A DNA stretch of 64,000 bases from assembly GCF_014696065.1 (NCBI RefSeq), contig NZ_JACJPL010000001.1, positions 248,001-312,000 on the forward strand, given 5' to 3'. Shown here in pieces: positions 1 through 64,000 of the stretch. The notes beneath the pieces are model-generated. The model worked only from the letters and a program-made list of their open reading frames with translations. It did no database searches and was not told the DNA's origin. This DNA comes from Leptolyngbya sp. FACHB-261 (lineage in GTDB: Bacteria; Cyanobacteriota; Cyanobacteriia; FACHB-261). Position 1 is the stretch's first letter. Every line of letters begins with the position of its first letter. Position numbers and translations under genes: made by a program.

Positions 1-171
1 TTTGCGCAGCGCTTCCACAATTTCTACGACATTCTCAGCAGAGGGATCTCGGTCTTCATGAACCCAGCGACCAATGTTCGAGCGGGGAAGGTTCATTGCA
101 ACTGCTAACTTGTTCTGGCTGATGCCATGCGCCTCCAGCACCTGCTTGAGGGACCTGCCTGCTTTTCCCAT
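1..171 (-). CDS. XRE-family helix-turn-helix regulator (3' end outside window)
   Basis: The minus strand reads from an ATG at 171 to the window edge for 57 codons without a stop. The product begins MGKAGRSLKQVLEAHGISQN and continues as a helix-turn-helix of lambda repressor/XRE type: residues 18-38 (ISQNKLAVAM followed by LPRSNIGRWV) fit the two-helix recognition motif with the usual Q and S/N/R contacts. An in-frame stop lies just upstream, so ATG 171 with GGGG before it is the likely start. It diverges from the gene at 296; two matching inverted repeats lie in the shared intergenic region, which suggests autoregulation and control of the neighbour (inference). Whether this is a stand-alone regulator or an antitoxin cannot be told because the rest is cut off. 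Confidence 0.75.
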   Translation of the reverse strand, partial: MGKAGRSLKQVLEAHGISQNKLAVAMNLPRSNIGRWVHEDRDPSAENVVEIVEALRK

Positions 172-206
172 GCCCCTGATCGTGTCAGAGGATCATGATC
201 GAGTAA

Positions 207-228
207 ATGTCACCGTGTCTGATGACGT
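207..228. promoter_or_regulatory. Operator-like inverted repeat, site A
   Basis: ATGTCACC, six bases, then GATGACGT. The right arm matches the perfect arm of site B at 6 of 8 positions. The left arm is identical to the left arm of site B, 38 bp away centre to centre. It lies between the divergent XRE gene (start 171) and the gene at 296, so it is a plausible regulator binding site. Confidence 0.5.
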
Positions 229-244
229 TAGTGTAGAATCCTTC

Positions 245-266
245 ATGTCACCAGATGCGGTGACAT
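245..266. promoter_or_regulatory. Operator-like perfect inverted repeat, site B
   Basis: ATGTCACC, spacer AGATGC, then GGTGACAT, a perfect 8-bp dyad. It lies 30 bases before the ATG at 296 and shares its half-site with site A at 207-228. Two copies of one dyad in a divergent intergenic region next to a helix-turn-helix gene is a typical operator layout; the link to that particular protein is inference. Confidence 0.6.
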
Positions 267-295
267 CACTTCTAATAGGATAAGGCTCGATCCAG

Positions 296-787
296 ATGCA
301 TAAAAGCTTCCTGCCGGGTGCGATTGCCGCACCCCAAGTTCCCGCGTGCTCAAATAGCCCCGCCGATCCAACCCCCAGTCGAGAACCCTTAAGAATTCTG
401 CTCATCGGTTCTCGTCAAGGCATCAAACAGACCATTCAACGGCTGCATCTTCTGCGTTTTACTGAAATTGGAGCCTGGAGCCCCGCATTACCCACCGCCA
501 TCCCAGGCGAATTAATTAGTATCTTGGTCCGTCATGTTCTCGGCGAGTGCCAAACCAGCGCTAGCAGAACCCCCTGGGTCCCCTCCTTCCTGGACATGGC
601 CCCAACCTCAACTTCAACCGGCGAAACCATCAAGCTTTTTCTAATTGGCTCACCCAAAGCCGTCATCGAAACCATCGCCCGACTGCACCACCTAAACTTT
701 GCTGATGCCGAAACTTGGAGCCCGCTATCTGCAACCGGCAATCCAGGCGAAGTAATGACCGTTTTAACTCGCTTATTGCAAGCCTGA
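296..787 (+). CDS. Hypothetical protein with two tandem copies of a ~49-residue domain
   Basis: The 163-residue product contains two copies of one unit, residues 33-81 and 113-161, joined by a low-complexity Thr/Ser/Pro linker. Each unit runs as a hydrophobic strand ending LIGS, a helix with T-I-x-R-L-H, a conserved aromatic (F) and W-S-P, then P-G-E and a terminal helix. By eye about 20 of 49 positions are identical between copies. The strand-helix pattern and LIGS/PGE motifs recall short uncharacterised cyanobacterial proteins that usually carry one such unit; I do not know a function. A weak AAGG lies 10 bases before the ATG. Sites A and B sit directly upstream, so it may be under control of the divergent XRE regulator. 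Confidence 0.7.
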   Translation: MHKSFLPGAIAAPQVPACSNSPADPTPSREPLRILLIGSRQGIKQTIQRLHLLRFTEIGAWSPALPTAIPGELISILVRHVLGECQTSASRTPWVPSFLDMAPTSTSTGETIKLFLIGSPKAVIETIARLHHLNFADAETWSPLSATGNPGEVMTVLTRLLQA

Positions 788-806
788 GAACTTCAAAGTA
801 ACGGCA

Positions 807-1121
807 CTAATCTTCAGCCAAAAGTGGATTTGACTCCAGCCAAGTCACCAAATCCTCAGCAGTTGAAAAGTCCAACAAAGCCTCAGCCAAATCCTCTAAC
901 TGGTCGAAAGACAACTGGCAAATTCGAGCTTGCAACTCATGAGATAGCGACCCCAGGAGACGAGGGAGGAGGCGCAAGATAATGTACGATGCGCCTTCCC
1001 GCTTGCCCTGTTCGAAGGCTTCCTGAAAAGCCTCCTGAAAGCTTTCCTGAAATGCCTCTTGAAAACCTTCCTGAAAGGCCTTCTGTAAGATGTCCTGGAA
1101 AATCACCGACTCTTGCAGCAT
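807..1121 (-). CDS. Free-standing DUF4351-type C-terminal domain (Rpn family fragment or small partner)
   Basis: The 104-residue product matches only the last third of the Rpn-type protein encoded just upstream (1144-2073). Both share xQESVI(F/Y)QDILQK at the beginning and LLDFST followed by EDL near the end. Residues 16-36 are a four-residue repeat (FQE plus A, G or S, about six units) where the long protein has a short GLQQGMQ linker. The catalytic PD-(D/E)XK part is absent. Its ATG is 22 bases beyond the stop of the long gene and in another frame, with AAAGGA touching the start, so translational coupling is possible. It is either the relic of a second Rpn copy or a functional small C-terminal protein; intact reading frame and good conservation favour a maintained product. 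Confidence 0.6.
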   Translation of the reverse strand: MLQESVIFQDILQKAFQEGFQEAFQESFQEAFQEAFEQGKREGASYIILRLLPRLLGSLSHELQARICQLSFDQLEDLAEALLDFSTAEDLVTWLESNPLLAED

Positions 1122-1143
1122 TCCTTTCTGAGCCAGAAAAAAA

Positions 1144-2073
1144 CTAGGATTGCGCTCTCAGCCAGGAACTCAAATCCTCCAACGTAGAGAAATCTAGTAG
1201 CGCCTCACCCAGAGCTTCTAACCGAGCTAGAGAGAGCTGCTGAATTTGCGCTTGTAGATCAGGGGGAAGTGAGCCCAATTGGCGAGCAAGGAGGGACAGG
1301 ATAATCTTCAACTCACCTTTCTGCATACCCTGCTGCAAGCCCTTTTGCAGGATGTCCTGGTAAATCACTGACTCTTGCATAAGCTCCTCTCGAAAAACAG
1401 TACGAATCAGCTCTTTCTCAAAGCGAAGTCCCGCCAAAACCTGCGTGCAAGTCGAGATACTCTTGCGCTCAGCCGGTGCCTCGATCATAGCCACCTGAGC
1501 TGCCACTTGCTCCAGCAGAGCTTCTGGTGAATTAGTTTGCGCCAGCACAGCAAAAGGAAGCAGAGCCGGATCAGCCAGCAAAGGAGCCGGGTCTTGTTCC
1601 CACAGACGAATGACTCGATAGCCATGCCAGGTCTGCTCAACTCGGAACTCCTCCACAAAAACCAGCTCAGAGGTTGTGGGTTTGAGGAAAATCACGACCT
1701 GCTCGATTGAGCAACGATACTGGCGATACAACCTCACCCAGTAATCCAGCATGCGCAAAGGCATGTCGGCGTCAGGGCGAGTTTGGAATTCCAAATGCAG
1801 AAGTTGATTGCTAGTTTGCAGAAAGGTGAGCGCATCAGCTCGGATCGGCTCGTTGCCCAATTCAGTTTTGAGCACCCGAATGTCAGCCGCTTCAGTGGTT
1901 AGAAGCCAGCGGATAAACTGGGCAGGATACTGCTCAGCCAGATACTTACAAAGATTGTCGTAGTACAAAGGCGGCGACAGAAAACAGTTTGAGGCAACAG
2001 TATCCTCAGGCGGTGGGCAAGCTGTCCATCCCAGCAGTTGGGTATCCGCAAACAAAAACACCAGATTGCTCAT
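1144..2073 (-). CDS. Rpn-family (PD-(D/E)XK) nuclease / putative transposase with DUF4351 C-terminus
   Basis: 309 residues. Residues ~38-140 fit the Rpn/YhgA-like nuclease fold common in cyanobacteria: YDNLCKYLAEQYP, then EPIRADALTFLQ (Asp80) and LLHLEFQTRPDADMPLRM, giving the D...ExQ active-site pattern (Glu95, Gln97) followed by YWVRLYRQY. Residues ~232-309 form the DUF4351-like C-terminal domain. The family has metal-dependent DNA endonuclease activity linked to recombination and, in enteric bacteria, to phage defence. The first ~35 residues precede the usual family start, so a start at the TTG of codon 36 is possible. An ATG at 1380 (Met232) lies behind AGAGGAG and could start a separate short C-terminal product. 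Confidence 0.8.
   Translation of the reverse strand: MSNLVFLFADTQLLGWTACPPPEDTVASNCFLSPPLYYDNLCKYLAEQYPAQFIRWLLTTEAADIRVLKTELGNEPIRADALTFLQTSNQLLHLEFQTRPDADMPLRMLDYWVRLYRQYRCSIEQVVIFLKPTTSELVFVEEFRVEQTWHGYRVIRLWEQDPAPLLADPALLPFAVLAQTNSPEALLEQVAAQVAMIEAPAERKSISTCTQVLAGLRFEKELIRTVFREELMQESVIYQDILQKGLQQGMQKGELKIILSLLARQLGSLPPDLQAQIQQLSLARLEALGEALLDFSTLEDLSSWLRAQS
1146..1380 (-). other. Possible internal translation start inside the Rpn-type gene
   Basis: In-frame ATG at 1380 (codon 232 of the long protein) is preceded by GAGAGGAG and three further bases. Translation from it would give a 78-residue protein starting MQESVIYQDILQK, which aligns from its first residue with the separate 104-residue product encoded at 807-1121. 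Enteric Rpn genes are known to make such a C-terminal short product from an internal start. Use of this start here is inference. Confidence 0.4.
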
Positions 2074-2182
2074 AACGGTTCATAACAGGGATTGCAGTTG
2101 AAGTTCTGCTGTTAGCGCTGTACTGGAATTTCTAGAGCTAGGTGCGTAAGCTCAGGGTACGCCCCCCAGCCTGCCCCTTCCC

Positions 2183-4252
2183 ATGCCGAATCGCCTCGCC
2201 CAATCCCCTAGCCTTTACCTGCGCAAACACGCCTTCAACCCCATCGACTGGTGGCCCTGGAGTCCTGAAGCTCTAGCTAAAGCGCAAGCTGAAGACCTGC
2301 CTATTTTCCTATCGATTGGCTACTCCAGTTGTCACTGGTGCACAGTCATGGAAGGCGAGGCCTTCTCAGACCGCGAGATCGCCACTTACATGAACAGCTA
2401 TTTTCTGCCGATTAAGGTAGACCGCGAGGAGCGCCCCGACCTCGACAGCATTTATATGCAAGCCCTGCAACTAATGGTGGGGCAGGGCGGCTGGCCGTTG
2501 AATATCTTCCTGACCCCCGGTGATTTGGTGCCCTTCTACGGCGGCACTTACTTTCCAGTTGAAGCCCGTTACGGCAGGCCCGGTTTCCTCAAGGTGCTTC
2601 AGGCCCTACGCGACTACTACGACCACAAAAAAGACGAGATCCAAGAACACAAAGACCAAATTCTCTACTATCTGCACAGCGCCGCTAACCTGCCAGCCGC
2701 CCAAAGCCTGAGCGATGATCTACTGCTCGACGGACTAGCAGCCAGCGCCAAAAGCATAACCCGGTCTGGCCCCGGCCCCAACTTTCCGATGATTCCCCAT
2801 GCAGCCCTGGTGCTTCAGGGTAGCCGCCTGCGACCAGCCGCCGATGACCAGCAACGCGCCATTGACCGAGGTCTGGATTTAGCTTTGGGCGGCATTTATG
2901 ACCACGTGGGTGGCGGCTTCCATCGCTACACCGTAGACAACACCTGGACCGTGCCGCATTTCGAGAAAATGCTCTACGACAACGGCCAGATTGTGGAATA
3001 TCTAGCGAATTTGTGGGCGTTGGGGGTCGAAGAATTAGCGTTTAAGACGGCAATCGAGGGCACTGCCCGTTGGCTGCGGCGAGAAATGACCGCGCCGGAA
3101 GGTTACTTTTACGCTGCTCAAGATGCCGATAGTTTCCAATCGCCCCAGGCAGCGGAGCCGGAAGAGGGAGACTTTTATGTCTGGAGCTACGGTGAGTTGG
3201 CAGAGTTACTGACGCACGAAGAGCTAAGCGCGCTCCAGGAAGCATTCACGGTGACGCCTAATGGCAACTTCGAGGGCAAAACTGTCCTCCAGCGCCAAAC
3301 CTCTAATCCTTTATCTGAGCCAACCGATGCAGCGCTAAGCAAGCTATTCCAGAGGCGTTATGGCGAGCATGCAAACCCGGAAAGCCCATTTCCACCGGCT
3401 CGCAATAATGACGAAGCCAAGGGCAAACCCTGGCCAGGGCGAATCCCACCGGTGACCGACACCAAGATGATCGTGGCCTGGAATAGCCTGATGATTTCAG
3501 GGTTGGCCCGTGCCTATCAAGTCTTGGCAGAGCCAGTTTATTGGCAAATGGCTAGCCGCGCCGCTGATTTCATTCTCGACAAGCAATGGCTAGCAGGCCG
3601 TTTTTATCGCGTGAATTACGAAGGCACAGCGGCGGTCCCGGCTCAGTCAGAAGATTATGCACTGTTCATCAAAGCCCTACTGGATTTGCACCAAGCGGCC
3701 ATTTTGCAGGACAAAGCACAGTCGAAAGGCCAAACCGATTGGTTAGACCAGGCAATTCGGGTGCAGAAAGAGTTTGATGACTTCCTCTGGGATGCAGCGG
3801 GTGGTGGCTACTTCAACACATCGGCCAATGCCAGCAGTGATTTGCTGATTCGGGAGCGATCCTATACAGACAACGCCACGCCGTCAGCCAATGGTATTGC
3901 CGTCAACAACTTGGTGCGTTTGGCACTGGTGAGCGAAGACTTGAACTATTTGGAGCGGGCAGAACAAACCCTCAAAGCCTTTGGGGAAGTGATGGCCAAA
4001 AGCCCATTGGCCTGTCCGGTTCTGTTCATGGGCTTGGATGCGTTGCACAACCACACCCTCGTACGCACCAGTACCGCTCAGCTTCCGCCGCTGCTCAGCA
4101 AGTTTTATCCCGTAACGGTATACAAAGCAGAGTCTATGCCCAGTCCAGAGGTTGTCGGTTTAGTTTGTCAGGGCTTAGCCTGTCGAGAACCCGCCCGGTC
4201 CCCAGAGCAATTAGTCCAGCAGATTAGCGACAGTCAGGTGCGCCAGAGTTAA
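2183..4252 (+). CDS. Thioredoxin-domain protein of the DUF255/YyaL (SPATA20-like) family
   Basis: 689 residues, the usual length for this family. The N-terminal thioredoxin-like domain has the family signature [11 protein letters not shown] with a C-x-x-C pair (Cys50, Cys53), followed by [13 protein letters not shown] and [23 protein letters not shown]-type segments. The remaining ~500 residues resemble a six-hairpin (alpha/alpha)6 glycosidase-like barrel, with motifs such as [30 protein letters not shown] and [12 protein letters not shown]. No signal peptide, so cytosolic. The family is widespread but its biochemical role is not established. The gene starts at an ATG 109 bases after the divergent Rpn gene start and is followed closely by the phosphatase-like gene at 4284. 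Confidence 0.9.
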   Translation: [689 protein letters not shown]

Positions 4253-4283
4253 GCTGTCATCGGGTTCATCGAACCATGAAACC

Positions 4284-5336
4284 ATGAACAGAGCTTCTCA
4301 AACCCCTAATATTCAAGCTCTGGTTACCCGCAGCTTAGGTTTAGCGTTGAGCCTGACGATAGTTGGCATTACCCTGCTTTCCATTCTCAGCAGCAGGGGC
4401 TGGAGCCGGGTCCTTGAATTGGCCTCAAGTTTCAAGCTGCAATATCTGTTGATCAGTCTCATTCTGACGGGTTTAATCGCATTCACTCGGCAAAAGAGAC
4501 TTCTATTGCTGGCTTGCCTCTGTCTTGGCATCAATGCAATGGAAATTTTGCCCTGGTATCTCCCTTCTCGGGTGGAGGCCAGAGGCGCTAGCGAATTGCG
4601 AATTTTGCTCGCCAATGTCAATACCCAAAACAAGAGCTACGACCAGGTTCTCTCATGGGTCCGGAGAGAACAGCCAGATGTTGCCGTTTTCATAGAGACC
4701 AGTGTGGCCTGGGTAAAACAGCTGAACGGGCTGACGGATCTGCTGCCCTACTCATTCAGCCGGTTCAAAGAGCGCAACTTGGGCATCGCTATCTTCAGTA
4801 AGGTTCCGCTTGAGAGGCCGTCGATCAATTGGTTTGAGGCTGAGAAAAATCCTGGTCCCAGTGTCGTTGCTAATCTGAGGCTCCAGGAGCAGACGCTGGC
4901 CTTAATTGCGACCCATCCCCTGCCACCGATCAGTCCCGATTTCTTTCAAGACCGGAACCGTCAGTTGCAGGCGATTGCCCAATACGTTCGGCAACTCAAA
5001 ACCCCTGTCCTCCTTCTTGGGGATTTGAATCTAACCATGTGGTCGCCCTACTACAGAAAATTTATAGGTGAAACTGGCTTGCGCAACGCCCGTCAAGGCT
5101 TTGGTGTGCTGCCTTCTTGGCCGAGCGTGACCACCTATCCACAGGTCCCCGCTTTACTCAGCTCGTTGCTCCGGATTCCTATTGATCACTGTCTACTAAG
5201 TCCCAATCTTGGCGTAAAAACACTGCGTATTGGTCCAGAAGTAGGCTCGGATCACCTGCCCCTGTTGATCAATCTGCTGATTCCACAAGCCCCGCCAAAG
5301 CAGTCAGATACAGGGGCACTAAACGTTATTCTCTAA
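4284..5336 (+). CDS. Membrane-anchored endonuclease/exonuclease/phosphatase (EEP) family protein
   Basis: 350 residues. Three hydrophobic helices occupy residues ~15-95, followed by a soluble EEP domain. EEP hallmarks are visible in order: ILLANVNTQN at the beginning, PDVAVFIET (the metal-binding Glu), LIATHPLPP, LLLGDLNLTMWSPYY (Asp and Asn of the GDxN motif), DHCLLSP and GSDHLPLLINL (terminal catalytic Asp-His). This layout matches small cyanobacterial and bacterial membrane EEP proteins whose substrate is unknown; phosphodiester or phospholipid substrates are possible. The domain probably faces the periplasm if the first helix is inserted N-in (inference). It starts 31 bases after the stop of the preceding gene and may be cotranscribed with it. 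Confidence 0.85.
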   Translation: MNRASQTPNIQALVTRSLGLALSLTIVGITLLSILSSRGWSRVLELASSFKLQYLLISLILTGLIAFTRQKRLLLLACLCLGINAMEILPWYLPSRVEARGASELRILLANVNTQNKSYDQVLSWVRREQPDVAVFIETSVAWVKQLNGLTDLLPYSFSRFKERNLGIAIFSKVPLERPSINWFEAEKNPGPSVVANLRLQEQTLALIATHPLPPISPDFFQDRNRQLQAIAQYVRQLKTPVLLLGDLNLTMWSPYYRKFIGETGLRNARQGFGVLPSWPSVTTYPQVPALLSSLLRIPIDHCLLSPNLGVKTLRIGPEVGSDHLPLLINLLIPQAPPKQSDTGALNVIL

Positions 5337-5370
5337 ACGTCTTTCTAATAAGGATTAAGTACAGAACAAA

Positions 5371-5393
5371 AGCCCCCTGAGCAGATGGGGGCT
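5371..5393 (-). terminator. Intrinsic terminator for minus-strand transcription
   Basis: Read on the minus strand, AGCCCCC, nine bases, GGGGGCT, followed by TTTGTT: a 7-bp G+C-rich stem and U-rich tail. On the plus strand no T run follows. It therefore ends a minus-strand transcript, presumably the one carrying the small genes at 5866-6165 and 5499-5801. Confidence 0.7.
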
Positions 5394-5498
5394 AAGGTAT
5401 CAAGGTTGTAAATATGCATTCTCCCTTATTGTTATCCAGTTGAACCGCTATATACCAGCGTATTAGATACCTGCTTTAGCAAAGAACAGTACTGATGA

Positions 5499-5801
5499 TC
5501 AGGTGAGCCATTGGGCCAAGTCATTAGGATCTGTGTCAGGCGGAAAAATGAATAGCTCATTGCCTAGCTTCTTAACTGCATCACAGAGTTCAAGGCCCTG
5601 AATCAGGGAGCAATTCATAACTGGATTCCACCTGCCATTGAAGAAATAAACAACAATCCGGTTCAGCTTGTGCGTCTCACTAGGCAATGGACAAACCCAA
5701 GCTGCTGCATGCAGTCCTCTCAATACATCTCTAGATACATCTGTTTTACAGGCGTGTCGATGACGAAACACGACACTACACGACATTGGGATAAGGAACA
5801 A
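5499..5801 (-). CDS. Small hypothetical protein
   Basis: Up to 100 residues with no family I recognise. The C-terminal half looks protein-like: KLNRIVVYFFNGRWNP, an amphipathic stretch CDAVKKLGNELFIFPPD and a terminal DPNDLAQWLT. The first ~40 residues are rich in Cys, Arg and His and less convincing, so the true start may lie further in. Support that something is transcribed here comes from the minus-strand terminator 106 bases past its stop and from another minus-strand small gene just upstream. Confidence 0.35.
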   Translation of the reverse strand: MFLIPMSCSVVFRHRHACKTDVSRDVLRGLHAAAWVCPLPSETHKLNRIVVYFFNGRWNPVMNCSLIQGLELCDAVKKLGNELFIFPPDTDPNDLAQWLT

Positions 5802-5833
5802 CTCCGAACTGGCCGACCAATGCTAGAGGCTTA

Positions 5834-5878
5834 GCTCAATCTTTTTGCGCTCAATCTTTTTGCGCTCAATCTTTTTGC
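5834..5878. repeat. Three perfect tandem copies of a 15-bp unit
   Basis: Unit GCTCAATCTTTTTGC is repeated three times without a gap. The right-hand copy overlaps the 3' end of the minus-strand gene at 5866-6165. Read in that gene's frame each unit ends with the same codons CAA AAA GAT TGA, so the repeat supplies three successive in-frame stop codons. Confidence 0.9.
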
Positions 5879-6165
5879 ACTGCAAGTACTTTCGTCGTTG
5901 TCGGCTTTGATGCGCCTGAAGCGTTGACCCCATCAGGCGCAAAAATCAATTCAGCCGCTGCTTGAACCCCGATATTATGTTCAGCTGCCAGCGCTTTGCA
6001 GGTGGCATAAAACTGAGCGAACTCCTGCATGGTTTCTTCAGGGGTCTGATTCATGCGAGCTGCATAAGCCAACATCCAGGTCATGTTTTTACGAAAAACC
6101 CAGAGCTTATAAGCGTCAGAAGCATTGTCATTAGAAGAGTTATGAGTCATAGTCCAAAGCGCCAT
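5866..6165 (-). CDS. Hypothetical protein, conserved-looking
   Basis: 99 residues. A central amphipathic helical part (residues ~20-75: KLWVFRKNMTWMLAYAARMN, then PEETMQEFAQFYATCKALAAE) is followed by a Ser/Thr/Lys-rich tail ending AVQKD. There is no signal peptide or membrane helix. I do not recognise the family. The second Met (6150) is an equally good start; neither has a clear ribosome-binding site. The stop codon lies inside a threefold 15-bp tandem repeat, so the 3' end seems to have been reshaped by slippage. It may form a short minus-strand unit with 5499-5801. Confidence 0.55.
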   Translation of the reverse strand: MALWTMTHNSSNDNASDAYKLWVFRKNMTWMLAYAARMNQTPEETMQEFAQFYATCKALAAEHNIGVQAAAELIFAPDGVNASGASKPTTTKVLAVQKD

Positions 6166-6427
6166 ACTGTAGTGAGGGAAGTCTAAAGCTCTGGACTAGC
6201 CCTATTAAGATGGCTTTAACCAACAAAAAGCTATCCCGAGCAAGCCAGAGCTTTCATCTGTGTTGTAACTCTAGTCGTGAGGTATAGCAAGACTCTGGTA
6301 CAGTAGGCAACATTTTTTAACCTGAAACAAATTTTCTAGTTTTATTAGAGTTATTAGAAACTTGCATATTTGAAATACAGAGGATAAAAGGTATAGAGTC
6401 CAACAGTCAGGTTGCTAGAGTAAGGGC

Positions 6428-7693
6428 ATGCCTAGCTCCCGGACCTACCACGATCCACTACACGGAGCCATTACCCTCCACGGCAGTGACCCCGTCGAGG
6501 CGCTACTCATCGAGTTAATCGATACGCCTGCCTTTCAACGACTGCGGCGCATCCGGCAGCTTGATGTTGCCAGTTTTACCTTTCATGGCGCTGAGGGGTC
6601 TCGTTTCACCCACTCGTTGGGGGCAATGGCGGTGACGCGGCGGGCTTTCGATCGCTTAGCCAAGGTCTATCCAGAATTGCTGCCCCACCGCATGGTCGTT
6701 CTATGCGGCGGCTTACTGCATGACATCGGCCACAGTCCTTTCAGCCATGCCGGAGAGGAGTTTTTCGATAGTCACCACGAGTTGTGGACCTGTCGTATCG
6801 TGCAGGAGTCAGCCCCTGTACGGCAGGCCCTTGACCAGGCTCAGCCCGGACTAGCCGACCAGTTGGTGCAGCTTTACCACAAAACTTATACGCCCGCGCT
6901 CGCCTGGCAATTGGTCTCGAGCCAGCTCGATTGTGACCGTTTGGACTATCTGCTGCGCGACAGCTACTTCACCGGAGCCCAATATGGACGGCTGGATCTC
7001 GACCGCATTCTGATGGCGTTGGGTTATGACCCAGAGACGCAACGCCTGGTGGTCAGAGCCCGCAAAGGGCTTTCGGCGATTGAGCATTACCTGGTCGTGC
7101 GCTACTTCATGTACACCCAGGTCTATAACCATCCCAAAAACTTGACAGCTCGCTTTGTTTTGGGAGGCGCCTTTCGGCGCGCTCAGGTCCTATTGCAACA
7201 AAGTGAACAGGGCACGCTAGAGGCTGACTCAAACATGCGAGCCTGGCTGCAAAGCCATCCTGACCAGTTGCCCCTAGAACAATATCTGAATGCTGACGAC
7301 GTGGTATTTGGCTATCACATCCATCGCTGGCAGCACCACCCAGATCCGATCCTGGCTGATCTTTGTCGTCGCTACCAGGACCGCGACTTGCTAAAGGCTT
7401 GGGATCTCAGCGACCTCAGCAACATTCAACAGCACCAGGTTCTAGAGCAAGTGCAGCGTCAATTGAGCCAGCAGGGCTTTGACCCTCACTACTACAGCAG
7501 TATCCGCACCGCCCTAACCCAAGGCTATACGCTGTACCGGCAGGGCATTGAGCTACGTACCGAGCAAGGAACGCTACGTGAAATTAGCGAACTATCCCCT
7601 TTAGTCAAAACCCTCATTCAGCCGCAACAAAGGGCTTGGCTCCTCTACCCCCGCGAGGCGAAGTTAAATCTAGAAGAGCTAGTAGGGTCTTAA
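6428..7693 (+). CDS. HD-domain phosphohydrolase (dNTPase/YwfO-like)
   Basis: 421 residues. The HD metal-binding pattern is complete: SRFTHSLGAMAVT (His62), GGLLHDIGHSPFSHAGEEFF (His98-Asp99 plus the following His residues) and SQLDCDRLDYLLRDSYFTGA (the distal Asp). The early motif FQRLRRIRQLDVASF and the order of these blocks match the SAMHD1/YwfO-type subgroup, which hydrolyses deoxynucleoside triphosphates or related nucleotides. It is soluble and stands alone, with an AT-rich 260-base upstream region. The exact substrate cannot be read from sequence. Confidence 0.88.
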   Translation: MPSSRTYHDPLHGAITLHGSDPVEALLIELIDTPAFQRLRRIRQLDVASFTFHGAEGSRFTHSLGAMAVTRRAFDRLAKVYPELLPHRMVVLCGGLLHDIGHSPFSHAGEEFFDSHHELWTCRIVQESAPVRQALDQAQPGLADQLVQLYHKTYTPALAWQLVSSQLDCDRLDYLLRDSYFTGAQYGRLDLDRILMALGYDPETQRLVVRARKGLSAIEHYLVVRYFMYTQVYNHPKNLTARFVLGGAFRRAQVLLQQSEQGTLEADSNMRAWLQSHPDQLPLEQYLNADDVVFGYHIHRWQHHPDPILADLCRRYQDRDLLKAWDLSDLSNIQQHQVLEQVQRQLSQQGFDPHYYSSIRTALTQGYTLYRQGIELRTEQGTLREISELSPLVKTLIQPQQRAWLLYPREAKLNLEELVGS

Positions 7694-7760
7694 GGCCTTC
7701 CTCAATTTTCTAGCCAAAAATTTTACAATTTAGCCCAGCCCAACCCAGCTCAAGCTCCAA

Positions 7761-7812
7761 AACCTAACCCCCAACGCCTACACCCATAAGGAGAGGAGCT
7801 GGGGGCCAGGTT
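7761..7812. terminator. Imperfect hairpin between convergent genes
   Basis: AACCTaaCCCCC and GGGGGccAGGTT can pair as a 12-position stem with a 2x2 internal mismatch and a 28-base loop. It lies between the convergent ends of the HD gene (7693) and pdhA (7836). No T run follows on either strand, so a terminator role is only plausible. Confidence 0.3.
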
Positions 7813-7835
7813 CTGAGGTAATCCTGAGGGAGAGG

Positions 7836-8870
7836 CTATTCGTCCTCAGCAAAGATGTAGCGGTGCAGTTCACTCGGATCCGGTTCAGGACTTGCGAGGG
7901 CGAATTCTACCGCGTCCTCAATGTGGGCCTGAATTTTCTTGTCAATCGCTTTGAGCTCTTCGCCATTGGCTAACCCATGCTCGGTCAAGCGGGCTGCCAG
8001 AATTTTGATCGGGTCGCGGGCTAACCAAGCTTCCTTCTCTTCAGCAGGCCGCAGCTCATCTGGATCCGCCAAGGAATGGCCCCGGAAGCGGTAGGTGTGA
8101 CACTCTAGCAGCGTCGGTCCCTCACCAGCACGGGCGCGGTCAATGGCTTCAAGCGCACGTTCGCGCACAGCCAGCACGTCCTGCCCATCCACCTCGTAGC
8201 CGGGCATGCCGAAGGCTGCGGCCTTCTTATAGATAGCCACGTCCGAAGTAGCCCGGCCGTGGGACATGCCAATCGCCCAGAGGTTGTTTTCGACCACAAA
8301 GATGATCGGCAGCTTCCAGAGCTGAGCCATGTTTAGGGTTTCAAAGAACTGCCCGTTATTAGCAGCACCATCGCCAAAGAAACAGGCTGTGACCTGATCG
8401 GCACTCGTATCACCCAGCGCCTCACGCCGATATTTGGCTGAAAAGGCTGCCCCTGCGGCTACCGGAATGCCCTCAGCAACGAAGGCATAGCCACCCAAGA
8501 AATTATGTTCCGATGAGAATATGTGCATAGAGCCACCCCGGCCCTTGCTGCAACCAGTTGCCTTACCAAACAGCTCCGCCATCACAGCTCGAGCTGGGAC
8601 ACCCTTACTGACCGCGTGAACGTGGTCCCGATAGGTACTAGCAACATAATCGTCAGGGCGCATGGCTTGGATGACGCCAGTCGCTACTGCTTCCTGACCG
8701 TTATAGAGATGCACGAAGCCGAACATTTTGCCTCGGTAGTACATCTCAGCGCACTTGTCTTCGAACAGACGGCCCAGAACCATGTCTTCGTAGAGACGTA
8801 GACCTTGCTCGCGGTTAATGGACAGAGCTGAGGGGGGGGACGCGATACGATCCTGGACCATAACTTGCAA
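7836..8870 (-). CDS. pdhA: Pyruvate dehydrogenase E1 component, alpha subunit
   Basis: 344 residues, the normal length. It forms the alpha2beta2 E1 that decarboxylates pyruvate with thiamine diphosphate (ThDP) and passes the acetyl group to E2 lipoate. The ThDP/Mg motif is clear: [20 protein letters not shown] (GDG at 166-168) ending ENN at 194-196. Other family blocks are [40 protein letters not shown] and [15 protein letters not shown], the phosphorylation-loop equivalent. As is usual in cyanobacteria, the beta subunit is not adjacent. The start ATG (8870) is followed by an Asp/Arg/Ser-containing ~15-residue extension before the conserved part. It is divergent from ftn2. Confidence 0.96.
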
Positions 8871-9191
8871 TCTTCTCCCGACTCACTGACAGTCTGGTTA
8901 ATCTTATTTAATCAGCTAACCCAATGTACCCCAGATCCTGAAGTCTCCCGGTGCTTAGCTGTCCTGGTACTTAGCTGTCCAGATGCTCAGCAGTTGAGGC
9001 TGACTAGCTAGGCCTGGGGGTTCACCCGTACGTTTTTGCAAATCTAGAGTAGAGAAACGCCAGATTTAGGTACACTCCACGCTTAAAATATCCAGGGGTG
9101 TCTTTACTCAGACTGACTCATGGCCCGAAATGCCGGGTGTATGATGAGTGCAATTTCCCTGCTCACTTGTTGCTGCTGAGGACGTGGACCT
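8871..9191. other. Divergent intergenic region between pdhA and ftn2
   Basis: 321 bases with no convincing gene. It must hold the promoters of both genes; I cannot assign -10/-35 boxes securely. The only clear structure is the 16-bp direct repeat at 8950-8981. Confidence 0.6.
8950..8997. repeat. Direct 16-bp repeat, two copies plus a degenerate third
   Basis: GGTGCTTAGCTGTCCT is followed at once by GGTACTTAGCTGTCCA (14 of 16 identical) and then by GATGCTCAGCAGTTGA, which matches more weakly. It lies 80 bases upstream of the pdhA start and 195 bases before ftn2. A spacing of 16 bp is not a whole helical turn, so it may be a slippage product rather than a regulator array. Confidence 0.65.
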
Positions 9192-11603
9192 GTGCGCATC
9201 CCGCTTGATTATTACAGAATTCTAGGATTGCCAGCTCAAGCCACGCCCGAGCAATTGCAGCAGGCTCACCGCGACCGCTCGGCTCAACTGCCCCGGCGCG
9301 AATATTCAGACTCGGCCATCTCAGCGCGTCGCCAATTGCTCGACCAGGCTTATGGCGTTCTTTTCGATCCAGAGCAGCGACGGGGCTACGATGCGGAGAT
9401 CGGAGCTGGGGGGCGAGAGCCAATCATCGGCGAGGCTAGCCTGGGGACCCCTACTCCTGGTGTGCCTAGCCTGGAGATTCGCGATGATTTGATGCCGGGC
9501 GCACTCCTGCTACTGCTGGAGTTGGGCGAATACGAGTTAGTTCTGCGTCTGGGTCAGGCTTGTCTGGTACCCGGCTCTGATTTTGCAGCCCCCACTCAGG
9601 GCAGCGGTAAACGGAACGACCCGGATGTCGTTTTGACCTTGGCTCTGGCTTCCTTGGAATTGGGCCGTGAGCACTGGCAACAGGGCAAGTACGAAGCCGC
9701 CGCCGCTGCTCTCCAGCAAGGGCAGGATTTGCTGCTGCGGGAGGGACTCTTTGCTAGCGTTCGCGGCGAGATCCAAGCCGAGCTCTACAAGCTGCGTCCT
9801 TACCGCATTCTGGAGCTTCTAGCCCTAGCGCCCGAACAAAATCCCCGCGAGCGCCAACGTGGGTTGCTGCTGTTGCAGGAGATGTTGGAGGAGCGAGGCG
9901 GCATCGACGGCACGGGCAATGACCGCTCTGGCCTCGGCATTGATGATTTTCTGCGCTTCATCCAGCAGTTGCGCAGCTACCTCAGCGCTGCCGAGCAACA
10001 GGCTTTATTTGAAGACGAAGCACGTCGGCCTTCGGCAGTCGCGACCTATCTGGCAGTCTATGCCTTACTAGCTCGGGGCTTTGCCCAGCGGCAACCGGCT
10101 TTGATTCGCCGGGCACGGGGCATGCTAGTGCGCCTGGGACAACGCCAAGATGTGCATTTGGAACAGGCCGTTTGTGCTTTGTTGCTGGGGCAAACCGAAG
10201 AAGCCAGCCGCAGCCTGGAACTCAGTCGTGAATACAAGCCCCTGGCCTTTATCCGGCAGCATTCACAGGGCTCACCCGACCTGTTGCCCGGCCTGTGTCT
10301 CTATGCAGAGCGTTGGCTTCAGGATGAGGTCTTTCCACATTTCCGCGATCTCTCCCAGCAACGGGCTGCGCTGAAGGATTACTTTGCAGATGACCAGGTG
10401 CAGAGCTACTTAGAGGCGTTACCCCTCTCTTCGGACAGCGACCCCGACTGGGCAGTCTTGCACAACAGTACGCGTCCAGAATTTACTCGTCCAATAGAAA
10501 ATCTGGCAGCCGGAGCCGTTACGGCTAATCGGCTCAGCAATATTAGTACGGCAACCCTCAGTCCCCCGCCCCGCAGTATTGATGCTCCCCGGGAAAATGG
10601 CAGCAGGGAAAACAGCAGCAACCGGGCTAACCCGACCAAAGAACCCTTGGCCGTCCGCGAGCGCGGCAATAATAGCTATGAATTGCCCAGTGCGACCGAT
10701 CTGCCGCCACGACGACCCAGAGGCGGGGCAGCACTGGCAGAGCGTCCGCTAGGTGACCGGACTGGTAGCCCCTCTGCTGGGCGTCGTTCCGGCGGTGGAC
10801 GGCGTCTGCAACCGCTGCGGGTTCTGATCTTGGTGACGGGGGCGTTGCTGTTGTTAGGGGGTGGGGCTTGGGCTCTGCAAGCTGCGTACCGCGCTGTGTT
10901 CAAGCCTGGGCAGACGACCGGCGGTGATGAACCGAGCGTTTATCTAGAGCGCCCGGTCCTGCCGATTGCAGCAGCAGACGGCACAGCTCCAGCAGGCGTA
11001 GCAGTCAATGCAGACCGGTTCGACGCAACAGTAGCTGAGCAGCTGATTCAGAACTGGCAGGCATCCAAGGCCAGGGCAATGGGGCCAGAGCATGAGATTC
11101 CGGCGCTAGACGCGATCCTGGTTGATCCCAGCCTGTCTGACTGGCGAGGCAAGGCAACCACACTTAAGGATGACAACGCCTACTGGCAGTACGAGCTGAA
11201 GCGGATCGACATCGAGCAAATCGAAGTGAACGACCAACCGGTGCCGCTAGATGGCAGTGCCGCCAGTCCTACACCTGGTGGGCTAGAAGCGACCGAAGCG
11301 GCTGACCCAGCCAGCCCCACACCTGATGCAGGACTCGCTTCACCTGGGCTTGATGCGCCTGAGACAGCTCAAACGCCCACCATTGAACTCACGCCCCCTG
11401 CTGTTGAACCAGCGCCCACCGCAACAGCAGCAATAGACGGCGACACGGCTCGGGTCATTGCATTAGTGGGCGAGTCCCGTCGCTATTTTGCCAACGGCAC
11501 CGAGGATGAAAGTCTGGCAGCAGACAGCGAATACCGCGTCGAGTATGAGTTTGTGCGGCAGGGTGGCAAGTGGCTGATCCGTACAGCCCAGGCGCTGGAG
11601 TAG
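9192..11603 (+). CDS. ftn2: ARC6/Ftn2 cell division protein
   Basis: 803 residues from a GTG start. The N-terminus MRIPLDYYRILGLP followed by REYSDSAISARRQLLDQAY and LFDPEQRRGYD is the J-like domain of cyanobacterial Ftn2/plant ARC6. The J-domain HPD is replaced by HRD (residues 26-28), as is usual in this family. A long alpha-helical cytoplasmic region follows, then a Ser/Arg/Gly-rich linker, one membrane helix at ~541-562, and a C-terminal DUF4101/IMS-type domain (~670-803) ending in a basic-aromatic segment VEYEFVRQGGKWLI. Ftn2 anchors and organises FtsZ at the division site. lpxD follows after nine bases, so the two are probably cotranscribed. Confidence 0.92.
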   Translation: MRIPLDYYRILGLPAQATPEQLQQAHRDRSAQLPRREYSDSAISARRQLLDQAYGVLFDPEQRRGYDAEIGAGGREPIIGEASLGTPTPGVPSLEIRDDLMPGALLLLLELGEYELVLRLGQACLVPGSDFAAPTQGSGKRNDPDVVLTLALASLELGREHWQQGKYEAAAAALQQGQDLLLREGLFASVRGEIQAELYKLRPYRILELLALAPEQNPRERQRGLLLLQEMLEERGGIDGTGNDRSGLGIDDFLRFIQQLRSYLSAAEQQALFEDEARRPSAVATYLAVYALLARGFAQRQPALIRRARGMLVRLGQRQDVHLEQAVCALLLGQTEEASRSLELSREYKPLAFIRQHSQGSPDLLPGLCLYAERWLQDEVFPHFRDLSQQRAALKDYFADDQVQSYLEALPLSSDSDPDWAVLHNSTRPEFTRPIENLAAGAVTANRLSNISTATLSPPPRSIDAPRENGSRENSSNRANPTKEPLAVRERGNNSYELPSATDLPPRRPRGGAALAERPLGDRTGSPSAGRRSGGGRRLQPLRVLILVTGALLLLGGGAWALQAAYRAVFKPGQTTGGDEPSVYLERPVLPIAAADGTAPAGVAVNADRFDATVAEQLIQNWQASKARAMGPEHEIPALDAILVDPSLSDWRGKATTLKDDNAYWQYELKRIDIEQIEVNDQPVPLDGSAASPTPGGLEATEAADPASPTPDAGLASPGLDAPETAQTPTIELTPPAVEPAPTATAAIDGDTARVIALVGESRRYFANGTEDESLAADSEYRVEYEFVRQGGKWLIRTAQALE

Positions 11604-11612
11604 GAATGGCCT

Positions 11613-12644
11613 ATGAAGCTGTCTGAATTAGCGGCTCACCTGGATTGTCCTTTTACCGGTGAGCCGGACCGCGAGATTATAGGTGTCGCTGCTTTAGACC
11701 AGGCGGGTCCTGACCAACTCAGTTTTGTCGAAGATATCCGCCGCTTGAGCCAGGTGAAGCAGACCCAAGCTGGGGCTCTGTTAGTCCCTGACAACGCGCA
11801 AGTCTTAGCTCTAGTTGAAGAACGCTCGATCCCTTGTTTGCGCACGCGCACGCCACGACTTCTGTTTGCGCAAGCTCTCAACCTGTTCTACAAACCTTTT
11901 CAACCCACTGCAGTCATTCATCCCACCGCTGTCATTGATAGCAGCGTGAGCTTGGGGCGAGATGTGGCGATTGGGGCTAATGTCGTGATTCAGCCTGGCG
12001 TGGTTGTGGGCGATCAGGTCTGTATTCATCCCAACGTCACGATCTATCCTGACGTCAGGATTGGCGACCGCACCCTGCTTCACGCCAACTGTGTAATCCA
12101 TGAGCGCACCCAGATCGGGGCTGACTGTGTGATTCACAGTGGGGCAGTACTGGGAGCAGAGGGTTTTGGTTTTGTGCCAACGCCACAGGGCACTTGGTTT
12201 AAGATGCCGCAATCTGGCTCGGTGGTTGTAGAAGACGAAGTCGAGATCGGCTGCAACAGCAACGTTGATCGCCCAGCAGTTGGCGAAACTCGCATTGGTC
12301 GGGGCTGCAAGCTCGACAATTTGGTGCAAGTGGGTCATGGTTGCAAAATCGGCGCCCACTGTGTGATTGCCGCTCAGACTGGCCTAGCTGGTGCTAGTGA
12401 GTTAGGGGACCATGTCGTCCTCGCGGCGCAAAGTGGCGTTGCGAACCAAGCCAAAGTGGGCAGTCGAGTTACGGCGGGTGCTCGGGCTGGCATCATGAGC
12501 GATGTTGATCCCGGCGCTATTGTTGCCGGCTATCCAGCGATTCCAAATACGGTTTGGCTGAGAGCGGTGGCAGTCTATCGACGACTACCGGAGATTTATC
12601 AGACGCTGCGGCAGCTACAGCGCCAGATCGATAGCCGTCAATAG
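11613..12644 (+). CDS. lpxD: UDP-3-O-acylglucosamine N-acyltransferase
   Basis: 343 residues. LpxD transfers a second acyl chain from acyl-ACP to UDP-3-O-acyl-glucosamine in lipid A synthesis. It has the N-terminal uridine-binding domain (residues 1-100; GVAALDQAGPDQLSFVED) followed by a left-handed beta helix of many hexapeptide repeats (VIHPTAVIDSSVSLG onward). The catalytic His is in VQVGHGCKIGAHC (His242), and GAEGFGFVPT is the usual conserved loop. The C-terminal helical bundle (VYRRLPEIYQTLRQLQRQI) drives trimerisation. It lies directly behind ftn2, away from other lpx genes in this window. Confidence 0.95.
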   Translation: MKLSELAAHLDCPFTGEPDREIIGVAALDQAGPDQLSFVEDIRRLSQVKQTQAGALLVPDNAQVLALVEERSIPCLRTRTPRLLFAQALNLFYKPFQPTAVIHPTAVIDSSVSLGRDVAIGANVVIQPGVVVGDQVCIHPNVTIYPDVRIGDRTLLHANCVIHERTQIGADCVIHSGAVLGAEGFGFVPTPQGTWFKMPQSGSVVVEDEVEIGCNSNVDRPAVGETRIGRGCKLDNLVQVGHGCKIGAHCVIAAQTGLAGASELGDHVVLAAQSGVANQAKVGSRVTAGARAGIMSDVDPGAIVAGYPAIPNTVWLRAVAVYRRLPEIYQTLRQLQRQIDSRQ

Positions 12645-12663
12645 CACCCCTCTAAGGCAGCCG

Positions 12664-13587
12664 TTAAGTCAGGCTCGCACCCTGGGTATCTAGGGCTAGT
12701 ACCTTGGCTTGCGCCTTGACGCCTGCGCTTTGCCAGGCAGCTTGCATGACCTGGGCAACCGCCTCAGCCTGGTTAGCAGGGGCTAAAGCCAGAAGCGTCG
12801 GGCCAGCACCACTAATCACTAAGCCATAGGCCGCTGTCTTCAAGAGTTCTGTCTGCACCGCTGTTACGCCTGTAATTAGAGGCCAACGATAAGGCTGATG
12901 CAAGCGGTCCATTAGGGCAGCTCTCAGCCAATCCGAATTGCCTGTCTCCAGCGCTCGCAGGAGTAATCCTAGGTGAGCAGTATTGAAGATGGCATCAGCG
13001 CGACTCACAGTTCCAGGTAAGACGGCACGGGCTTCCCGGGTTGAGAGTTCAAAGTCTGGAATGGCAACAACTGGCACAATCGAGGCATGCCAGGGCACAG
13101 AGCAAATTTGCCATTGTTCATTGGCATCAGTGGCCGAGAGACAGCAGCCCCCCAGGAGAGCAGGAGCAACATTATCTGGGTGCCCCTCGATCTCAATCGC
13201 CAAATTCAATAGCTCCGACTGGTTTAAGGGCGAACCGAGCAGGGCATTAGCACCCAGCAAACCGCCAATAATGGCAGTTGCAGAACTGCCTAAGCCTCGC
13301 GCCAAGGGCACACCTAAGTCGATGTACAAGCGCAAGTCTGGCAATGAGCGGCCCAGTTTGGTGGCAAGCTGAGACATAACCTGGCAGGCCAAGTTTTGAC
13401 GCGGATCGCGGTTCACCCGTTCTGCCTCCAAACCTGAAACTGCCACTTCAAAGCCTGTTCCTGCTTCGCCCAGTTCAAAGGTGAAGCGATTGTAGAGTTG
13501 CAAGGCAGCACCCAGACAATCAAATCCTGGTCCCAAGTTTGCGGTTGTCGCAGGGACGCTGACACAAATACGACGAGCTTCGACCAT
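12664..13587 (-). CDS. thrB: Homoserine kinase
   Basis: 307 residues from ATG 13587, which puts the GHMP-kinase start MVEARRICVSVPATTANLGP at the expected distance; an in-frame GTG at 13626 would add 13 residues. ThrB phosphorylates homoserine to O-phosphohomoserine in threonine synthesis. Motifs seen: ATTANLGPGFDCLGAAL (GHMP motif 1), PLARGLGSSATAIIGGLLGA (the ATP-binding GLGSSA loop), EGHPDNVAPALLGGC and AYGLVISGAGPTLLAL (motif 3). It is convergent with lpxD with 19 bases between the stops. Confidence 0.95.
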   Translation of the reverse strand: MVEARRICVSVPATTANLGPGFDCLGAALQLYNRFTFELGEAGTGFEVAVSGLEAERVNRDPRQNLACQVMSQLATKLGRSLPDLRLYIDLGVPLARGLGSSATAIIGGLLGANALLGSPLNQSELLNLAIEIEGHPDNVAPALLGGCCLSATDANEQWQICSVPWHASIVPVVAIPDFELSTREARAVLPGTVSRADAIFNTAHLGLLLRALETGNSDWLRAALMDRLHQPYRWPLITGVTAVQTELLKTAAYGLVISGAGPTLLALAPANQAEAVAQVMQAAWQSAGVKAQAKVLALDTQGASLT

Positions 13588-13878
13588 GAGCAGTTCACGC
13601 TTCTCCAGTGAGTCTTGAGCAACCACACACCCAAAACCGTTTTCTACCTCAGGATTCGCCTAAGCTAGAATGAGCGAATGACCTGATCCGGCTGTTCCAT
13701 CTACAAGGCCGTAGATTGAAATGGGTGCCGGTTTAAGTTTTGCACTTGATGGAAACAGCGAGTTGCGGCTGCAGAAGTTGTGATCCCGGCGTCTGGGTCG
13801 CCTAGGTTTTCTGTTTCCCAAACGCTCCCCCAAATGCCAGTTCTGGACGCGTGCTTGCGACTCCCTATCAGAATCCTC

Positions 13879-15213
13879 ATGAAACGGTACGATAGTCACG
13901 ACAGTTCCAATGTTCTAGAAGCTGCCCATTTGCTATCTGTCTCCACCGCAGCCTTCCCTGCTGAAGTTTCCAAGCTCGATAATGGCCTGACGCTGATTTA
14001 TCAGGCGATCCCCACAACTCCAGTTGCAACTGTTGATGTCTGGGTTCGAGCGGGAGCCAGGGTTGAGCCGGTCGGTTGGTCGGGCATGGCTCACTTTCTA
14101 GAGCACATGATCTTTAAGGGCACTGAACGCCTGCAACCCGGTGAGTTTGACCGGGTGATTGAGGAGCAGGGCGGTATTACCAACGCCGCCACCAGTCACG
14201 ATTACGCTCACTATTACATCACCACTGCTGCCTGTTACCTGCCGGAAACCCTGCCCTATTTGGCAGAGCTACTACTGCATGCAGCGGTTCCGGATGCAGA
14301 ATTTGACCGGGAGCGGCTGGTGGTCTTGGAAGAAATCCGCCGCGCCAATGATAGCCCTGACTGGTGGGCTTATCAAAAACTGGTCAGCAACCTCTACGAA
14401 TACCATCCCTACGGGCGCCCAGTCTTGGGGACTGAGGAGAGCCTGGGGAACCTGACGCCTGAGCATATGCGGGCCTTCCATCGCCGCTACTACCGGCCCG
14501 AGAATATGACGGTGGTCGTGGTGGGTGGTATCGACCGTGAGGTGGCTCTAGAACTGGTCAACCGCTCTTTTGGCAATTTTCCCAGTGCTTTGCCCGGTCA
14601 GGCTTGCCCTGATCCAGAGGCTCTTGCCTTAGGCACGCCCTTCGCAACTCAACGCACTTGCGAGACGCTGCCCCATCTAGAACAAGCTCGGTTGCTGCTG
14701 GCTTGGCAGGGACCTGATATCGAACAGGCGGTCGACAGCTATGGCTTAGATCTCATTTCCGTAATTCTGGCCGAGGGGCGCTCTTCGCGCCTGGTTGCTG
14801 AGCTGCGCGAAGATCACTCGCTCGTGCAAGGCATCAGCGCCAGTTTCTCGCTTTCTCAAGAGTCGGGGCTGTTCATGATCAGCGCCTGGTTGGAGGCCGA
14901 GCATTTAGAAGAAGCTGAACAGCGAGTTCGAAAACAGCTCGATACTCTAATCCAGGAACCCGTCTCTTTAGAGGAATTACGCCGAGCGCAACGGCTTCTG
15001 TGCAGTGACTATGCGTTTGCAACTGAGGCCCCTGGCCAAATTGCTAGCCTATATGGCTTCTACGGCACCCTCAGCCGACCAGAACTCTCTGTCCTTTACC
15101 CAGAGTTGATCCGCTGCTTTGAACCAGAAGATCTGCAAGGCTTAGCTCAACGCTACCTTTCGCCTGAGCGAGTGGTCACGACCATTGTTCAACCTGAATT
15201 TAGCCAGCCATAA
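13879..15213 (+). CDS. M16 zinc metallopeptidase, catalytic subunit
   Basis: 444 residues from ATG 13879; an upstream GTG at 13780 would add 33 residues that do not look like the family. The inverted zinc motif is intact: AHFLEHMIFKGT, giving H72-x-x-E-H76, with the third ligand Glu in VLEEIRRANDSPD about 75 residues on. The family cleaves peptides as two-lobed or heterodimeric processing peptidases. The following gene is the same fold without the zinc motif, so the pair probably forms an active/inactive heterodimer of the M16B type. No signal peptide is apparent. Confidence 0.92.
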   Translation: MKRYDSHDSSNVLEAAHLLSVSTAAFPAEVSKLDNGLTLIYQAIPTTPVATVDVWVRAGARVEPVGWSGMAHFLEHMIFKGTERLQPGEFDRVIEEQGGITNAATSHDYAHYYITTAACYLPETLPYLAELLLHAAVPDAEFDRERLVVLEEIRRANDSPDWWAYQKLVSNLYEYHPYGRPVLGTEESLGNLTPEHMRAFHRRYYRPENMTVVVVGGIDREVALELVNRSFGNFPSALPGQACPDPEALALGTPFATQRTCETLPHLEQARLLLAWQGPDIEQAVDSYGLDLISVILAEGRSSRLVAELREDHSLVQGISASFSLSQESGLFMISAWLEAEHLEEAEQRVRKQLDTLIQEPVSLEELRRAQRLLCSDYAFATEAPGQIASLYGFYGTLSRPELSVLYPELIRCFEPEDLQGLAQRYLSPERVVTTIVQPEFSQP

Positions 15214-15229
15214 GGGGACTTGCACCACC

Positions 15230-16495
15230 GTGAACGAGCGTACAGTCCATCGTACCGTCCTAAATAATGGCATCGTGGTGCTGGTGGTCGAAAACCCAAC
15301 GGCGGACATTGTCGCTGCCCGCATTTTTAATCGAGCCGGGCAGTGGGTGGAACCCTGGGCAAAGGCCGGTCTAACCCATCTGGCCTCAGCTGTCTTGACC
15401 AAAGGAACCGCTCAGCGTTCTTCCCGCGAAATTGCTGAAGCCGTGGAGTCCGTGGGTGCAGCCCTCAGCGCCGAAGCTAACCCAGACTATTTCTTGTTGA
15501 GCTTAAAAACGGTCAGTAGTGATTTTGCTGCCATTTTTAGCTTGGCAGCTGAGCTACTGCGCTATCCAGCCTTTCCTGTTGAAGAAGTAGAACTAGAGCG
15601 CAAGCTCACGCTGCAGGCAATTCGCTCTCAGCGAGAGCAGCCATTTGCAGTGGCCTTCGATCAACTGCGTCAGGCTTTGTATGCCAAGCATCCCTATGCG
15701 CTCTCAGGTTTAGGCAACACCGAGGGTGTTCAAGCCCTCACACATGAGGATTTGAAGCAGTATCACGCTACTTGGTTTCGCCCTGACCAGACCGTTATCA
15801 GCATTGTTGGCCGCATTACGCCTGAGGTTGCACTGGCACAAGTCGAGGCTGTGTTTGGCGATTGGCAAGTGCCTGCCGAGCCTGTCCCTACTCTGCAACT
15901 CAGCCAGCCCAAGCCGCAGAACCGTTGGCAAGTCACGCCCCAGGATACGCAACAGTCCATCGTCATGCTGGGCTATCTGGCCCCACCCGTACGATCGCCC
16001 GATTTTTGTGCGTTTAAGTTGGCCAGCACCTATTTAGGCAATGGCTTGTCCAGCCGCCTATTTGTGGAGCTGCGTGAGAAGCGAGGCCTAGCCTATGAGG
16101 TTTCAGCATTCTATCCAACCCGGTTAGAGCCTTCTCAGTTTGGTACCTATATGGGTACTGCGCCGAGCAACACAGAAATAGCCCTGGATGGGCTACGCAG
16201 TGAGGTTGAGCGGCTGGCCGAACAGCCCCTGAGCCCAGAAGAACTGCAAGCGGCTCGCAGCAAATTGTTGGGGCAATATGCGTTGGGCAAGCAAACCAAT
16301 GCTCAGATTGCGCAAGTGCTGGGCTGGTATGAGGTACTGGGACTGGGTCTCAGCTACGATGAGCTGTTTCCGCAGATGATCGAAGCGGTAACCGCAGCGG
16401 ACATTCAGGCAGCTGTGCAGCGCTATTGCCAGTCTCCCGTCGTTTCGTTAGTCGGTCCCGCCGCCGCAGTTGAATTCAATCAGGCCACAGCCTGA
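15230..16495 (+). CDS. M16-family peptidase-like protein, non-catalytic partner
   Basis: 421 residues from a GTG at 15230 preceded by AAGGGGA; an in-frame ATG at 15185 would overlap the preceding gene by 29 bases. The region matching the zinc site reads LTHLASAVLTKGT, so H-x-x-E-H is lost. The motif FVELREKRGLAYEVSAFYPT, with the Arg and Tyr that bind substrate in the non-catalytic half of M16B enzymes, is kept. The closeness to the active subunit indicates translational coupling and a heterodimeric protease (inference from the family). Confidence 0.9.
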   Translation: MNERTVHRTVLNNGIVVLVVENPTADIVAARIFNRAGQWVEPWAKAGLTHLASAVLTKGTAQRSSREIAEAVESVGAALSAEANPDYFLLSLKTVSSDFAAIFSLAAELLRYPAFPVEEVELERKLTLQAIRSQREQPFAVAFDQLRQALYAKHPYALSGLGNTEGVQALTHEDLKQYHATWFRPDQTVISIVGRITPEVALAQVEAVFGDWQVPAEPVPTLQLSQPKPQNRWQVTPQDTQQSIVMLGYLAPPVRSPDFCAFKLASTYLGNGLSSRLFVELREKRGLAYEVSAFYPTRLEPSQFGTYMGTAPSNTEIALDGLRSEVERLAEQPLSPEELQAARSKLLGQYALGKQTNAQIAQVLGWYEVLGLGLSYDELFPQMIEAVTAADIQAAVQRYCQSPVVSLVGPAAAVEFNQATA

Positions 16496-16502
16496 AGGCA
16501 GC

Positions 16503-19040
16503 ATGGCACAAGCAGGCAGAATCCCAGAACTGCTGGCTCCCGCTGGCGGTTATCCTCAGTTGCGCGCCGCTGTAGCAGCAGGCGCAGATGCGGTTTACTT
16601 TGGCTTGAGTGAGTTCAATGCCCGGGCTCGGGCCGTGAATTTTGCGCCTGAAGAACTGCTAGAGGTGATGGCCGAGTTGCATCGAGCGGCGATGCAAGGC
16701 TTTGTCACTCTGAATACGCTAATCTTTGATCGAGAATTGCCTCGGATGGCCCCTCTGATCGCCAGGATCGCTGAGGCTGGCGTTGATGCTGTGATTGTGC
16801 AAGATCTGGGCGTAGTCCAGCTGATCCGTGAGATCGCGCCTGACCTGCCGATTCATGCCTCGACACAAATGACGATCACCTCAGCTGAATCTGCCCTATT
16901 CGCTCAAGATCTGGGCGTCTCACGGGTGGTGCTAGCACGCGAGCTGTCTCTCAAAGAGATTGAGCAGATTGCACAAGTTCTGCAAGCGCGGGGCGGCCCA
17001 GAGCTAGAAGTATTCGTGCATGGGGCCCTGTGTGTATCCTATTCTGGCCAGTGTTTCTCTTCGGAGGGCTGGGGTGGGCGTTCGGCTAATCGGGGCGAGT
17101 GCGCTCAAGCCTGCCGCTTACCCTATGAACTCTTGTGCGATGGCGAAGTCCGGGAACTTGGCCCCTCGCAATACTTGCTCAGCCCTCAGGACTTGATGGC
17201 TCTGCTGCACATTCCAGAGCTTGTGCGCTCGGGCGTCAACTGCTTCAAGATCGAGGGCCGCCTGAAAGGGCCAGAGTACGTCGCCCTCACTGCACAGGCT
17301 TACCGCAAAGCAATCGACCAAGCTTGGGCTGGTTTACCGGTCGAGCTATCTGTCGAGGCAGAGCGGGATATCAACCAGGTGTTTTCGCGCGGCCTAACCC
17401 CTGGCTTTCTAGAAGGTGCCCGCCACCAGCGGCTGGTGCAGGGGCGAGCGCCCCGGCATCGGGGTGTCAAAGTAGGCGAGGTGATTAAAACCACGGAGCG
17501 CGGTGTTGTCGTGCAGCTGTCAATCCCGGTGAAACCTGGTGATGGCCTGGTTTTTGACCAAGCTCAACCTCAGGACCGAGAAGAAGGTGGGCGAGTCTAT
17601 GCCTGCTACGAACTTAACCGGGACTTGGTCGAGCTACGTTTCGGCAAGGGTGAGGTCAATCTGCGGCGGGTTCAGCCGGGCGATTGGGTATGGCGCACTG
17701 ATGACCCACAGCTACAAAAACGCCTACGGCAGCTAGCCGAGTCAGAACAAACGGCTCAGCGCATTCCATTGACCGTGAAAGTCCAGGGTCAAGAAGGCGA
17801 ACCATTACAGCTCCACGTCCAGGAACCAAACCGGCCGACTGTGAGTGTGGTCGGGCGTGTGCCGTTGCAAGCAGCACGGCAGCATGGCTTAGCATCAGAA
17901 CGCCTCATGCTTGAGCTAGGCAAATTAGGCGGAACCCCTTACTGGCTACAAGCGGTAGAGGTCGAGCTAGTTGGGGAGTTGTTTTATCCCTTGAGCGAAT
18001 TGGCCTATCTGCGGCGAGAGGCAATTGCCAAACTGCTGGACCACCATCAGGTCCAGGGTTACGCCCTTTCGCCTAGGGAAGCTCTTAACCGTTTACGACA
18101 GGTCGTACTTACTACACCTGTTATCGAGCCTGTTTTGCCTGAGCCAACGGCACCTGAGCCGATAGTGCCAGAGCTAAAGGGGCCTGAGCTAACGGTGCTT
18201 TGCCGGACACCGCAACAAGTTGAGGCTGCCATTGAGCTAGGTGTACCAACCATCTACATTGACTATTTAGACTTCTATGGGCTTAAGCCCTCAGTGCAAG
18301 CTGTTCAAGCAGCCGGACTCAAAGCCGTTATTGCGGCGCCACGCATTCTTAAACCCAATGAAGAGCGGCTCTGGCGATTTCTATTAGGCTTGGAGCCAGA
18401 GGGTCTACTGGTCCGTAGCCTGGGGCTTTTGCAAACCTTGACAGAGCCGAGCTTTGCCCTGTCAGACCAAGTTGCCCACATGGCCTTAATCGGGGATTTC
18501 TCCTTGAATGCGGTCAACGGTATCACCGCCAAAACGCTGCTCGCCAAAGGCTTGCAAGCTCTAACCGTGAGTCACGACCTCAGCGCCAAGCAAATCCTGG
18601 ATTTAGCTCGCTATGCTCCAGCCCAGCAGCTAGAGGTGATCGTGCATCATCATCTGCCGGTGTTTCATACCGAGCATTGTGTGTTTGCGCGTTTCCTCTC
18701 GACTGGCGATGACTTCACTACCTGTGGGCGTCCCTGTGAGCGGCACCAAGTCGAGTTGCGAGACCGCACAGGCTTAGCTCATCCTGTGGTTGCCGATATG
18801 GGCTGTCGCAATACAGTCTTTCATGCACAAGCCCAATCAGGGGCAGAACATCTAGCTGCCTTTCAGCACGCCGGCATCCGTCGCTTCCGGATTGAGTTAG
18901 TTCATGAGACACCTGAGCAGCTATGCAACCTGTACCCACGTTACCGTGAGGCTCTAGAAGGTCAAGTCTCTGGACGCGAACTCTGGCAGTCCCTACGTCA
19001 ATCTGTCCCTCAGGGGATTACGCGTGGTTCTCTCGCCTGA
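16503..19040 (+). CDS. U32-family protein, RlhA-like (23S rRNA hydroxylation type)
   Basis: 845 residues from ATG 16503 (an upstream in-frame ATG at 16470 lies inside the preceding gene). N-terminal U32 domain: ELLAPAGGYPQLRAAVAAGA, then the signature EVFVHGALCVSYSGQCFSSE (His173, Cys177) and a Cys-rich segment RGECAQACRLPY. A DUF3656-like middle and a second half with a further U32-like block (VIVHHHLPVFHTEHC, then CGRPCERH) follow. This domain order matches RlhA/YdcP-type proteins, which help hydroxylate C2501 of 23S rRNA; other U32 members act on tRNA or ubiquinone. Older annotations call it a collagenase-like protease, which is not supported. Confidence 0.85.
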   Translation: MAQAGRIPELLAPAGGYPQLRAAVAAGADAVYFGLSEFNARARAVNFAPEELLEVMAELHRAAMQGFVTLNTLIFDRELPRMAPLIARIAEAGVDAVIVQDLGVVQLIREIAPDLPIHASTQMTITSAESALFAQDLGVSRVVLARELSLKEIEQIAQVLQARGGPELEVFVHGALCVSYSGQCFSSEGWGGRSANRGECAQACRLPYELLCDGEVRELGPSQYLLSPQDLMALLHIPELVRSGVNCFKIEGRLKGPEYVALTAQAYRKAIDQAWAGLPVELSVEAERDINQVFSRGLTPGFLEGARHQRLVQGRAPRHRGVKVGEVIKTTERGVVVQLSIPVKPGDGLVFDQAQPQDREEGGRVYACYELNRDLVELRFGKGEVNLRRVQPGDWVWRTDDPQLQKRLRQLAESEQTAQRIPLTVKVQGQEGEPLQLHVQEPNRPTVSVVGRVPLQAARQHGLASERLMLELGKLGGTPYWLQAVEVELVGELFYPLSELAYLRREAIAKLLDHHQVQGYALSPREALNRLRQVVLTTPVIEPVLPEPTAPEPIVPELKGPELTVLCRTPQQVEAAIELGVPTIYIDYLDFYGLKPSVQAVQAAGLKAVIAAPRILKPNEERLWRFLLGLEPEGLLVRSLGLLQTLTEPSFALSDQVAHMALIGDFSLNAVNGITAKTLLAKGLQALTVSHDLSAKQILDLARYAPAQQLEVIVHHHLPVFHTEHCVFARFLSTGDDFTTCGRPCERHQVELRDRTGLAHPVVADMGCRNTVFHAQAQSGAEHLAAFQHAGIRRFRIELVHETPEQLCNLYPRYREALEGQVSGRELWQSLRQSVPQGITRGSLA

Positions 19041-19146
19041 AAACTTTTTTGAAATCTACGCACAGCCCAGGCTTGCCTAAAAAAGACGCTGCTATAGTGA
19101 GGGCTATTGGCAACCAGTCCCTAAACTCCGGCAATCGGAGGCTCCC

Positions 19147-19800
19147 TTGCAGCTCCCTTATTTTCCAGAGTGTAGTCACGATCTCATCCGCCCTCTGTTT
19201 CGCTATAGCGATCAGGACTTAGTGACGCTATGCCAGCGACATCCTGAAGCAGGGCGTTATTTTGCTGCGCTCTTCTGCCGCTATGGTCAGGTGGTTTACA
19301 CCTTGATTAGCAGTGCTGTACGTTCGCCTGTTCAGGCAGATTATCTTTTTGCCAAAACCTGGCGGCATATCCAGAGCGAGCTCATGGGCCTAGACCTGCG
19401 GGCGATGAAGGGTTTGACGTTGCAAAGCTGGTTGATTAACCTGACAGCAGTGATGATCAACCGGGTGGAGTTACCGCCAGTTGAAGCCATTCACTATTCA
19501 CTCACTGACGCCTCGCCACCTTTATGGTGTTACCTGCAGCAGGCGATGGACCAACTGCCGGGTGATCTGCGCCTGATCTTGCTGTTAGCGGAAACGTTTC
19601 GCTGGAGCGAGGCTCGGATTACTGCTTACCTGCAAGCAGAAGGGGAAGCAGTTTCACCCACTGAGGTGCGTCAGCGCCTGAGCCTGGCCCACGAGCAATT
19701 GATGGTGGCACTACCCGAAGATATCCAGACCCTCTATTTGGCCCGACGGCAGACTGCTGTAGAGCCAGTAGTGGAAATGGCCCATCCTGGACTGGAATAG
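19147..19800 (+). CDS. Sigma-70-like protein (divergent, cyanobacterial type)
   Basis: 217 residues from a TTG start with CGGAGG five bases upstream; no ATG fits the beginning. Residues ~35-75 (RYFAALFCRYGQVVYTLISS, then ADYLFAKTWRHI) resemble sigma region 2, where a polymerase-binding helix is followed by D-A-x-x-x-F-x-x-x-W. Residues ~125-195 (MDQLPGDLRLILLLAETFRW, then EVRQRLSLAHEQLMVALP) resemble a region 4 with an altered recognition helix. It may be an ECF-like sigma factor or a protein that has kept the fold without DNA recognition. The next gene encodes a membrane SPOR protein 82 bases on; an anti-sigma relation is possible but not shown. Confidence 0.6.
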   Translation: MQLPYFPECSHDLIRPLFRYSDQDLVTLCQRHPEAGRYFAALFCRYGQVVYTLISSAVRSPVQADYLFAKTWRHIQSELMGLDLRAMKGLTLQSWLINLTAVMINRVELPPVEAIHYSLTDASPPLWCYLQQAMDQLPGDLRLILLLAETFRWSEARITAYLQAEGEAVSPTEVRQRLSLAHEQLMVALPEDIQTLYLARRQTAVEPVVEMAHPGLE

Positions 19801-19882
19801 GCTGAGCTTGATTGGTTAAAGTAATCGCTTTCGGTTGTTATCTCAGTAATTGGTTGTAATGGTGCGTAGAGGAGTACCCCAC

Positions 19883-21469
19883 ATGAGCTCCGTAAACTCG
19901 GCGTCAACACTCGATAATGGCGGCTTAGAGCAGAGTGAGGCAGCAAGTGAAGCATTTCCCCTGCGCCCTGTTCTGGCCAGCTTAGATGTGGAACTGGAGA
20001 GTGAGTTAGACCGCTATCGCCAGTGGCGGGAGGGTCAGCCTGGCTCCATCGCGCCAGTCGCCCAGGGCTTAACCCAGCCCGCGCCGCTCGCCGAGTCACC
20101 AGTCCATCGCCAGCCTCCCATCCCGCCGCTCCCTGCGGGTATTACTGCGGTACCAGCATTGTCAGCACACGAGCCTGAGTTGCAAGGGGCACTGCCCGAC
20201 TCGGGTGCGCTCTCAAGTTCACTAGGAGCGTCTCAAGCATTTTCAGGGCTAGAAGGGGCCACAGCCATCCCAGCTCTAGACGCCCACGAGTCGATGGCTT
20301 ATCCAGCCGGTGAATTGACTGAGACGGCTGAGGATCTGCGCTCCTCCGATGAACTACTGCGCAGCCTGACTGAAGAAGAAACCGAAGAGCAGGACTCTTT
20401 CGCGCCTGTAGCAACACCAGGTTTCTTTCGGGGCTTGCTGACTCCAGTTGGCGTCGCCTCTCTACTATTGCTGATGTGCTCCAGTGCGGTCATTGGTTTT
20501 CTGCTAGTCGATCGCGGCAATTTGAGCCGTCTGGGCTGGCAGCAGTCGACCAATGCAATGCCCGAGACAAGTTCCAGTCCACTGGCCTCTGAGCCAGCTC
20601 CCAATGCCCAAAGTTCGCCCAGAGTTGATGTAGATACGCTCAATCAGCTACGGACCAGCACCCCAGCAGCACCCAATCCTTCAGTAGGCGCTCTGACACC
20701 GATGCCATCCGCACCTATCCCTGGTGCTCCTGGTACAGCCTCTCAACCGGTTTGGGGTTCAACTCCCTTGGCCACTGCGAACAGCGCAGGCTCGATCGGT
20801 GCTACAACTTCTTTGCCTAATCAGGCCCCACCTAATCAGGCTGTTGCTATTCCCCGTCAACCAGGCCCCTCCGGTGCACCAGCACCGCGTCCCTTGAGTA
20901 GTAACCTGACTCAACGGCGTCCCCCTGTCCAAGCTCTCAGCGCACCTTCGCGTCCTGCTCCCCTCATTTCGGCTGCTAGCACGCCGCAGCGGCCACCGAT
21001 TTTGCAAGCTAGCCCCACACCTATTCAGGCTCCAGCATCGCGCCCACAGTTGCCTAGTCCTGTTGCTCCAGTTGCATCGGCAGCCGTTTTGCCTCCAGTC
21101 AATCCTTTTGAGGAGCCCAATCCTGGTAGAGTTGCGCCCCCCGCCCCCAAGTTGGATACTGCTACGGCTAGCTCAGCTCTAGCACCCACAGCCAGTTCAA
21201 CCACCAGTTCAACAGCCAGTGCCGCTGCTCGTCGCCCGACTGCCAGTGCTAGTGCCAGTGGGGGCTCGGGGATTCACTATGTAGTGATGAACCTCAGCAG
21301 CGAGCGCTCGCTGAACCAGGCGCGACGGGTTGTAGGCGATGCTTACGTACGCCAGCTCAACGGCCAGTCGTATATTCAGCTTGGTGCCTTCTCAGACCCA
21401 GAGAATGCGCGCAAGCGGGCCAACGCCCTGCAATCTGCTGGTTTACCGGCAGCCATCGTAGAGCCTTAG
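19883..21469 (+). CDS. Single-pass membrane protein with C-terminal SPOR-like domain
   Basis: 528 residues from ATG 19883, which has AGAGGAG eight bases upstream; an in-frame ATG at 19850 is less likely. An acidic cytoplasmic region with Glu-rich LTEEETEEQDS is followed by one membrane helix (~186-206), a long Pro/Ala/Ser/Thr-rich stretch of ~240 residues, and a C-terminal ~65-residue unit. That unit (YVVMNLSSERSLNQARRVVG, then YIQLGAFSDPENARKRANAL) has the SPOR pattern of Q-L-G-A-F followed by A-x-x-x-A-x-x-L. SPOR domains bind denuded septal peptidoglycan, so a role in division or envelope remodelling is likely. The disordered linker would span the periplasm. Confidence 0.8.
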   Translation: MSSVNSASTLDNGGLEQSEAASEAFPLRPVLASLDVELESELDRYRQWREGQPGSIAPVAQGLTQPAPLAESPVHRQPPIPPLPAGITAVPALSAHEPELQGALPDSGALSSSLGASQAFSGLEGATAIPALDAHESMAYPAGELTETAEDLRSSDELLRSLTEEETEEQDSFAPVATPGFFRGLLTPVGVASLLLLMCSSAVIGFLLVDRGNLSRLGWQQSTNAMPETSSSPLASEPAPNAQSSPRVDVDTLNQLRTSTPAAPNPSVGALTPMPSAPIPGAPGTASQPVWGSTPLATANSAGSIGATTSLPNQAPPNQAVAIPRQPGPSGAPAPRPLSSNLTQRRPPVQALSAPSRPAPLISAASTPQRPPILQASPTPIQAPASRPQLPSPVAPVASAAVLPPVNPFEEPNPGRVAPPAPKLDTATASSALAPTASSTTSSTASAAARRPTASASASGGSGIHYVVMNLSSERSLNQARRVVGDAYVRQLNGQSYIQLGAFSDPENARKRANALQSAGLPAAIVEP

Positions 21470-21548
21470 AAGTTAGGCCTTAACTGAGCCGATTGCCGAC
21501 TGATTTGCCATGATCACTGTGACTCACCCTTGCTAAGGTCAAAGCGCT

Positions 21549-21899
21549 GTGCAGCCAATCTACTGGATTAGCAGTAGCCTCCTCTCGGCGCTGACGTTGG
21601 GTGGGATGTCCTGGATCCTGCCAGGAATCCGGATTAGTCGGGGCATGGATCTGCTGCTCGCGATGGTGGTAGCTGGAATCGCCAATGGTTTGGCTAGTGT
21701 GCTCCTAAGTGCGATGGAGCCGCGTCCATCACTGTGGCTTTGTGCAGCACTCTGGCTATTAGGCAATACCTTGCTGTGCTGGTTAACCTTCGGCTGGCTA
21801 AAAGGCTTATCAGCTTCGAGGGTTGGTTCCGCATTGCTCAACCCTTTAGCCTTAACGGGCATGAACGTTTTGCTAGGGGGTGCCCTAGGGCTCTACTAG
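21549..21899 (+). CDS. Small four-helix integral membrane protein
   Basis: 116 residues from a GTG start. Four hydrophobic segments are visible: residues ~5-25, 34-54, 62-85 and 95-115, separated by very short polar turns (GIRISRG; EPRPS; KGLSASR). Overall it resembles small holin-like or phage_holin_4-type membrane proteins, but nothing specific can be assigned. It precedes the vipp1 pair on the same strand by 133 bases. Confidence 0.6.
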   Translation: MQPIYWISSSLLSALTLGGMSWILPGIRISRGMDLLLAMVVAGIANGLASVLLSAMEPRPSLWLCAALWLLGNTLLCWLTFGWLKGLSASRVGSALLNPLALTGMNVLLGGALGLY

Positions 21900-22032
21900 G
21901 AATACTTACTAGGGGGTACTTGCTGCCGGGCTACTTGCTGAAACAGGTGCCACCCCTGAAGTCTGGGATAACATAAAGCAAGGCAGAGCCAGTTGCGCAA
22001 CTCAAGGGCCAGCAAACGGAGAAGCTTAAGCT

Positions 22033-22800
22033 ATGGGACTGTTTGACCGCATTAGCCGCGTGGTCCGCTCGAATTTGAATTCGCTAGTCAGCGCGGCGGA
22101 GGATCCTGAGAAAATCCTAGAGCAGACCATTACGGACATGCAGGAGGACCTGATTCAGCTGCGTCAAGCGGTGGCACAGGCAATCGCATCTCAAAAGCGG
22201 CTGGAGCGGCAACAAAATCAGGCACAAGTTAGTGCTGAAGAATGGCAGCGCCGCGCCCAGTTGGCTCTGACCAAGGGAGACGAAAACCTGGCCCGCGAAG
22301 CTCTGAGCCGTCGCAAGCCCTATGTTGAGACCGCAAGTAGTCTCAAGGTGCAGCTGGATAGCCAGAGTCAAATGGTTGCCAAGCTCAAGCAAAACATGCA
22401 GGCGCTAGAGAGCAAACTGTCTGAGGCTAAGTCCAAAAAAGACATGTATATCGCTCGTGCCCGTTCTGCCCAAGCCTCTCAGCAAATCAATGAGATTCTA
22501 GGTCGAGTTAATACCAGCAACTCTTTAACCGCCTTTGAGCGGATGGAAGAGAAAGTGCTTCAGATGGAAGCTCAGTCTGATGCAGTTGCCGAGATCTCAG
22601 GTGATTCATTAGATAAGCAGTTTGCCGCCTTAGAAGCAGGTGGCGATGTTGATTTGGAGTTGGCAGCAATGAAAGCTCAGCTTGCAGGATCCAATGCAAA
22701 CCCGGGAGCCCTACCAGAAGCTCGGGCTGCAGAACCCCGGGTTTCTGGCGGCGTGGACGCTGAGCTAGAGCAGCTTCGCGCTCAGCTTGATAAGTCTTAA
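22033..22800 (+). CDS. PspA/IM30 family protein, Vipp1-like (copy 1)
   Basis: 255 residues. The N-terminal amphipathic helix MGLFDRISRVVRSNLNSLVS is followed by the long PspA coiled-coil hairpin (EDPEKILEQTITDMQEDLIQ; KGDENLAREALSRRK). A C-terminal extension ends VDAELEQLRAQLDKS, the Vc tail that separates Vipp1/IM30 from PspA. Vipp1 assembles into membrane-remodelling rings and rods and is needed for thylakoid biogenesis and maintenance. A close paralogue follows 94 bases downstream. Good ribosome-binding sequence GGAGAAG lies upstream of the ATG. Confidence 0.93.
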   Translation: MGLFDRISRVVRSNLNSLVSAAEDPEKILEQTITDMQEDLIQLRQAVAQAIASQKRLERQQNQAQVSAEEWQRRAQLALTKGDENLAREALSRRKPYVETASSLKVQLDSQSQMVAKLKQNMQALESKLSEAKSKKDMYIARARSAQASQQINEILGRVNTSNSLTAFERMEEKVLQMEAQSDAVAEISGDSLDKQFAALEAGGDVDLELAAMKAQLAGSNANPGALPEARAAEPRVSGGVDAELEQLRAQLDKS

Positions 22801-22894
22801 GCCGCTAACCCTAGCTAACTCCCCTAGATCAGGGCTAGCTAACAATTTAGACCCCACTTTGACTGCCGTTTAGAGACCAAAGGAACAAATTGCT

Positions 22895-23668
22895 ATGGGA
22901 CTGTTTGATCGAGTCAGCCGTGTCGTCCGCTCCAACCTCGGAGCCATGGTCAGTGCTGCAGAGGACCCGGAGAAGATCCTTGAGCAGTCAGTGACTGACA
23001 TGCAAGAAGACCTGATCCAGATGCGGCAGGCAGTTGCTCAAGCGATGGCTTCTCAGAAGCGCCTCCAACAGAAATATAACCAGGCTCAAACCGAGGCTAA
23101 CGAGTGGCAGCGACGGGCTCAACTGGCTCTCACCAAGGGGGATGAGAACTTAGCCCGTGAAGCTCTAACTCGGAAGAAGACGAATGCTGAAGTTGCAGCG
23201 GGTTTGAAAAGTCAGGTCGACGGGCAAACGGCTCAACTGGATACCCTGAAACGCAATCTTGTCGCCTTAGAGAGCAAAATTTCGGAAGCCAAGACCAAGA
23301 AGGACATGCTCTCCGCGCGGGCTAGAGCCGCCAAGGCGACCGAGCAGATTAACCAGGTCATGGGCAACATGAACACAGGGTCTTCGATGGCCGCTTTTGA
23401 GCGCATGGAAGACAAGGTGTTACAGATGGAAGCTCGCTCAGAAGCTGTTGCTGAACTTGCAGGCGACAATCTCGAGAAGCAGTTTGCCATGCTGGAGTCT
23501 GGGAGTGACGTCGATGCGGACCTCCTAGCGCTTAAAGAGCAGATGGCGCTCTCTGCCGGTGGCACCCCCAAGGGAGCTTTACCCCAAGCGGCTCCTCAAG
23601 ATACATCTAAGAATAGTGTTGTAGATGCGGAACTAGAGCAGTTGCGAGCCGAGCTTGAGAAAGGCTAG
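22895..23668 (+). CDS. PspA/IM30 family protein, Vipp1-like (copy 2)
   Basis: 257 residues. It has the same architecture as its neighbour: helix MGLFDRVSRVVRSNLGAMVS, the block EDPEKILEQSVTDMQEDLIQ, and the tail VDAELEQLRAELEKG. The two proteins are nearly collinear and very similar over the first ~110 residues, diverging mainly in the middle helix and the linker before the tail. AAAGGA lies before the ATG. Both keep the Vipp1-type tail, so this is a vipp1 duplication rather than a vipp1/pspA pair. A 15-bp perfect hairpin follows the stop. Confidence 0.93.
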   Translation: MGLFDRVSRVVRSNLGAMVSAAEDPEKILEQSVTDMQEDLIQMRQAVAQAMASQKRLQQKYNQAQTEANEWQRRAQLALTKGDENLAREALTRKKTNAEVAAGLKSQVDGQTAQLDTLKRNLVALESKISEAKTKKDMLSARARAAKATEQINQVMGNMNTGSSMAAFERMEDKVLQMEARSEAVAELAGDNLEKQFAMLESGSDVDADLLALKEQMALSAGGTPKGALPQAAPQDTSKNSVVDAELEQLRAELEKG

Positions 23669-23674
23669 CCATTC

Positions 23675-23710
23675 GGGTGCTCTCTCTTAGCACCTTAAGA
23701 GAGAGCACCC
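23675..23710. terminator. Perfect 15-bp hairpin between convergent genes
   Basis: GGGTGCTCTCTCTTA, loop GCACCT, TAAGAGAGAGCACCC. It begins six bases after the stop of the second vipp1 gene and ends 15 bases before the stop of the convergent gene at 23726. No T run follows on either strand, so it may stop transcription in both directions or protect the 3' end of the vipp1 mRNA. Confidence 0.6.
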
Positions 23711-23725
23711 GTGACCCGCACCCAT

Positions 23726-24244
23726 CTACTCAGACCGTTGCTGCCGGTCGCGGATCCGAGCTAGCGCTGGTTCTAGCTGTTCAGGTGGCAAGCCCAGTTC
23801 CTCCAGCACATCTCTTGCCTCTGCGAGAGTCAGGCTGGAGTTTTGTTCTAAGTGCAACCGATTGACTTCTATAATCACCGCTTGCAGTTCCGCAGGCGAT
23901 AGAGCTTGCTCGTGGCTAAAACAGTTTGAGCTCAAGGTTGGACTGAACAGAGACTGGCGCTCTAAACGATCTTGGGGAGCTAGGGACTGTTGTAGGCGAC
24001 GGCTAGTCGCTAAAGCTGCCATCAAACCACCTACCCCTGCGCCCAACCACATACCCTGCGTGCCTCCCTGCCACCAAGCTCCCGGGGTTACCCAGACCTG
24101 GCAAAGGTCAACCAACCAATCAGGTTTAGCGGTGCATTCACGCGTCCGAGCCGCTACCATCACCTGGCCGCCAATGTAGAAGCCGATTAGCCCACTGCAC
24201 AGGCCAACTGACAGTCCCACGCGTATCCGATGGCTCCAGCGCAT
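23726..24244 (-). CDS. Hypothetical membrane protein
   Basis: 172 residues. Two hydrophobic segments (residues ~8-30 and ~55-80, with GMWLGAGVGGLMAALA) are separated by a short loop containing two Cys residues (CTAKPDWLVDLCQVW). The C-terminal half is soluble and helical, with SPAELQAVIIEVNRLH, LTLAEARDVLEELGLPPEQL and a terminal basic RIRDRQQRSE. I do not recognise the family. It is convergent with the vipp1 pair and divergent from the ktrB gene. Confidence 0.65.
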   Translation of the reverse strand: MRWSHRIRVGLSVGLCSGLIGFYIGGQVMVAARTRECTAKPDWLVDLCQVWVTPGAWWQGGTQGMWLGAGVGGLMAALATSRRLQQSLAPQDRLERQSLFSPTLSSNCFSHEQALSPAELQAVIIEVNRLHLEQNSSLTLAEARDVLEELGLPPEQLEPALARIRDRQQRSE

Positions 24245-24443
24245 AGCCCTTCATACCAGACTGCAGCTCTATTCTAAATTTGCTTTCAATGAAGAACCAA
24301 CCAGTGAGACTTCGGGGCTACTGCTGGGTTCAAGCTGAAAGGCGCACAAGCTAGTCAGGGAATTGAACGTGTAGCAAGCAACTTGTGTAAACTACCTGAG
24401 GCATGCGATATGGAAACCCCTGCATAGAGATCTGGAGGCAGAG

Positions 24444-25778
24444 TTGACGCCCGCGAGAACGATTTGTCTGGGCTTCTTAGCATTGATTGCAGTGGGGACG
24501 TTGCTGCTCATGCTGCCGTTATCAACCAGTGACGGAACCTGGAGCAATCCAATTACAGCTCTGTTTACATCAACCTCAGCCGTGTGCGTTACCGGGTTGT
24601 CTGTGGTTGATATCGGTAGGTTCTATTCGTACTGGGGTCAAGCATTCCTGGTGTTGCTAGTGCAGATAGGAGGGTTAGGCTACATGACTGCTACCACCTT
24701 CCTACTACTCTTAGTCGGGCGTAGGTTTAGCCTCCGCGACAAGATTGCATTACAGCAGTCGCTGGACACACCCGGCATGCGTGGCGGGCTGCAATTGGTG
24801 CAGTCCATCATTGCAACGACTCTATTGTTTGAGTTGACTGGTGTGTTCGCACTGATCCCAGTCTTTGCTCAACGTTTTAGTTTAGGGGAGAGTATTTGGC
24901 AGGCTATTTTTCATAGTGTCAACGCCTTTAACAATGCTGGTTTTAGCCTTTTTTCCGACAATCTGATTGGCTATGTCCGTTCACCAGCAGTTAACCTGAT
25001 TGTTTCTATGCTGATTATCTTTGGTGGTCTTGGTTATCAGGTCATCCTAGAAGGCTATTTGTGGTTACGGAGCAAGTTGAGACGAAGCCCAGAGCGCACC
25101 GTTTTTAGTCTCAATTTTAAGGTTGGGATTAGCACAACTCTGTTTCTTCTGATAGTCGGAACCCTGGCGCTACTGCTGACAGAGTTTAACAATCCGGGCA
25201 CCTTTGGCCCCTTACCAATCGCGGATAAGGTGATGGCAGCTTGGTTTCAGGCCGTTGTGCCTCGGACTGCCGGGTTCAATACAGTTGATTATGGCAAAAT
25301 GACGGCAACCAGTCTGTTTATTACGATTGGCTTGATGTTTATTGGCACCAATCCTGGTGGTACCGGCGGAGGCATCAAAACGACAACCTTTAGGTTGCTA
25401 TTAAGTTGTACTCAATCTTCATTACAGGGTGAAGAAGAAGTGGATCTTTATGACCGGCAGGTGCCTAACACCCTGATCCTCAAGGCAGTGGGAGTCACAG
25501 TAGGCTCACTTGCTACGGTGATTGGGTCAACAGCCTTACTCTCGCTTACAGATCCCGGCATTGAATTTATTAGCCTTCTGCTTGAAGCAACTTCCGCCTT
25601 TGCAACGGTGGGGCTTTCAACAGGGATTACAGCTGGCTTGTCCGCTTCAGGGAAACTGGTTCTGATTACGACCATGTACATCGGGCGAGTTGGCATCTTA
25701 CTTCTGATGGCAGCCTTACTGGGAGAGCCCAAGCGAAGCGCCATCAGATATCCTGAGGAAACTCTGTTGGTCGGCTAG
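24444..25778 (+). CDS. ktrB: Trk/Ktr-type cation uptake channel subunit
   Basis: 444 residues from a TTG start with GGAGG six bases upstream. Ktr/Trk transporters have four membrane-pore-membrane repeats; all four pore loops are visible: TSAVCVTGLSV, NAFNNAGFSLFS, PRTAGFNTVDY and SAFATVGLSTGIT, each with the filter glycine. GTNPGGTGGGIKTTTF is the intramembrane gate/loop region of KtrB. The protein sits in the inner membrane and imports K+ (often Na+-dependent). The regulatory subunit gene follows after 50 bases, giving a ktrBA unit. Confidence 0.92.
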   Translation: MTPARTICLGFLALIAVGTLLLMLPLSTSDGTWSNPITALFTSTSAVCVTGLSVVDIGRFYSYWGQAFLVLLVQIGGLGYMTATTFLLLLVGRRFSLRDKIALQQSLDTPGMRGGLQLVQSIIATTLLFELTGVFALIPVFAQRFSLGESIWQAIFHSVNAFNNAGFSLFSDNLIGYVRSPAVNLIVSMLIIFGGLGYQVILEGYLWLRSKLRRSPERTVFSLNFKVGISTTLFLLIVGTLALLLTEFNNPGTFGPLPIADKVMAAWFQAVVPRTAGFNTVDYGKMTATSLFITIGLMFIGTNPGGTGGGIKTTTFRLLLSCTQSSLQGEEEVDLYDRQVPNTLILKAVGVTVGSLATVIGSTALLSLTDPGIEFISLLLEATSAFATVGLSTGITAGLSASGKLVLITTMYIGRVGILLLMAALLGEPKRSAIRYPEETLLVG

Positions 25779-25828
25779 ACCAAACTATTGTTCAGTATCT
25801 TTACTATTTTGAACCTAAGGAACGACAG

Positions 25829-26542
25829 GTGAATCTTACATCTCTCAGTTTTTTTAGAAATCTGCGTCCTGACAACAAGCAATTTGCAGTCGTTGGTTTG
25901 GGCCGTTTTGGGCGTGCTGTCTCATCAACTCTGCATAGTTTAGGCTACGAAGTGTTGGGGGTGGATGTAGATGAGAAGCGGGTTGCTCAGGTTGCGACTG
26001 AGCAACAAGCAGCTCATTGCTTACAGCTAGACTCTACTGATCCCTTAGCTCTTAAGGAATCTGGAATTTTTGAGTTTGACACGGTGATTGTGGCGATTGG
26101 CAATTACTTACAAGAAAGCATTATCACTACTCTGCACATCAAAGAGGCTGGGGTTAACCATGTCGTCGCTAAAGCTTCTTCTGACGTTCACGGTACATTG
26201 CTGAAAAAAGTGGGAGCCGATCTGGTGGTATATCCAGAATCGGAAATGGGTTGTACTCTGGCTCGCTCGCTCACTCAAACAGGCATTCTAGATCGCTTCG
26301 AATTGGACCCTGACAACAGTATCGTTGAGGTCATGGTGCCCGATGAATTCGATGGCAAAACGATTCTAGAATTGAAGCTGCGCAGCCAGTACGGCGTCAG
26401 TATTTTAGCAGTTAGCCACAATGACAAGTTTGAAATCAACCCAAACCCGAACCAGCGATTACAGCGAGGCTCGGCCATTGTTGTCATTGGCAGCAATAAA
26501 GACATCAGCCGCCTGCCGATTGCCTGCAAGCTAGCAAAATAA
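25829..26542 (+). CDS. ktrA: Ktr/Trk cytoplasmic regulatory subunit (RCK domain)
   Basis: 237 residues from a GTG start with AAGGAACG nearby. The RCK_N Rossmann fold starts with FAVVGLGRFGRAVSSTLHSL (G-x-G-x-x-G) and continues with YEVLGVDVDEKRV, the Asp that binds the ribose of NAD(H)/ATP/ADP. The RCK_C domain (~155-237) includes LKLRSQYGVSILAVSHND. KtrA forms an octameric ring that gates KtrB according to nucleotide state. It lies just downstream of ktrB. Confidence 0.92.
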   Translation: MNLTSLSFFRNLRPDNKQFAVVGLGRFGRAVSSTLHSLGYEVLGVDVDEKRVAQVATEQQAAHCLQLDSTDPLALKESGIFEFDTVIVAIGNYLQESIITTLHIKEAGVNHVVAKASSDVHGTLLKKVGADLVVYPESEMGCTLARSLTQTGILDRFELDPDNSIVEVMVPDEFDGKTILELKLRSQYGVSILAVSHNDKFEINPNPNQRLQRGSAIVVIGSNKDISRLPIACKLAK

Positions 26543-26561
26543 ATCTAGCCAATACTGCTGC

Positions 26562-26585
26562 TGACGACCTTGGGTGCGGTCGTTA
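26562..26585. terminator. Hairpin at the convergent end of ktrA and the polysaccharide locus
   Basis: TGACGACC, loop TTGGGTGC, GGTCGTTA: an eight-pair stem with one G-U pair. It starts 20 bases after the ktrA stop and overlaps the last codon of the minus-strand gene at 26583. It has no T run. Confidence 0.4.
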
Positions 26586-27653
26586 GCGACCAAACCAGGT
26601 TGCCACCTTCTGCCCTACTCGGTTAGCACGCTGGTAGATAGGGGTTGGCAACCAGGGGATTGGAGAAGGCTGATAGCGGTTTTTGCGCCTTAGGGCAGTG
26701 TAGTAAACTGGCGTCTCGTCAGCTGGAAACTGGGGGGCTTTCTCAGGCTCCCTCAAGAAGCGGTAGTGTAGATAGACATCCCGGTAGGGAAAGTAGATAT
26801 TTTCCCCTTGAGCTACTCGCGTCAGAATTTTGGACGTAACACAAATAAAGTGTACATAGGTTAGGCGGATACCCCGATCGAACAGCACACCATCAACATT
26901 TTCAAAATGAGGCGATGTGACGCAGTTACCAGCTCTTTGCTCTGCTGGTAAAATTTGCGCCAGATTACAAATTGAGCGGCCCGGACGAATGGCCATGTAA
27001 TTTGTAATGGTTTGGTCAGGGATTCGGGGCACTAAGGCGGTAATTTCACCACTGCCTAGCTGTTTGAGCAAGCCCTGCATTTCGGCTTCATCAAAGAAAC
27101 CTTTATGGGAGGCAAAGAAGCCCGCACAAAACACCTTACTGAGTTGCTCTTCTGTGAATAGGTTCAGCTTACGAACGACTTTTAGATCGAAGGCCTGATT
27201 GGGTTGGCGGAACATAAAGTCATAGACAACCCAATCATGGTCATCTAACCGTTCAAAAACAACATCAAGAGAGTCAAAAACCAGCGTATCGGCATCAAGA
27301 AAGACAAATTTGTCGAAGGGACCATCAAACGCGCAAAATTTACGACGCATGGTGATGCGCCAATAGTCGTTGGGGTCAGAAATTAAGTGATCGCGATACC
27401 AATACTGCTTGGCAGTCGGGTGCAGATCCCAGATCTTACGCGTGAACTCATCCCAGCGGTTGATCGAGCTTTGATCGTCAAATAGAGTGACATTTGGTCG
27501 GTTGGCAATCTCAGCTTTGACCTGGTCCAGTTGATCGTCGAAGGGAATGATGCAGACTGGAAAGTCAGGACCGACGTTAGCTTCGATACTGTTTAGAAAC
27601 GCGACCAGTTGGTCATAAACTTTATCATTGGCTAAAGTATAAATTCCATTCAT
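26583..27653 (-). CDS. Npun_R2821/R2822-type glycosyltransferase-like protein (copy 1)
   Basis: 356 residues. The N-terminus MNGIYTLANDKVYDQLVAFL and a D-x-D motif KFVFLDADTLVFDSLD (Asp120-Asp122) fit a GT-A, GT8-like fold that binds a nucleotide sugar through a metal. The family-specific C-terminal block is FPYRDVYLHYRFLREP. Two paralogues with the same three blocks lie at 32124 and 33166. It is the last gene of the minus-strand run that begins at 35331. The sugar donor and acceptor are unknown; an exopolysaccharide role comes from context. Confidence 0.75.
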   Translation of the reverse strand: MNGIYTLANDKVYDQLVAFLNSIEANVGPDFPVCIIPFDDQLDQVKAEIANRPNVTLFDDQSSINRWDEFTRKIWDLHPTAKQYWYRDHLISDPNDYWRITMRRKFCAFDGPFDKFVFLDADTLVFDSLDVVFERLDDHDWVVYDFMFRQPNQAFDLKVVRKLNLFTEEQLSKVFCAGFFASHKGFFDEAEMQGLLKQLGSGEITALVPRIPDQTITNYMAIRPGRSICNLAQILPAEQRAGNCVTSPHFENVDGVLFDRGIRLTYVHFICVTSKILTRVAQGENIYFPYRDVYLHYRFLREPEKAPQFPADETPVYYTALRRKNRYQPSPIPWLPTPIYQRANRVGQKVATWFGR

Positions 27654-27709
27654 GATCGGTTAGCTGTTCCATTAAGATAGGATGATGGATAGTTGATGCT
27701 CAACTGATG

Positions 27710-29725
27710 CTACTTGGCTTTAGTGCTAGCAGCGTTTTCGAGGGTCTCTAAAGTTTCCAGTAGATGGTTTGTAGAGTAGTAGGCCTCGTTAACTAGCTCA
27801 TTACGCTCCTCAGAGTTATCTACTAGGCCATCTACTAAGAGCTTGAGAGGGCCAATCATGGAGTTGAGATGGGTGCGAATTTCGTAGGAGGCCTTAGTCA
27901 AAGTTTGATATTGTTCAGGATTAATGCAATCTTGTGGACCATCTGAGAATTGCATTGAGTAGAGCCTCATGTAGTACCCCCCCTTCTGCAATAGCTCTTC
28001 ATGAGTACCGATTTCCACCACTCGGCCTCTTTCCATCACTGCAATCTGATGAGCTTTCTGGACAGTGGAAAGGCGGTGGGCAATCACAAGCATGGTGCGA
28101 TTTTGGCTAAGGTTATCAATAGCAGCTTGCACCAAGCGCTCTGATACAGTATCCAGGGCACTAGTCGCCTCATCCAGAATTAGAATCTCCGGATTCTGTA
28201 AGAGGGCACGAGCAATTGCAATGCGCTGGCGTTGACCACCTGAGAGTAATACCCCTCGGTCTCCGATTGGAGTATCAAAGCCCTGTGGCAGTTGCATAAT
28301 AAAATCGTAGGCATTAGCGCGCTTAGCCGCTTCAAAAACCTCTGTATCAGTAGAGTTTTCCCAACCATAGGCAATGTTGTTGCGGACCGAATCGTTAAAC
28401 AGGAACGTGTCTTGATTAACGATACCAATGGCTCGGCGTACCGACCTTACTTCGTAATCTCGCAAGTCAATACCATCTATGGTAATCTCACCACTAGTCG
28501 GGTCATAGAAGCGTGGTAACAGATCGGCCAGCGTTGATTTGCCCGCTCCGGAGGCTCCTACTAGCGCCAGGGTCGTCCCCCGTGGTAACCACAAGTCAAC
28601 ATCTTCTAAGACCGGCTTCTCTTGACCGGGATATCCAAACGAAACTTGCTTAAAGGCAATCCCTTTTTCTAATCGAGTGTAGGGGATGGAGCCGTTGGCC
28701 ATAAACGGCTTATTATCCCGTTGCATAAAGTCGTTGACAATCTCAACGCTGGCAGAAGTATTCGCAAATGCACTACGGGCATTATTAAGCTGTCCGACAA
28801 TTGGCAGCAAGCGGAAGAGAATAAACAAGTAAGTTAGCAGAACCGCCGAGAGCGACTCAATTTGCCCCGAGAAAAGCCTGCCACCCAAGGCAACAATAGC
28901 CAACAGAGCAATTATGCCCGCGACTTCATTGACTGGAGGAATTGCTGAGGAGTTTGCCTGGGACTGAAACTCAGCTTTCTCCCGGGCTCGGATCAGAGCT
29001 CTAATGCGTTCGTACTCTCTTTCCTCGTTACCTCTAGATTTAACGAGCCGGATACCACTGATGACATCGAGTACGCTGACTGAGTACTCACGAGATACCA
29101 CTGATAGGTCTTTACCAAACTGCTTAGAGCGGTTTATAGAATACTGGTTGACCAACCCTACTAGTAGAAGAAACCCTGTTGCAGCAAGCGTCAACTGCCA
29201 GGAGATCGTAACCAGCAAACCCGTAAAAACCAGGATTGTAATAATGTTTGTTCCGATCTGGATTGCCGTTCGGATAGCACTAGCCGTTCGACCTGTTTCT
29301 CTATCGAGCCGGTTAATAATGTCGCCAACTCTGGACTTTGAATAAAAATCTTGGTCTACCTCCAAGAGCAGGCGCAAACCCTCCTGTCGCATACTGGAAG
29401 CTAGTGCTCGCGCTAGGGAAGCAGCCGTCAAGCCATTGGCATAAGTAGCTACATTTTTAAGTACAATCGCCAATAGAATTGCTCCAGCCATCACCAGACT
29501 CCGGTAATTTTCATCAATCCCTGAGAAGGAACTGGTGATGGCTTGAATGATGGGAGGCGCGCCCTCAAAACTGACTTCCTGCCCCAAAAAGTTCAGAAGA
29601 ACGGGCACGATTAGTGTAGTGCTGACCCCATTAAACAGCGCTCCAGAAAAGCCCAGAACAACGGTCAGTACTATCCAAGCAGGATACTTTTTGGCAAATC
29701 TCAGGAGTAGCTTGTTAGGAGACAC
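27710..29725 (-). CDS. ABC exporter (fused membrane and ATPase domains) with histidine-kinase-like C-terminal extension
   Basis: 671 residues from a GTG with GAGGA upstream. Residues ~15-330 are a six-helix exporter domain. The ATPase has VGASGAGKSTLADLLP (Walker A, ~387-395), LSGGQRQRIAIARALL (signature, ~495) and ILILDEATSALD (Walker B). This is the MsbA/HepA-like type that exports lipids or polysaccharide. After the usual end of the ATPase domain come ~65 extra residues: KASYEIRTHLNSMIGPLKLL, then EERNELVNEAYYSTNHLLET. They look like a histidine-kinase dimerisation helix (consensus SHELRTPLNS), but the phosphoacceptor His is Tyr614 and the following Pro is His619. In this locus it is the likely polysaccharide exporter. 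Confidence 0.88.
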   Translation of the reverse strand: MSPNKLLLRFAKKYPAWIVLTVVLGFSGALFNGVSTTLIVPVLLNFLGQEVSFEGAPPIIQAITSSFSGIDENYRSLVMAGAILLAIVLKNVATYANGLTAASLARALASSMRQEGLRLLLEVDQDFYSKSRVGDIINRLDRETGRTASAIRTAIQIGTNIITILVFTGLLVTISWQLTLAATGFLLLVGLVNQYSINRSKQFGKDLSVVSREYSVSVLDVISGIRLVKSRGNEEREYERIRALIRAREKAEFQSQANSSAIPPVNEVAGIIALLAIVALGGRLFSGQIESLSAVLLTYLFILFRLLPIVGQLNNARSAFANTSASVEIVNDFMQRDNKPFMANGSIPYTRLEKGIAFKQVSFGYPGQEKPVLEDVDLWLPRGTTLALVGASGAGKSTLADLLPRFYDPTSGEITIDGIDLRDYEVRSVRRAIGIVNQDTFLFNDSVRNNIAYGWENSTDTEVFEAAKRANAYDFIMQLPQGFDTPIGDRGVLLSGGQRQRIAIARALLQNPEILILDEATSALDTVSERLVQAAIDNLSQNRTMLVIAHRLSTVQKAHQIAVMERGRVVEIGTHEELLQKGGYYMRLYSMQFSDGPQDCINPEQYQTLTKASYEIRTHLNSMIGPLKLLVDGLVDNSEERNELVNEAYYSTNHLLETLETLENAASTKAK

Positions 29726-29805
29726 ACAGAAGTCCTCGTATGAGTTACCCGGTCGATCAAAGCTATTCAGCCATCTGGGCAGTTCATCTGAATAGTTTAA
29801 GTGAG

Positions 29806-30747
29806 TTAGCGACCACTTGCTGAGTCCACGGCTACTTCGGAATTGGCAGCATTAGCTTGCGATTTCACCGATTGTACTCGATGGGTTGTCAGGTAGCCAG
29901 CTAAACTACCGAAGTTGCGAGCTAGTGTAACCACCCCGTAGTTCATAGCTGTACTCAGTAGCTTTTGCTGAAAATTCAGCTGAATACCCATGTCGCTGAG
30001 CCGCTGAAAATTGAGCCGTTTGAGTTGGTAGGCTTCCCAGGATAGGTAGTTGACTACCTTCTCCTGGTTTTGAGCACTGAGTTGGCCATTACCATACCCA
30101 ATTCGCCAAGATTTACGAAACAAAGCCTTGAGATTTTTCCGAGTTGGGTGAGAAATTAGCGCTTTCTCTGCATAAGTAATCTGAAAGCCATGAGCATGAG
30201 CTCGACGGCAAAATTCTGAGTCCCCACTAGAAATGAGCGTCTCTGAAAAAGGGCCAATCTGCTCAAAGACTCGCCGGTGAACAAACAAGTTTGCAGTGAC
30301 TGCAAACCTTCCCCAATTCACATACTCAGCTTGGTTTAGAAATTGACAACTATCTAACCATTCCGCCAATCTAGGCTGCTCGCTAAATCGAAACTGAATC
30401 GCCCCCCCGGCTAACTGAAACTCATCACTACTTAAACTCTGAACGCCTTCAAATACCCAGTTCGGCTCAGGCACACAATCATCATCAGTGAAAGCTAGAA
30501 CTTCTCCCTGGGCTACTTGCAGAGCAGCATTCCGAGCAGCATATGATCCTGGACGTTCCTCTCGCAGGTAACGCACAGATGCCTGAGCCTGAAGTAGGGC
30601 AGCAGTTCCATCTGTGGAGTTGTTATCAACAATCAGAATCTCTAAGTTGGGGTATGTCTGGGCCTGCAAAGCAGCTAGTAAAGTTGGCAAGCTATACTCA
30701 CCGTTGTAAACAGGCACAATCACTGAAACGAGCGGTAAGCTGTCCAT
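29806..30747 (-). CDS. Glycosyltransferase family 2 protein
   Basis: 313 residues from ATG 30747, which has GAGGGT upstream; an ATG at 30780 would overlap the preceding gene. GT2 motifs: PLVSVIVPVYNGEYSLPTLL, ILIVDNNSTDGT, GSYAARNAALQVAQGEVLAF followed by TDDDC (the D-x-D), and the SSGDSEFCRRAHAHGF acceptor-side block. No membrane anchor is evident, although residues ~255-285 are mildly hydrophobic. It follows the pyruvyl transferase gene directly and precedes the ABC exporter. Confidence 0.88.
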   Translation of the reverse strand: MDSLPLVSVIVPVYNGEYSLPTLLAALQAQTYPNLEILIVDNNSTDGTAALLQAQASVRYLREERPGSYAARNAALQVAQGEVLAFTDDDCVPEPNWVFEGVQSLSSDEFQLAGGAIQFRFSEQPRLAEWLDSCQFLNQAEYVNWGRFAVTANLFVHRRVFEQIGPFSETLISSGDSEFCRRAHAHGFQITYAEKALISHPTRKNLKALFRKSWRIGYGNGQLSAQNQEKVVNYLSWEAYQLKRLNFQRLSDMGIQLNFQQKLLSTAMNYGVVTLARNFGSLAGYLTTHRVQSVKSQANAANSEVAVDSASGR

Positions 30748-30758
30748 TCTTGCTACCC

Positions 30759-32051
30759 TCAGCCCCCCTTCTGTTGCCATTGTTCGTAGGCTCGTTTCAC
30801 CAGCTCGCCAGAAGCCAGCGCCGACTCGCGTTCCTGGGCAACTCCAGCGAATAATGCTTGTCGTGACTCAGGTAATGCATTCAGCACTTTATCTGTCAGT
30901 TGAATCAACGATTCAGTACAAACATCCTCAATGTCTTGAACCCAGTGCCCGTGACCTAGCCGTTCAAACAGTTCTTGGGTTTTGAATTCGTAGGCAATTG
31001 GTAAAACTGGAACACCCGAGCCCAAGGACAAAATTGCCATGTGCATTCGGGTCGAGATGACCAAATCGAAGCCCTTGAGAATGTCAATGAGATCTTTGGG
31101 AGAGTGGAACTCTGTGTTGACAGTCACGGAGCTTGCAACTGATTCCGGCAGCATTTTGAAGATTTCTAGACCCACCTTCGAATCATCAGTCCAGTAGCGA
31201 GGAACTCCCTGACAAGTTGAGAGATAGGTAATCTCGGCTCCGTACTTCTCCACCAGATGGATGCTGAGGTCCCGAAACGCCTGTAGATATCTCTGCATGC
31301 CCAGGGTTGAGTCTATCTTTTTGAAGTATTGCCATTCCCTCACCGATATTGCAACTTTTAAGCGAGCAGAGGAAGAGGCATTAGCGGCGGCCGCAGCTTC
31401 CAAAGCTGCAGAATCAGCTAGCGCAAAAACTGCATCTGCGTTGACGTGTAGGTTAGGATTCTGCACGCCTAGCTCAAGTAAATTATTTTTGGATTTCTGA
31501 TCGCGCAGCAGAACTAGAGCGGCTTGCTCGAAGATTGGCTTCAGAGCCTCCCGATTGAATTGATCGGCAAATGGTCCTAGGGACTGCGTGAAGAAAATCA
31601 GCGGTTTTCCCAAGCGCAAGGCAATCTGGTAATCAAAGATTCTGGGCCTCAAACCGTAATTCTCGACCAAATAGGTCCCGCCCGTACTAACGACCAAATC
31701 TGCCGACTGATACTCAGTAAAGGCTTGGAACTCAGCCTCAGTGAGTACTTGCTTGGCTAGAGATGTCAAATTGCGGCCTAAACACCAAGCCCCAAAATTC
31801 AACCGTGACCAATTGGCAAACTGAGAGATGCGCCGAGTAAATTTCACCTCTGGATAATGCTGAATTTGAAAATAAAGAAGCTTTCGAAAAACAAAATCTG
31901 GGTAATACTGGCTTGCAACTTCAGGCTGACTATCAGCAATTACAAATTGTGTGTCATGACCGAAAGACGCTCGCAAAAGCTGAATAATAGAGAGTAGGAT
32001 TGCTGCGTCTCCACCGTTAAGCGCCACAGTATTGTTAACGATAATCTTCAT
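30759..32051 (-). CDS. Polysaccharide pyruvyl transferase family protein (copy 1)
   Basis: 430 residues. MKIIVNNTVALNGGDAAILL is the N-terminal nucleotide-fold start with the N-x-G-D-A of this family. Later blocks are LVVSTGGTYLVENYG, KPLIFFTQSLGPFAD, LVLLRDQKSKNNLLELGV, LVISTRMHMAILSLGSGVPV and LPIAYEFK. The R-x-H-x-x-I-x-x-x-x-x-G-V-P segment is the phosphoenolpyruvate/substrate site. Such enzymes add pyruvate ketals to exopolysaccharide sugars. It sits in the middle of the minus-strand glycosyltransferase run. Confidence 0.85.
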   Translation of the reverse strand: MKIIVNNTVALNGGDAAILLSIIQLLRASFGHDTQFVIADSQPEVASQYYPDFVFRKLLYFQIQHYPEVKFTRRISQFANWSRLNFGAWCLGRNLTSLAKQVLTEAEFQAFTEYQSADLVVSTGGTYLVENYGLRPRIFDYQIALRLGKPLIFFTQSLGPFADQFNREALKPIFEQAALVLLRDQKSKNNLLELGVQNPNLHVNADAVFALADSAALEAAAAANASSSARLKVAISVREWQYFKKIDSTLGMQRYLQAFRDLSIHLVEKYGAEITYLSTCQGVPRYWTDDSKVGLEIFKMLPESVASSVTVNTEFHSPKDLIDILKGFDLVISTRMHMAILSLGSGVPVLPIAYEFKTQELFERLGHGHWVQDIEDVCTESLIQLTDKVLNALPESRQALFAGVAQERESALASGELVKRAYEQWQQKGG

Positions 32052-32123
32052 CGCTTTATCATTTCCACATAGGGCTAACGCATCAATCCTGTACTGACTA
32101 TAAGGTCTCCTCAGCCTGAGCTG

Positions 32124-33155
32124 CTAGTTGCTAGACTTTGCATTAAGCTGATTGAGCCGGCGCCCAACCTTACTGGGTATAGCACTAATCAACTGGCTGA
32201 AATGCTTCAAGCTGGGCTGCCAATTGGCACGTACTAGTTTTTGAGGGCGCTCCTCCGGTGACTTCAAGTATCGATAATGTAGGAATAAATCACGGTAGGG
32301 AATTTTCACATCCTGACCTGCGCACAGCTGATTGAAGTCAGAAGTCGGGATGCTCATGTAGTGTATGTATGTGACGCGACGCCCCTTGTCGTGGAGCACT
32401 TGGTCTATGACATCAAACTTGGAAGACCAATGGCTACCAGTAGCTGCTTGAGGATTGTTGTAAGCAAAGTTGTAGTAGGAGATCGCGCTACGCAGGACCA
32501 TGTAGTTAAGCAACGACTGATCAGGTCCTCGCAGGGCCATTACTTCAGCCTCACCCGCGTTCAAGCTCTCTAGCAAACTAGAAAGCTGCTCAGAGCTGAA
32601 AACTTTTCTCTTCGAGGCAAACCAGCCTGCACAGAATAGTTGCGACTCTAGCTGCTCAGCACTAAAAACTTTCAGTAGTTGCTCTTCTGGTGCATCGAAA
32701 ATGTACTTTCGATCCGATTTATATTGAAAATCATTCGTCACCCAATCGTATTGATCCAATTTCTGATAAACACTGTCCAGAGGCCCCATCAGTAGGGTAT
32801 CTGCATCGAAGTAGATGAACCTTTCAAAGGGACCGTCCAAGCAACAGAGCTTGCGGTGCATGGCAAGCCGGTAGACTACTGGCTCCGCTTCGGCTTGCCA
32901 TGCCTTTTGGGCTCTCTTGTGCGCCCGCCATGCTTGAGCTGAGAAGTTTTCCCAATAGGCAATTGAATCTTGGTCTTCAAAAAGGCTCACCTGTGGCCTC
33001 TGGCGTAGTTCAGCTCGAACTTTATCCAGTCGGTTGTCATAGGGAACGATACAGATGGGTATCTCTTTACCCGCGTTAGCTTCTATGCTGTTGAGAAGCG
33101 CAATCAGCTGGTCGTGGACGACGTCGTTGGCGAGAATGTAGATACCATCTGTCAT
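32124..33155 (-). CDS. Npun_R2821/R2822-type glycosyltransferase-like protein (copy 2)
   Basis: 343 residues from ATG 33155, which removes an overlap with the upstream gene that a start at 33179 would cause. The three family blocks are present: MTDGIYILANDVVHDQLIAL, the D-x-D RFIYFDADTLLMGPLD (Asp117-Asp119) and IPYRDLFLHYRYLKSP. It is closer to copy 1 (26583) than to copy 3 (33166): both keep the long insert before the D-x-D and NSIEAN near the start. The C-terminus is basic. Confidence 0.75.
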   Translation of the reverse strand: MTDGIYILANDVVHDQLIALLNSIEANAGKEIPICIVPYDNRLDKVRAELRQRPQVSLFEDQDSIAYWENFSAQAWRAHKRAQKAWQAEAEPVVYRLAMHRKLCCLDGPFERFIYFDADTLLMGPLDSVYQKLDQYDWVTNDFQYKSDRKYIFDAPEEQLLKVFSAEQLESQLFCAGWFASKRKVFSSEQLSSLLESLNAGEAEVMALRGPDQSLLNYMVLRSAISYYNFAYNNPQAATGSHWSSKFDVIDQVLHDKGRRVTYIHYMSIPTSDFNQLCAGQDVKIPYRDLFLHYRYLKSPEERPQKLVRANWQPSLKHFSQLISAIPSKVGRRLNQLNAKSSN

Positions 33156-33165
33156 GAGCAACTCC

Positions 33166-34080
33166 TTAGCTGGAAGCACGCGCCGTCATAAACGGAAAAA
33201 GGCGATTGACTAATTGCTGTAAGGATGAAGGTTTGGTGGGCGTGGGAGGCTTGGGCTCTCTGAGATAGCGGTAGTGTTCCCACAACTCTCGATAAGGTCC
33301 TCCAGGACGCATGGGTGAGCCTGCCCAGTGCAGATACTGTAGACGTTTACCCCGGTCATAAAGGATGTGATCTTTCTCCTCGAAATGCTTGGAGCCTGCC
33401 CAATTGCCCGGTCCTCCACCCGGAATTCTGACTAAGTTGAAGCGTTTCTCAATCAGCTTGAGGACCATGTAGTTCATAACCGGCTGGTCCGTAGTGCCGT
33501 GGGAGAAGTCGAAGTATTCACGATGTTGAGCACATTCACGCAGAACTTCGTACATCTGCTGCTCTGTAATCGTTCCTTTCTTAGATGCCCAAAAACCACT
33601 ATTAAAAACATCCTGGAGTTGAGCGTCAGTGAAAATGCCCTGCTCTTTGACCAAAGGCGCGAAAACATCCTTTAGCTTCTCGCCTGAGTGATGAAAATCA
33701 CAGCAGAGAAAGCCATACTCTGAAAGGTGATTGAGATTGTCAGCAATCTTCTCGAAAACAATGATATCGGTGTCAATGTAGAGAAATTCGTCCAGGGGTC
33801 CGAACCAGGCGACTAGCTTGCGCATTTTATTGGGCAGAGCTAGGAAATCCCGATCAAACGTCTCAGCCACCACCTGAGTAAACCGATCTAAAAACTCCAA
33901 ATCCGGATAAACCTGAACCCCGTGCTGCTCTGCTAACGTTTCTGCAATCAGCTGATAGTCGTCATTAAAAGGAATTAGAATGACCGGAATTTCAGGGTCA
34001 TAGAGGCGAATGCTGTTGAGCAGCGCAATGGCGTTGTCGAGTACCCGGTTGTTGGCGGTAATGTATATGCCTCTAGACAT
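33166..34080 (-). CDS. Npun_R2821/R2822-type glycosyltransferase-like protein (copy 3)
   Basis: 304 residues, shorter and more divergent than the other two copies. It begins MSRGIYITANNRVLDNAIAL, has D-x-D as FLYIDTDIIVFEKIAD (Asp103-Asp105), and keeps GPYRELWEHYRYLREP near the end. The block HGTTDQPVMNYMVLK corresponds to PDQ(S/T)-x-x-NYM in the other copies. It starts 18 bases after the GT4 gene upstream and ends 10 bases before copy 2, so it belongs to one transcription unit. Confidence 0.75.
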   Translation of the reverse strand: MSRGIYITANNRVLDNAIALLNSIRLYDPEIPVILIPFNDDYQLIAETLAEQHGVQVYPDLEFLDRFTQVVAETFDRDFLALPNKMRKLVAWFGPLDEFLYIDTDIIVFEKIADNLNHLSEYGFLCCDFHHSGEKLKDVFAPLVKEQGIFTDAQLQDVFNSGFWASKKGTITEQQMYEVLRECAQHREYFDFSHGTTDQPVMNYMVLKLIEKRFNLVRIPGGGPGNWAGSKHFEEKDHILYDRGKRLQYLHWAGSPMRPGGPYRELWEHYRYLREPKPPTPTKPSSLQQLVNRLFPFMTARASS

Positions 34081-34098
34081 AAAAGTTTCCTTGGTAGC

Positions 34099-35331
34099 TT
34101 AGGGCAAGTGTAGGGGCTCAGGCTGTTTCTGGGTCATGACCGCTTCGTAGCGCTGCCCCATCTGATCCCAGGTGTAGTGGGCTTCCACAAATCTTCGACC
34201 CTGGTAGGACAACGAGGCTCTTAACGATGGCTCTTCAAACAGTCGGCAGATGGCACTCAGGTACTCTTCAACCGTATTGGCCCTCAAAGCTCTTTGAGGG
34301 GAATCAACCTCCAATCCCTCTAATCCTCGGTCACTGCTGACGACCGGAACCCCTGCCGCCATTGCCTCCAATGTTTTGTTCTTGATACCGAAACCAGTGC
34401 GCATAGAGACGACACAAACAGTTGCTTGGTGCAAATATTCCGCCATTGAGGGCACACGGCCAGTAACAGTGATGCCTGGGCGCTCAGCAAGCTCCAAGAC
34501 TTCAGGAGCCGGTTTAGAACCCACAATGCTGAAAGTAGCATCTGGGTAACGGGTTTGCAGTTCTGGCAGAACCTTGAGGCCAAAGAAGCGAACGGCATCA
34601 ATATTCTGTAGATTGTCCATTGCTCCCACAAAGATTAGGCTGTGGCCACCTGGGTCAGCGATCCGATAGGGGAATTCCACCAGATCGACACCATTTGGAA
34701 TTACGGCAATAGAGCTCCGGGGGTTGAAGGCCCGTAACTGTCGCTCATCGTCCTGTGTAGTCACAACAATCGAGGAGAACTTAGAGCAATAGCGTTGCTC
34801 ATAGCGACGCAAGAGGTTGAGATTAAGCCGATCCCGCACTGGATGCTCTGATATCCCAGTTTCTAATTGGTTGTGGCAAGACCCGTAAACTGAGCTGTGA
34901 ACGTTCACAACCGTATGTAGGTGCTGCTGAAATTCTGGACGGACATAAATCTCATTGACGCTGTGCTCACAGGTAATCGCCTCATACTTACCCGTGCGAA
35001 CCTGCGCATCTAGCCATTGCTGCAAATCATGCGAGTAAGAATGCAAGACACTAGGGGGTGTCCCTTGAGCTAGGAAGGAGCCAAAGCGCTTCACTTTGCC
35101 TAGAACTCCCTTCTGGGAATTAGCACCTTGAGGACGAGGGAAGACCATTAGCTGATCCACCCACTGTCGCAGCCCTTCAACTTCCGATTCTGTCACCTCA
35201 TCGCCATACTGAGTAACTAGAGTTACAGAGTGGTACTGACTCAAATGCTTCAGTAAATTAAACGTCCTGACCTGAGTTCCACCGCGGCTGGGCGGGTAGG
35301 GAAAGGTTGCCGAGAGCATTAAAATCTTCAT
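34099..35331 (-). CDS. Glycosyltransferase family 4 protein
   Basis: 410 residues from ATG 35331 (MKILMLSATFPYPPSRGGTQ); an in-frame TTG at 35352 is less likely. GT-B fold: the N-terminal domain has RGGTQVRTFNLLKHL, the C-terminal domain has SLIFVGAMDNLQNIDAVRFF, ITVTGRVPSMAEYLHQATVC, and the donor-binding GFGIKNKTLEAMAAGVPVVS (E-x7-E type). It is the first gene of the minus-strand run down to 26583. Upstream lies a ~500-base AT-rich non-coding stretch. Confidence 0.88.
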   Translation of the reverse strand: MKILMLSATFPYPPSRGGTQVRTFNLLKHLSQYHSVTLVTQYGDEVTESEVEGLRQWVDQLMVFPRPQGANSQKGVLGKVKRFGSFLAQGTPPSVLHSYSHDLQQWLDAQVRTGKYEAITCEHSVNEIYVRPEFQQHLHTVVNVHSSVYGSCHNQLETGISEHPVRDRLNLNLLRRYEQRYCSKFSSIVVTTQDDERQLRAFNPRSSIAVIPNGVDLVEFPYRIADPGGHSLIFVGAMDNLQNIDAVRFFGLKVLPELQTRYPDATFSIVGSKPAPEVLELAERPGITVTGRVPSMAEYLHQATVCVVSMRTGFGIKNKTLEAMAAGVPVVSSDRGLEGLEVDSPQRALRANTVEEYLSAICRLFEEPSLRASLSYQGRRFVEAHYTWDQMGQRYEAVMTQKQPEPLHLP

Positions 35332-35848
35332 ATGACCCACGGGCTTGAACAAAGTGCAGGACAGGGGTAGATCACGCCATTGCTCGGTGCAGGTTCCTAA
35401 ATCATCAAGTCATTCGACGAGCAATTGTAGTTCACCAATCTGCAAGTTAGCTCGATTCAAACTAAAAGCTTTACTCAAACCATACTCAGGCTATCTTTCG
35501 CTTTATACAAACTTAACAAGGACACAGAGATACCCATGTAAAGCTAGAGTGAATCTGATGTTAAATCCAATATTAAACTAGAAATGAGCTTATGACTAAA
35601 CGATTGAGATTTTTAGAAATTGTTGGAATTGAGGCACTCATCGTTTGCTAACAGCCTACATGTAATGGTTTGAATGATGCCTTCAAGAAATGCACGTAAA
35701 GAAGTGACATGTCAAAGATGACAGCCGGGACTGCACCTTCAACTACTACAGAGCGAAACTAACTTGAATTTTTCCAGCCGCACAACTCATTATAATAACG
35801 AGTAAAAATAGCAACGGACAGCAGTAATCACAAACACTGGAGGTATGC
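35332..35848. other. AT-rich intergenic region between divergent polysaccharide gene runs
   Basis: 517 bases without a believable gene. It must contain promoters for the minus-strand run starting at 35331 and for the plus-strand gene at 35849. A-T content is clearly higher than in the flanking housekeeping DNA. Weak inverted repeat AAACGATTGAG / CTCATCGTTT at 35598-35646 is probably incidental. Confidence 0.5.
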
Positions 35849-36904
35849 ATGAACGTTCTTCTGATGGGATACTACGGCTACAAAAATGTAGGTGATGATC
35901 TGTTCGTCAAACAGTTGACTCAATACTTCTCCAAACAGGAAAGTGTTAAAAAAATATCTGTACTCTGCAACGAAGATTACTACGAAAAAGCTAGCGACAA
36001 AGTTTCTTTCTTCGCGTCCAATAACATTTCTAAGTTTAAGAGACTTGTTTTGCTTTTAGACAGCCAATGTATTGCTTGGGGAGGAGGAACGCTTTCATTA
36101 AAGGGGGAGCCCAAAAACTTATCGCTTATGCAACAGCTATCCAAATTATTGGGTAAGCGCTTTTGCTTTCTTGGCGTTGGCTTGGAGATCGTTGGCAAAG
36201 GCAGTGAGGGAACAACCAAAATCTTTAAAAACGCCGATCTTCTCTACGTCAGAGACCAGTATTCCTATCAGTTAGCGTTGGAAACGCTGCAAGCCCAAAA
36301 GACCTGTTGCCTGGGAGGTGACCTAGCCTTTCTAGATCTGAGTGTTTACGAAGCCTTTTTGCATCAGACCAAGCCTACAGCTTCGCTCAATAATATTTCC
36401 TTCTCAGGAAAATTTTGGTGGGGAGAGGGGCGAGCTGAGTTTTATGCACAGCAATTACTGCCACTGATTGAGAAATTTAACTCAGTCATTCACCTATTAC
36501 CAGCTCATCTCGGCGATGAAAGGAACGACAACCGCTTCCACGCTCTTCTTCAAAAATATCTCCCTCAAGAAAACTGTCAGCTGCATGACTGGAAGCGGCC
36601 AGAAGACTTCATGGCAACTTTAAGCCAGATGGACCTCCACTTGGGTACCCGCCTGCATTCGCTAATTTTGGCCGACATTTTAGGAGTACCTAATATTGGT
36701 ATTGGTGGGCCGTCGTCAAAAATCCAGCACTACATCGATAAAACTCAGATGTTAACTCCCGAAAGAATTCGAGCTTTTATGGAGCCGATTTCTGTTGAGC
36801 AAATCAGCAAAGTGGTTGAGCATTACCAAAGACCAGAGGCTTTTATCCTGGATGAATCTAAAAGGTGCAACGAGTGTATCGGTAGAATCTTCCAGAAAGC
36901 CTGA
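35849..36904 (+). CDS. Polysaccharide pyruvyl transferase family protein (copy 2, CsaB-like)
   Basis: 351 residues from ATG with TGGAGG upstream. MNVLLMGYYGYKNVGDDLFV carries the family G-x-x-G-x-x-N-x-G-D-D. Other blocks are CIAWGGGTLSLKGEPKN, FCFLGVGLEIVGKG, LLYVRDQYSYQLALE, GGDLAFLDL and LHLGTRLHSLILADILGVPN (the R-x-H-S-L-I-x-A site). It is only distantly similar to the pyruvyl transferase at 30759. The gene is markedly AT-richer than its neighbours (one 60-base line near 35941 is one third G+C), which suggests separate acquisition. Confidence 0.85.
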   Translation: MNVLLMGYYGYKNVGDDLFVKQLTQYFSKQESVKKISVLCNEDYYEKASDKVSFFASNNISKFKRLVLLLDSQCIAWGGGTLSLKGEPKNLSLMQQLSKLLGKRFCFLGVGLEIVGKGSEGTTKIFKNADLLYVRDQYSYQLALETLQAQKTCCLGGDLAFLDLSVYEAFLHQTKPTASLNNISFSGKFWWGEGRAEFYAQQLLPLIEKFNSVIHLLPAHLGDERNDNRFHALLQKYLPQENCQLHDWKRPEDFMATLSQMDLHLGTRLHSLILADILGVPNIGIGGPSSKIQHYIDKTQMLTPERIRAFMEPISVEQISKVVEHYQRPEAFILDESKRCNECIGRIFQKA

Positions 36905-37019
36905 ACTGGAAAAGATCTACAGAAAGCCATACGCCAATGAGTCATACACCATGAGCGGCTAGACGATGACAATTGCCTTGGAAGCAAGTTAAGCTTTTGG
37001 GGTTGAAGCTAGTTCAGTT

Positions 37020-37967
37020 ATGCCCAAGGTTAGCGTTTGCATCCCTACTTTCAATCGGGTGAAGCTGTTGCCGGTTGCCATTAACAGTGTGCTTCAGCAA
37101 ACCTGGACAGACTTTGAATTGATCGTTTGCGATGATGGTTCCAGTGATGGCACGCCTGAGTTCATGGCGACCTTAACCGATCCCCGGATTCGCTACATTC
37201 GCCATCCTCAGAATGTTGGCAAAAGCAACAACATGATCTCCGGTTTTGAAGCAGCGACCGGGGACTATTTCATCAAGTTCGATGATGATGACCGACTCAC
37301 ACCCGAATTTCTCTCTAGCACCTGCCAGATTTTAGACAGTGATTTCAGCGTTGATTTTGTCAGTACAGATCATTGGATTATTGACATCAACAACACCCGC
37401 GATGAGCAGGCAACTCGGCTAAATTCGCAGAAATGGGGAAGAGCTGACCTACCTGCTGGTGTCATCAATAATCTTTTAGAAGCTGCTTTTGTCAAGCAGT
37501 GTATGCAGATTGGGGCAACTCTGTTTCGCCGCCAAACTCTCTGCGAAGTAGGGTATATGCTGCCTAACATGCAGAACTGCGAGGATAATGATTTGTTTGT
37601 CCGTCTAGCCTTGGCAGGCAAGAAAGGTTATTACCTGCCCCAGTTGCTGATGGAGTATCGAGTGCATGCAGAACAACAGGGCATTAACCGGGCAATTCCC
37701 TATCTAACGGATAAGCTGCATTACTTGGAGAGCTACCAGTTTGAATCGCCCTCGTTAGAAGCGGTGCGCAGAGCTCGCCTGCTTGAATCCCAATTACTGC
37801 TGGGACTACGCCTGATTGAGAAGGGTGAAACCGATAAAGGGCGCAAACTAGTTCAAGCTGCGGCTTCAGCATCCCCTGCAAAAGCTCGGATGGGCTTAAC
37901 TCTTTCGCTGCTACCAACAGGGTTGCGCAGCCCGGCCTTTGGTTTGCTACGACGACTGCGGTCTTAG
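37020..37967 (+). CDS. Glycosyltransferase family 2 protein
   Basis: 315 residues. GT2 motifs are complete: PKVSVCIPTFNRVKLLPVAI, FELIVCDDGSSDGTPEFMA, GDYFIKFDDDDRLTPEFL (D-x-D) and NCEDNDLFVRLALAGKKGYY. After the catalytic domain comes a helical ~100-residue tail with HAEQQGINRAIPYLT. No membrane helix. It is transcribed with the pyruvyl transferase at 35849 (115-base gap) and is convergent with the minus-strand run that ends at 38002. Confidence 0.9.
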   Translation: MPKVSVCIPTFNRVKLLPVAINSVLQQTWTDFELIVCDDGSSDGTPEFMATLTDPRIRYIRHPQNVGKSNNMISGFEAATGDYFIKFDDDDRLTPEFLSSTCQILDSDFSVDFVSTDHWIIDINNTRDEQATRLNSQKWGRADLPAGVINNLLEAAFVKQCMQIGATLFRRQTLCEVGYMLPNMQNCEDNDLFVRLALAGKKGYYLPQLLMEYRVHAEQQGINRAIPYLTDKLHYLESYQFESPSLEAVRRARLLESQLLLGLRLIEKGETDKGRKLVQAAASASPAKARMGLTLSLLPTGLRSPAFGLLRRLRS

Positions 37968-37990
37968 GCAGTGCTCCAGTTTAGGAAAGT

Positions 37991-38016
37991 GCTGCTAAGA
38001 CTTAGGGCTTAGCAGC
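37991..38016. terminator. Perfect 9-bp hairpin between convergent genes
   Basis: GCTGCTAAG, loop ACTTAGGG, CTTAGCAGC. It lies 23 bases after the stop of the GT2 gene (37967) and overlaps the last codons of the GT4 gene ending at 38002. CTTCCTT follows on the plus strand, a poor T run. Probably acts on the plus-strand transcript. Confidence 0.5.
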
Positions 38017-39207
38017 CTTCCTTAAGCGCAGCGAGTCGTAAACCTGCATCACCTGCCGTGCAATGGATGCCCAAGTGTAATGCTCCTGGGCATACTGCTT
38101 GCCTTGAGCACCCCGCAGTTGGCGCTGTTGCGGGTCTCTGATCGCCTCCTGCAAAGCCTCCCGTAGTGCATTGACCTCGCAGGGCACAACCCAACCGGCT
38201 CCGGCTTCAGCAATATTCCGGGCAATGTGGACTTGATCCGAAATGACTACTGGCAACCCGGCGGCCATGCCCTCTGCTACCGCGATGCCAAAGTTTTCGT
38301 AATACGAGGGCAAAACAAATAAATCCACATCCTGTAGCAGCGCCGCTTTGAGAGATCCCTGGATAAACCCCGTAAATGTTGTATGGGTTGCTAGGGGGGA
38401 AGCAGCAATCCGGGCTCGAATACTCGCTTCGTAAGCAGGATCCTGCGGATTGGCGCCAGCCAGAACAAAGTGAAACTGTTCGCCAGCCTGCAGTAGTGCC
38501 TCCAGTGCCGGAAGCAGCAAGTCCAGCCCTTTCTTGGGTTCAATGCGCGACAGAAACAGCACTAAGGGCACGGCCTCGGGCAGGTTAAGCTGGCTGCGGG
38601 CATAACCAGGCTCGGGAAGAGGCTCAGGTAGGCTAACCCCCAAGGGCAAAACCACGTCACGAGTGATAGCACCAAAGCGATCAGAAACCTTGGCTTCCTG
38701 ATCGCTGGTGAAATGAATAGCAGCAGCTCCAGCCAGATTTGCTCGCTCCCAAAGGGCAGCGTAGACCTGTTTCAACAGCTTTTTCTTGCGCAGATCGGCG
38801 GGATCCAAAGTGCCCAGTGGGCGCAGAATGTAGGGCAGACCCACTTGGCGTGCGACCCTAGCTGCTGCGGTACTTACCGGCGAAAATAGGGCATGAATGT
38901 GGGCAACATCATACTCGTGGGCATGGACCTTGAGCCATTGCAACAGTTCTAGCGAGAACTTATAGCGCCGGAAGGGGCTACAGCGAAAATAAATGACTTC
39001 ATAGCCGTTCTGAGCAACTGGTACTGCCAGAGGGACATCCAGAGGGGTAGTACCTGCAAAGTCACCGTTACTATCGGTCGTCAGAACCGTGACCGTCACG
39101 CCAGCCTGCGCCAGAGCCGCAGACAAGCCCAAAACCATCTGGCTGGGCCCCCCATAGACCAGGGAGAGAGATGGCACGATTTGCAGAACCCGCAGCGGCT
39201 GACTCAT
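38002..39207 (-). CDS. Glycosyltransferase family 4 protein
   Basis: 401 residues. MSQPLRVLQIVPSLSLVYGG and PSQMVLGLSAALAQAG form the N-terminal GT-B start. The C-terminal donor domain has PLVLFLSRIEPKKGLDLLLP (the conserved R-x-x-x-K-K-G) and LFVLPSYYENFGIAVAEGMA followed by AGLPVVIS (E-F-G-I-A-x-x-E-G). The start codon overlaps the stop of the upstream GT4 gene by four bases, so they are translationally coupled. Last gene of the run starting at 45436. Confidence 0.92.
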   Translation of the reverse strand: MSQPLRVLQIVPSLSLVYGGPSQMVLGLSAALAQAGVTVTVLTTDSNGDFAGTTPLDVPLAVPVAQNGYEVIYFRCSPFRRYKFSLELLQWLKVHAHEYDVAHIHALFSPVSTAAARVARQVGLPYILRPLGTLDPADLRKKKLLKQVYAALWERANLAGAAAIHFTSDQEAKVSDRFGAITRDVVLPLGVSLPEPLPEPGYARSQLNLPEAVPLVLFLSRIEPKKGLDLLLPALEALLQAGEQFHFVLAGANPQDPAYEASIRARIAASPLATHTTFTGFIQGSLKAALLQDVDLFVLPSYYENFGIAVAEGMAAGLPVVISDQVHIARNIAEAGAGWVVPCEVNALREALQEAIRDPQQRQLRGAQGKQYAQEHYTWASIARQVMQVYDSLRLRKAAKP

Positions 39208-40376
39208 GTTGCTAACAGTTCCTCATAGAAACTGAGCAAACGCTTTGCCAAAGCCCGGTTTGTGTAGTGAGTGAGCGCTCGACGTAGCCCCTGGTCAGCG
39301 AGTTCTTGTCTCGTCGGAGGTTGATCAATCAACGCGAGCAAGCACTGGCGCAACTCTGCTGCTTGCCCTTCCGGAAAGACTAAGCCTGCATCAGCAATGA
39401 CGCGAGGGATTTCACCCGAATCAGAGCCAATCACGGGCACACGACAGGCCATGGCCTCAATCAGGACGTGGCCAAACTGTTCCTTCCAGCCTTTCGAAGT
39501 CAGGGTTTCGAACTCGTAAGTCGTCTCTGAGGGCAGGATCAGCGTGTCCATCGCATTGATGTAATCAGCGACCTCTGCATGCGGCACGCTTTCTACTAAA
39601 ACGAGCCGATCCCGTACACCAGCCGCCTCAGCTCGGGCCAGTAGTTCCTCTCGGAGAGGACCTCGCCCTAGGAGCAGCCAACGCCAGGGGCGATCTAAAC
39701 CTTGGAGCGCTTCGAGCAGGGTTAGCAACCCCTTCTCCGGCACAAACCGTCCCACAAAGCCAACGACGAATTCATGCTCAGCAATGCCAAGGGAAGCTCG
39801 TAGTTTCGGTTGTGGCTGAGGTTTGAATAGTTGTTCATCGACCCCTAGCTGAGGCATGACAGCAACAGGGCCACCATAGCCCCGTTCCTTCAGAATATCG
39901 GCTCCGTCTTGATTACCAACTACTAAGCCAGAAGTGTGGGTGAGATTGTAGGCTTCGATAGCGGAGACCGGAAACTTCAAGGTGTAAGGGAGATTCCACC
40001 AGGTGAAGAATAATAGCTTGGCCTGCAGCCCCAAAAGGTAATTGAGGGTGATCAATTGGCTATAGGCCAGGGCTTTTGAACCTTGCTCGACCTGGATAAA
40101 ATCAGGTTTGAATTCCTGAAGCAGGCGAACCAAGTCAAGCCCGAAGCAGAGGAGCCCCTGGTTGTTTTGGCTGAAGTTAGAGACTGGTACCACCTGCAAC
40201 CGGCCTAACTGCCAAGCCCGCGACTCAACAATCTTCGTTTGGTTGACACCCCCTGGCTTCCAACGGCGCGGCACCACAATCGTGACTTCAATGTCTTCCC
40301 GCAGATCGGCAAGCGCCTGCAATTTTTGGCAATTGAGGTCGATGATGTAAGTATGGCTGACAACCAAAACCCTCAT
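39204..40376 (-). CDS. Glycosyltransferase family 4 protein
   Basis: 390 residues. MRVLVVSHTYIIDLNCQKLQ is the GT-B N-terminus; EFVVGFVGRFVPEKGLLTLL carries the R-x-x-x-E-K-G phosphate-binding site; KGWKEQFGHVLIEAMACRVP and VIGSDSGEIPRVI are the donor-binding blocks. It overlaps both neighbours by four bases (start of the GT4 downstream, stop of the GT2 upstream). The overlaps indicate one operon. Confidence 0.92.
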   Translation of the reverse strand: MRVLVVSHTYIIDLNCQKLQALADLREDIEVTIVVPRRWKPGGVNQTKIVESRAWQLGRLQVVPVSNFSQNNQGLLCFGLDLVRLLQEFKPDFIQVEQGSKALAYSQLITLNYLLGLQAKLLFFTWWNLPYTLKFPVSAIEAYNLTHTSGLVVGNQDGADILKERGYGGPVAVMPQLGVDEQLFKPQPQPKLRASLGIAEHEFVVGFVGRFVPEKGLLTLLEALQGLDRPWRWLLLGRGPLREELLARAEAAGVRDRLVLVESVPHAEVADYINAMDTLILPSETTYEFETLTSKGWKEQFGHVLIEAMACRVPVIGSDSGEIPRVIADAGLVFPEGQAAELRQCLLALIDQPPTRQELADQGLRRALTHYTNRALAKRLLSFYEELLAT

Positions 40377-41422
40377 GCCTGAACTCCTTGCTCCCCCAGA
40401 GCGGATGTAGCAGCGACAGGCAACGAGCCAGAGGGCAACTGATCATGCTCAGTGTAAGTTTGCCCCCCTTCGTGTCCGGTGCGCAGAAGGGTTCCCAAGG
40501 CGTTTACTAGTCCGAGCAGATAAAATCCGCCCCGCACCACAATCTTGTCCAGAGAGCCGCTCTTGTAGCAGGGAGGATGGCCCAGAACGTGGCAGTCAAA
40601 TAGCTTGACACTCAGGGCAAGCAATTGAGACGGAGACAAGTTCTTGAGCGCCATCAAGAAGTGATTGTGGTAGAAGGTGACTTGGTACTTTACCGAGCGG
40701 AAGCCGATATCGTGACAGCCACCGGTTTCTTCTCCCAGGTGAACCAGCACAGCTTCTGGGTCATACCAAATCTTGAAGCCGGTCTTGCGGATGTTAAGAC
40801 AGAAGTCTGACTCCTCACGCACTGCACTGCCTCGGAAGCGCTCATCAAAATGCAGCCCATGTTCGGTAAACAGAACCTTACGGAACGACATGTTGCAGCC
40901 CCGTGCTGTTAATACCTGCTGAGGTTGGCGAGTTCGGTATAGGTCAATGTAGTACCAACCAATACCAGGATCCATTGCCTCAGGGGGCATTAAGTCCGGC
41001 CCCTGTTCCGTTGCCTCAACTGGGTCGTCTGCCAGTTTCATCCGGTCAAGTACCCGACCTGCGACAGCTCCAACGTCAGGATTGGCAAAGTTACGAGCAT
41101 GGGCCTGCAGATAACCGTCGGGCAACTGCACATCATCATCAATAAACAGGACGATCTCGCCTTTGGCGCGGCGCACCGCATAGTTGCGTGCACCTGGCAA
41201 GCTAGCCCAGTCCACTTGAAATAACTGAATCTTGCCAGCTTGGGCCAACTCGTCAAGATAAACGCGAGTCTCAGGCTGATGAACAGGCGTTTGGTCCACC
41301 ACCAGAACTTCGAAATTCGGATAGTCCTGGCGCAGCACGTCAGCCAGAGTTGCCCGCAAAGGCTCCTCGCGGCAGTAAGTCGGCACAATCACGGAAACGG
41401 AGGGCCAGTTCATATCATTCAA
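40373..41422 (-). CDS. Glycosyltransferase family 2 protein
   Basis: 349 residues. PSVSVIVPTYCREEPLRATL, FEVLVVDQTPVHQPETR, LPGARNYAVRRAKGEIVLFI followed by DDDVQLP (D-x-D) and VREESDFCLNIRKTGFKIWY are the GT2 blocks. HNHFLMALKNLSP and a C-terminal region follow without a clear membrane anchor. It starts 18 bases after the stop of the polymerase-like gene and overlaps the next GT4 gene by four bases. Confidence 0.9.
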   Translation of the reverse strand: MNDMNWPSVSVIVPTYCREEPLRATLADVLRQDYPNFEVLVVDQTPVHQPETRVYLDELAQAGKIQLFQVDWASLPGARNYAVRRAKGEIVLFIDDDVQLPDGYLQAHARNFANPDVGAVAGRVLDRMKLADDPVEATEQGPDLMPPEAMDPGIGWYYIDLYRTRQPQQVLTARGCNMSFRKVLFTEHGLHFDERFRGSAVREESDFCLNIRKTGFKIWYDPEAVLVHLGEETGGCHDIGFRSVKYQVTFYHNHFLMALKNLSPSQLLALSVKLFDCHVLGHPPCYKSGSLDKIVVRGGFYLLGLVNALGTLLRTGHEGGQTYTEHDQLPSGSLPVAATSALGEQGVQA

Positions 41423-41440
41423 GTGGCAGGAGGAACTGTT

Positions 41441-43126
41441 CTAGGTAGACTTCAGGTGAGCAGAGCGCGAGCGCAAGCGATTCGATCGGCCCTTGGGCAG
41501 TATTCCTGCTTCGGCAGCTAAGCGCTCTTCTTCTAACCGCGCTTCGCGGTCAATTTCAGGCAGTTTCAGCAAAACTCCGGCAAAGAACCAGTAGTAGACA
41601 GCAATGGGATCGACATCAAGCGGATAGTAGTAGGTGTTGTAGCTAATGAACAGGATAAACACCCACATACACAGGCCAAAGGTGCGCAGACGTGGGTCAC
41701 GAACCGAGCGCCAAGACTTAAAGGTGACAAACACCAGCACCGTGACCAGCGCCAGGAAGGCCAGCAACCCCAACAGACCCACTTCGTAGAGCACCTTGGG
41801 CCAGTAGGTTTCTAGAAATTCTGTCCATCCCAAAGAATTTGCTGAGTTGGTTGCTCGCCCCAGACCGCCCTTACCAATCAAGATGTTGCTGCCATTGAGG
41901 GCAGTCAGAAACTGTGAGGTAATGAACGTAGTCGGTGGTGACGAATTCCAGCGGCCTATGACGTTGTTGAGCCGGTCCATTACCAGTTGGGGGTACATGA
42001 ACCATAAGAACATTGCTCCAACCCCGATGCCGCCAGCCACCCGCAACACGCGCCGTAGATCAGCCGCACCCGTTGCCAGGGTCAGGGCGAGTAGGGTAAT
42101 CGGCACAATAATTAGGGCGACCCGCTGGCCTGAGAAGAGACAGGCAGCCACAGTACTGCCCATCGCGCTGAGGTGAATTATCTGCCAGAAAGGATTGTTC
42201 TCTGAGGCGTAGGCCGCAAAGGTAAAGAATCCGCTAAAGATCAAAAACCAGCCCCACTGCCAGGGCGCCACAAAGGTGCCCGGCAAACGGACTCCACCGT
42301 ATTCGGGACTGTATAACAAGGAGCCGCCAACAAAACAGCGGGCTGACAGGCTGGCCCGGAACAGGTCTGATCCTGTCGCAACCGTGCCTTTACAAACTCC
42401 CCTAAGTAGCAAAACGTACTGGATCAGGCACAGGACACAACAGAGAATGATGACAACACTCTGGCCCCGCAGCAGCAGGAAAAAGTCATTTTTATCGCGC
42501 AACAGGTAGTAAGTGGCCGGTATCAGTGGGATGTAACCCATTAGAACCTTGAACCCCAGCAGGCCTACCATCATCGGGTTATCTTTGCCCTCAACCAGTC
42601 GTCCATTGAACAGATAGGAGGTGGCACTCACCGGGACTGTACTGGCTGCTTGAGAGCCGTTGACCACTGCAAGATGAAATAGACAGATCAGTAATAGAGC
42701 CAGAACAGGCACGGTCATCTGACGCGGGATAAGCATGCTCTGCCCTTTCTGACGACACATTAGGGCGACACCAATGAGAGCAGGGATGTAAAAGACCAGG
42801 TCTTTAGCAACCTGCAGCAGGGCATTTGCACCGAGCGAGTAGGTGACCGTTCCCCCCAGAGGCACATAGAGCAAAAACAGCCACAGACCCAGCCGCCAGT
42901 TCCAGAAGGACAACAGAGGCATAGGCACCGCGAAGAGCAATAGCCCCAGAACCGGATTGACCTGGCTGAGCATGAACGCCAGAATTGCGCAGACCGCCAC
43001 TAGCAAGCCGATATTGCGAACTTTTTCGCGGGCCTGTCGTTCGGCTTCCCGCTGGCGCACAAGTTCGCGTTGACGCTGACGCCGTTCTTGGGGAGTCAGA
43101 TTTTTAAGACCAGGTGCGTTGCTCAT
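41441..43126 (-). CDS. O-antigen polymerase/ligase-like membrane protein
   Basis: 561 residues from ATG 43126 (MSNAPGLKNLTPQERRQRQR); upstream in-frame codons back to 43288 overlap the previous gene and are not family-like. A basic, Arg/Gln-rich helical N-terminus (~10-45) precedes about 11-12 hydrophobic segments. A large extracytoplasmic loop lies between late helices, as in Wzy polymerases and WaaL/O-antigen ligases. GGVRLPGTFVAPWQWGWFLI and SGQRVALIIVPITLLALTLA are the most conserved-looking parts. The C-terminus is again basic. In this operon it most likely polymerises repeat units; ligase activity cannot be excluded. Confidence 0.78.
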   Translation of the reverse strand: MSNAPGLKNLTPQERRQRQRELVRQREAERQAREKVRNIGLLVAVCAILAFMLSQVNPVLGLLLFAVPMPLLSFWNWRLGLWLFLLYVPLGGTVTYSLGANALLQVAKDLVFYIPALIGVALMCRQKGQSMLIPRQMTVPVLALLLICLFHLAVVNGSQAASTVPVSATSYLFNGRLVEGKDNPMMVGLLGFKVLMGYIPLIPATYYLLRDKNDFFLLLRGQSVVIILCCVLCLIQYVLLLRGVCKGTVATGSDLFRASLSARCFVGGSLLYSPEYGGVRLPGTFVAPWQWGWFLIFSGFFTFAAYASENNPFWQIIHLSAMGSTVAACLFSGQRVALIIVPITLLALTLATGAADLRRVLRVAGGIGVGAMFLWFMYPQLVMDRLNNVIGRWNSSPPTTFITSQFLTALNGSNILIGKGGLGRATNSANSLGWTEFLETYWPKVLYEVGLLGLLAFLALVTVLVFVTFKSWRSVRDPRLRTFGLCMWVFILFISYNTYYYPLDVDPIAVYYWFFAGVLLKLPEIDREARLEEERLAAEAGILPKGRSNRLRSRSAHLKST

Positions 43127-43205
43127 CAATCGCTCGTTAGTGCAGTAATTGGGAAGAGTGAGGGCAGCGTTACGCGTCCTATGCAAAGTATTGCAGGCAT
43201 GAGGG

Positions 43206-44435
43206 CTACTCAGTGTAGCTGGTAGCCGATGCAACACTAGGATGCGGAGATGGCCTGGGGCTAGATACCTGTAGCAAGTCAGCGACACGCCGCTGATGAG
43301 CTTCTAGGCCAAAGGTTTGGAGAATTTGCTCCCGTAGAAAAGCGCCATTACAGCGACGATCTTCACCCCGTAACATCTCGATACAAGCTGTAGCGACAGC
43401 TGCCGCATCGCGGTGGGGAACTCGCCAGCCTAACCGCCCATCTTGAAGAGGATCGGCAGAGCCATCAGCATCACCGGATAGAACTGGCAAGCCGCAGGCT
43501 AGCGCTTCCAGATAGACGATACCGAAACCTTCTTGTGAGGGCATAACGTAGGCGTCAGCGACTCGATAGTGTTCCGGCAGATCCTCAGTGGGCACAAAGC
43601 CTGCGAACACTACTTGGTCAGCGACCCCCAAATCTCGTGCCAGTTGAGCGAGACGAGGCTGATCATCTCCTCGCCCAATCACGAGATATTTAATATCTGG
43701 GAACGCCTGGGCAATCGTTGGCAGTGCCCGAATTGTGACGTCTACGCCCTTGTAAATGTCGCCAGACCATAAGCGTGCGACGGTCATCAATACTTTGGCC
43801 CCGCTTAGGCCATAGCGCTCCACCAGAGCCGAGGACTTTGGCCCAGGAGTAAAGCGGTGGGTATCAACCACACACGGCAGTAGTTGCACTCGGTCCAGTG
43901 CGAGATTGTTGGCTGAGCAGAGCTGATCTCGGCTGTAACGGCTAATCGTCCAAACGGCTGCTGCTCGTTGAAGGGCTTGTTGCTCACGGGGCGATAGGGG
44001 TGACCAGACCTCTTTGCCATAGGTCAGCACGGTGTAGGGAATTCCCAGTGGTTGGCAGAAGGATTGAACCAGAGTTGCCAGCTTGATATGCCCACAAAAC
44101 ACCTGCCTAGGCCGTTGTCGGATCAGCTGGGTAAGCAAGGCAGCCGTAAACCGCGCTCGCCCAGCGGCTTCGGATTGGGATTTGAAATAGTGAAACTTGA
44201 AGCGACTATTCTCGAAGGGGTTGGGACAGCCAGGCCCATCCCGTAGCAGCATTACATCGGCGCGAGGTTGAGCGTTTAGAGCTAGATAGGCTGACAGGAT
44301 ATCCTTGACATAAGACTGAATTCCCCCTTCGCGCTCAAAGATTTGCAAAAAAGTAAATAGATCGTGGCCTCTGGCTTTCCCCTTGAGGCTAGGACTTAGA
44401 GTTGCTGGTTCGCTAAGCAAGTGAGTTTTACTCAT
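43206..44435 (-). CDS. Glycosyltransferase family 4 protein
   Basis: 409 residues. LFTFLQIFEREGGIQSYVKD and ILSAYLALNAQ open the GT-B N-domain. The C-domain shows VLMTVARLWSGDIYKGVDVT (R-x-x-x-x-x-x-K-G), DAYVMPSQEGFGIVYLEALA and CGLPVLSGDADGSADPLQDG. The start is two bases after the gmd stop, which points to cotranscription. The C-terminal ~15 residues are Ser/Pro rich. Confidence 0.9.
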   Translation of the reverse strand: MSKTHLLSEPATLSPSLKGKARGHDLFTFLQIFEREGGIQSYVKDILSAYLALNAQPRADVMLLRDGPGCPNPFENSRFKFHYFKSQSEAAGRARFTAALLTQLIRQRPRQVFCGHIKLATLVQSFCQPLGIPYTVLTYGKEVWSPLSPREQQALQRAAAVWTISRYSRDQLCSANNLALDRVQLLPCVVDTHRFTPGPKSSALVERYGLSGAKVLMTVARLWSGDIYKGVDVTIRALPTIAQAFPDIKYLVIGRGDDQPRLAQLARDLGVADQVVFAGFVPTEDLPEHYRVADAYVMPSQEGFGIVYLEALACGLPVLSGDADGSADPLQDGRLGWRVPHRDAAAVATACIEMLRGEDRRCNGAFLREQILQTFGLEAHQRRVADLLQVSSPRPSPHPSVASATSYTE

Positions 44436-44437
44436 GA

Positions 44438-45436
44438 CTAGTTTACGGACAGCGGCGAGCTTGCGGTTCCAGATTTAAGACGGTCCATATCCCTCTGGAC
44501 CATCTTTGCAAGCAGAGCCTCAAAACTAATTTGAGGTTGCCAATCGAGGTTTTGCTTAGCTTTGCTTGGGTTTGCTACCAGGTGAAAGTGCTCATCCGAA
44601 CGCAGCAATCCAGGCTCCACAACTACGTAGCGGCTCCAATCTAAGTCCACGCAGGCAAAAGCTGTTGCGATCAGCTCCCGCACGCTATGCAACTGACCTG
44701 TGCCAATCACATAATCCTCAGGCTCATCCGCCTGAAGCATTCGCCACATAGCCTCAACATGGTCGCCAGCGTAGCCCCAATCCCGCTTGGCATCCAGGTT
44801 ACCCATCTCCAATTGGTCGCTCAGACCCAATTTGATCGACGCGACGCCTAGAGAAACTTTGCGAGTGACAAAGTTGGGTGGACGCAAGGGCGATTCGTGG
44901 TTGTACAGAATGCCACTGCAAGCAAACAGACCGTAGCGCTGGCGGTGATGCACCATGGTCCAATGGGCATGTACTTTTGCTGCCGCATACGGATTCATAG
45001 GACGGAAGGGCGTGTTTTCATCCTGGGGAGACTGATCGACCTGACCAAACATTTCTGAGCTACTGGCTTGATAGAAGCGAGTTGCCAGACCTGCCTGCCG
45101 CACGGCATCCAACAGTCGAGTAGCAGTCCCAGTGACCAGGTCTAGGGTTGCCAAGGGATCTTTCCAGGAATCCGGCACAAAGCTGGGAGCAGTAAGGTTG
45201 TAAATCTCTTGAGGCTGGAGCTGCTCTACTGCCTCTGCGAGCGCAACCGGATCGGTTAGGGCAACTGAGTAAATTTCAACTTGGTCGGCGAGAGCACCGA
45301 GTTTGGCAACACTACTCTGCCGGTTAGGTGGAACTAGTCCGACTACCCGGTAATGCTTCTCCAGAAGCAGACGGCTAAGGTAGTAGCCATCCTGGCCAGT
45401 GATGCCCGTGATCAGCGCTGTTTTGACCATGCACAC
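44438..45436 (-). CDS. gmd: GDP-mannose 4,6-dehydratase
   Basis: 332 residues. An extended SDR: VKTALITGITGQDGYYLSRL (G-x-x-G-x-x-G), the catalytic S/E block ASSSEMFGQV, and Tyr-Lys in NPYAAAKVHAHWTM. Substrate-binding blocks NHESPLRPPNFVTRKV and KRDWGYAGDHVEAMW are typical of Gmd. It converts GDP-mannose to GDP-4-keto-6-deoxymannose, the precursor of GDP-fucose, GDP-rhamnose and GDP-perosamine. No reductase or epimerase for the next step is in the window. First gene of the minus-strand run to 38002. Confidence 0.9.
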   Translation of the reverse strand: MCMVKTALITGITGQDGYYLSRLLLEKHYRVVGLVPPNRQSSVAKLGALADQVEIYSVALTDPVALAEAVEQLQPQEIYNLTAPSFVPDSWKDPLATLDLVTGTATRLLDAVRQAGLATRFYQASSSEMFGQVDQSPQDENTPFRPMNPYAAAKVHAHWTMVHHRQRYGLFACSGILYNHESPLRPPNFVTRKVSLGVASIKLGLSDQLEMGNLDAKRDWGYAGDHVEAMWRMLQADEPEDYVIGTGQLHSVRELIATAFACVDLDWSRYVVVEPGLLRSDEHFHLVANPSKAKQNLDWQPQISFEALLAKMVQRDMDRLKSGTASSPLSVN

Positions 45437-46016
45437 TCAACGTCGGTAACGATTGCCTAGACAAACATGCTGATCTCAAGCAGGGGGTCGTCCTAGTCCC
45501 CTGCTCAGTCTGATGCAGAAGGCTCTGCTAAAAACAGCTCGACGACAATTTGGAGAGACTCGAATACGATGCTAGACATCCGTTAGATCCCAGTCAACGC
45601 AGAGCTTCTAATCTTTACTAGAGCTTCATCCCAGTATTAATACAGAGAAACTACGGTGCAAAGTCCAGTCTTTGCCAGCATCCGCTGACCTCAATTGTTC
45701 AGCTTCCCAGAGGCCAACCGGAATTAGCCTCTCTCGGCTTGCAACCCAATTTCCGCAAAATCAGCGATGGGCAAAGCTGACAGAGATCACAAGCATTTGA
45801 GACAGTTTGTGGGCTGAGCTTATCAAAACAAAAAGCGCTAACTATCAAGCTTGCCAAGCGAAGTAGAACTTCCGGGTAGCAAACCCAACTGAAGCAGATT
45901 CAAGCAGCAGTTAGAACCTGGTCTCTTTGCTTGATTCCTGCTCAGAAGCTTGAGCGCCAAACCCTAAATCGCACCCTTAAGATCACATCATCTTGGCCTA
46001 TGGGTTTGACCCAGAT
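45437..46016. other. Long intergenic region upstream of gmd
   Basis: 580 bases between the start of gmd and the end of the RsbW-like gene, with stops in all frames and no gene I can support. It should hold the promoter and leader of the gmd operon. The one clear structure is the hairpin at 45479-45505. Confidence 0.55.
45479..45505. promoter_or_regulatory. Hairpin in the presumed leader of the gmd operon
   Basis: AGCAGGGG, 11 bases, CCCCTGCT: a perfect 8-bp G+C-rich stem starting 43 bases upstream of the gmd ATG. On the minus strand the stem is followed by TGAGATC, not a T run, so it is a possible attenuator, stabilising leader structure or 3' end of an unseen transcript. Confidence 0.4.
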
Positions 46017-46493
46017 TTAGCCGTTCAGCTCAGAGGAATGAGAATTGGCGGTAGGAGAGGCATATTTGACAATTTCTAGGCAGTTGCGTTCCCGATCAGT
46101 CCGGATGTAATGCAAATCATCAGCCAAACGCCGCAGCAGGTACCAACCATAGCCACCCTCCTGCAACGTGCCAGGCGACGGTTCTTTTAAAGTACTAGGA
46201 TCGAAAGGCTTGCCATAATCCCAAATGCGAATTGCCAGTCGTTTCTCATCTAACTGGATCTGCAAAACAACCGGTGTGCTCAGGGGCAAGTTGTGATGAG
46301 CGTGGCGTACAGCATTGGTGAACCCCTCTGCCAAGGCTAAGCTCAGCGGGTAAACCTGCGTGCCCAGCCATTGCCGTAGCTCTCCACAGTCTTCGCAGGC
46401 AATCTGCTCCGCACAGAACGCCTCAAACCACTCTTGCACCTGCGTTAGAGCGTGCAAGTCGCTGTTTACTTCGAGATCAGCTTGGGCAAACAT
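46017..46493 (-). CDS. RsbW-like anti-sigma factor / serine-protein kinase (HATPase_c_2)
   Basis: 158 residues. GHKL ATP-binding motifs are visible: N-box SLALAEGFTNAVRHAHHN, G1-type IRIWDYGKPFDPS and G2-type GGYGWYLLRRLADDLHY. This arrangement is that of RsbW/SpoIIAB-type kinases that phosphorylate anti-anti-sigma factors or bind sigma factors. No partner STAS gene is adjacent. It diverges from the ycf66 gene, with the shared region 46494-46697. Confidence 0.85.
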   Translation of the reverse strand: MFAQADLEVNSDLHALTQVQEWFEAFCAEQIACEDCGELRQWLGTQVYPLSLALAEGFTNAVRHAHHNLPLSTPVVLQIQLDEKRLAIRIWDYGKPFDPSTLKEPSPGTLQEGGYGWYLLRRLADDLHYIRTDRERNCLEIVKYASPTANSHSSELNG

Positions 46494-46697
46494 ATGGGTC
46501 TGTTAGCCAACTCGGTCCCGAAGATCCACTTTTCAACACAAGACGTAAGATTCTCAGTCAAGACGAGTATAGTCCTAGTCTCTGCTGCTCGGCAGGAATT
46601 ACACTCCCCAAGGAGTATGAGGTGTGCAAAGGTATTAAAGAGTTTGCCAAAGCCCAGTGAAACAACAGCTGAGTATAAGCGGAGTGTATCAAGGTTC

Positions 46698-47216
46698 ATG
46701 CTGGCTTACATCCTATCGATCCTGACTGGGCTAGGAAGTCTGGCGGTTTACCTGGCTGCTTTTTTCTTTCCAGCCATTCATCGCCAAAGCGACTTTATCT
46801 GGAGTGGCGTGGGACTTTTCTACGCCTTGGCCCTGTGGGTCTATGCGGCTCAGGAAACGGGGGGGCTCCTCCTCAGTCAGATCGCTGCAGTTGCACTCTT
46901 GGGTTGGTTCGGCTGGCAAACTCTTTCATTGCGCTTGCAAGTTGACAGCCAAGAGACAGTCCGGCAAACGCTTCGCCTGCAAGAACTGGATCGTCAGGCT
47001 ACCCAAAAAGATGCCCAACCGCTTCAAACCAGTCAGGCTGCAACCGAACCTGGCCAGGTAAAACTGGTCGGCGACGATCGCACCACCGCAGCTTTTGAGC
47101 TGCCTGAATCCCCAGATCTATTGGATTGCGAGTTCGATTCGGAGGCTCAAGCCGCAGATCCTTGGGATGCGGAACCGGTCCAACCCCAACCCTCGGTGCC
47201 GCCGCCAGAGGCTTAG
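46698..47216 (+). CDS. ycf66: Ycf66 family protein
   Basis: 172 residues from ATG 46698. The reading frame is open further upstream, but that part overlaps the divergent kinase gene and lacks similarity. MLAYILSILTGLGSLAVYLA, PAIHRQSDFIWSGVGLFYAL and LLGWFGWQTLSLR are characteristic of Ycf66. Three membrane helices (~4-26, 35-52, 58-76) are followed by an acidic, Gln/Pro-rich soluble tail. The protein is found only in cyanobacteria and some plastids; its role is not established. AAGG lies three bases before the ATG. Confidence 0.85.
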   Translation: MLAYILSILTGLGSLAVYLAAFFFPAIHRQSDFIWSGVGLFYALALWVYAAQETGGLLLSQIAAVALLGWFGWQTLSLRLQVDSQETVRQTLRLQELDRQATQKDAQPLQTSQAATEPGQVKLVGDDRTTAAFELPESPDLLDCEFDSEAQAADPWDAEPVQPQPSVPPPEA

Positions 47217-47281
47217 CGCTTAAGACAATAACCTTAGGCGATAATAAGAAAAGTTGAAGTTTTAAGTCGGTAGAACTCCCC

Positions 47282-50113
47282 GTGCAGGATTACAAAGACT
47301 CTGTCAATCTGCCCCAAACCGAGTTCTCTATGCGTGCCAATGCACGTGAACGAGAACCACAATTGCAGCAATTTTGGGCAGACCAGAGAATTTACGAGAC
47401 GTTGGCTCAGAACAATCCCGGCGCCCCCTTCGTGCTTCACGATGGTCCGCCCTACGCCAATGGCGATTTGCACATGGGCCATGCCTTGAACAAGATTCTC
47501 AAGGACATTGTCAACCGCTATCAACTGCTACAGGGGCGAAAGGTCCGCTATGTGCCGGGCTGGGATTGCCATGGGCTGCCAATTGAACTCAAGGTGCTGC
47601 AAACCTTGAGCGCTGAACAGCGCAAGGAACTGACTCCTATAAGCCTGCGCCACAAAGCACGCGATTTTGCGCTGGAAACGGTGAGACGCCAGAGCCAAAG
47701 CTTTCAGCGCTATGGGGTTTGGGGCGATTGGGATCATCCCTACCTAACTCTAAAACCCGAGTACGAAGCGGCTCAGATCAGTGTCTTTGGTCAGATGTTC
47801 CTCAAGGGCTACATCTACCGGGGTCTTAAACCAGTCCACTGGAGCCCTAGTTCGCAAACAGCCTTAGCCGAGGCAGAACTTGAGTATCCGGAAGGCCATA
47901 CCTCTCGTAGCATCTATGTCGCTTTTCCAGTGGTCCGCTTGGCAGAGGGGGCACAGATGCTCTCAGAGTACCTGCCCAAGCTCAAGGCAGTCATCTGGAC
48001 TACAACACCCTGGACCATTCCAGCCAACCTGGCAATCGCAATCAGCCCCAAGGTAACCTACGCCGTCGTCCAAGCGGGTGAAGACTACCTGATCGTGGCG
48101 AGCGAGCTGGTGGAACGGCTGGCGCAGACCTTGGGGCAATCTCTTGAGGTCCTCACTACCCTACCCGGCAAGGCGCTGGAGTACACCGTTGCCCACCATC
48201 CGCTCTTCGATCGAGAAAGCCCGATTTTGCTGGGAGACTATGTCACCACGGAATCTGGCACAGGTCTGGTCCACACCGCTCCCGGCCATGGCCAGGACGA
48301 CTTTATTTTGGGCCAAGCTCACGGTTTACCCGTGCTTGCTCCTGTAGATGATCGGGGAGATTTCACTGCTGAAGCGGGTCCCTTCGTTGGGTTAAATGTG
48401 CTGGGCGAGGGCAACAAGGCGGTGATCACAGCTCTTAGTGAAGCAGGAGCTCTGCTCAAAGAGGAGCCTTACGTTCACAAGTACCCCTACGACTGGCGGA
48501 CCAAGAAACCCACGATCTTCCGAGCTACGGAACAATGGTTTGCCTCGGTAGAAGGCTTCCGCGAAGCCGCCATGCAAGCCATTCGCTCGGTGCAGTGGAT
48601 CCCAGCTCAAGGCGAAAACCGTATCTCCTCAATGGTGCAGGAGCGCTCCGACTGGTGCATCTCGCGACAGCGCAGTTGGGGGGTGCCCATCCCAGTTTTC
48701 TATGACGAAGCCACCAACGAGCCTCTACTCACGACTGAGATGGTTGATCACGTTCAAGCACTGATCCACGAACGCGGATCAGATGCCTGGTGGGAACTGC
48801 CGGTCGAAGATTTGCTGTGCGAACCCTATCGCAGCCAGCACCTTTCGGGTGAGCGCAGCTTCCGCCGTGGTACTGACACGATGGATGTTTGGTTTGACTC
48901 TGGCTCATCTTGGGCAGCAGTAGCCGAGCAACGCAGCGAGCTGACTTACCCAGTAGACCTGTACTTGGAAGGCTCTGACCAACACCGGGGCTGGTTCCAG
49001 TCCAGCCTACTGACCAGCGTGGCAGTAAATAATGAGGCTCCCTACAAAACCGTTCTCACCCATGGCTTTGCGCTAGATGAGCAGGGGCGCAAAATGAGCA
49101 AGTCCCTAGGCAACGTGGTCGATCCCTTCCTAGTGATCAACGGCGGCAAAGACCAGAAAAAAGAGCCCCCCTACGGCGCTGATGTGTTGCGGCTCTGGGT
49201 CTCTTCAGTGGACTACTCCAGCGACGTGCCCATAGGCAAGACCATCTTGAATCAGATGGCTGATGTCTATCGCAAGATCCGCAATACAGCCCGCTTTCTA
49301 TTGGGCAACCTGCATGACTTCGACCCAGCTAAAGACGCAGTTCCCTACGATCAACTGCCGGAGTTTGACCGTTATCTGCTCCATCGCACCCGCGAGGTAA
49401 CGCTAGAAGTCACTGATGCTATGGAGAGCTTTCAGTTCTTCCGCTTCTTCCAGACGGTGCAGAACTACTGTGTTGTTGACCTGTCCAATTTCTATCTGGA
49501 CATTGCCAAAGACCGGCTCTACATCAGTGCAGCAAACAGTCTCCGGCGTCGTAGTTGTCAGACGGTCCTGGCAGTCGCCTTAGAAAACCTGGCGACGATG
49601 ATCTCGCCGGTCCTGTGCCACATGGCTGAAGACATCTGGCAGGCTATTCCCTACTCTATGCCTCAGCAGTCGGTGTTCCAGGCAGGATGGGTGAAGGTCG
49701 AGGAGGGTTGGCAGCAACCTGCATTGGCTGAACGTTGGGAGCGCTTGCGGGATCTGCGCGGTGAAGTCAACCGGGTGCTAGAGGCAGCGCGGGTATCTAA
49801 GCTGATTGGGGCCTCCCAGGAAGCGAAGGTACTGTTGTGGGTTGCCGACCCGGCTCTGCACTCAGACCTAGAAGCAGTAGGGGCTGACTTGCGCTATCTG
49901 TTTCTAACCTCCCAAGCGGAACTTCTAGACTCGCCCTCGGCATTAGAAGGACTGGAGCACGCCTTGAAGACGGAGGCCTTAGGCATAGGGGTGGTGAACG
50001 CGGAGGGTACTAAGTGCGTCCGTTGCTGGAACTACTCGACCCTGGTTGGGCACTTTGCTGAGCATCCCAGCCTGTGTGAGCGCTGTGTGGGTGCCTTGGC
50101 AGGCAAGTTCTAG
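47282..50113 (+). CDS. ileS: Isoleucyl-tRNA synthetase
   Basis: 943 residues from a GTG start. Class I motifs: PPYANGDLHMGHALNK (HIGH variant, His64-His67) and DEQGRKMSKSLGNV (KMSKS at 604-608). The CP1 editing domain includes TTPWTIPANLAIA and GLVHTAPGHGQDDF. WDCHGLPIELKV and GWFQSSLLTSVAVN are family blocks. The C-terminal zinc site has Cys912, Cys915, Cys932 and Cys935 (CVRCWNYS and CERC). It charges tRNA-Ile with isoleucine in the cytosol. This is the bacterial type with a C-terminal zinc finger, of normal length. Confidence 0.97.
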   Translation: MQDYKDSVNLPQTEFSMRANAREREPQLQQFWADQRIYETLAQNNPGAPFVLHDGPPYANGDLHMGHALNKILKDIVNRYQLLQGRKVRYVPGWDCHGLPIELKVLQTLSAEQRKELTPISLRHKARDFALETVRRQSQSFQRYGVWGDWDHPYLTLKPEYEAAQISVFGQMFLKGYIYRGLKPVHWSPSSQTALAEAELEYPEGHTSRSIYVAFPVVRLAEGAQMLSEYLPKLKAVIWTTTPWTIPANLAIAISPKVTYAVVQAGEDYLIVASELVERLAQTLGQSLEVLTTLPGKALEYTVAHHPLFDRESPILLGDYVTTESGTGLVHTAPGHGQDDFILGQAHGLPVLAPVDDRGDFTAEAGPFVGLNVLGEGNKAVITALSEAGALLKEEPYVHKYPYDWRTKKPTIFRATEQWFASVEGFREAAMQAIRSVQWIPAQGENRISSMVQERSDWCISRQRSWGVPIPVFYDEATNEPLLTTEMVDHVQALIHERGSDAWWELPVEDLLCEPYRSQHLSGERSFRRGTDTMDVWFDSGSSWAAVAEQRSELTYPVDLYLEGSDQHRGWFQSSLLTSVAVNNEAPYKTVLTHGFALDEQGRKMSKSLGNVVDPFLVINGGKDQKKEPPYGADVLRLWVSSVDYSSDVPIGKTILNQMADVYRKIRNTARFLLGNLHDFDPAKDAVPYDQLPEFDRYLLHRTREVTLEVTDAMESFQFFRFFQTVQNYCVVDLSNFYLDIAKDRLYISAANSLRRRSCQTVLAVALENLATMISPVLCHMAEDIWQAIPYSMPQQSVFQAGWVKVEEGWQQPALAERWERLRDLRGEVNRVLEAARVSKLIGASQEAKVLLWVADPALHSDLEAVGADLRYLFLTSQAELLDSPSALEGLEHALKTEALGIGVVNAEGTKCVRCWNYSTLVGHFAEHPSLCERCVGALAGKF

Positions 50114-50135
50114 ATTGGTTCTAATCAGCTCAGCC

Positions 50136-50564
50136 TTAACCTTGGTTAGGGGGTTTGCTGATCCAGTTCCGATAAAGCGCTCGGACGTTGTGTAGCAGGT
50201 TCTCGTAGAGGTGATCTAGGGGACCTGCATCAGCAGTTTGCTGAATGGAGCAGAGCAGGCGGGCCTCTTCAGCTGCAATTTCGCCATCACTGTAAATCAA
50301 AGCACTCACGGCTTCTAGAAGCGTTTCGCAGTCTGTGGCACCAGGATGGTCGCCCAGATACACCCGCACCCACTCATAGCACTGACGCTTGGTCACTGCC
50401 TTCAATTCATAGAGCAGGGGCTTGATCTCCGGATCTTCGGCTAAGCCCTGTTGATGAGCGAGGTGATAGAGATACTGTCGCTCCTCGGGCTGAATGCGTC
50501 CGTCTAACCAAGCAGCCCCAATCAAAATCTTCAGCAATTCCCGCTCAGCAGAGGTGGCAGTCAT
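50136..50564 (-). CDS. TerB-like (tellurite resistance/metal-binding fold) protein
   Basis: 142 residues, all helical. ERELLKILIGAAWLDGRIQP followed by EERQYLYHLA, and later EAVSALIYSDGEIAAEEARL, form the two half-repeats of the TerB fold, each with an Asp-Gly and a following Glu-rich helix start. TerB-like proteins are cytosolic and often associate with membranes or secretion modules; function here is unknown. It is convergent with ileS (22 bases between stops). Confidence 0.78.
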   Translation of the reverse strand: MTATSAERELLKILIGAAWLDGRIQPEERQYLYHLAHQQGLAEDPEIKPLLYELKAVTKRQCYEWVRVYLGDHPGATDCETLLEAVSALIYSDGEIAAEEARLLCSIQQTADAGPLDHLYENLLHNVRALYRNWISKPPNQG

Positions 50565-50675
50565 GGCAGCAGATTGAAGGCGTACAGGTTTAGCTTAGCC
50601 CTTTGAGTCAAATCTCTTCTGGCTCTAAACTGCCTGGATTGCCTCAAATCTTCTAGAGATTTTTGACGGGATTCT

Positions 50676-53015
50676 TTAAGGTAATGGCCAAGATTGACCA
50701 TCAGGCGAGTGTTGCTTTGCAAACTGAGCAGCGCGCGCTTCTTCTGAGCGATCACCTCCAGGAAAACGGCTGAGCAAAGTGTCTAAATAGTGAGCTTCGC
50801 CAGTCATCTCGTAGAGGGCTAGTAAGGCATCATCGCCATAACGACTGTTTGGAAATTGGGTGATTAACTGTTTAGTTATGTGAGCTGCCTGACGGACATA
50901 CCAAGCATCTCGCCCCTGCTCTGCCTGGTAGGTTGGGAAATAGGGATCATTGGGTTTGGGCGCATAAGGCTGAGTTGGAGGCATGTAGAGACTGGTGTCC
51001 GCACCGACCTCTGCCGAGAAATGCGGCAAGGGGTGCATGGTCTCGGTTTCAGGCGGCGGATAGCTCACAAACTGTCGGTAAAGCAGCATGACCTGAAGGT
51101 AGCGGCTCTTTTCAACCAAGTCAGCAGGCACATTCTGCCCTTTCAACAATGGCCATAGCAGGTCTAGCGCAACAGCATTATGATTGGCACTGCGATAGCC
51201 CTCAGCAATAATTTGGCTATCGCGCTTGTCGTTGGAATAAATGCCAAAAGCCAACTCTCCGGTTCGCCCTCCGTTATAGAAAACTAAATAGCCATTTTTC
51301 CAACCCTCAGCATTAGCCCAGGCAGAAGCCAGAGCATAACGCTTTTGTAGTTGAGATAAGTCCGCCAACTTGTTCAGCGTTTGCCAGCGTTGGCGCTGCT
51401 CTTCAAAGTCAAACTGGACTTGAGCGGGATCTTCCGAGCTCCAATCGAATAGTTTGTTGTTGAGATAATTGCGGCTGACTTCTGTAAGAGAAAGATTCTG
51501 GCTGAGTTTGAGGGCATCAGAGTAGTGATGCTCACGGGCTGAATGCAGGGCTAGTGCATATTGAATAGCCGCAGCTAGAGGATGGTTTGCATTACTTTTC
51601 AGGAACTGCTCTAGGTCTGAGTTGGTACTGCCAACATCCAGCATCATTAGAAAGCGGCTGCGAATGGCGTATTGCATATCGCCATCACCAGTGGGCTGCA
51701 CTAGCAGATCAGCAAATTGCTTGAGGGCTTCCGTGCGTCGGCCCTGCCACTCTAGAGTGCGTCCTAGCCAGTAACCAGCGTCATCGGCTCCAGGGTGATC
51801 AGGATAGGTTTTGAGCCAATCGCGCCAGCGGACTTCTTCTTCAGCAGCGGGTAACTGCCGGTGCACCTCTCTAGCCTCATAGCTGTAGGGTCGGTAGTCG
51901 CCAAAGTAGGTGCCGCCCCGAATTGCTGCATAGTCCCGGCAACCTTGTGCAAAGCGAGAATCGGGAAAGGTCTGGGCAACTTGCAGAAGCAGGTAATAGT
52001 TCTGGATCGAGTTGAGGGTTTTGAGATCGCCATTGGCGGCAGCTTCCACAACGTCGCGGCCCTGAGGGTCTTTCTGGCTAAGCAAGACGGCTGCTGCTAG
52101 CAGGCGATTGGGATTGCGCTGATCTTGAACGAGTTGGGTTAGCAGCAGGCGCAGACTTTCTGGCAAACCGGGGGGCAAGTTGGCAGCATCGTTGAGCAAG
52201 GCTTGTTGCTCGGAGGCAGATAGCTTTTGGTAAAGGGCGATCACGCTCTGCCCGCTGAGATTCTCGATGTTTTGAAACTTTTGCAGGACATCCCAAGAGC
52301 CGCTCTGATCCGCAGGCGTGGGTAGGCTGGCTTTGAGACGCTTTACCTGCTCGGCCAGATCATTGGGAACACCCTGGAGTTCGTAGGGAAACACGTCCAG
52401 AAGCACCTGTGCCTGCTCCGGTTTCGCCGATTGGGCCGCTGTTAGCACCTGCGGCCAGACTTGCGCACTTAAGCCCTGCTCAGCTAGAGTGCGCAAAAAA
52501 TCGGTATTGAACTGTTGCCACGGATTCTGATCTCTGAGATGCGCAATGGCAAGCTGAATTAAGCGCTGCTGAGTTTCGGGTCGGTCGAGGCCGAATGCCT
52601 GCTGCCAGCCTTCGACCGGTTGGCTGGTTACCAAATCAGTGATTAAAGAGGAGAAAGTCAGGTCTTCTGGGTTGCGTTTGAGTTGTGAGTTCAACCACCA
52701 AGTTGTGTAAGGCTGACCGTGACGCAGTAGGGCCGCTAAAGCATAGCCTCGTTGAACCGGATTCTCCGACTGGCTCCACCGAGCCAGAACGGGATAAGTG
52801 AGCGGGAACCAGCGGTCGCTGCGTTGATAAAGACTTTCTGGCGCACCATATCGATACCACACGAGATCTCGTCCAAGCGCATCACGAACTTGATGTTGTA
52901 CCTGGAACCCAATTCCCAATGTCCCCACTACAGCAGTGAGGAGCGTGAGCTTGGCAAGGGTTCCCCAAGAGCGCTTGGGAGACTGAGGCGAGGGCAGATC
53001 GATAGGTGCTGTCAT
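50676..53015 (-). CDS. Membrane-anchored tetratricopeptide-type protein
   Basis: 779 residues from ATG 53015. One hydrophobic N-terminal helix (residues ~17-38) is followed by a long alpha-helical repeat region. TPR-like units are visible as DWLKTYPDHPGADDAGYWLG, WQGRRTEALKQFADLL and KSNANHPLAAAIQYALALHS, and near the end as LITQFPNSRYGDDALLALYE. It resembles the helical part of soluble lytic transglycosylases or BamD-like proteins. I find no SLT catalytic motif in the C-terminus, so it is not a normal transglycosylase. Probably periplasmic, acting as a scaffold. Confidence 0.65.
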   Translation of the reverse strand: MTAPIDLPSPQSPKRSWGTLAKLTLLTAVVGTLGIGFQVQHQVRDALGRDLVWYRYGAPESLYQRSDRWFPLTYPVLARWSQSENPVQRGYALAALLRHGQPYTTWWLNSQLKRNPEDLTFSSLITDLVTSQPVEGWQQAFGLDRPETQQRLIQLAIAHLRDQNPWQQFNTDFLRTLAEQGLSAQVWPQVLTAAQSAKPEQAQVLLDVFPYELQGVPNDLAEQVKRLKASLPTPADQSGSWDVLQKFQNIENLSGQSVIALYQKLSASEQQALLNDAANLPPGLPESLRLLLTQLVQDQRNPNRLLAAAVLLSQKDPQGRDVVEAAANGDLKTLNSIQNYYLLLQVAQTFPDSRFAQGCRDYAAIRGGTYFGDYRPYSYEAREVHRQLPAAEEEVRWRDWLKTYPDHPGADDAGYWLGRTLEWQGRRTEALKQFADLLVQPTGDGDMQYAIRSRFLMMLDVGSTNSDLEQFLKSNANHPLAAAIQYALALHSAREHHYSDALKLSQNLSLTEVSRNYLNNKLFDWSSEDPAQVQFDFEEQRQRWQTLNKLADLSQLQKRYALASAWANAEGWKNGYLVFYNGGRTGELAFGIYSNDKRDSQIIAEGYRSANHNAVALDLLWPLLKGQNVPADLVEKSRYLQVMLLYRQFVSYPPPETETMHPLPHFSAEVGADTSLYMPPTQPYAPKPNDPYFPTYQAEQGRDAWYVRQAAHITKQLITQFPNSRYGDDALLALYEMTGEAHYLDTLLSRFPGGDRSEEARAAQFAKQHSPDGQSWPLP

Positions 53016-53454
53016 AAGCCAGAAGCTCGGAGAGGGCGAGAGGATGAAGCGGCTCTCCCACAATTCTCACCCTGACGCTCTCAAGACCCGCAAAGTTGCA
53101 GCTTTTCTTTGCTTTGAAGCATTAGTTTAGGAGTAACTAGCGACGTGCAGAAAATACAGGGAAAAAACTAGGATGCAACACAATCAGAAAAGCCGATCTT
53201 TATGGCCAGGCTAAAAGTTTCAATTGCAAGTTTTTGGGGTGAGACCTGAAAGTCAAATAAGCTTTAAGACCCCTGTTATTAGGGTTGCCAATCTGAAATC
53301 TATTTAATAAGAAGCAAAGCTCTCACACCATCACGGCTGATTGGGATAGAAGTTCCATTCACCGAGGTTGCGTCGGTGAACCAAAACCTAGTTATCAAAA
53401 CAGAGCGCATGACAAAAGAAACGATAACACTTAAATTCGTTTTCACCATTTAGC
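53016..53454. other. Intergenic region between two minus-strand genes
   Basis: 439 bases, AT-richer than its surroundings, with no gene, tRNA or strong hairpin that I can see. The promoter of the gene at 50676-53015 should lie in the part near 53016. Confidence 0.5.
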
Positions 53455-54009
53455 CTATTTTTCAACCAAACTTGCCAACCATTCTTCTGTCATTCTTGGA
53501 GATCCTAAATGTACAACTTTGAGGTGCGCATATTCAGGCTTACTGAGCAAGACTGGGTATTCGTGCCGTCCTTTGCGATAGGTACCCAGCGCCCATAGAA
53601 AAATAGAATCTCGACTAAAAAACTGTACTTGCCAACGCTCTCGATTACCATTCCAAAGTTCTTTTTGCAGCAGCACTCGTTGCAAGGTTCGTTGAGTTAA
53701 CCGGCGCAGAATTACAGGTAAAGAATAGTCCAGCCATACCAAGGTATCAGCTCGGCTCCAGACCAGATCGCGGACGGTACTGTAGTTACCATCCACTACC
53801 CAGCTATCGCCTGAGAGCGCTTGAGTTGCCCGTTGGCGAAACTGGTCAATGGGAGCCGGAGTCCAGTTGGGATCCCAGTGCAAAGCATCCAGTTCTACAT
53901 GGGGCAAGCCAAGCGTTTGGGAGAGCTGACGAGCCAGGGTTGTCTTGCCAGAACCCGTCGTGCCGACGATTGAAATACGGTGATGGGCTTCAAGCCAATG
54001 GTCACTCAT
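53455..54009 (-). CDS. Small P-loop nucleotide kinase (FlaR/adenylate kinase-like)
   Basis: 184 residues. The P-loop [19 protein letters not shown] (Gly16-Thr23) is followed by [17 protein letters not shown] and [20 protein letters not shown], then [20 protein letters not shown]. This order is that of the 'topology modulation'/FlaR-type kinases: Asp in the second block takes the place of the NMP-binding site, and a lid-like [20 protein letters not shown] follows. Cytosolic. The substrate is unknown. Confidence 0.8.
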
Positions 54010-54169
54010 AGAATTTGCAGCAGGGTATTTGCAGCGGGGTTTGCATCAAGAGCCTAATCAAACTGTTCTTCCTCATCAAGGCCATAAGACCTACGCAAAA
54101 CTGGCAACAGAATCGGCAGGGCTGACAGGCACAATGAGAAAGCGTCTTCTCTATTACCCCTTGTCAGCA

Positions 54170-55309
54170 ATGAGCAGCACCTTCGGTCATCTGTTTCGCA
54201 TCACCACCTACGGCGAGTCCCACGGAGGCGGTGTGGGCGTGGTTATCGATGGCTGTCCGCCGCAATTAGAACTCTCCGTCGAGGAGATTCAAACCGAGCT
54301 TGACCGCCGCCGCCCTGGACAAAGCCGCATCACTACACCTCGGCAAGAAGAAGACCGCTGTGAGATTTTGTCCGGCCTCTTTCAGGGCTTAACCACAGGC
54401 ACGCCAATCTCACTCCTGGTCCGCAACAAAGATGCCCGCTCTCAGGATTACGAGGAGATGGCGCAGAAATATCGCCCCTCCCATGCTGACGCTACCTACG
54501 ACGCCAAATACGGCATTCGCAACTGGCAAGGCGGCGGTCGCTCCTCTGCTCGTGAAACCATTGGTCGGGTGGCAGCCGGAGCCATTGCCCAAAAGATTTT
54601 GAAACAGGTTGCTGGGGTTGAGATTGTCGCCTATGTCAAACGCATCCAAGAGCTAGAAGCAAGCGTTGACCCCGACTCCATCAACCGAGAGCAGGTGGAT
54701 GCCAACATCGTGCGCTGCCCTGATGCCGTCATGGCCGAGCAGATGATCGGGCGGATTGATGAGATCCGACGCCAGGGCGACTCAGTGGGAGGCGTCGTAG
54801 AATGCGTGGCTCGCCAAGTGCCATCAGGCTGGGGCGAACCCGTCTTCGACAAATTAGAAGCTGACCTTGCCAAAGCCATGATGTCTCTGCCTGCCAGCAA
54901 GGGCTTTGAGCTTGGCTCCGGCTTTGCTGGTACCTTGCTCACCGGCAAGGCTCACAACGACGAGTTCTACCTGGACGAAACAGGCCGCGTCCGCACCCGC
55001 ACCAACCGTTCCGGGGGTATTCAGGGTGGCATCTCTAACGGCGAGAACATCGTCTTGCGTGTCGCCTTCAAACCTACTGCCACCATCGCCAAAGAACAGG
55101 CTACAGTCACTCGCACTGGAGAGGAAACCACCTTAGCCGCCAAAGGCCGTCACGATCCTTGCGTCCTTCCTCGCGCCGTGCCAATGGTGGAAGCAATGGT
55201 TGCTCTGGTCCTCTGCGATCACCTGCTACGCCAGCAAGCCCAGTGCCGTACTCTACCCCTCAAAGCACTTAGCCCAGAAGCGCAGGAGGCCACTGCCTAT
55301 CTCGGCTAA
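54170..55309 (+). CDS. aroC: Chorismate synthase
   Basis: 379 residues from ATG 54170, the usual beginning [20 protein letters not shown]; an in-frame ATG at 54029 would add 47 unrelated residues. AroC converts 5-enolpyruvylshikimate 3-phosphate to chorismate with reduced FMN. Signatures seen: [40 protein letters not shown] followed by [11 protein letters not shown], and [20 protein letters not shown] near the end. Normal length for cyanobacteria. It is divergent from the P-loop kinase. Confidence 0.97.
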
Positions 55310-55748
55310 GCTCATCTAGCCTTGGAGCCCATAACAAAGATTGAGCCGTTCAGGCTCAACAGTCAGTTAACCAGCAGTCAGTTAAATCAACGCTATGTAC
55401 AGACTGTTACTTCATGGCAGACAGCGAGATGTTAGCGTCTGTCAAAATTCGTTGCGCAATTTCCAAGCCGAAGCCAAGCTGAAACGGTGAAACAGAAAGG
55501 TCAGCAGCAGGATATTGACCTCCAGCTGTGCGTCGCGGCTCCACATCTGTTTACGCTGCGTGAGGCTGGCAGATGAGAGCGGCAAGCCAACCCAAGAAGG
55601 CTGTAGCCATGACCACAAGTTGGGAAAAACGGGTTATGGGCACGGTAGGTGTGTTACTTTACTTAAAATCCTTCATACAAGTACACATAGCTTGTCCTTC
55701 GGACACTGTCTAGCCAGCTCGCAAGCTCCTCTCCCCCTCGCAAACACT
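55310..55748. other. Intergenic region with small hairpin and direct repeat
   Basis: 439 bases between aroC and the EamA gene. The first part holds a hairpin (55341-55359) and the direct repeat CAGTCAGTTAA at 55360-55370 and 55375-55385. The remainder shows no supported gene; an in-frame open stretch upstream of 55749 has Cys/His-rich non-family sequence and is judged untranslated leader. Confidence 0.5.
55341..55359. terminator. Hairpin after aroC
   Basis: TTGAGCC, loop GTTCA, GGCTCAA, a perfect 7-bp stem 31 bases after the aroC stop. CAGTCAG follows instead of a T run, so it is at best a weak terminator or mRNA 3' stabiliser. Confidence 0.35.
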
Positions 55749-56861
55749 ATGCAAACCACACTTGAGAGCCGATCCAACTCCAACTGGCAAAAGGGTTTGG
55801 TCTTTGCACCATTCTTTTTGTGGGGGACGGCGATGGTGGTTATGAAAGGCGTCATGCCGCAGACGCAGCCCCTATTTGTGGGAGGCATGCGCCTATTACC
55901 CGCAGGACTGATTCTGTTATTAGTTGCCGCTTTGACCGGTAGAGAGCCCTTGCGGGGATGGCGAGCTTGGGGTTGGGTCGCGCTATTCGGTTTAGTGGAT
56001 GGCACGCTGTTCCAGGGTTTTCTGGTCGAAGGGCTTGCTCGTACAGGCGCAGGCTTAGGCTCAGTGCTAATTGACTCGCAGCCCCTAGCTGTAGCACTCA
56101 TGGCCTTTTGGCTCTATGGAGAACGGATTGGTCGCTGGGGCTGGCTCGGCTTGGCCTTGGGCGTTTTCGGTATCAGCTTGATTGGCTTACCTGATAGTTT
56201 CTTACGCACCCTGCTCTCTGGTCAGTGGACGCTTGAGACCTTACCGGAAACGTTGCAGTTCACAGGCGGTGAGTGGCTGATGCTGATGGCCGCTCTGTCG
56301 ATGGCGGTCGGCACAATTTTGATTCGGCCAGTTTGTCGTTACGTCGACCCTGTGGTCGCTACCGGCTGGCATATGGTGTTGGGGTCAGTACCCTTGTTCG
56401 GGCTGTCTACAGGCTTAGAAACAGAGGTTTGGCAACACCTAAATTGGCACGGTTGGCTAGGCATAACTTACATGGCCCTGCTCGGCAGCGCTGCTGCTTA
56501 CGGCTTGTTCTTCTACTACGCCGCTCAGGGCAATCTAACAACCCTAAGTTCTCTCACTTTTTTAACTCCGGTATTCGCCCTTCTATTCGGCAAAGTCTTT
56601 CTGGCAGAAGCCCTGACGAATTTGCAGTGGGGAGGCGTTGGCCTAACGTTAATTAGTATTTATTTGGTTAATCAGCGCGAGATTCTGGCCGAGCGGAGCA
56701 ACGAGGGCCCCAGCCAAACCCTTGCTAGTGAACACGCTAGTGAACCAGTAATGCGGCCTCAACTAGCGGAGGCTAGCTCAGAGAACTTGCTCCCCCTGGA
56801 ACCTTTAGCTGAGCGACGTCCTTTAGAATCAGCGCTCTCAACTTCCTCAGAGCAGGATTGA
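55749..56861 (+). CDS. EamA/DMT-superfamily transporter
   Basis: 370 residues from ATG 55749. Ten hydrophobic helices lie within residues ~12-310 as two EamA repeats. Family features include FFLWGTAMVVMKGVMPQTQP near the first helix, then LFGLVDGTLFQGFLVEGLAR, and in the second repeat FLTPVFALLFGKVFLAEALT followed by GVGLTLISIYLVN. The C-terminal ~60 residues are hydrophilic (Glu/Ser-rich, EHASEPVMRPQ) and beyond the usual end. Such proteins export or import small metabolites at the inner membrane; the substrate is unknown. Confidence 0.88.
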   Translation: MQTTLESRSNSNWQKGLVFAPFFLWGTAMVVMKGVMPQTQPLFVGGMRLLPAGLILLLVAALTGREPLRGWRAWGWVALFGLVDGTLFQGFLVEGLARTGAGLGSVLIDSQPLAVALMAFWLYGERIGRWGWLGLALGVFGISLIGLPDSFLRTLLSGQWTLETLPETLQFTGGEWLMLMAALSMAVGTILIRPVCRYVDPVVATGWHMVLGSVPLFGLSTGLETEVWQHLNWHGWLGITYMALLGSAAAYGLFFYYAAQGNLTTLSSLTFLTPVFALLFGKVFLAEALTNLQWGGVGLTLISIYLVNQREILAERSNEGPSQTLASEHASEPVMRPQLAEASSENLLPLEPLAERRPLESALSTSSEQD

Positions 56862-57125
56862 GAATTCGCAGATCGAGTTTATTCAGATTTGGGCATTAGT
56901 GCCGACAAGCCCAGATGCTGTGGCTGATGCATCAGGTGTGGGCTATGCTATCTACTGATGATGCCGTTTCCCGGCCTCATGTTTGTTCAACGATTTAGGA
57001 ATCAGGGTCTGCGCGTACATAGCCATTGCCTTTAGCCGACCGGAGTGTTGTTCCCCTCAAGATGAAAGCAAGTCCTCTTTCCGGAGGAACGCCGAGGCTT
57101 CTGGTATTAGAGACATTTAGGTCAT

Positions 57126-58448
57126 ATGGATTATCGCCCCTCACTGGTTGCCTCTCTTAGCCTTGCTGTTTGGGCTGGACTGGCTATGTCTATCAGCTCG
57201 ACAAGTGCGAGTTCTGTGTCGAAGCTGCTATTGACCAGTCCAGTTTTGGCGCAAAGTTCTACTCCGTCCACCAGCGGAGCATCTAAGCCAACAACTCCCC
57301 GCATTCACGTTGTTGTTGCTGGCGATACGGTCGAGGCAATTGCAGTTCAGTATGGCGTTCCTCAGGAGACGATTCGTCGCCTGAATCCAGGGATTAATCC
57401 AAATCGCATGAGCATTGGTCAGCAGATCAAGCTCCCTCCCCTCGATGCGGCAGCGGCAGCGGCAGCGGCACTACCGCCTCAAAGTACAACTATTCCTGCA
57501 GAGCGTTCTGTTTCTACCCCCGCTTCTACGTTAGGGAATAGTCCAGCTGCTAACACTCCAGCTGTTGATGCTCCTGTCGAGCCTACCGAGGCAACTCGGC
57601 CTAGACCTGTGGTAGCTGAGCCTGCGGCGACTGCACCTACATACCCCTCGCCTTGGCTCTTAGGCGGTGGCGTTTTACTCGCTTTTCTAGCAGGAACGGC
57701 CTTCTCCTCGTTGTTAGGTCGTCGCCGTGAGGAGACACCTCTGCCTCAGCGGACTGCTGTTAATAGCCTCTCTAGTCCTTCGGTTGCCTCCAGTACCCAC
57801 AAGACGGATGGCAGCTGGGTTTCGACAACACCACCTGGCACTGTTGCTGAAGAATACACGGAGAACCCTGACGGCGGCAGCTTGGTCCAGAGTGGTAACT
57901 CGGTCAAGATGCAGCGACTAGACGTGGTGGAGGAGTTGATCGGCGACCTCCAGAGTAGTGATCGCCAGCAGCGTCAACGGGCCATTTGGGATCTGGGACA
58001 AAAGGGGGACTCACGGGCCGTCAAGCCGCTGGTGCATTTGCTGATGGATTCTGACTCCAAGCACCGCAGCTTAATCCTGGCAACCCTAACCGAGATTGGC
58101 AGTAGTACGGTCACACCCCTGCATCGGGCCTTGCTAGTGTCTCTGCAAGACGAAAACCCTGAGGTCCGTATGAATGCAATTCGCGACCTCACGCGAGTAT
58201 TTGATCTGTCTCAGCGCGCCGCCCACATCCTCAACCATGTAATTGACGACCCTGACCCAGAAGTGCAAGAGACCGCACGTTGGGCAGCCAGTCGCCTGGG
58301 CGTTACGCAGCTGATGTCTCTTAATAGCGGCGGCACGACCAATCCAGCAGCTCTCAGCGGCTCAGCTGAACCACCCCGCTCTGAGAACGGAACTACTCAC
58401 CGTCGTGAGGATACACATGCTGATGGAGAACCCGTAGATCGTCGATGA
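57126..58448 (+). CDS. LysM and HEAT-repeat protein with one membrane helix
   Basis: 440 residues. A signal-like N-terminus (residues 1-43, ending SPVLAQ) is followed by a LysM domain at ~60-105 (HVVVAGDTVEAIAVQYGVPQ, then GINPNRMSIGQQIKLPP). An Ala tract (from a 4x GCGGCA repeat) and a Pro/Thr linker lead to a membrane helix (~176-197) and then a HEAT-like region (~265-395: DRQQRQRAIWDLGQKGDSRA; NPEVRMNAIRDLTRVFD; DPEVQETARWAASRL). LysM binds peptidoglycan and would be periplasmic, with HEAT on the other side of the membrane (inference). Its last codons overlap the miaE start (ATGA). Confidence 0.82.
   Translation: MDYRPSLVASLSLAVWAGLAMSISSTSASSVSKLLLTSPVLAQSSTPSTSGASKPTTPRIHVVVAGDTVEAIAVQYGVPQETIRRLNPGINPNRMSIGQQIKLPPLDAAAAAAAALPPQSTTIPAERSVSTPASTLGNSPAANTPAVDAPVEPTEATRPRPVVAEPAATAPTYPSPWLLGGGVLLAFLAGTAFSSLLGRRREETPLPQRTAVNSLSSPSVASSTHKTDGSWVSTTPPGTVAEEYTENPDGGSLVQSGNSVKMQRLDVVEELIGDLQSSDRQQRQRAIWDLGQKGDSRAVKPLVHLLMDSDSKHRSLILATLTEIGSSTVTPLHRALLVSLQDENPEVRMNAIRDLTRVFDLSQRAAHILNHVIDDPDPEVQETARWAASRLGVTQLMSLNSGGTTNPAALSGSAEPPRSENGTTHRREDTHADGEPVDRR
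57447..57470 (+). repeat. Hexanucleotide tract, four copies of GCGGCA
   Basis: Twenty-four bases of perfect repeat inside the LysM-HEAT gene encode eight Ala residues right after the LysM domain. Copy-number change would alter only the Ala linker length because the unit is two codons. Confidence 0.9.
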
Positions 58449-59077
58449 ATTCCCTGACAGCGGTAGTGGGGGCAGAGTCCATCTCGGCTGAGGTTGCCCG
58501 CATTCAGGCCCTCAAACACCCAACTTCACCTGCCTGGCTAGAGCTGGTACTGGCCCATCCTAATACCTTGCTGCTCGACCACTCTCACTGCGAGCGTAAA
58601 GCAGCTGGGGTGGCACTGAACCTGATGTTTCGCTATCCCTCTTGCACAGAGCTTGTGTATGCTCTGACTCAGATTGCTCGCGAAGAACTGGAGCATTTCG
58701 AGCAGGTGAACCGGCTGTTAGCAGAGCGAGGCATTCCTTTAGGACCACTCTCTGCACCACCCTACGGGGCTAAGCTCAGTGGCCAAACACGCCGACAAGA
58801 GCCTGACCGCTTGCTGGACTCCCTGCTAGTAGCAGGTTTGATTGAGGCACGTAGCCACGAGCGCTTAGGATTGCTGGCCCAGTATTGCCCAGACCCGGTT
58901 CTAAGCGACTTTTACAGCAGTCTTATGGCTTCAGAAGCACGGCACTACGGTACCTACTGGGTACTTGCAGATACTTATTTTGAGCGGGAGGCGGTCAAAG
59001 CGAGACTTGAGGAACTGAGCGAGGTGGAAAGCCAACTTCTCACGACCCTCCACCCCGAACCTCGAATTCACAGTTAG
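58445..59077 (+). CDS. miaE: tRNA-(ms2io6A) hydroxylase
   Basis: 210 residues. Ferritin-like di-iron fold: DHSHCERKAAGVALN (Glu50), IAREELEHFEQVNRL (Glu81 and His84), LIEARSHERLGLLA (Glu134) and LMASEARHYGTYWVLAD (Glu164 and His167) give the six metal ligands. MiaE hydroxylates the isopentenyl group of ms2i6A37 in tRNA with oxygen. Its ATG overlaps the stop of the LysM-HEAT gene in an ATGA, so the two are translationally coupled. Strongly resembles other cyanobacterial MiaE proteins. Confidence 0.93.
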   Translation: MNSLTAVVGAESISAEVARIQALKHPTSPAWLELVLAHPNTLLLDHSHCERKAAGVALNLMFRYPSCTELVYALTQIAREELEHFEQVNRLLAERGIPLGPLSAPPYGAKLSGQTRRQEPDRLLDSLLVAGLIEARSHERLGLLAQYCPDPVLSDFYSSLMASEARHYGTYWVLADTYFEREAVKARLEELSEVESQLLTTLHPEPRIHS

Positions 59078-59103
59078 GACCGGTCTATACGGGCCTACTG
59101 ACT

Positions 59104-59484
59104 CTAGAACTCGTCGTCGTAGCCACCGCCACCGCCGCCACTGGAAACTGCTGCGCCTTCGTTGTCGCGCTTGGAGCCCAGCAATTCTAGCCGGTCCACC
59201 CGAATCACAGGCTTGGAACGGTCAGCGCCAGTGGCTTTGTCCTTCCAATAATCGAACTTAAGCGAGCCACTTACGCCGATCAAGCTGCCCTTGCGTACAT
59301 AGTTGGCAGCGGTCTCAGCGGTCTTGCCCCAAATTTCTAGATCAAACCAGTCGGGCTGGTCATCGCGGCTGGTGCGTCGATTGACGGCTAGCGTGAAGTT
59401 GCAGACAACACTTCCAGACTCGAAGTAGCGGACCTCTGGATCCCGACCAGCTCGGCCCACCAGGTTCACGGTGTTCAGGCTCAT
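59104..59484 (-). CDS. ssb: Single-stranded DNA-binding protein
   Basis: 126 residues. OB fold with MSLNTVNLVGRAGRDPEVRY, VCNFTLAVNRRTSRDDQPDW and KGSLIGVSGSLKFDYWKD. A short Gly-rich linker ends in the acidic tip YDDEF that recruits partner proteins. It is shorter than E. coli SSB but normal for the small cyanobacterial type. SSB protects single-stranded DNA in replication and repair. Convergent with miaE (26 bases between stops). Confidence 0.93.
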   Translation of the reverse strand: MSLNTVNLVGRAGRDPEVRYFESGSVVCNFTLAVNRRTSRDDQPDWFDLEIWGKTAETAANYVRKGSLIGVSGSLKFDYWKDKATGADRSKPVIRVDRLELLGSKRDNEGAAVSSGGGGGGYDDEF

Positions 59485-59785
59485 AGAACAAATTTACTAC
59501 TGCTGACTGTCCCTATACCTTAGCTGAAGCCTGAGAGCTGCGCTAGAGATTCTGCCGCCTCACTTCGCTTAACTAATTCTGCTGCCCCTTACTCTTAACG
59601 TAATGTCCCTTCCGACTCCCTTCAGGATCAAAAGTCCGGCAAGCTCTACTGTTTTTGATACGGTTCCCCTCACTGTTTAATCTTGGCTACGTTCCTACAG
59701 TAGAGACGTGAGCAACGAAGCCAAGGCAACTGCTTCTAGCTCACCTGCAAAGCTTCTAATGAGCAACGTAAGTAGGAGAGTTACT
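59485..59785. other. Divergent region between ssb and hsp20
   Basis: 301 bases. Promoters of ssb and hsp20 must lie here. I see no CIRCE element (TTAGCACTC-N9-GAGTGCTAA) and cannot assign promoter boxes. An upstream GTG in frame with hsp20 (59708) is not favoured as a start. Confidence 0.5.
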
Positions 59786-60241
59786 ATGGCCCTTGTTCGT
59801 TGGGAACCATTCCGCGAAATTGACACGCTGCGCCGTCAGATGGATCGCCTGTTTGATGATGTCACCAGCCTGACTGGCACCGAGCGCTCCGAGCGTTCTA
59901 CCTGGGCTCCTGCAGTTGAGCTTAGAGAGACTGAAGATGCGGTTGTGCTGCGCGCCGAAGTGCCTGGTGTAGAAGCCAAGAACCTTGATGTTCAGGTTTC
60001 TCGCGATGCAGTCTCGATTGCCGGTGAGCATCACCAGGAGCAGCGTACTGAAGAAAAAGGCCTGTTCCGCACTGAATTCCGCTACGGTAGCTTCCGCCGC
60101 GTCGTACCTCTGCCTGCTCAAGTGCAGAACGACCAGGTGAAAGCCGAATTCAAGGATGGCATTCTCACCTTGACCCTACCTAAAGCTGAAGATGAGCGGC
60201 GCAAGGTTGTGAAAGTTACCTTAGATAGCGCTCAAAGCTAA
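59786..60241 (+). CDS. hspA: Small heat-shock protein (Hsp20/alpha-crystallin)
   Basis: 151 residues from ATG 59786 with AGGAG seven bases upstream. MALVRWEPFREIDTLRRQMD is the classical N-terminus. The alpha-crystallin domain follows: WAPAVELRETEDAVVLRAEV, then FRTEFRYGSFRRVVPLP and FKDGILTLTLPKAED, ending with a basic IXI-like VVKVTLD. Acts as an ATP-independent holdase; cyanobacterial HspA also protects thylakoids. dnaK lies downstream on the same strand. Confidence 0.93.
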   Translation: MALVRWEPFREIDTLRRQMDRLFDDVTSLTGTERSERSTWAPAVELRETEDAVVLRAEVPGVEAKNLDVQVSRDAVSIAGEHHQEQRTEEKGLFRTEFRYGSFRRVVPLPAQVQNDQVKAEFKDGILTLTLPKAEDERRKVVKVTLDSAQS

Positions 60242-60258
60242 CTCAAATTAAGACCATG

Positions 60259-60301
60259 AGGGGCTGTAGTCACAAGTACAAATTCAAGGCCTACAGCCCC
60301 T
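60259..60301. terminator. 11-bp hairpin after hsp20
   Basis: AGGGGCTGTAG, 21-base loop, CTACAGCCCCT, beginning 18 bases after the hsp20 stop. The stem is perfect but no T run follows. Likely ends or stabilises the hsp20 transcript, separating it from dnaK. Confidence 0.5.
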
Positions 60302-60473
60302 TACAGCCTCTTCCACCGGCGATATTCAAGTACGGAAACCCTCACTCAGTGAGATGGGTAAACCAGCCCTAATTTCAGTCGCGTCGCCGGTAGTGTGGTT
60401 ACTCAAGTGTTTTTGCTAAAAATCTCGCCCTGGTCGAGTGACCAGACAGACGTATCGGGAGCCGGAAGGACCT

Positions 60474-62387
<1,914 letters not shown>

Positions 62388-62428
62388 GTTTTAGATCAGT
62401 CTTAGGAGCTTTCGGCTCTGATACGTTG

Positions 62429-62461
62429 AAGCCCCCTAGCTAATAGCTAGGGGGCTTTTTT
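62429..62461 (+). terminator. Intrinsic terminator of dnaK
   Basis: GCCCCCTAGC, loop TAATA, GCTAGGGGGC, TTTTTT: 10-bp perfect G+C-rich stem with a six-T run. It starts 42 bases after the dnaK stop. Confidence 0.92.
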
Positions 62462-62541
62462 GAGGTTCTAGCGAAGAAGTTAAAGCAATTAAAGGTCCAA
62501 GCATTCTGGAGCATAGACTGTGTAAGCCTCGCACAGGCCTC

Positions 62542-62718
62542 TCAACGTCGCTTAGCACGTCTTTTCCAGGTGCCACCATAGCGATAGAAGCGGTTGCTCT
62601 GGCTCAAACTGGGCCAGCAAGCTGGGCAAACCAGCTTCCAGATGCCAGTGTCATCGTGTTGAATTCGATAGAGCAGGGGCGAAGCCTGCTGGCAGATTGC
62701 GCAGGGCTTGGTCTTCAT
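62542..62718 (-). CDS. 58-residue zinc-ribbon-like protein
   Basis: ATG at 62718 and TGA at 62542-62544. The product starts MKTKPCAICQQASPLLYRIQ and has two C-x-x-C pairs, Cys6-Cys9 and Cys31-Cys34, about 21 residues apart, followed by WPSLSQSNRFYRYGGTWKR and a basic end KRRAKRR. Two C-x-x-C pairs at this spacing fit a treble-clef or zinc-ribbon metal site. The basic tail suggests binding to nucleic acid or ribosome. It is divergent from ccs1 with a 54-base gap. It is too short for standard length cut-offs. Confidence 0.65.
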   Translation of the reverse strand: MKTKPCAICQQASPLLYRIQHDDTGIWKLVCPACWPSLSQSNRFYRYGGTWKRRAKRR

Positions 62719-62772
62719 TCAGATTACGGAACCAGTACCGAATAATAGAGAGAGCACTGCACGTGGGTCGGC

Positions 62773-64000
62773 ATGACGGAATTGAGGCGGTTTTTTAAGC
62801 ACGAGGTGTTGCCCCTGCTGGCAAACCTCAAATTGGCAATTGCGTTATTGCTCACAATTGCCCTATTCAGCGTTCTCGGCACAGTGATCGAGCAGGGACA
62901 GACCCTTGAGTTTTACCAGACTAACTATCCTGAGAACCCAGCCCTGTTTGGCTTTCTCACCTGGAAACTACTGCTGACTCTCGGTCTCGACCATGTCTAT
63001 CGAACCTGGTGGTTTCTGACTCTGCTGATTCTGTTCAGCTCCAGCTTGGTGAGCTGTACCTTCACCCGTCAATTTCCCATGCTCAAAGCGGCGAAGCGTT
63101 GGAGCTACTACACCAAGCCCCAGTCCTTCCGCAAGCTTGCCCTTAGTACAGAACTGCCTGGGGCCCGTCTCGGCGATCTTCAAACTCGCTTGGCCTCAGC
63201 CCGCTACCAAATCTTTTCTGAGGACGGCAAGCTCTACGCCCGTAAGGGCATGATCGGCCGCATCGGTCCGATTGTCGTCCACGCCAGCATGTTGCTGATC
63301 CTTGTGGGGGCTTTATGGGGAGCGTTCACTGGCTTTCAAGCCCAGCAGATGGTACCGAGCGGAGCCACCTTCAAGATCACAAACATTACTGAGGCAGGCC
63401 CCTGGGCGAGTCCCCAGTTTCCCAAAGATTGGTCAGTGCATGTCAACCGCTTCTGGATTGACTACACCCCTAAGGGCAGCATCGATCAGTTTTACTCTGA
63501 CCTGTCGGTGCTCGACCTGAACGGCCAAGAGGTGATGCGCAAAACTATCCACGTTAACGAGCCTCTGCGCTACCACGGCGTCACACTCTACCAGGCTGAC
63601 TGGAGCGTGGCGGGCATTCGGGCCCAAGTTAATAACAGTCCTTTGTTCCAACTGCCGATGGTGCCGATTCAAGCGGCTAACGGTAGCCGCCTCTGGGGCA
63701 CCTGGATGCCAATCAACTTTGAGCTAAACCAGGGCATCACCCTCCTGACCCCAGACTTGCAAGGCACCTTGATTGTTTACGGGCCCGATGGGCAACTGCT
63801 AACCACGACCCGAGTAGGCATGCCCACTGAGCTTGCCATTGCTGGCATAGACAAGCCTGTGCGGATTACCGTTCGGGATGTGGTGGGCGCAACCGGATTA
63901 CAGATCAAGGCCGATCCGGGCATCCCGACCGTCTATGCAGGCTTTGGCTTGCTGATGCTGGGGGTGATGATGAGCTACGTCTCCCATTCGCAAGTATGGG
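62773..64000 (+). CDS. ccs1: Cytochrome c biogenesis protein Ccs1 (ResB family), 3' end outside window
   Basis: 409 codons from ATG 62773 to the window edge without a stop. System II cytochrome c maturation: Ccs1 works with CcsA to move haem across the thylakoid or plasma membrane. Blocks seen: [79 protein letters not shown], and at the edge [16 protein letters not shown]. Four membrane helices with a large lumenal domain between the third and fourth are apparent. Only the last short C-terminal part (roughly 30-50 residues) should be missing. Confidence 0.92.

Follow-up and report, generated by a model that had tools for sequence, protein, structure and literature searches.

A candidate gene-within-gene toxin-antitoxin unit in a cyanobacterium, followed by an out-of-register copy of its C-terminal domain

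Does a short gene that lies directly downstream of an Rpn-type nuclease gene, and repeats only its C-terminal domain, restrain the nuclease beside it? In E. coli, RpnS antitoxins made from within the toxin gene have been described, and so have separate copies downstream of it (Zhong et al. 2023, PMC10327210). We examined such a pair in a 64,000-nucleotide stretch of the Leptolyngbya sp. FACHB-261 genome (the window). A sequence-only reading of the window had described two open reading frames on the minus strand, an Rpn-type gene and a 104-residue neighbor, and we found both as described (Table 1). It had also proposed that the same antitoxin idea exists twice at this locus, once inside the long gene and once as a separate gene. 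Comparative sequence data support the intragenic start well, but a mismatch of five repeats makes it doubtful that the separate gene plays this part for the nuclease next to it. Taken as a whole, an intragenic toxin-antitoxin unit accompanied by an out-of-register stand-alone RpnS-like protein is the explanation that we favor, with moderate confidence.

Table 1 Features of the Rpn-type locus, in window coordinates
Feature	Position	Strand	Basis or remark
Full-length Rpn-type gene (RpnL-like)	1144-2073	minus	309 codons/309 aa counted from ATG 2073
Predicted PD-(D/E)XK nuclease core, residues 37-165	1579-1965	minus	fold matches and alignment
Internal Shine-Dalgarno GAGAGGAG	1384-1391	minus	sequence; conserved beyond amino acids
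Predicted intragenic RpnS-like protein, 78 aa	1144-1380	minus	internal in-frame ATG 1380-1378
Helix-1 four-residue repeats, long protein (GLQQ GMQK GELK), spacer 14	1306-1341	minus	alignment
DUF4351 (PF14261) domain of long protein	1159-1335	minus	profile match
AGAAAGGA directly before stand-alone ATG	1122-1129	minus	weak Shine-Dalgarno, abuts start
Stand-alone RpnS-like gene, 104 aa	807-1121	minus	ORF, PF14261; purifying selection
Expanded helix-1 repeats, stand-alone protein (AFQE GFQE AFQE SFQE AFQE AFEQ GKRE), spacer 34	996-1079	minus	
DUF4351 domain of stand-alone protein	837-1013	minus	profile match

The structural model of the long protein (pLDDT 70.8, moderate confidence) placed a PD-(D/E)XK nuclease fold at residues 37-165. 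In a fold search with this model EndoMS was at the top (Z 8.0), and below it came many other nucleases that share the fold, among them restriction and defence enzymes. We observed a D...ExQ motif in the long protein (D80, codon 1834-1836; E95, 1789-1791; Q97, 1783-1785), of which D80 and E95 were invariant across the aligned relatives. The Rpn profile TIGR01784 aligned to residues 39-264 with a score just below its cut-off of 52.1 (48.5 bits, E 1e-12), and the two proteins of the pair matched PF14261 at 77 and 75.5 bits (cut-off 25). A PDB sequence search with the long protein gave no match, and PADLOC gave no relevant match to either gene of the pair. Translation of the long protein probably begins at a TTG (position 1968) and not at the ATG at 2073: most relatives have nothing that corresponds to the first 35 residues, which were modeled at pLDDT <40. 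We therefore take the long protein to be a probable DNA endonuclease of the PD-(D/E)XK type. By analogy with E. coli Rpn proteins, the nuclease would be toxic and would be neutralized by its short product; the defence module proposed by the sequence-only reading, and a role against phage, may likewise hold, by analogy with E. coli RpnP2 only.

The in-frame ATG reported inside the long gene is present 3 nt after GAGAGGAG, which is predicted to form a duplex of -7.9 kcal/mol with the anti-Shine-Dalgarno sequence. To assess its conservation, we collected 126 distinct full-length genes, almost all cyanobacterial, 99 of which carry an ES(V/I) motif beside the internal start. The equivalent codon was ATG in 98 of these 99 relatives. 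Synonymous codons just upstream were strongly biased in the motif-bearing relatives: glutamate at position -3 was encoded by GAG in 78 of 81 cases (27 expected from codon use of the same genes), and arginine at this position by AGA or AGG in 12 of 12 (1.9 expected). The mean energy of pairing with the 16S tail was -9.2 kcal/mol; synonymous shuffles averaged -5.3, and the remaining in-frame ATGs -0.7. To control for common descent, we repeated the test in 46 representatives that were <65% identical, where the energy was -8.6 against -5.06 for shuffles (sd 0.30); other in-frame ATGs in these representatives paired no better than their own shuffles. Full-length genes lacking the motif usually had a strong Shine-Dalgarno and a start codon at the same place. 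RNA folding in this region was not unusual (z -0.97).

The stand-alone gene lies on the same strand as the long gene, 22 nt away. As the sequence-only reading had stated, its product contains only the C-terminal domain: it aligned to that part of the long protein alone, with 62% identity to its neighbor in the core. The further statement that it begins at the equivalent residue was nearly right, in that the stand-alone ATG lies near the canonical Met but one codon upstream of it, and the canonical Met is now a Leu (CTG). The AAAGGA that precedes this ATG touches it, with a pairing energy of -1.5 kcal/mol at normal spacing and -5.0 when adjacent bases are counted. Between the stand-alone gene and its neighbor, dN was 0.28 and dS 2.29 (saturated; dN/dS ~0.12). 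The low dN beside a saturated dS suggests purifying selection on the stand-alone frame, and synonymous differences between its repeat units, which keep FQE, point in the same direction. In our overall reading, which also draws on the repeats, the stand-alone gene probably encodes a functional RpnS-like protein whose target is not the neighboring nuclease.

The two proteins differ most clearly in the repeats of helix 1. In E. coli, helix 1 of RpnS carries four-residue repeats, and RpnC-S blocks RpnC-L only at equal repeat number, one extra repeat abolishing neutralization (Zhong et al. 2023, PMC10327210, Fig. 4D); this mismatch rule rests on one protein, RpnC, and one added repeat. We measured the spacer between the internal Met and the start of the DUF4351 core. 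Its length was quantized in four-residue steps (6, 10, 14 ... 70), a 2 modulo 4 series that 103 of the 104 full-length genes follow. The stand-alone protein of the window has a spacer of 34 against 14 in its neighbor, that is, five extra four-residue repeats derived from an AFQE-type expansion. Spacers also differed in all seven cyanobacterial pairs scored, always by multiples of four (+20, -4, +4, +4, -12, -8 and +4). We left out of scoring one adjacent pair with equal spacers (L180 in genome G210), both copies of which are truncated remnants. In genomes G135 and G177 the long genes both had a spacer of 26 and the short genes spacers of 14 and 18, which indicates that the short gene varies its number of repeats independently.

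The same mismatch was observed in E. coli. RpnE and YpaA of K-12 differ by one repeat, and 18 further strains with both genes were mismatched in every pair, giving 11 of 11 distinct rpnE/ypaA combinations in all. Zhong et al. 2023 (PMC10327210) make no mention of this mismatch in their main text. Matched registers were not significantly avoided: there were 0 of 7 matches in cyanobacteria, where 1.3 would be expected (P = 0.20), and 0 of 11 in E. coli, where 0.9 would be (P = 0.33). Active avoidance cannot be claimed from these counts, which fit free drift and speak against a maintained cis-antitoxin. Should the need for equal repeats hold generally, stand-alone copies would leave their neighbors unsilenced; by analogy with RpnC, the stand-alone protein of the window probably does not restrain the adjacent nuclease.

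A search of genomes for a full-length gene followed by a C-terminal copy, as the sequence-only reading had suggested, showed that this layout recurs in several cyanobacterial genera, although it is uncommon. Downstream short genes were found in G115 (two loci), G135, G177, G221 and G198, each starting at or near the canonical Met; those of G197 and G212 belong to another subfamily. In G221, one locus (L173, 1421-2928, plus strand) holds a full-length Rpn gene followed by two stand-alone copies, with spacers of 14, 10 and 18. The nearest relative of the short gene was the neighboring long gene in 6 of 10 cases tested, which suggests that many short genes arose locally. Among 88 full-length genes sampled regardless of layout, only the window and one other had it. 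A search of the genus, family and order of the window returned only the genome of the window, and thus no close orthologues to compare.

Three rival explanations were weighed. The internal ATG and its Shine-Dalgarno might be by-products of a conserved protein motif, REE-x-M-x-ES, and never be translated. The residues around the start are indeed conserved in protein, and the shuffled codons still reach a fair duplex (-5.3 kcal/mol). A codon scan of all columns ranked positions -3 and -4 first and second of 1244 tests (second and fourth in the 46 representatives only), but shared ancestry lifts other columns to z ~8.5 and inherited codon bias is common, a point that also favors the by-product explanation. 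We therefore gave more weight to the shuffle test in the representatives, where synonymous codon choice strengthens the Shine-Dalgarno. Relatives with different residues upstream of the start (REG, RRD, SED, RWD) retain a similar purine-rich DNA motif, one relative has a GTG in place of the internal ATG, and the full-length genes of Roseofilum at L022 and L025 have lost both the internal Met and the Shine-Dalgarno. These data make the by-product explanation very improbable, and comparison across relatives points to an internal start that is, very likely, both genuine and conserved.

The stand-alone gene could alternatively act on its neighbor as an additional antitoxin and so raise the antitoxin dose, if its longer helix is no bar to pairing. 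The spacers of 34 and 14, the loss of RpnC neutralization upon addition of one repeat (PMC10327210) and the independent shift of repeat number in G135 and G177 all argue against this, whereas the adjacency of the two genes on one strand, with no terminator-like site found in the region between them, speaks for it. E. coli YpaA, which is made as a protein (PMC10327210) though it is one repeat off its neighbor, also counts in its favor. On balance we regard a second antitoxin as rather unlikely. A non-functional remnant of a tandem duplication would account for the weak Shine-Dalgarno and the displaced start, and broken copies do exist in the same genome: of two further Rpn/DUF4351 copies, the one on contig C18 (L008) is split in two frames and the one on contig C27 (L006/L012) has internal stops. 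The frame of the stand-alone gene is intact, however, with the low dN and FQE-preserving synonymous changes described above. Short genes of other genera start at or near the same Met and retain a Shine-Dalgarno, and the orthologous short genes of G135 and G177 differ by a dN of 0.030 and a dS of 0.153. A remnant is thus an unlikely explanation.

Of the explanation that we favor, an intragenic unit with an out-of-register stand-alone protein, the sequence data directly show the anatomy of the locus, an internal start that is conserved and under selection, the four-residue quantization, the recurrence of the layout and the register mismatch. The locus would then be an Rpn-type gene-within-gene toxin-antitoxin unit, in which the long protein is a DNA endonuclease and the C-terminal dimerization domain is also made alone from the ATG at 1380. 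This internal product, with an identical repeat register, would pair with the long protein and render it inactive. The stand-alone gene would have arisen by duplication of the C-terminal coding stretch, its helix-1 repeats having since moved five units away. Because pairing depends on equal repeat number, the stand-alone protein is most likely not silencing its neighbor. Its target would more likely be another Rpn protein of matching register, in a role of immunity or anti-addiction, or the gene may serve as a store of alternative registers. The lack of action in cis and these alternative roles are what we infer ourselves. We sought a partner of register 34 among the DUF4351 copies in the genome of the window and found none; an intact copy on contig C22 belongs to another subfamily.

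The mismatch in both cyanobacteria and E. coli raises the question of what stand-alone RpnS proteins neutralize. We tentatively suggest, as a generalization that we hold possible and short of probable, that stand-alone RpnS genes generally do not share the register of the adjacent nuclease. They would not be cis antitoxins; they would provide register-specific immunity to Rpn toxins other than the neighbor, or a reserve of alternative registers for transfer by recombination into the nuclease gene, its internal antitoxin included.

Other genes were observed around the pair. A third DUF4351 copy (L002; G000:C1:232433-232705, minus strand) lies outside the window, 16 kb from the pair. Most of the nuclease domain is missing from it, but the internal start is still there, with ATG and Shine-Dalgarno (GTGAGGACACTATG). 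It has a spacer of 26 and is 64% identical in the core to the stand-alone protein; from these sequence features it may be another stand-alone antitoxin-like gene. Near the pair, an HNH endonuclease gene resembling restriction enzymes (L223:810-1781, plus strand; PADLOC HNH, PF13391) and a small HTH_3 regulator (L223:1921-2172, minus strand) lie just before window position 1 and run into window positions 1-171. Together with the pair, these two genes could possibly form a small defence cluster. The divergent neighbor on the other side (window 2183-4252, plus strand) encodes a thioredoxin-domain protein (PF03190) with no apparent relation to the Rpn genes.

DUF4351 (PF14261) is common to the two proteins of the pair. 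TIGR01784, the profile to which the long protein aligns just below the cut-off, bears the title "Rpn family recombination-promoting nuclease/putative transposase" and corresponds to COG5464. RpnA-S (PDB 7TH0) is a dimer of three-helix bundles with a long first helix. The model of the stand-alone protein is helical with a long first helix, but its fold search gave no significant match and did not list 7TH0, and a PDB sequence search with the C-terminal alignment gave only weak, apparently unrelated rows. Like the long protein of the window, E. coli RpnA-E and RpnP2 (PMC10327210) combine a PD-(D/E)XK domain, four-residue helix-1 repeats and an internal start with a Shine-Dalgarno for the C-terminal domain; for the window, this start is predicted from sequence and conservation alone. 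RpnE differs in that its nuclease domain is PF04754 and its C-terminal domain has no PF14261 match, so the mechanism is transferred by analogy of layout and repeats. The cyanobacterial C-terminal domain, DUF4351, is longer than its E. coli counterpart. The E. coli rpnE-ypaA pair resembles the window pair: downstream of the long gene, and on its strand, lies a separate copy of the C-terminal part with an unequal repeat number. Apart from the repeats, rpnE and ypaA hardly differ in the shared part, and a full Shine-Dalgarno is retained where the two genes meet, whereas the window pair has 62% core identity, a weak start and a gap of five repeats. The arrangement of an internal antitoxin start and a separate downstream copy is thus already known from E. 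coli. The comparative evidence presented here is new, and it argues strongly for a conserved internal start, which would extend the gene-within-gene Rpn antitoxin to cyanobacteria.
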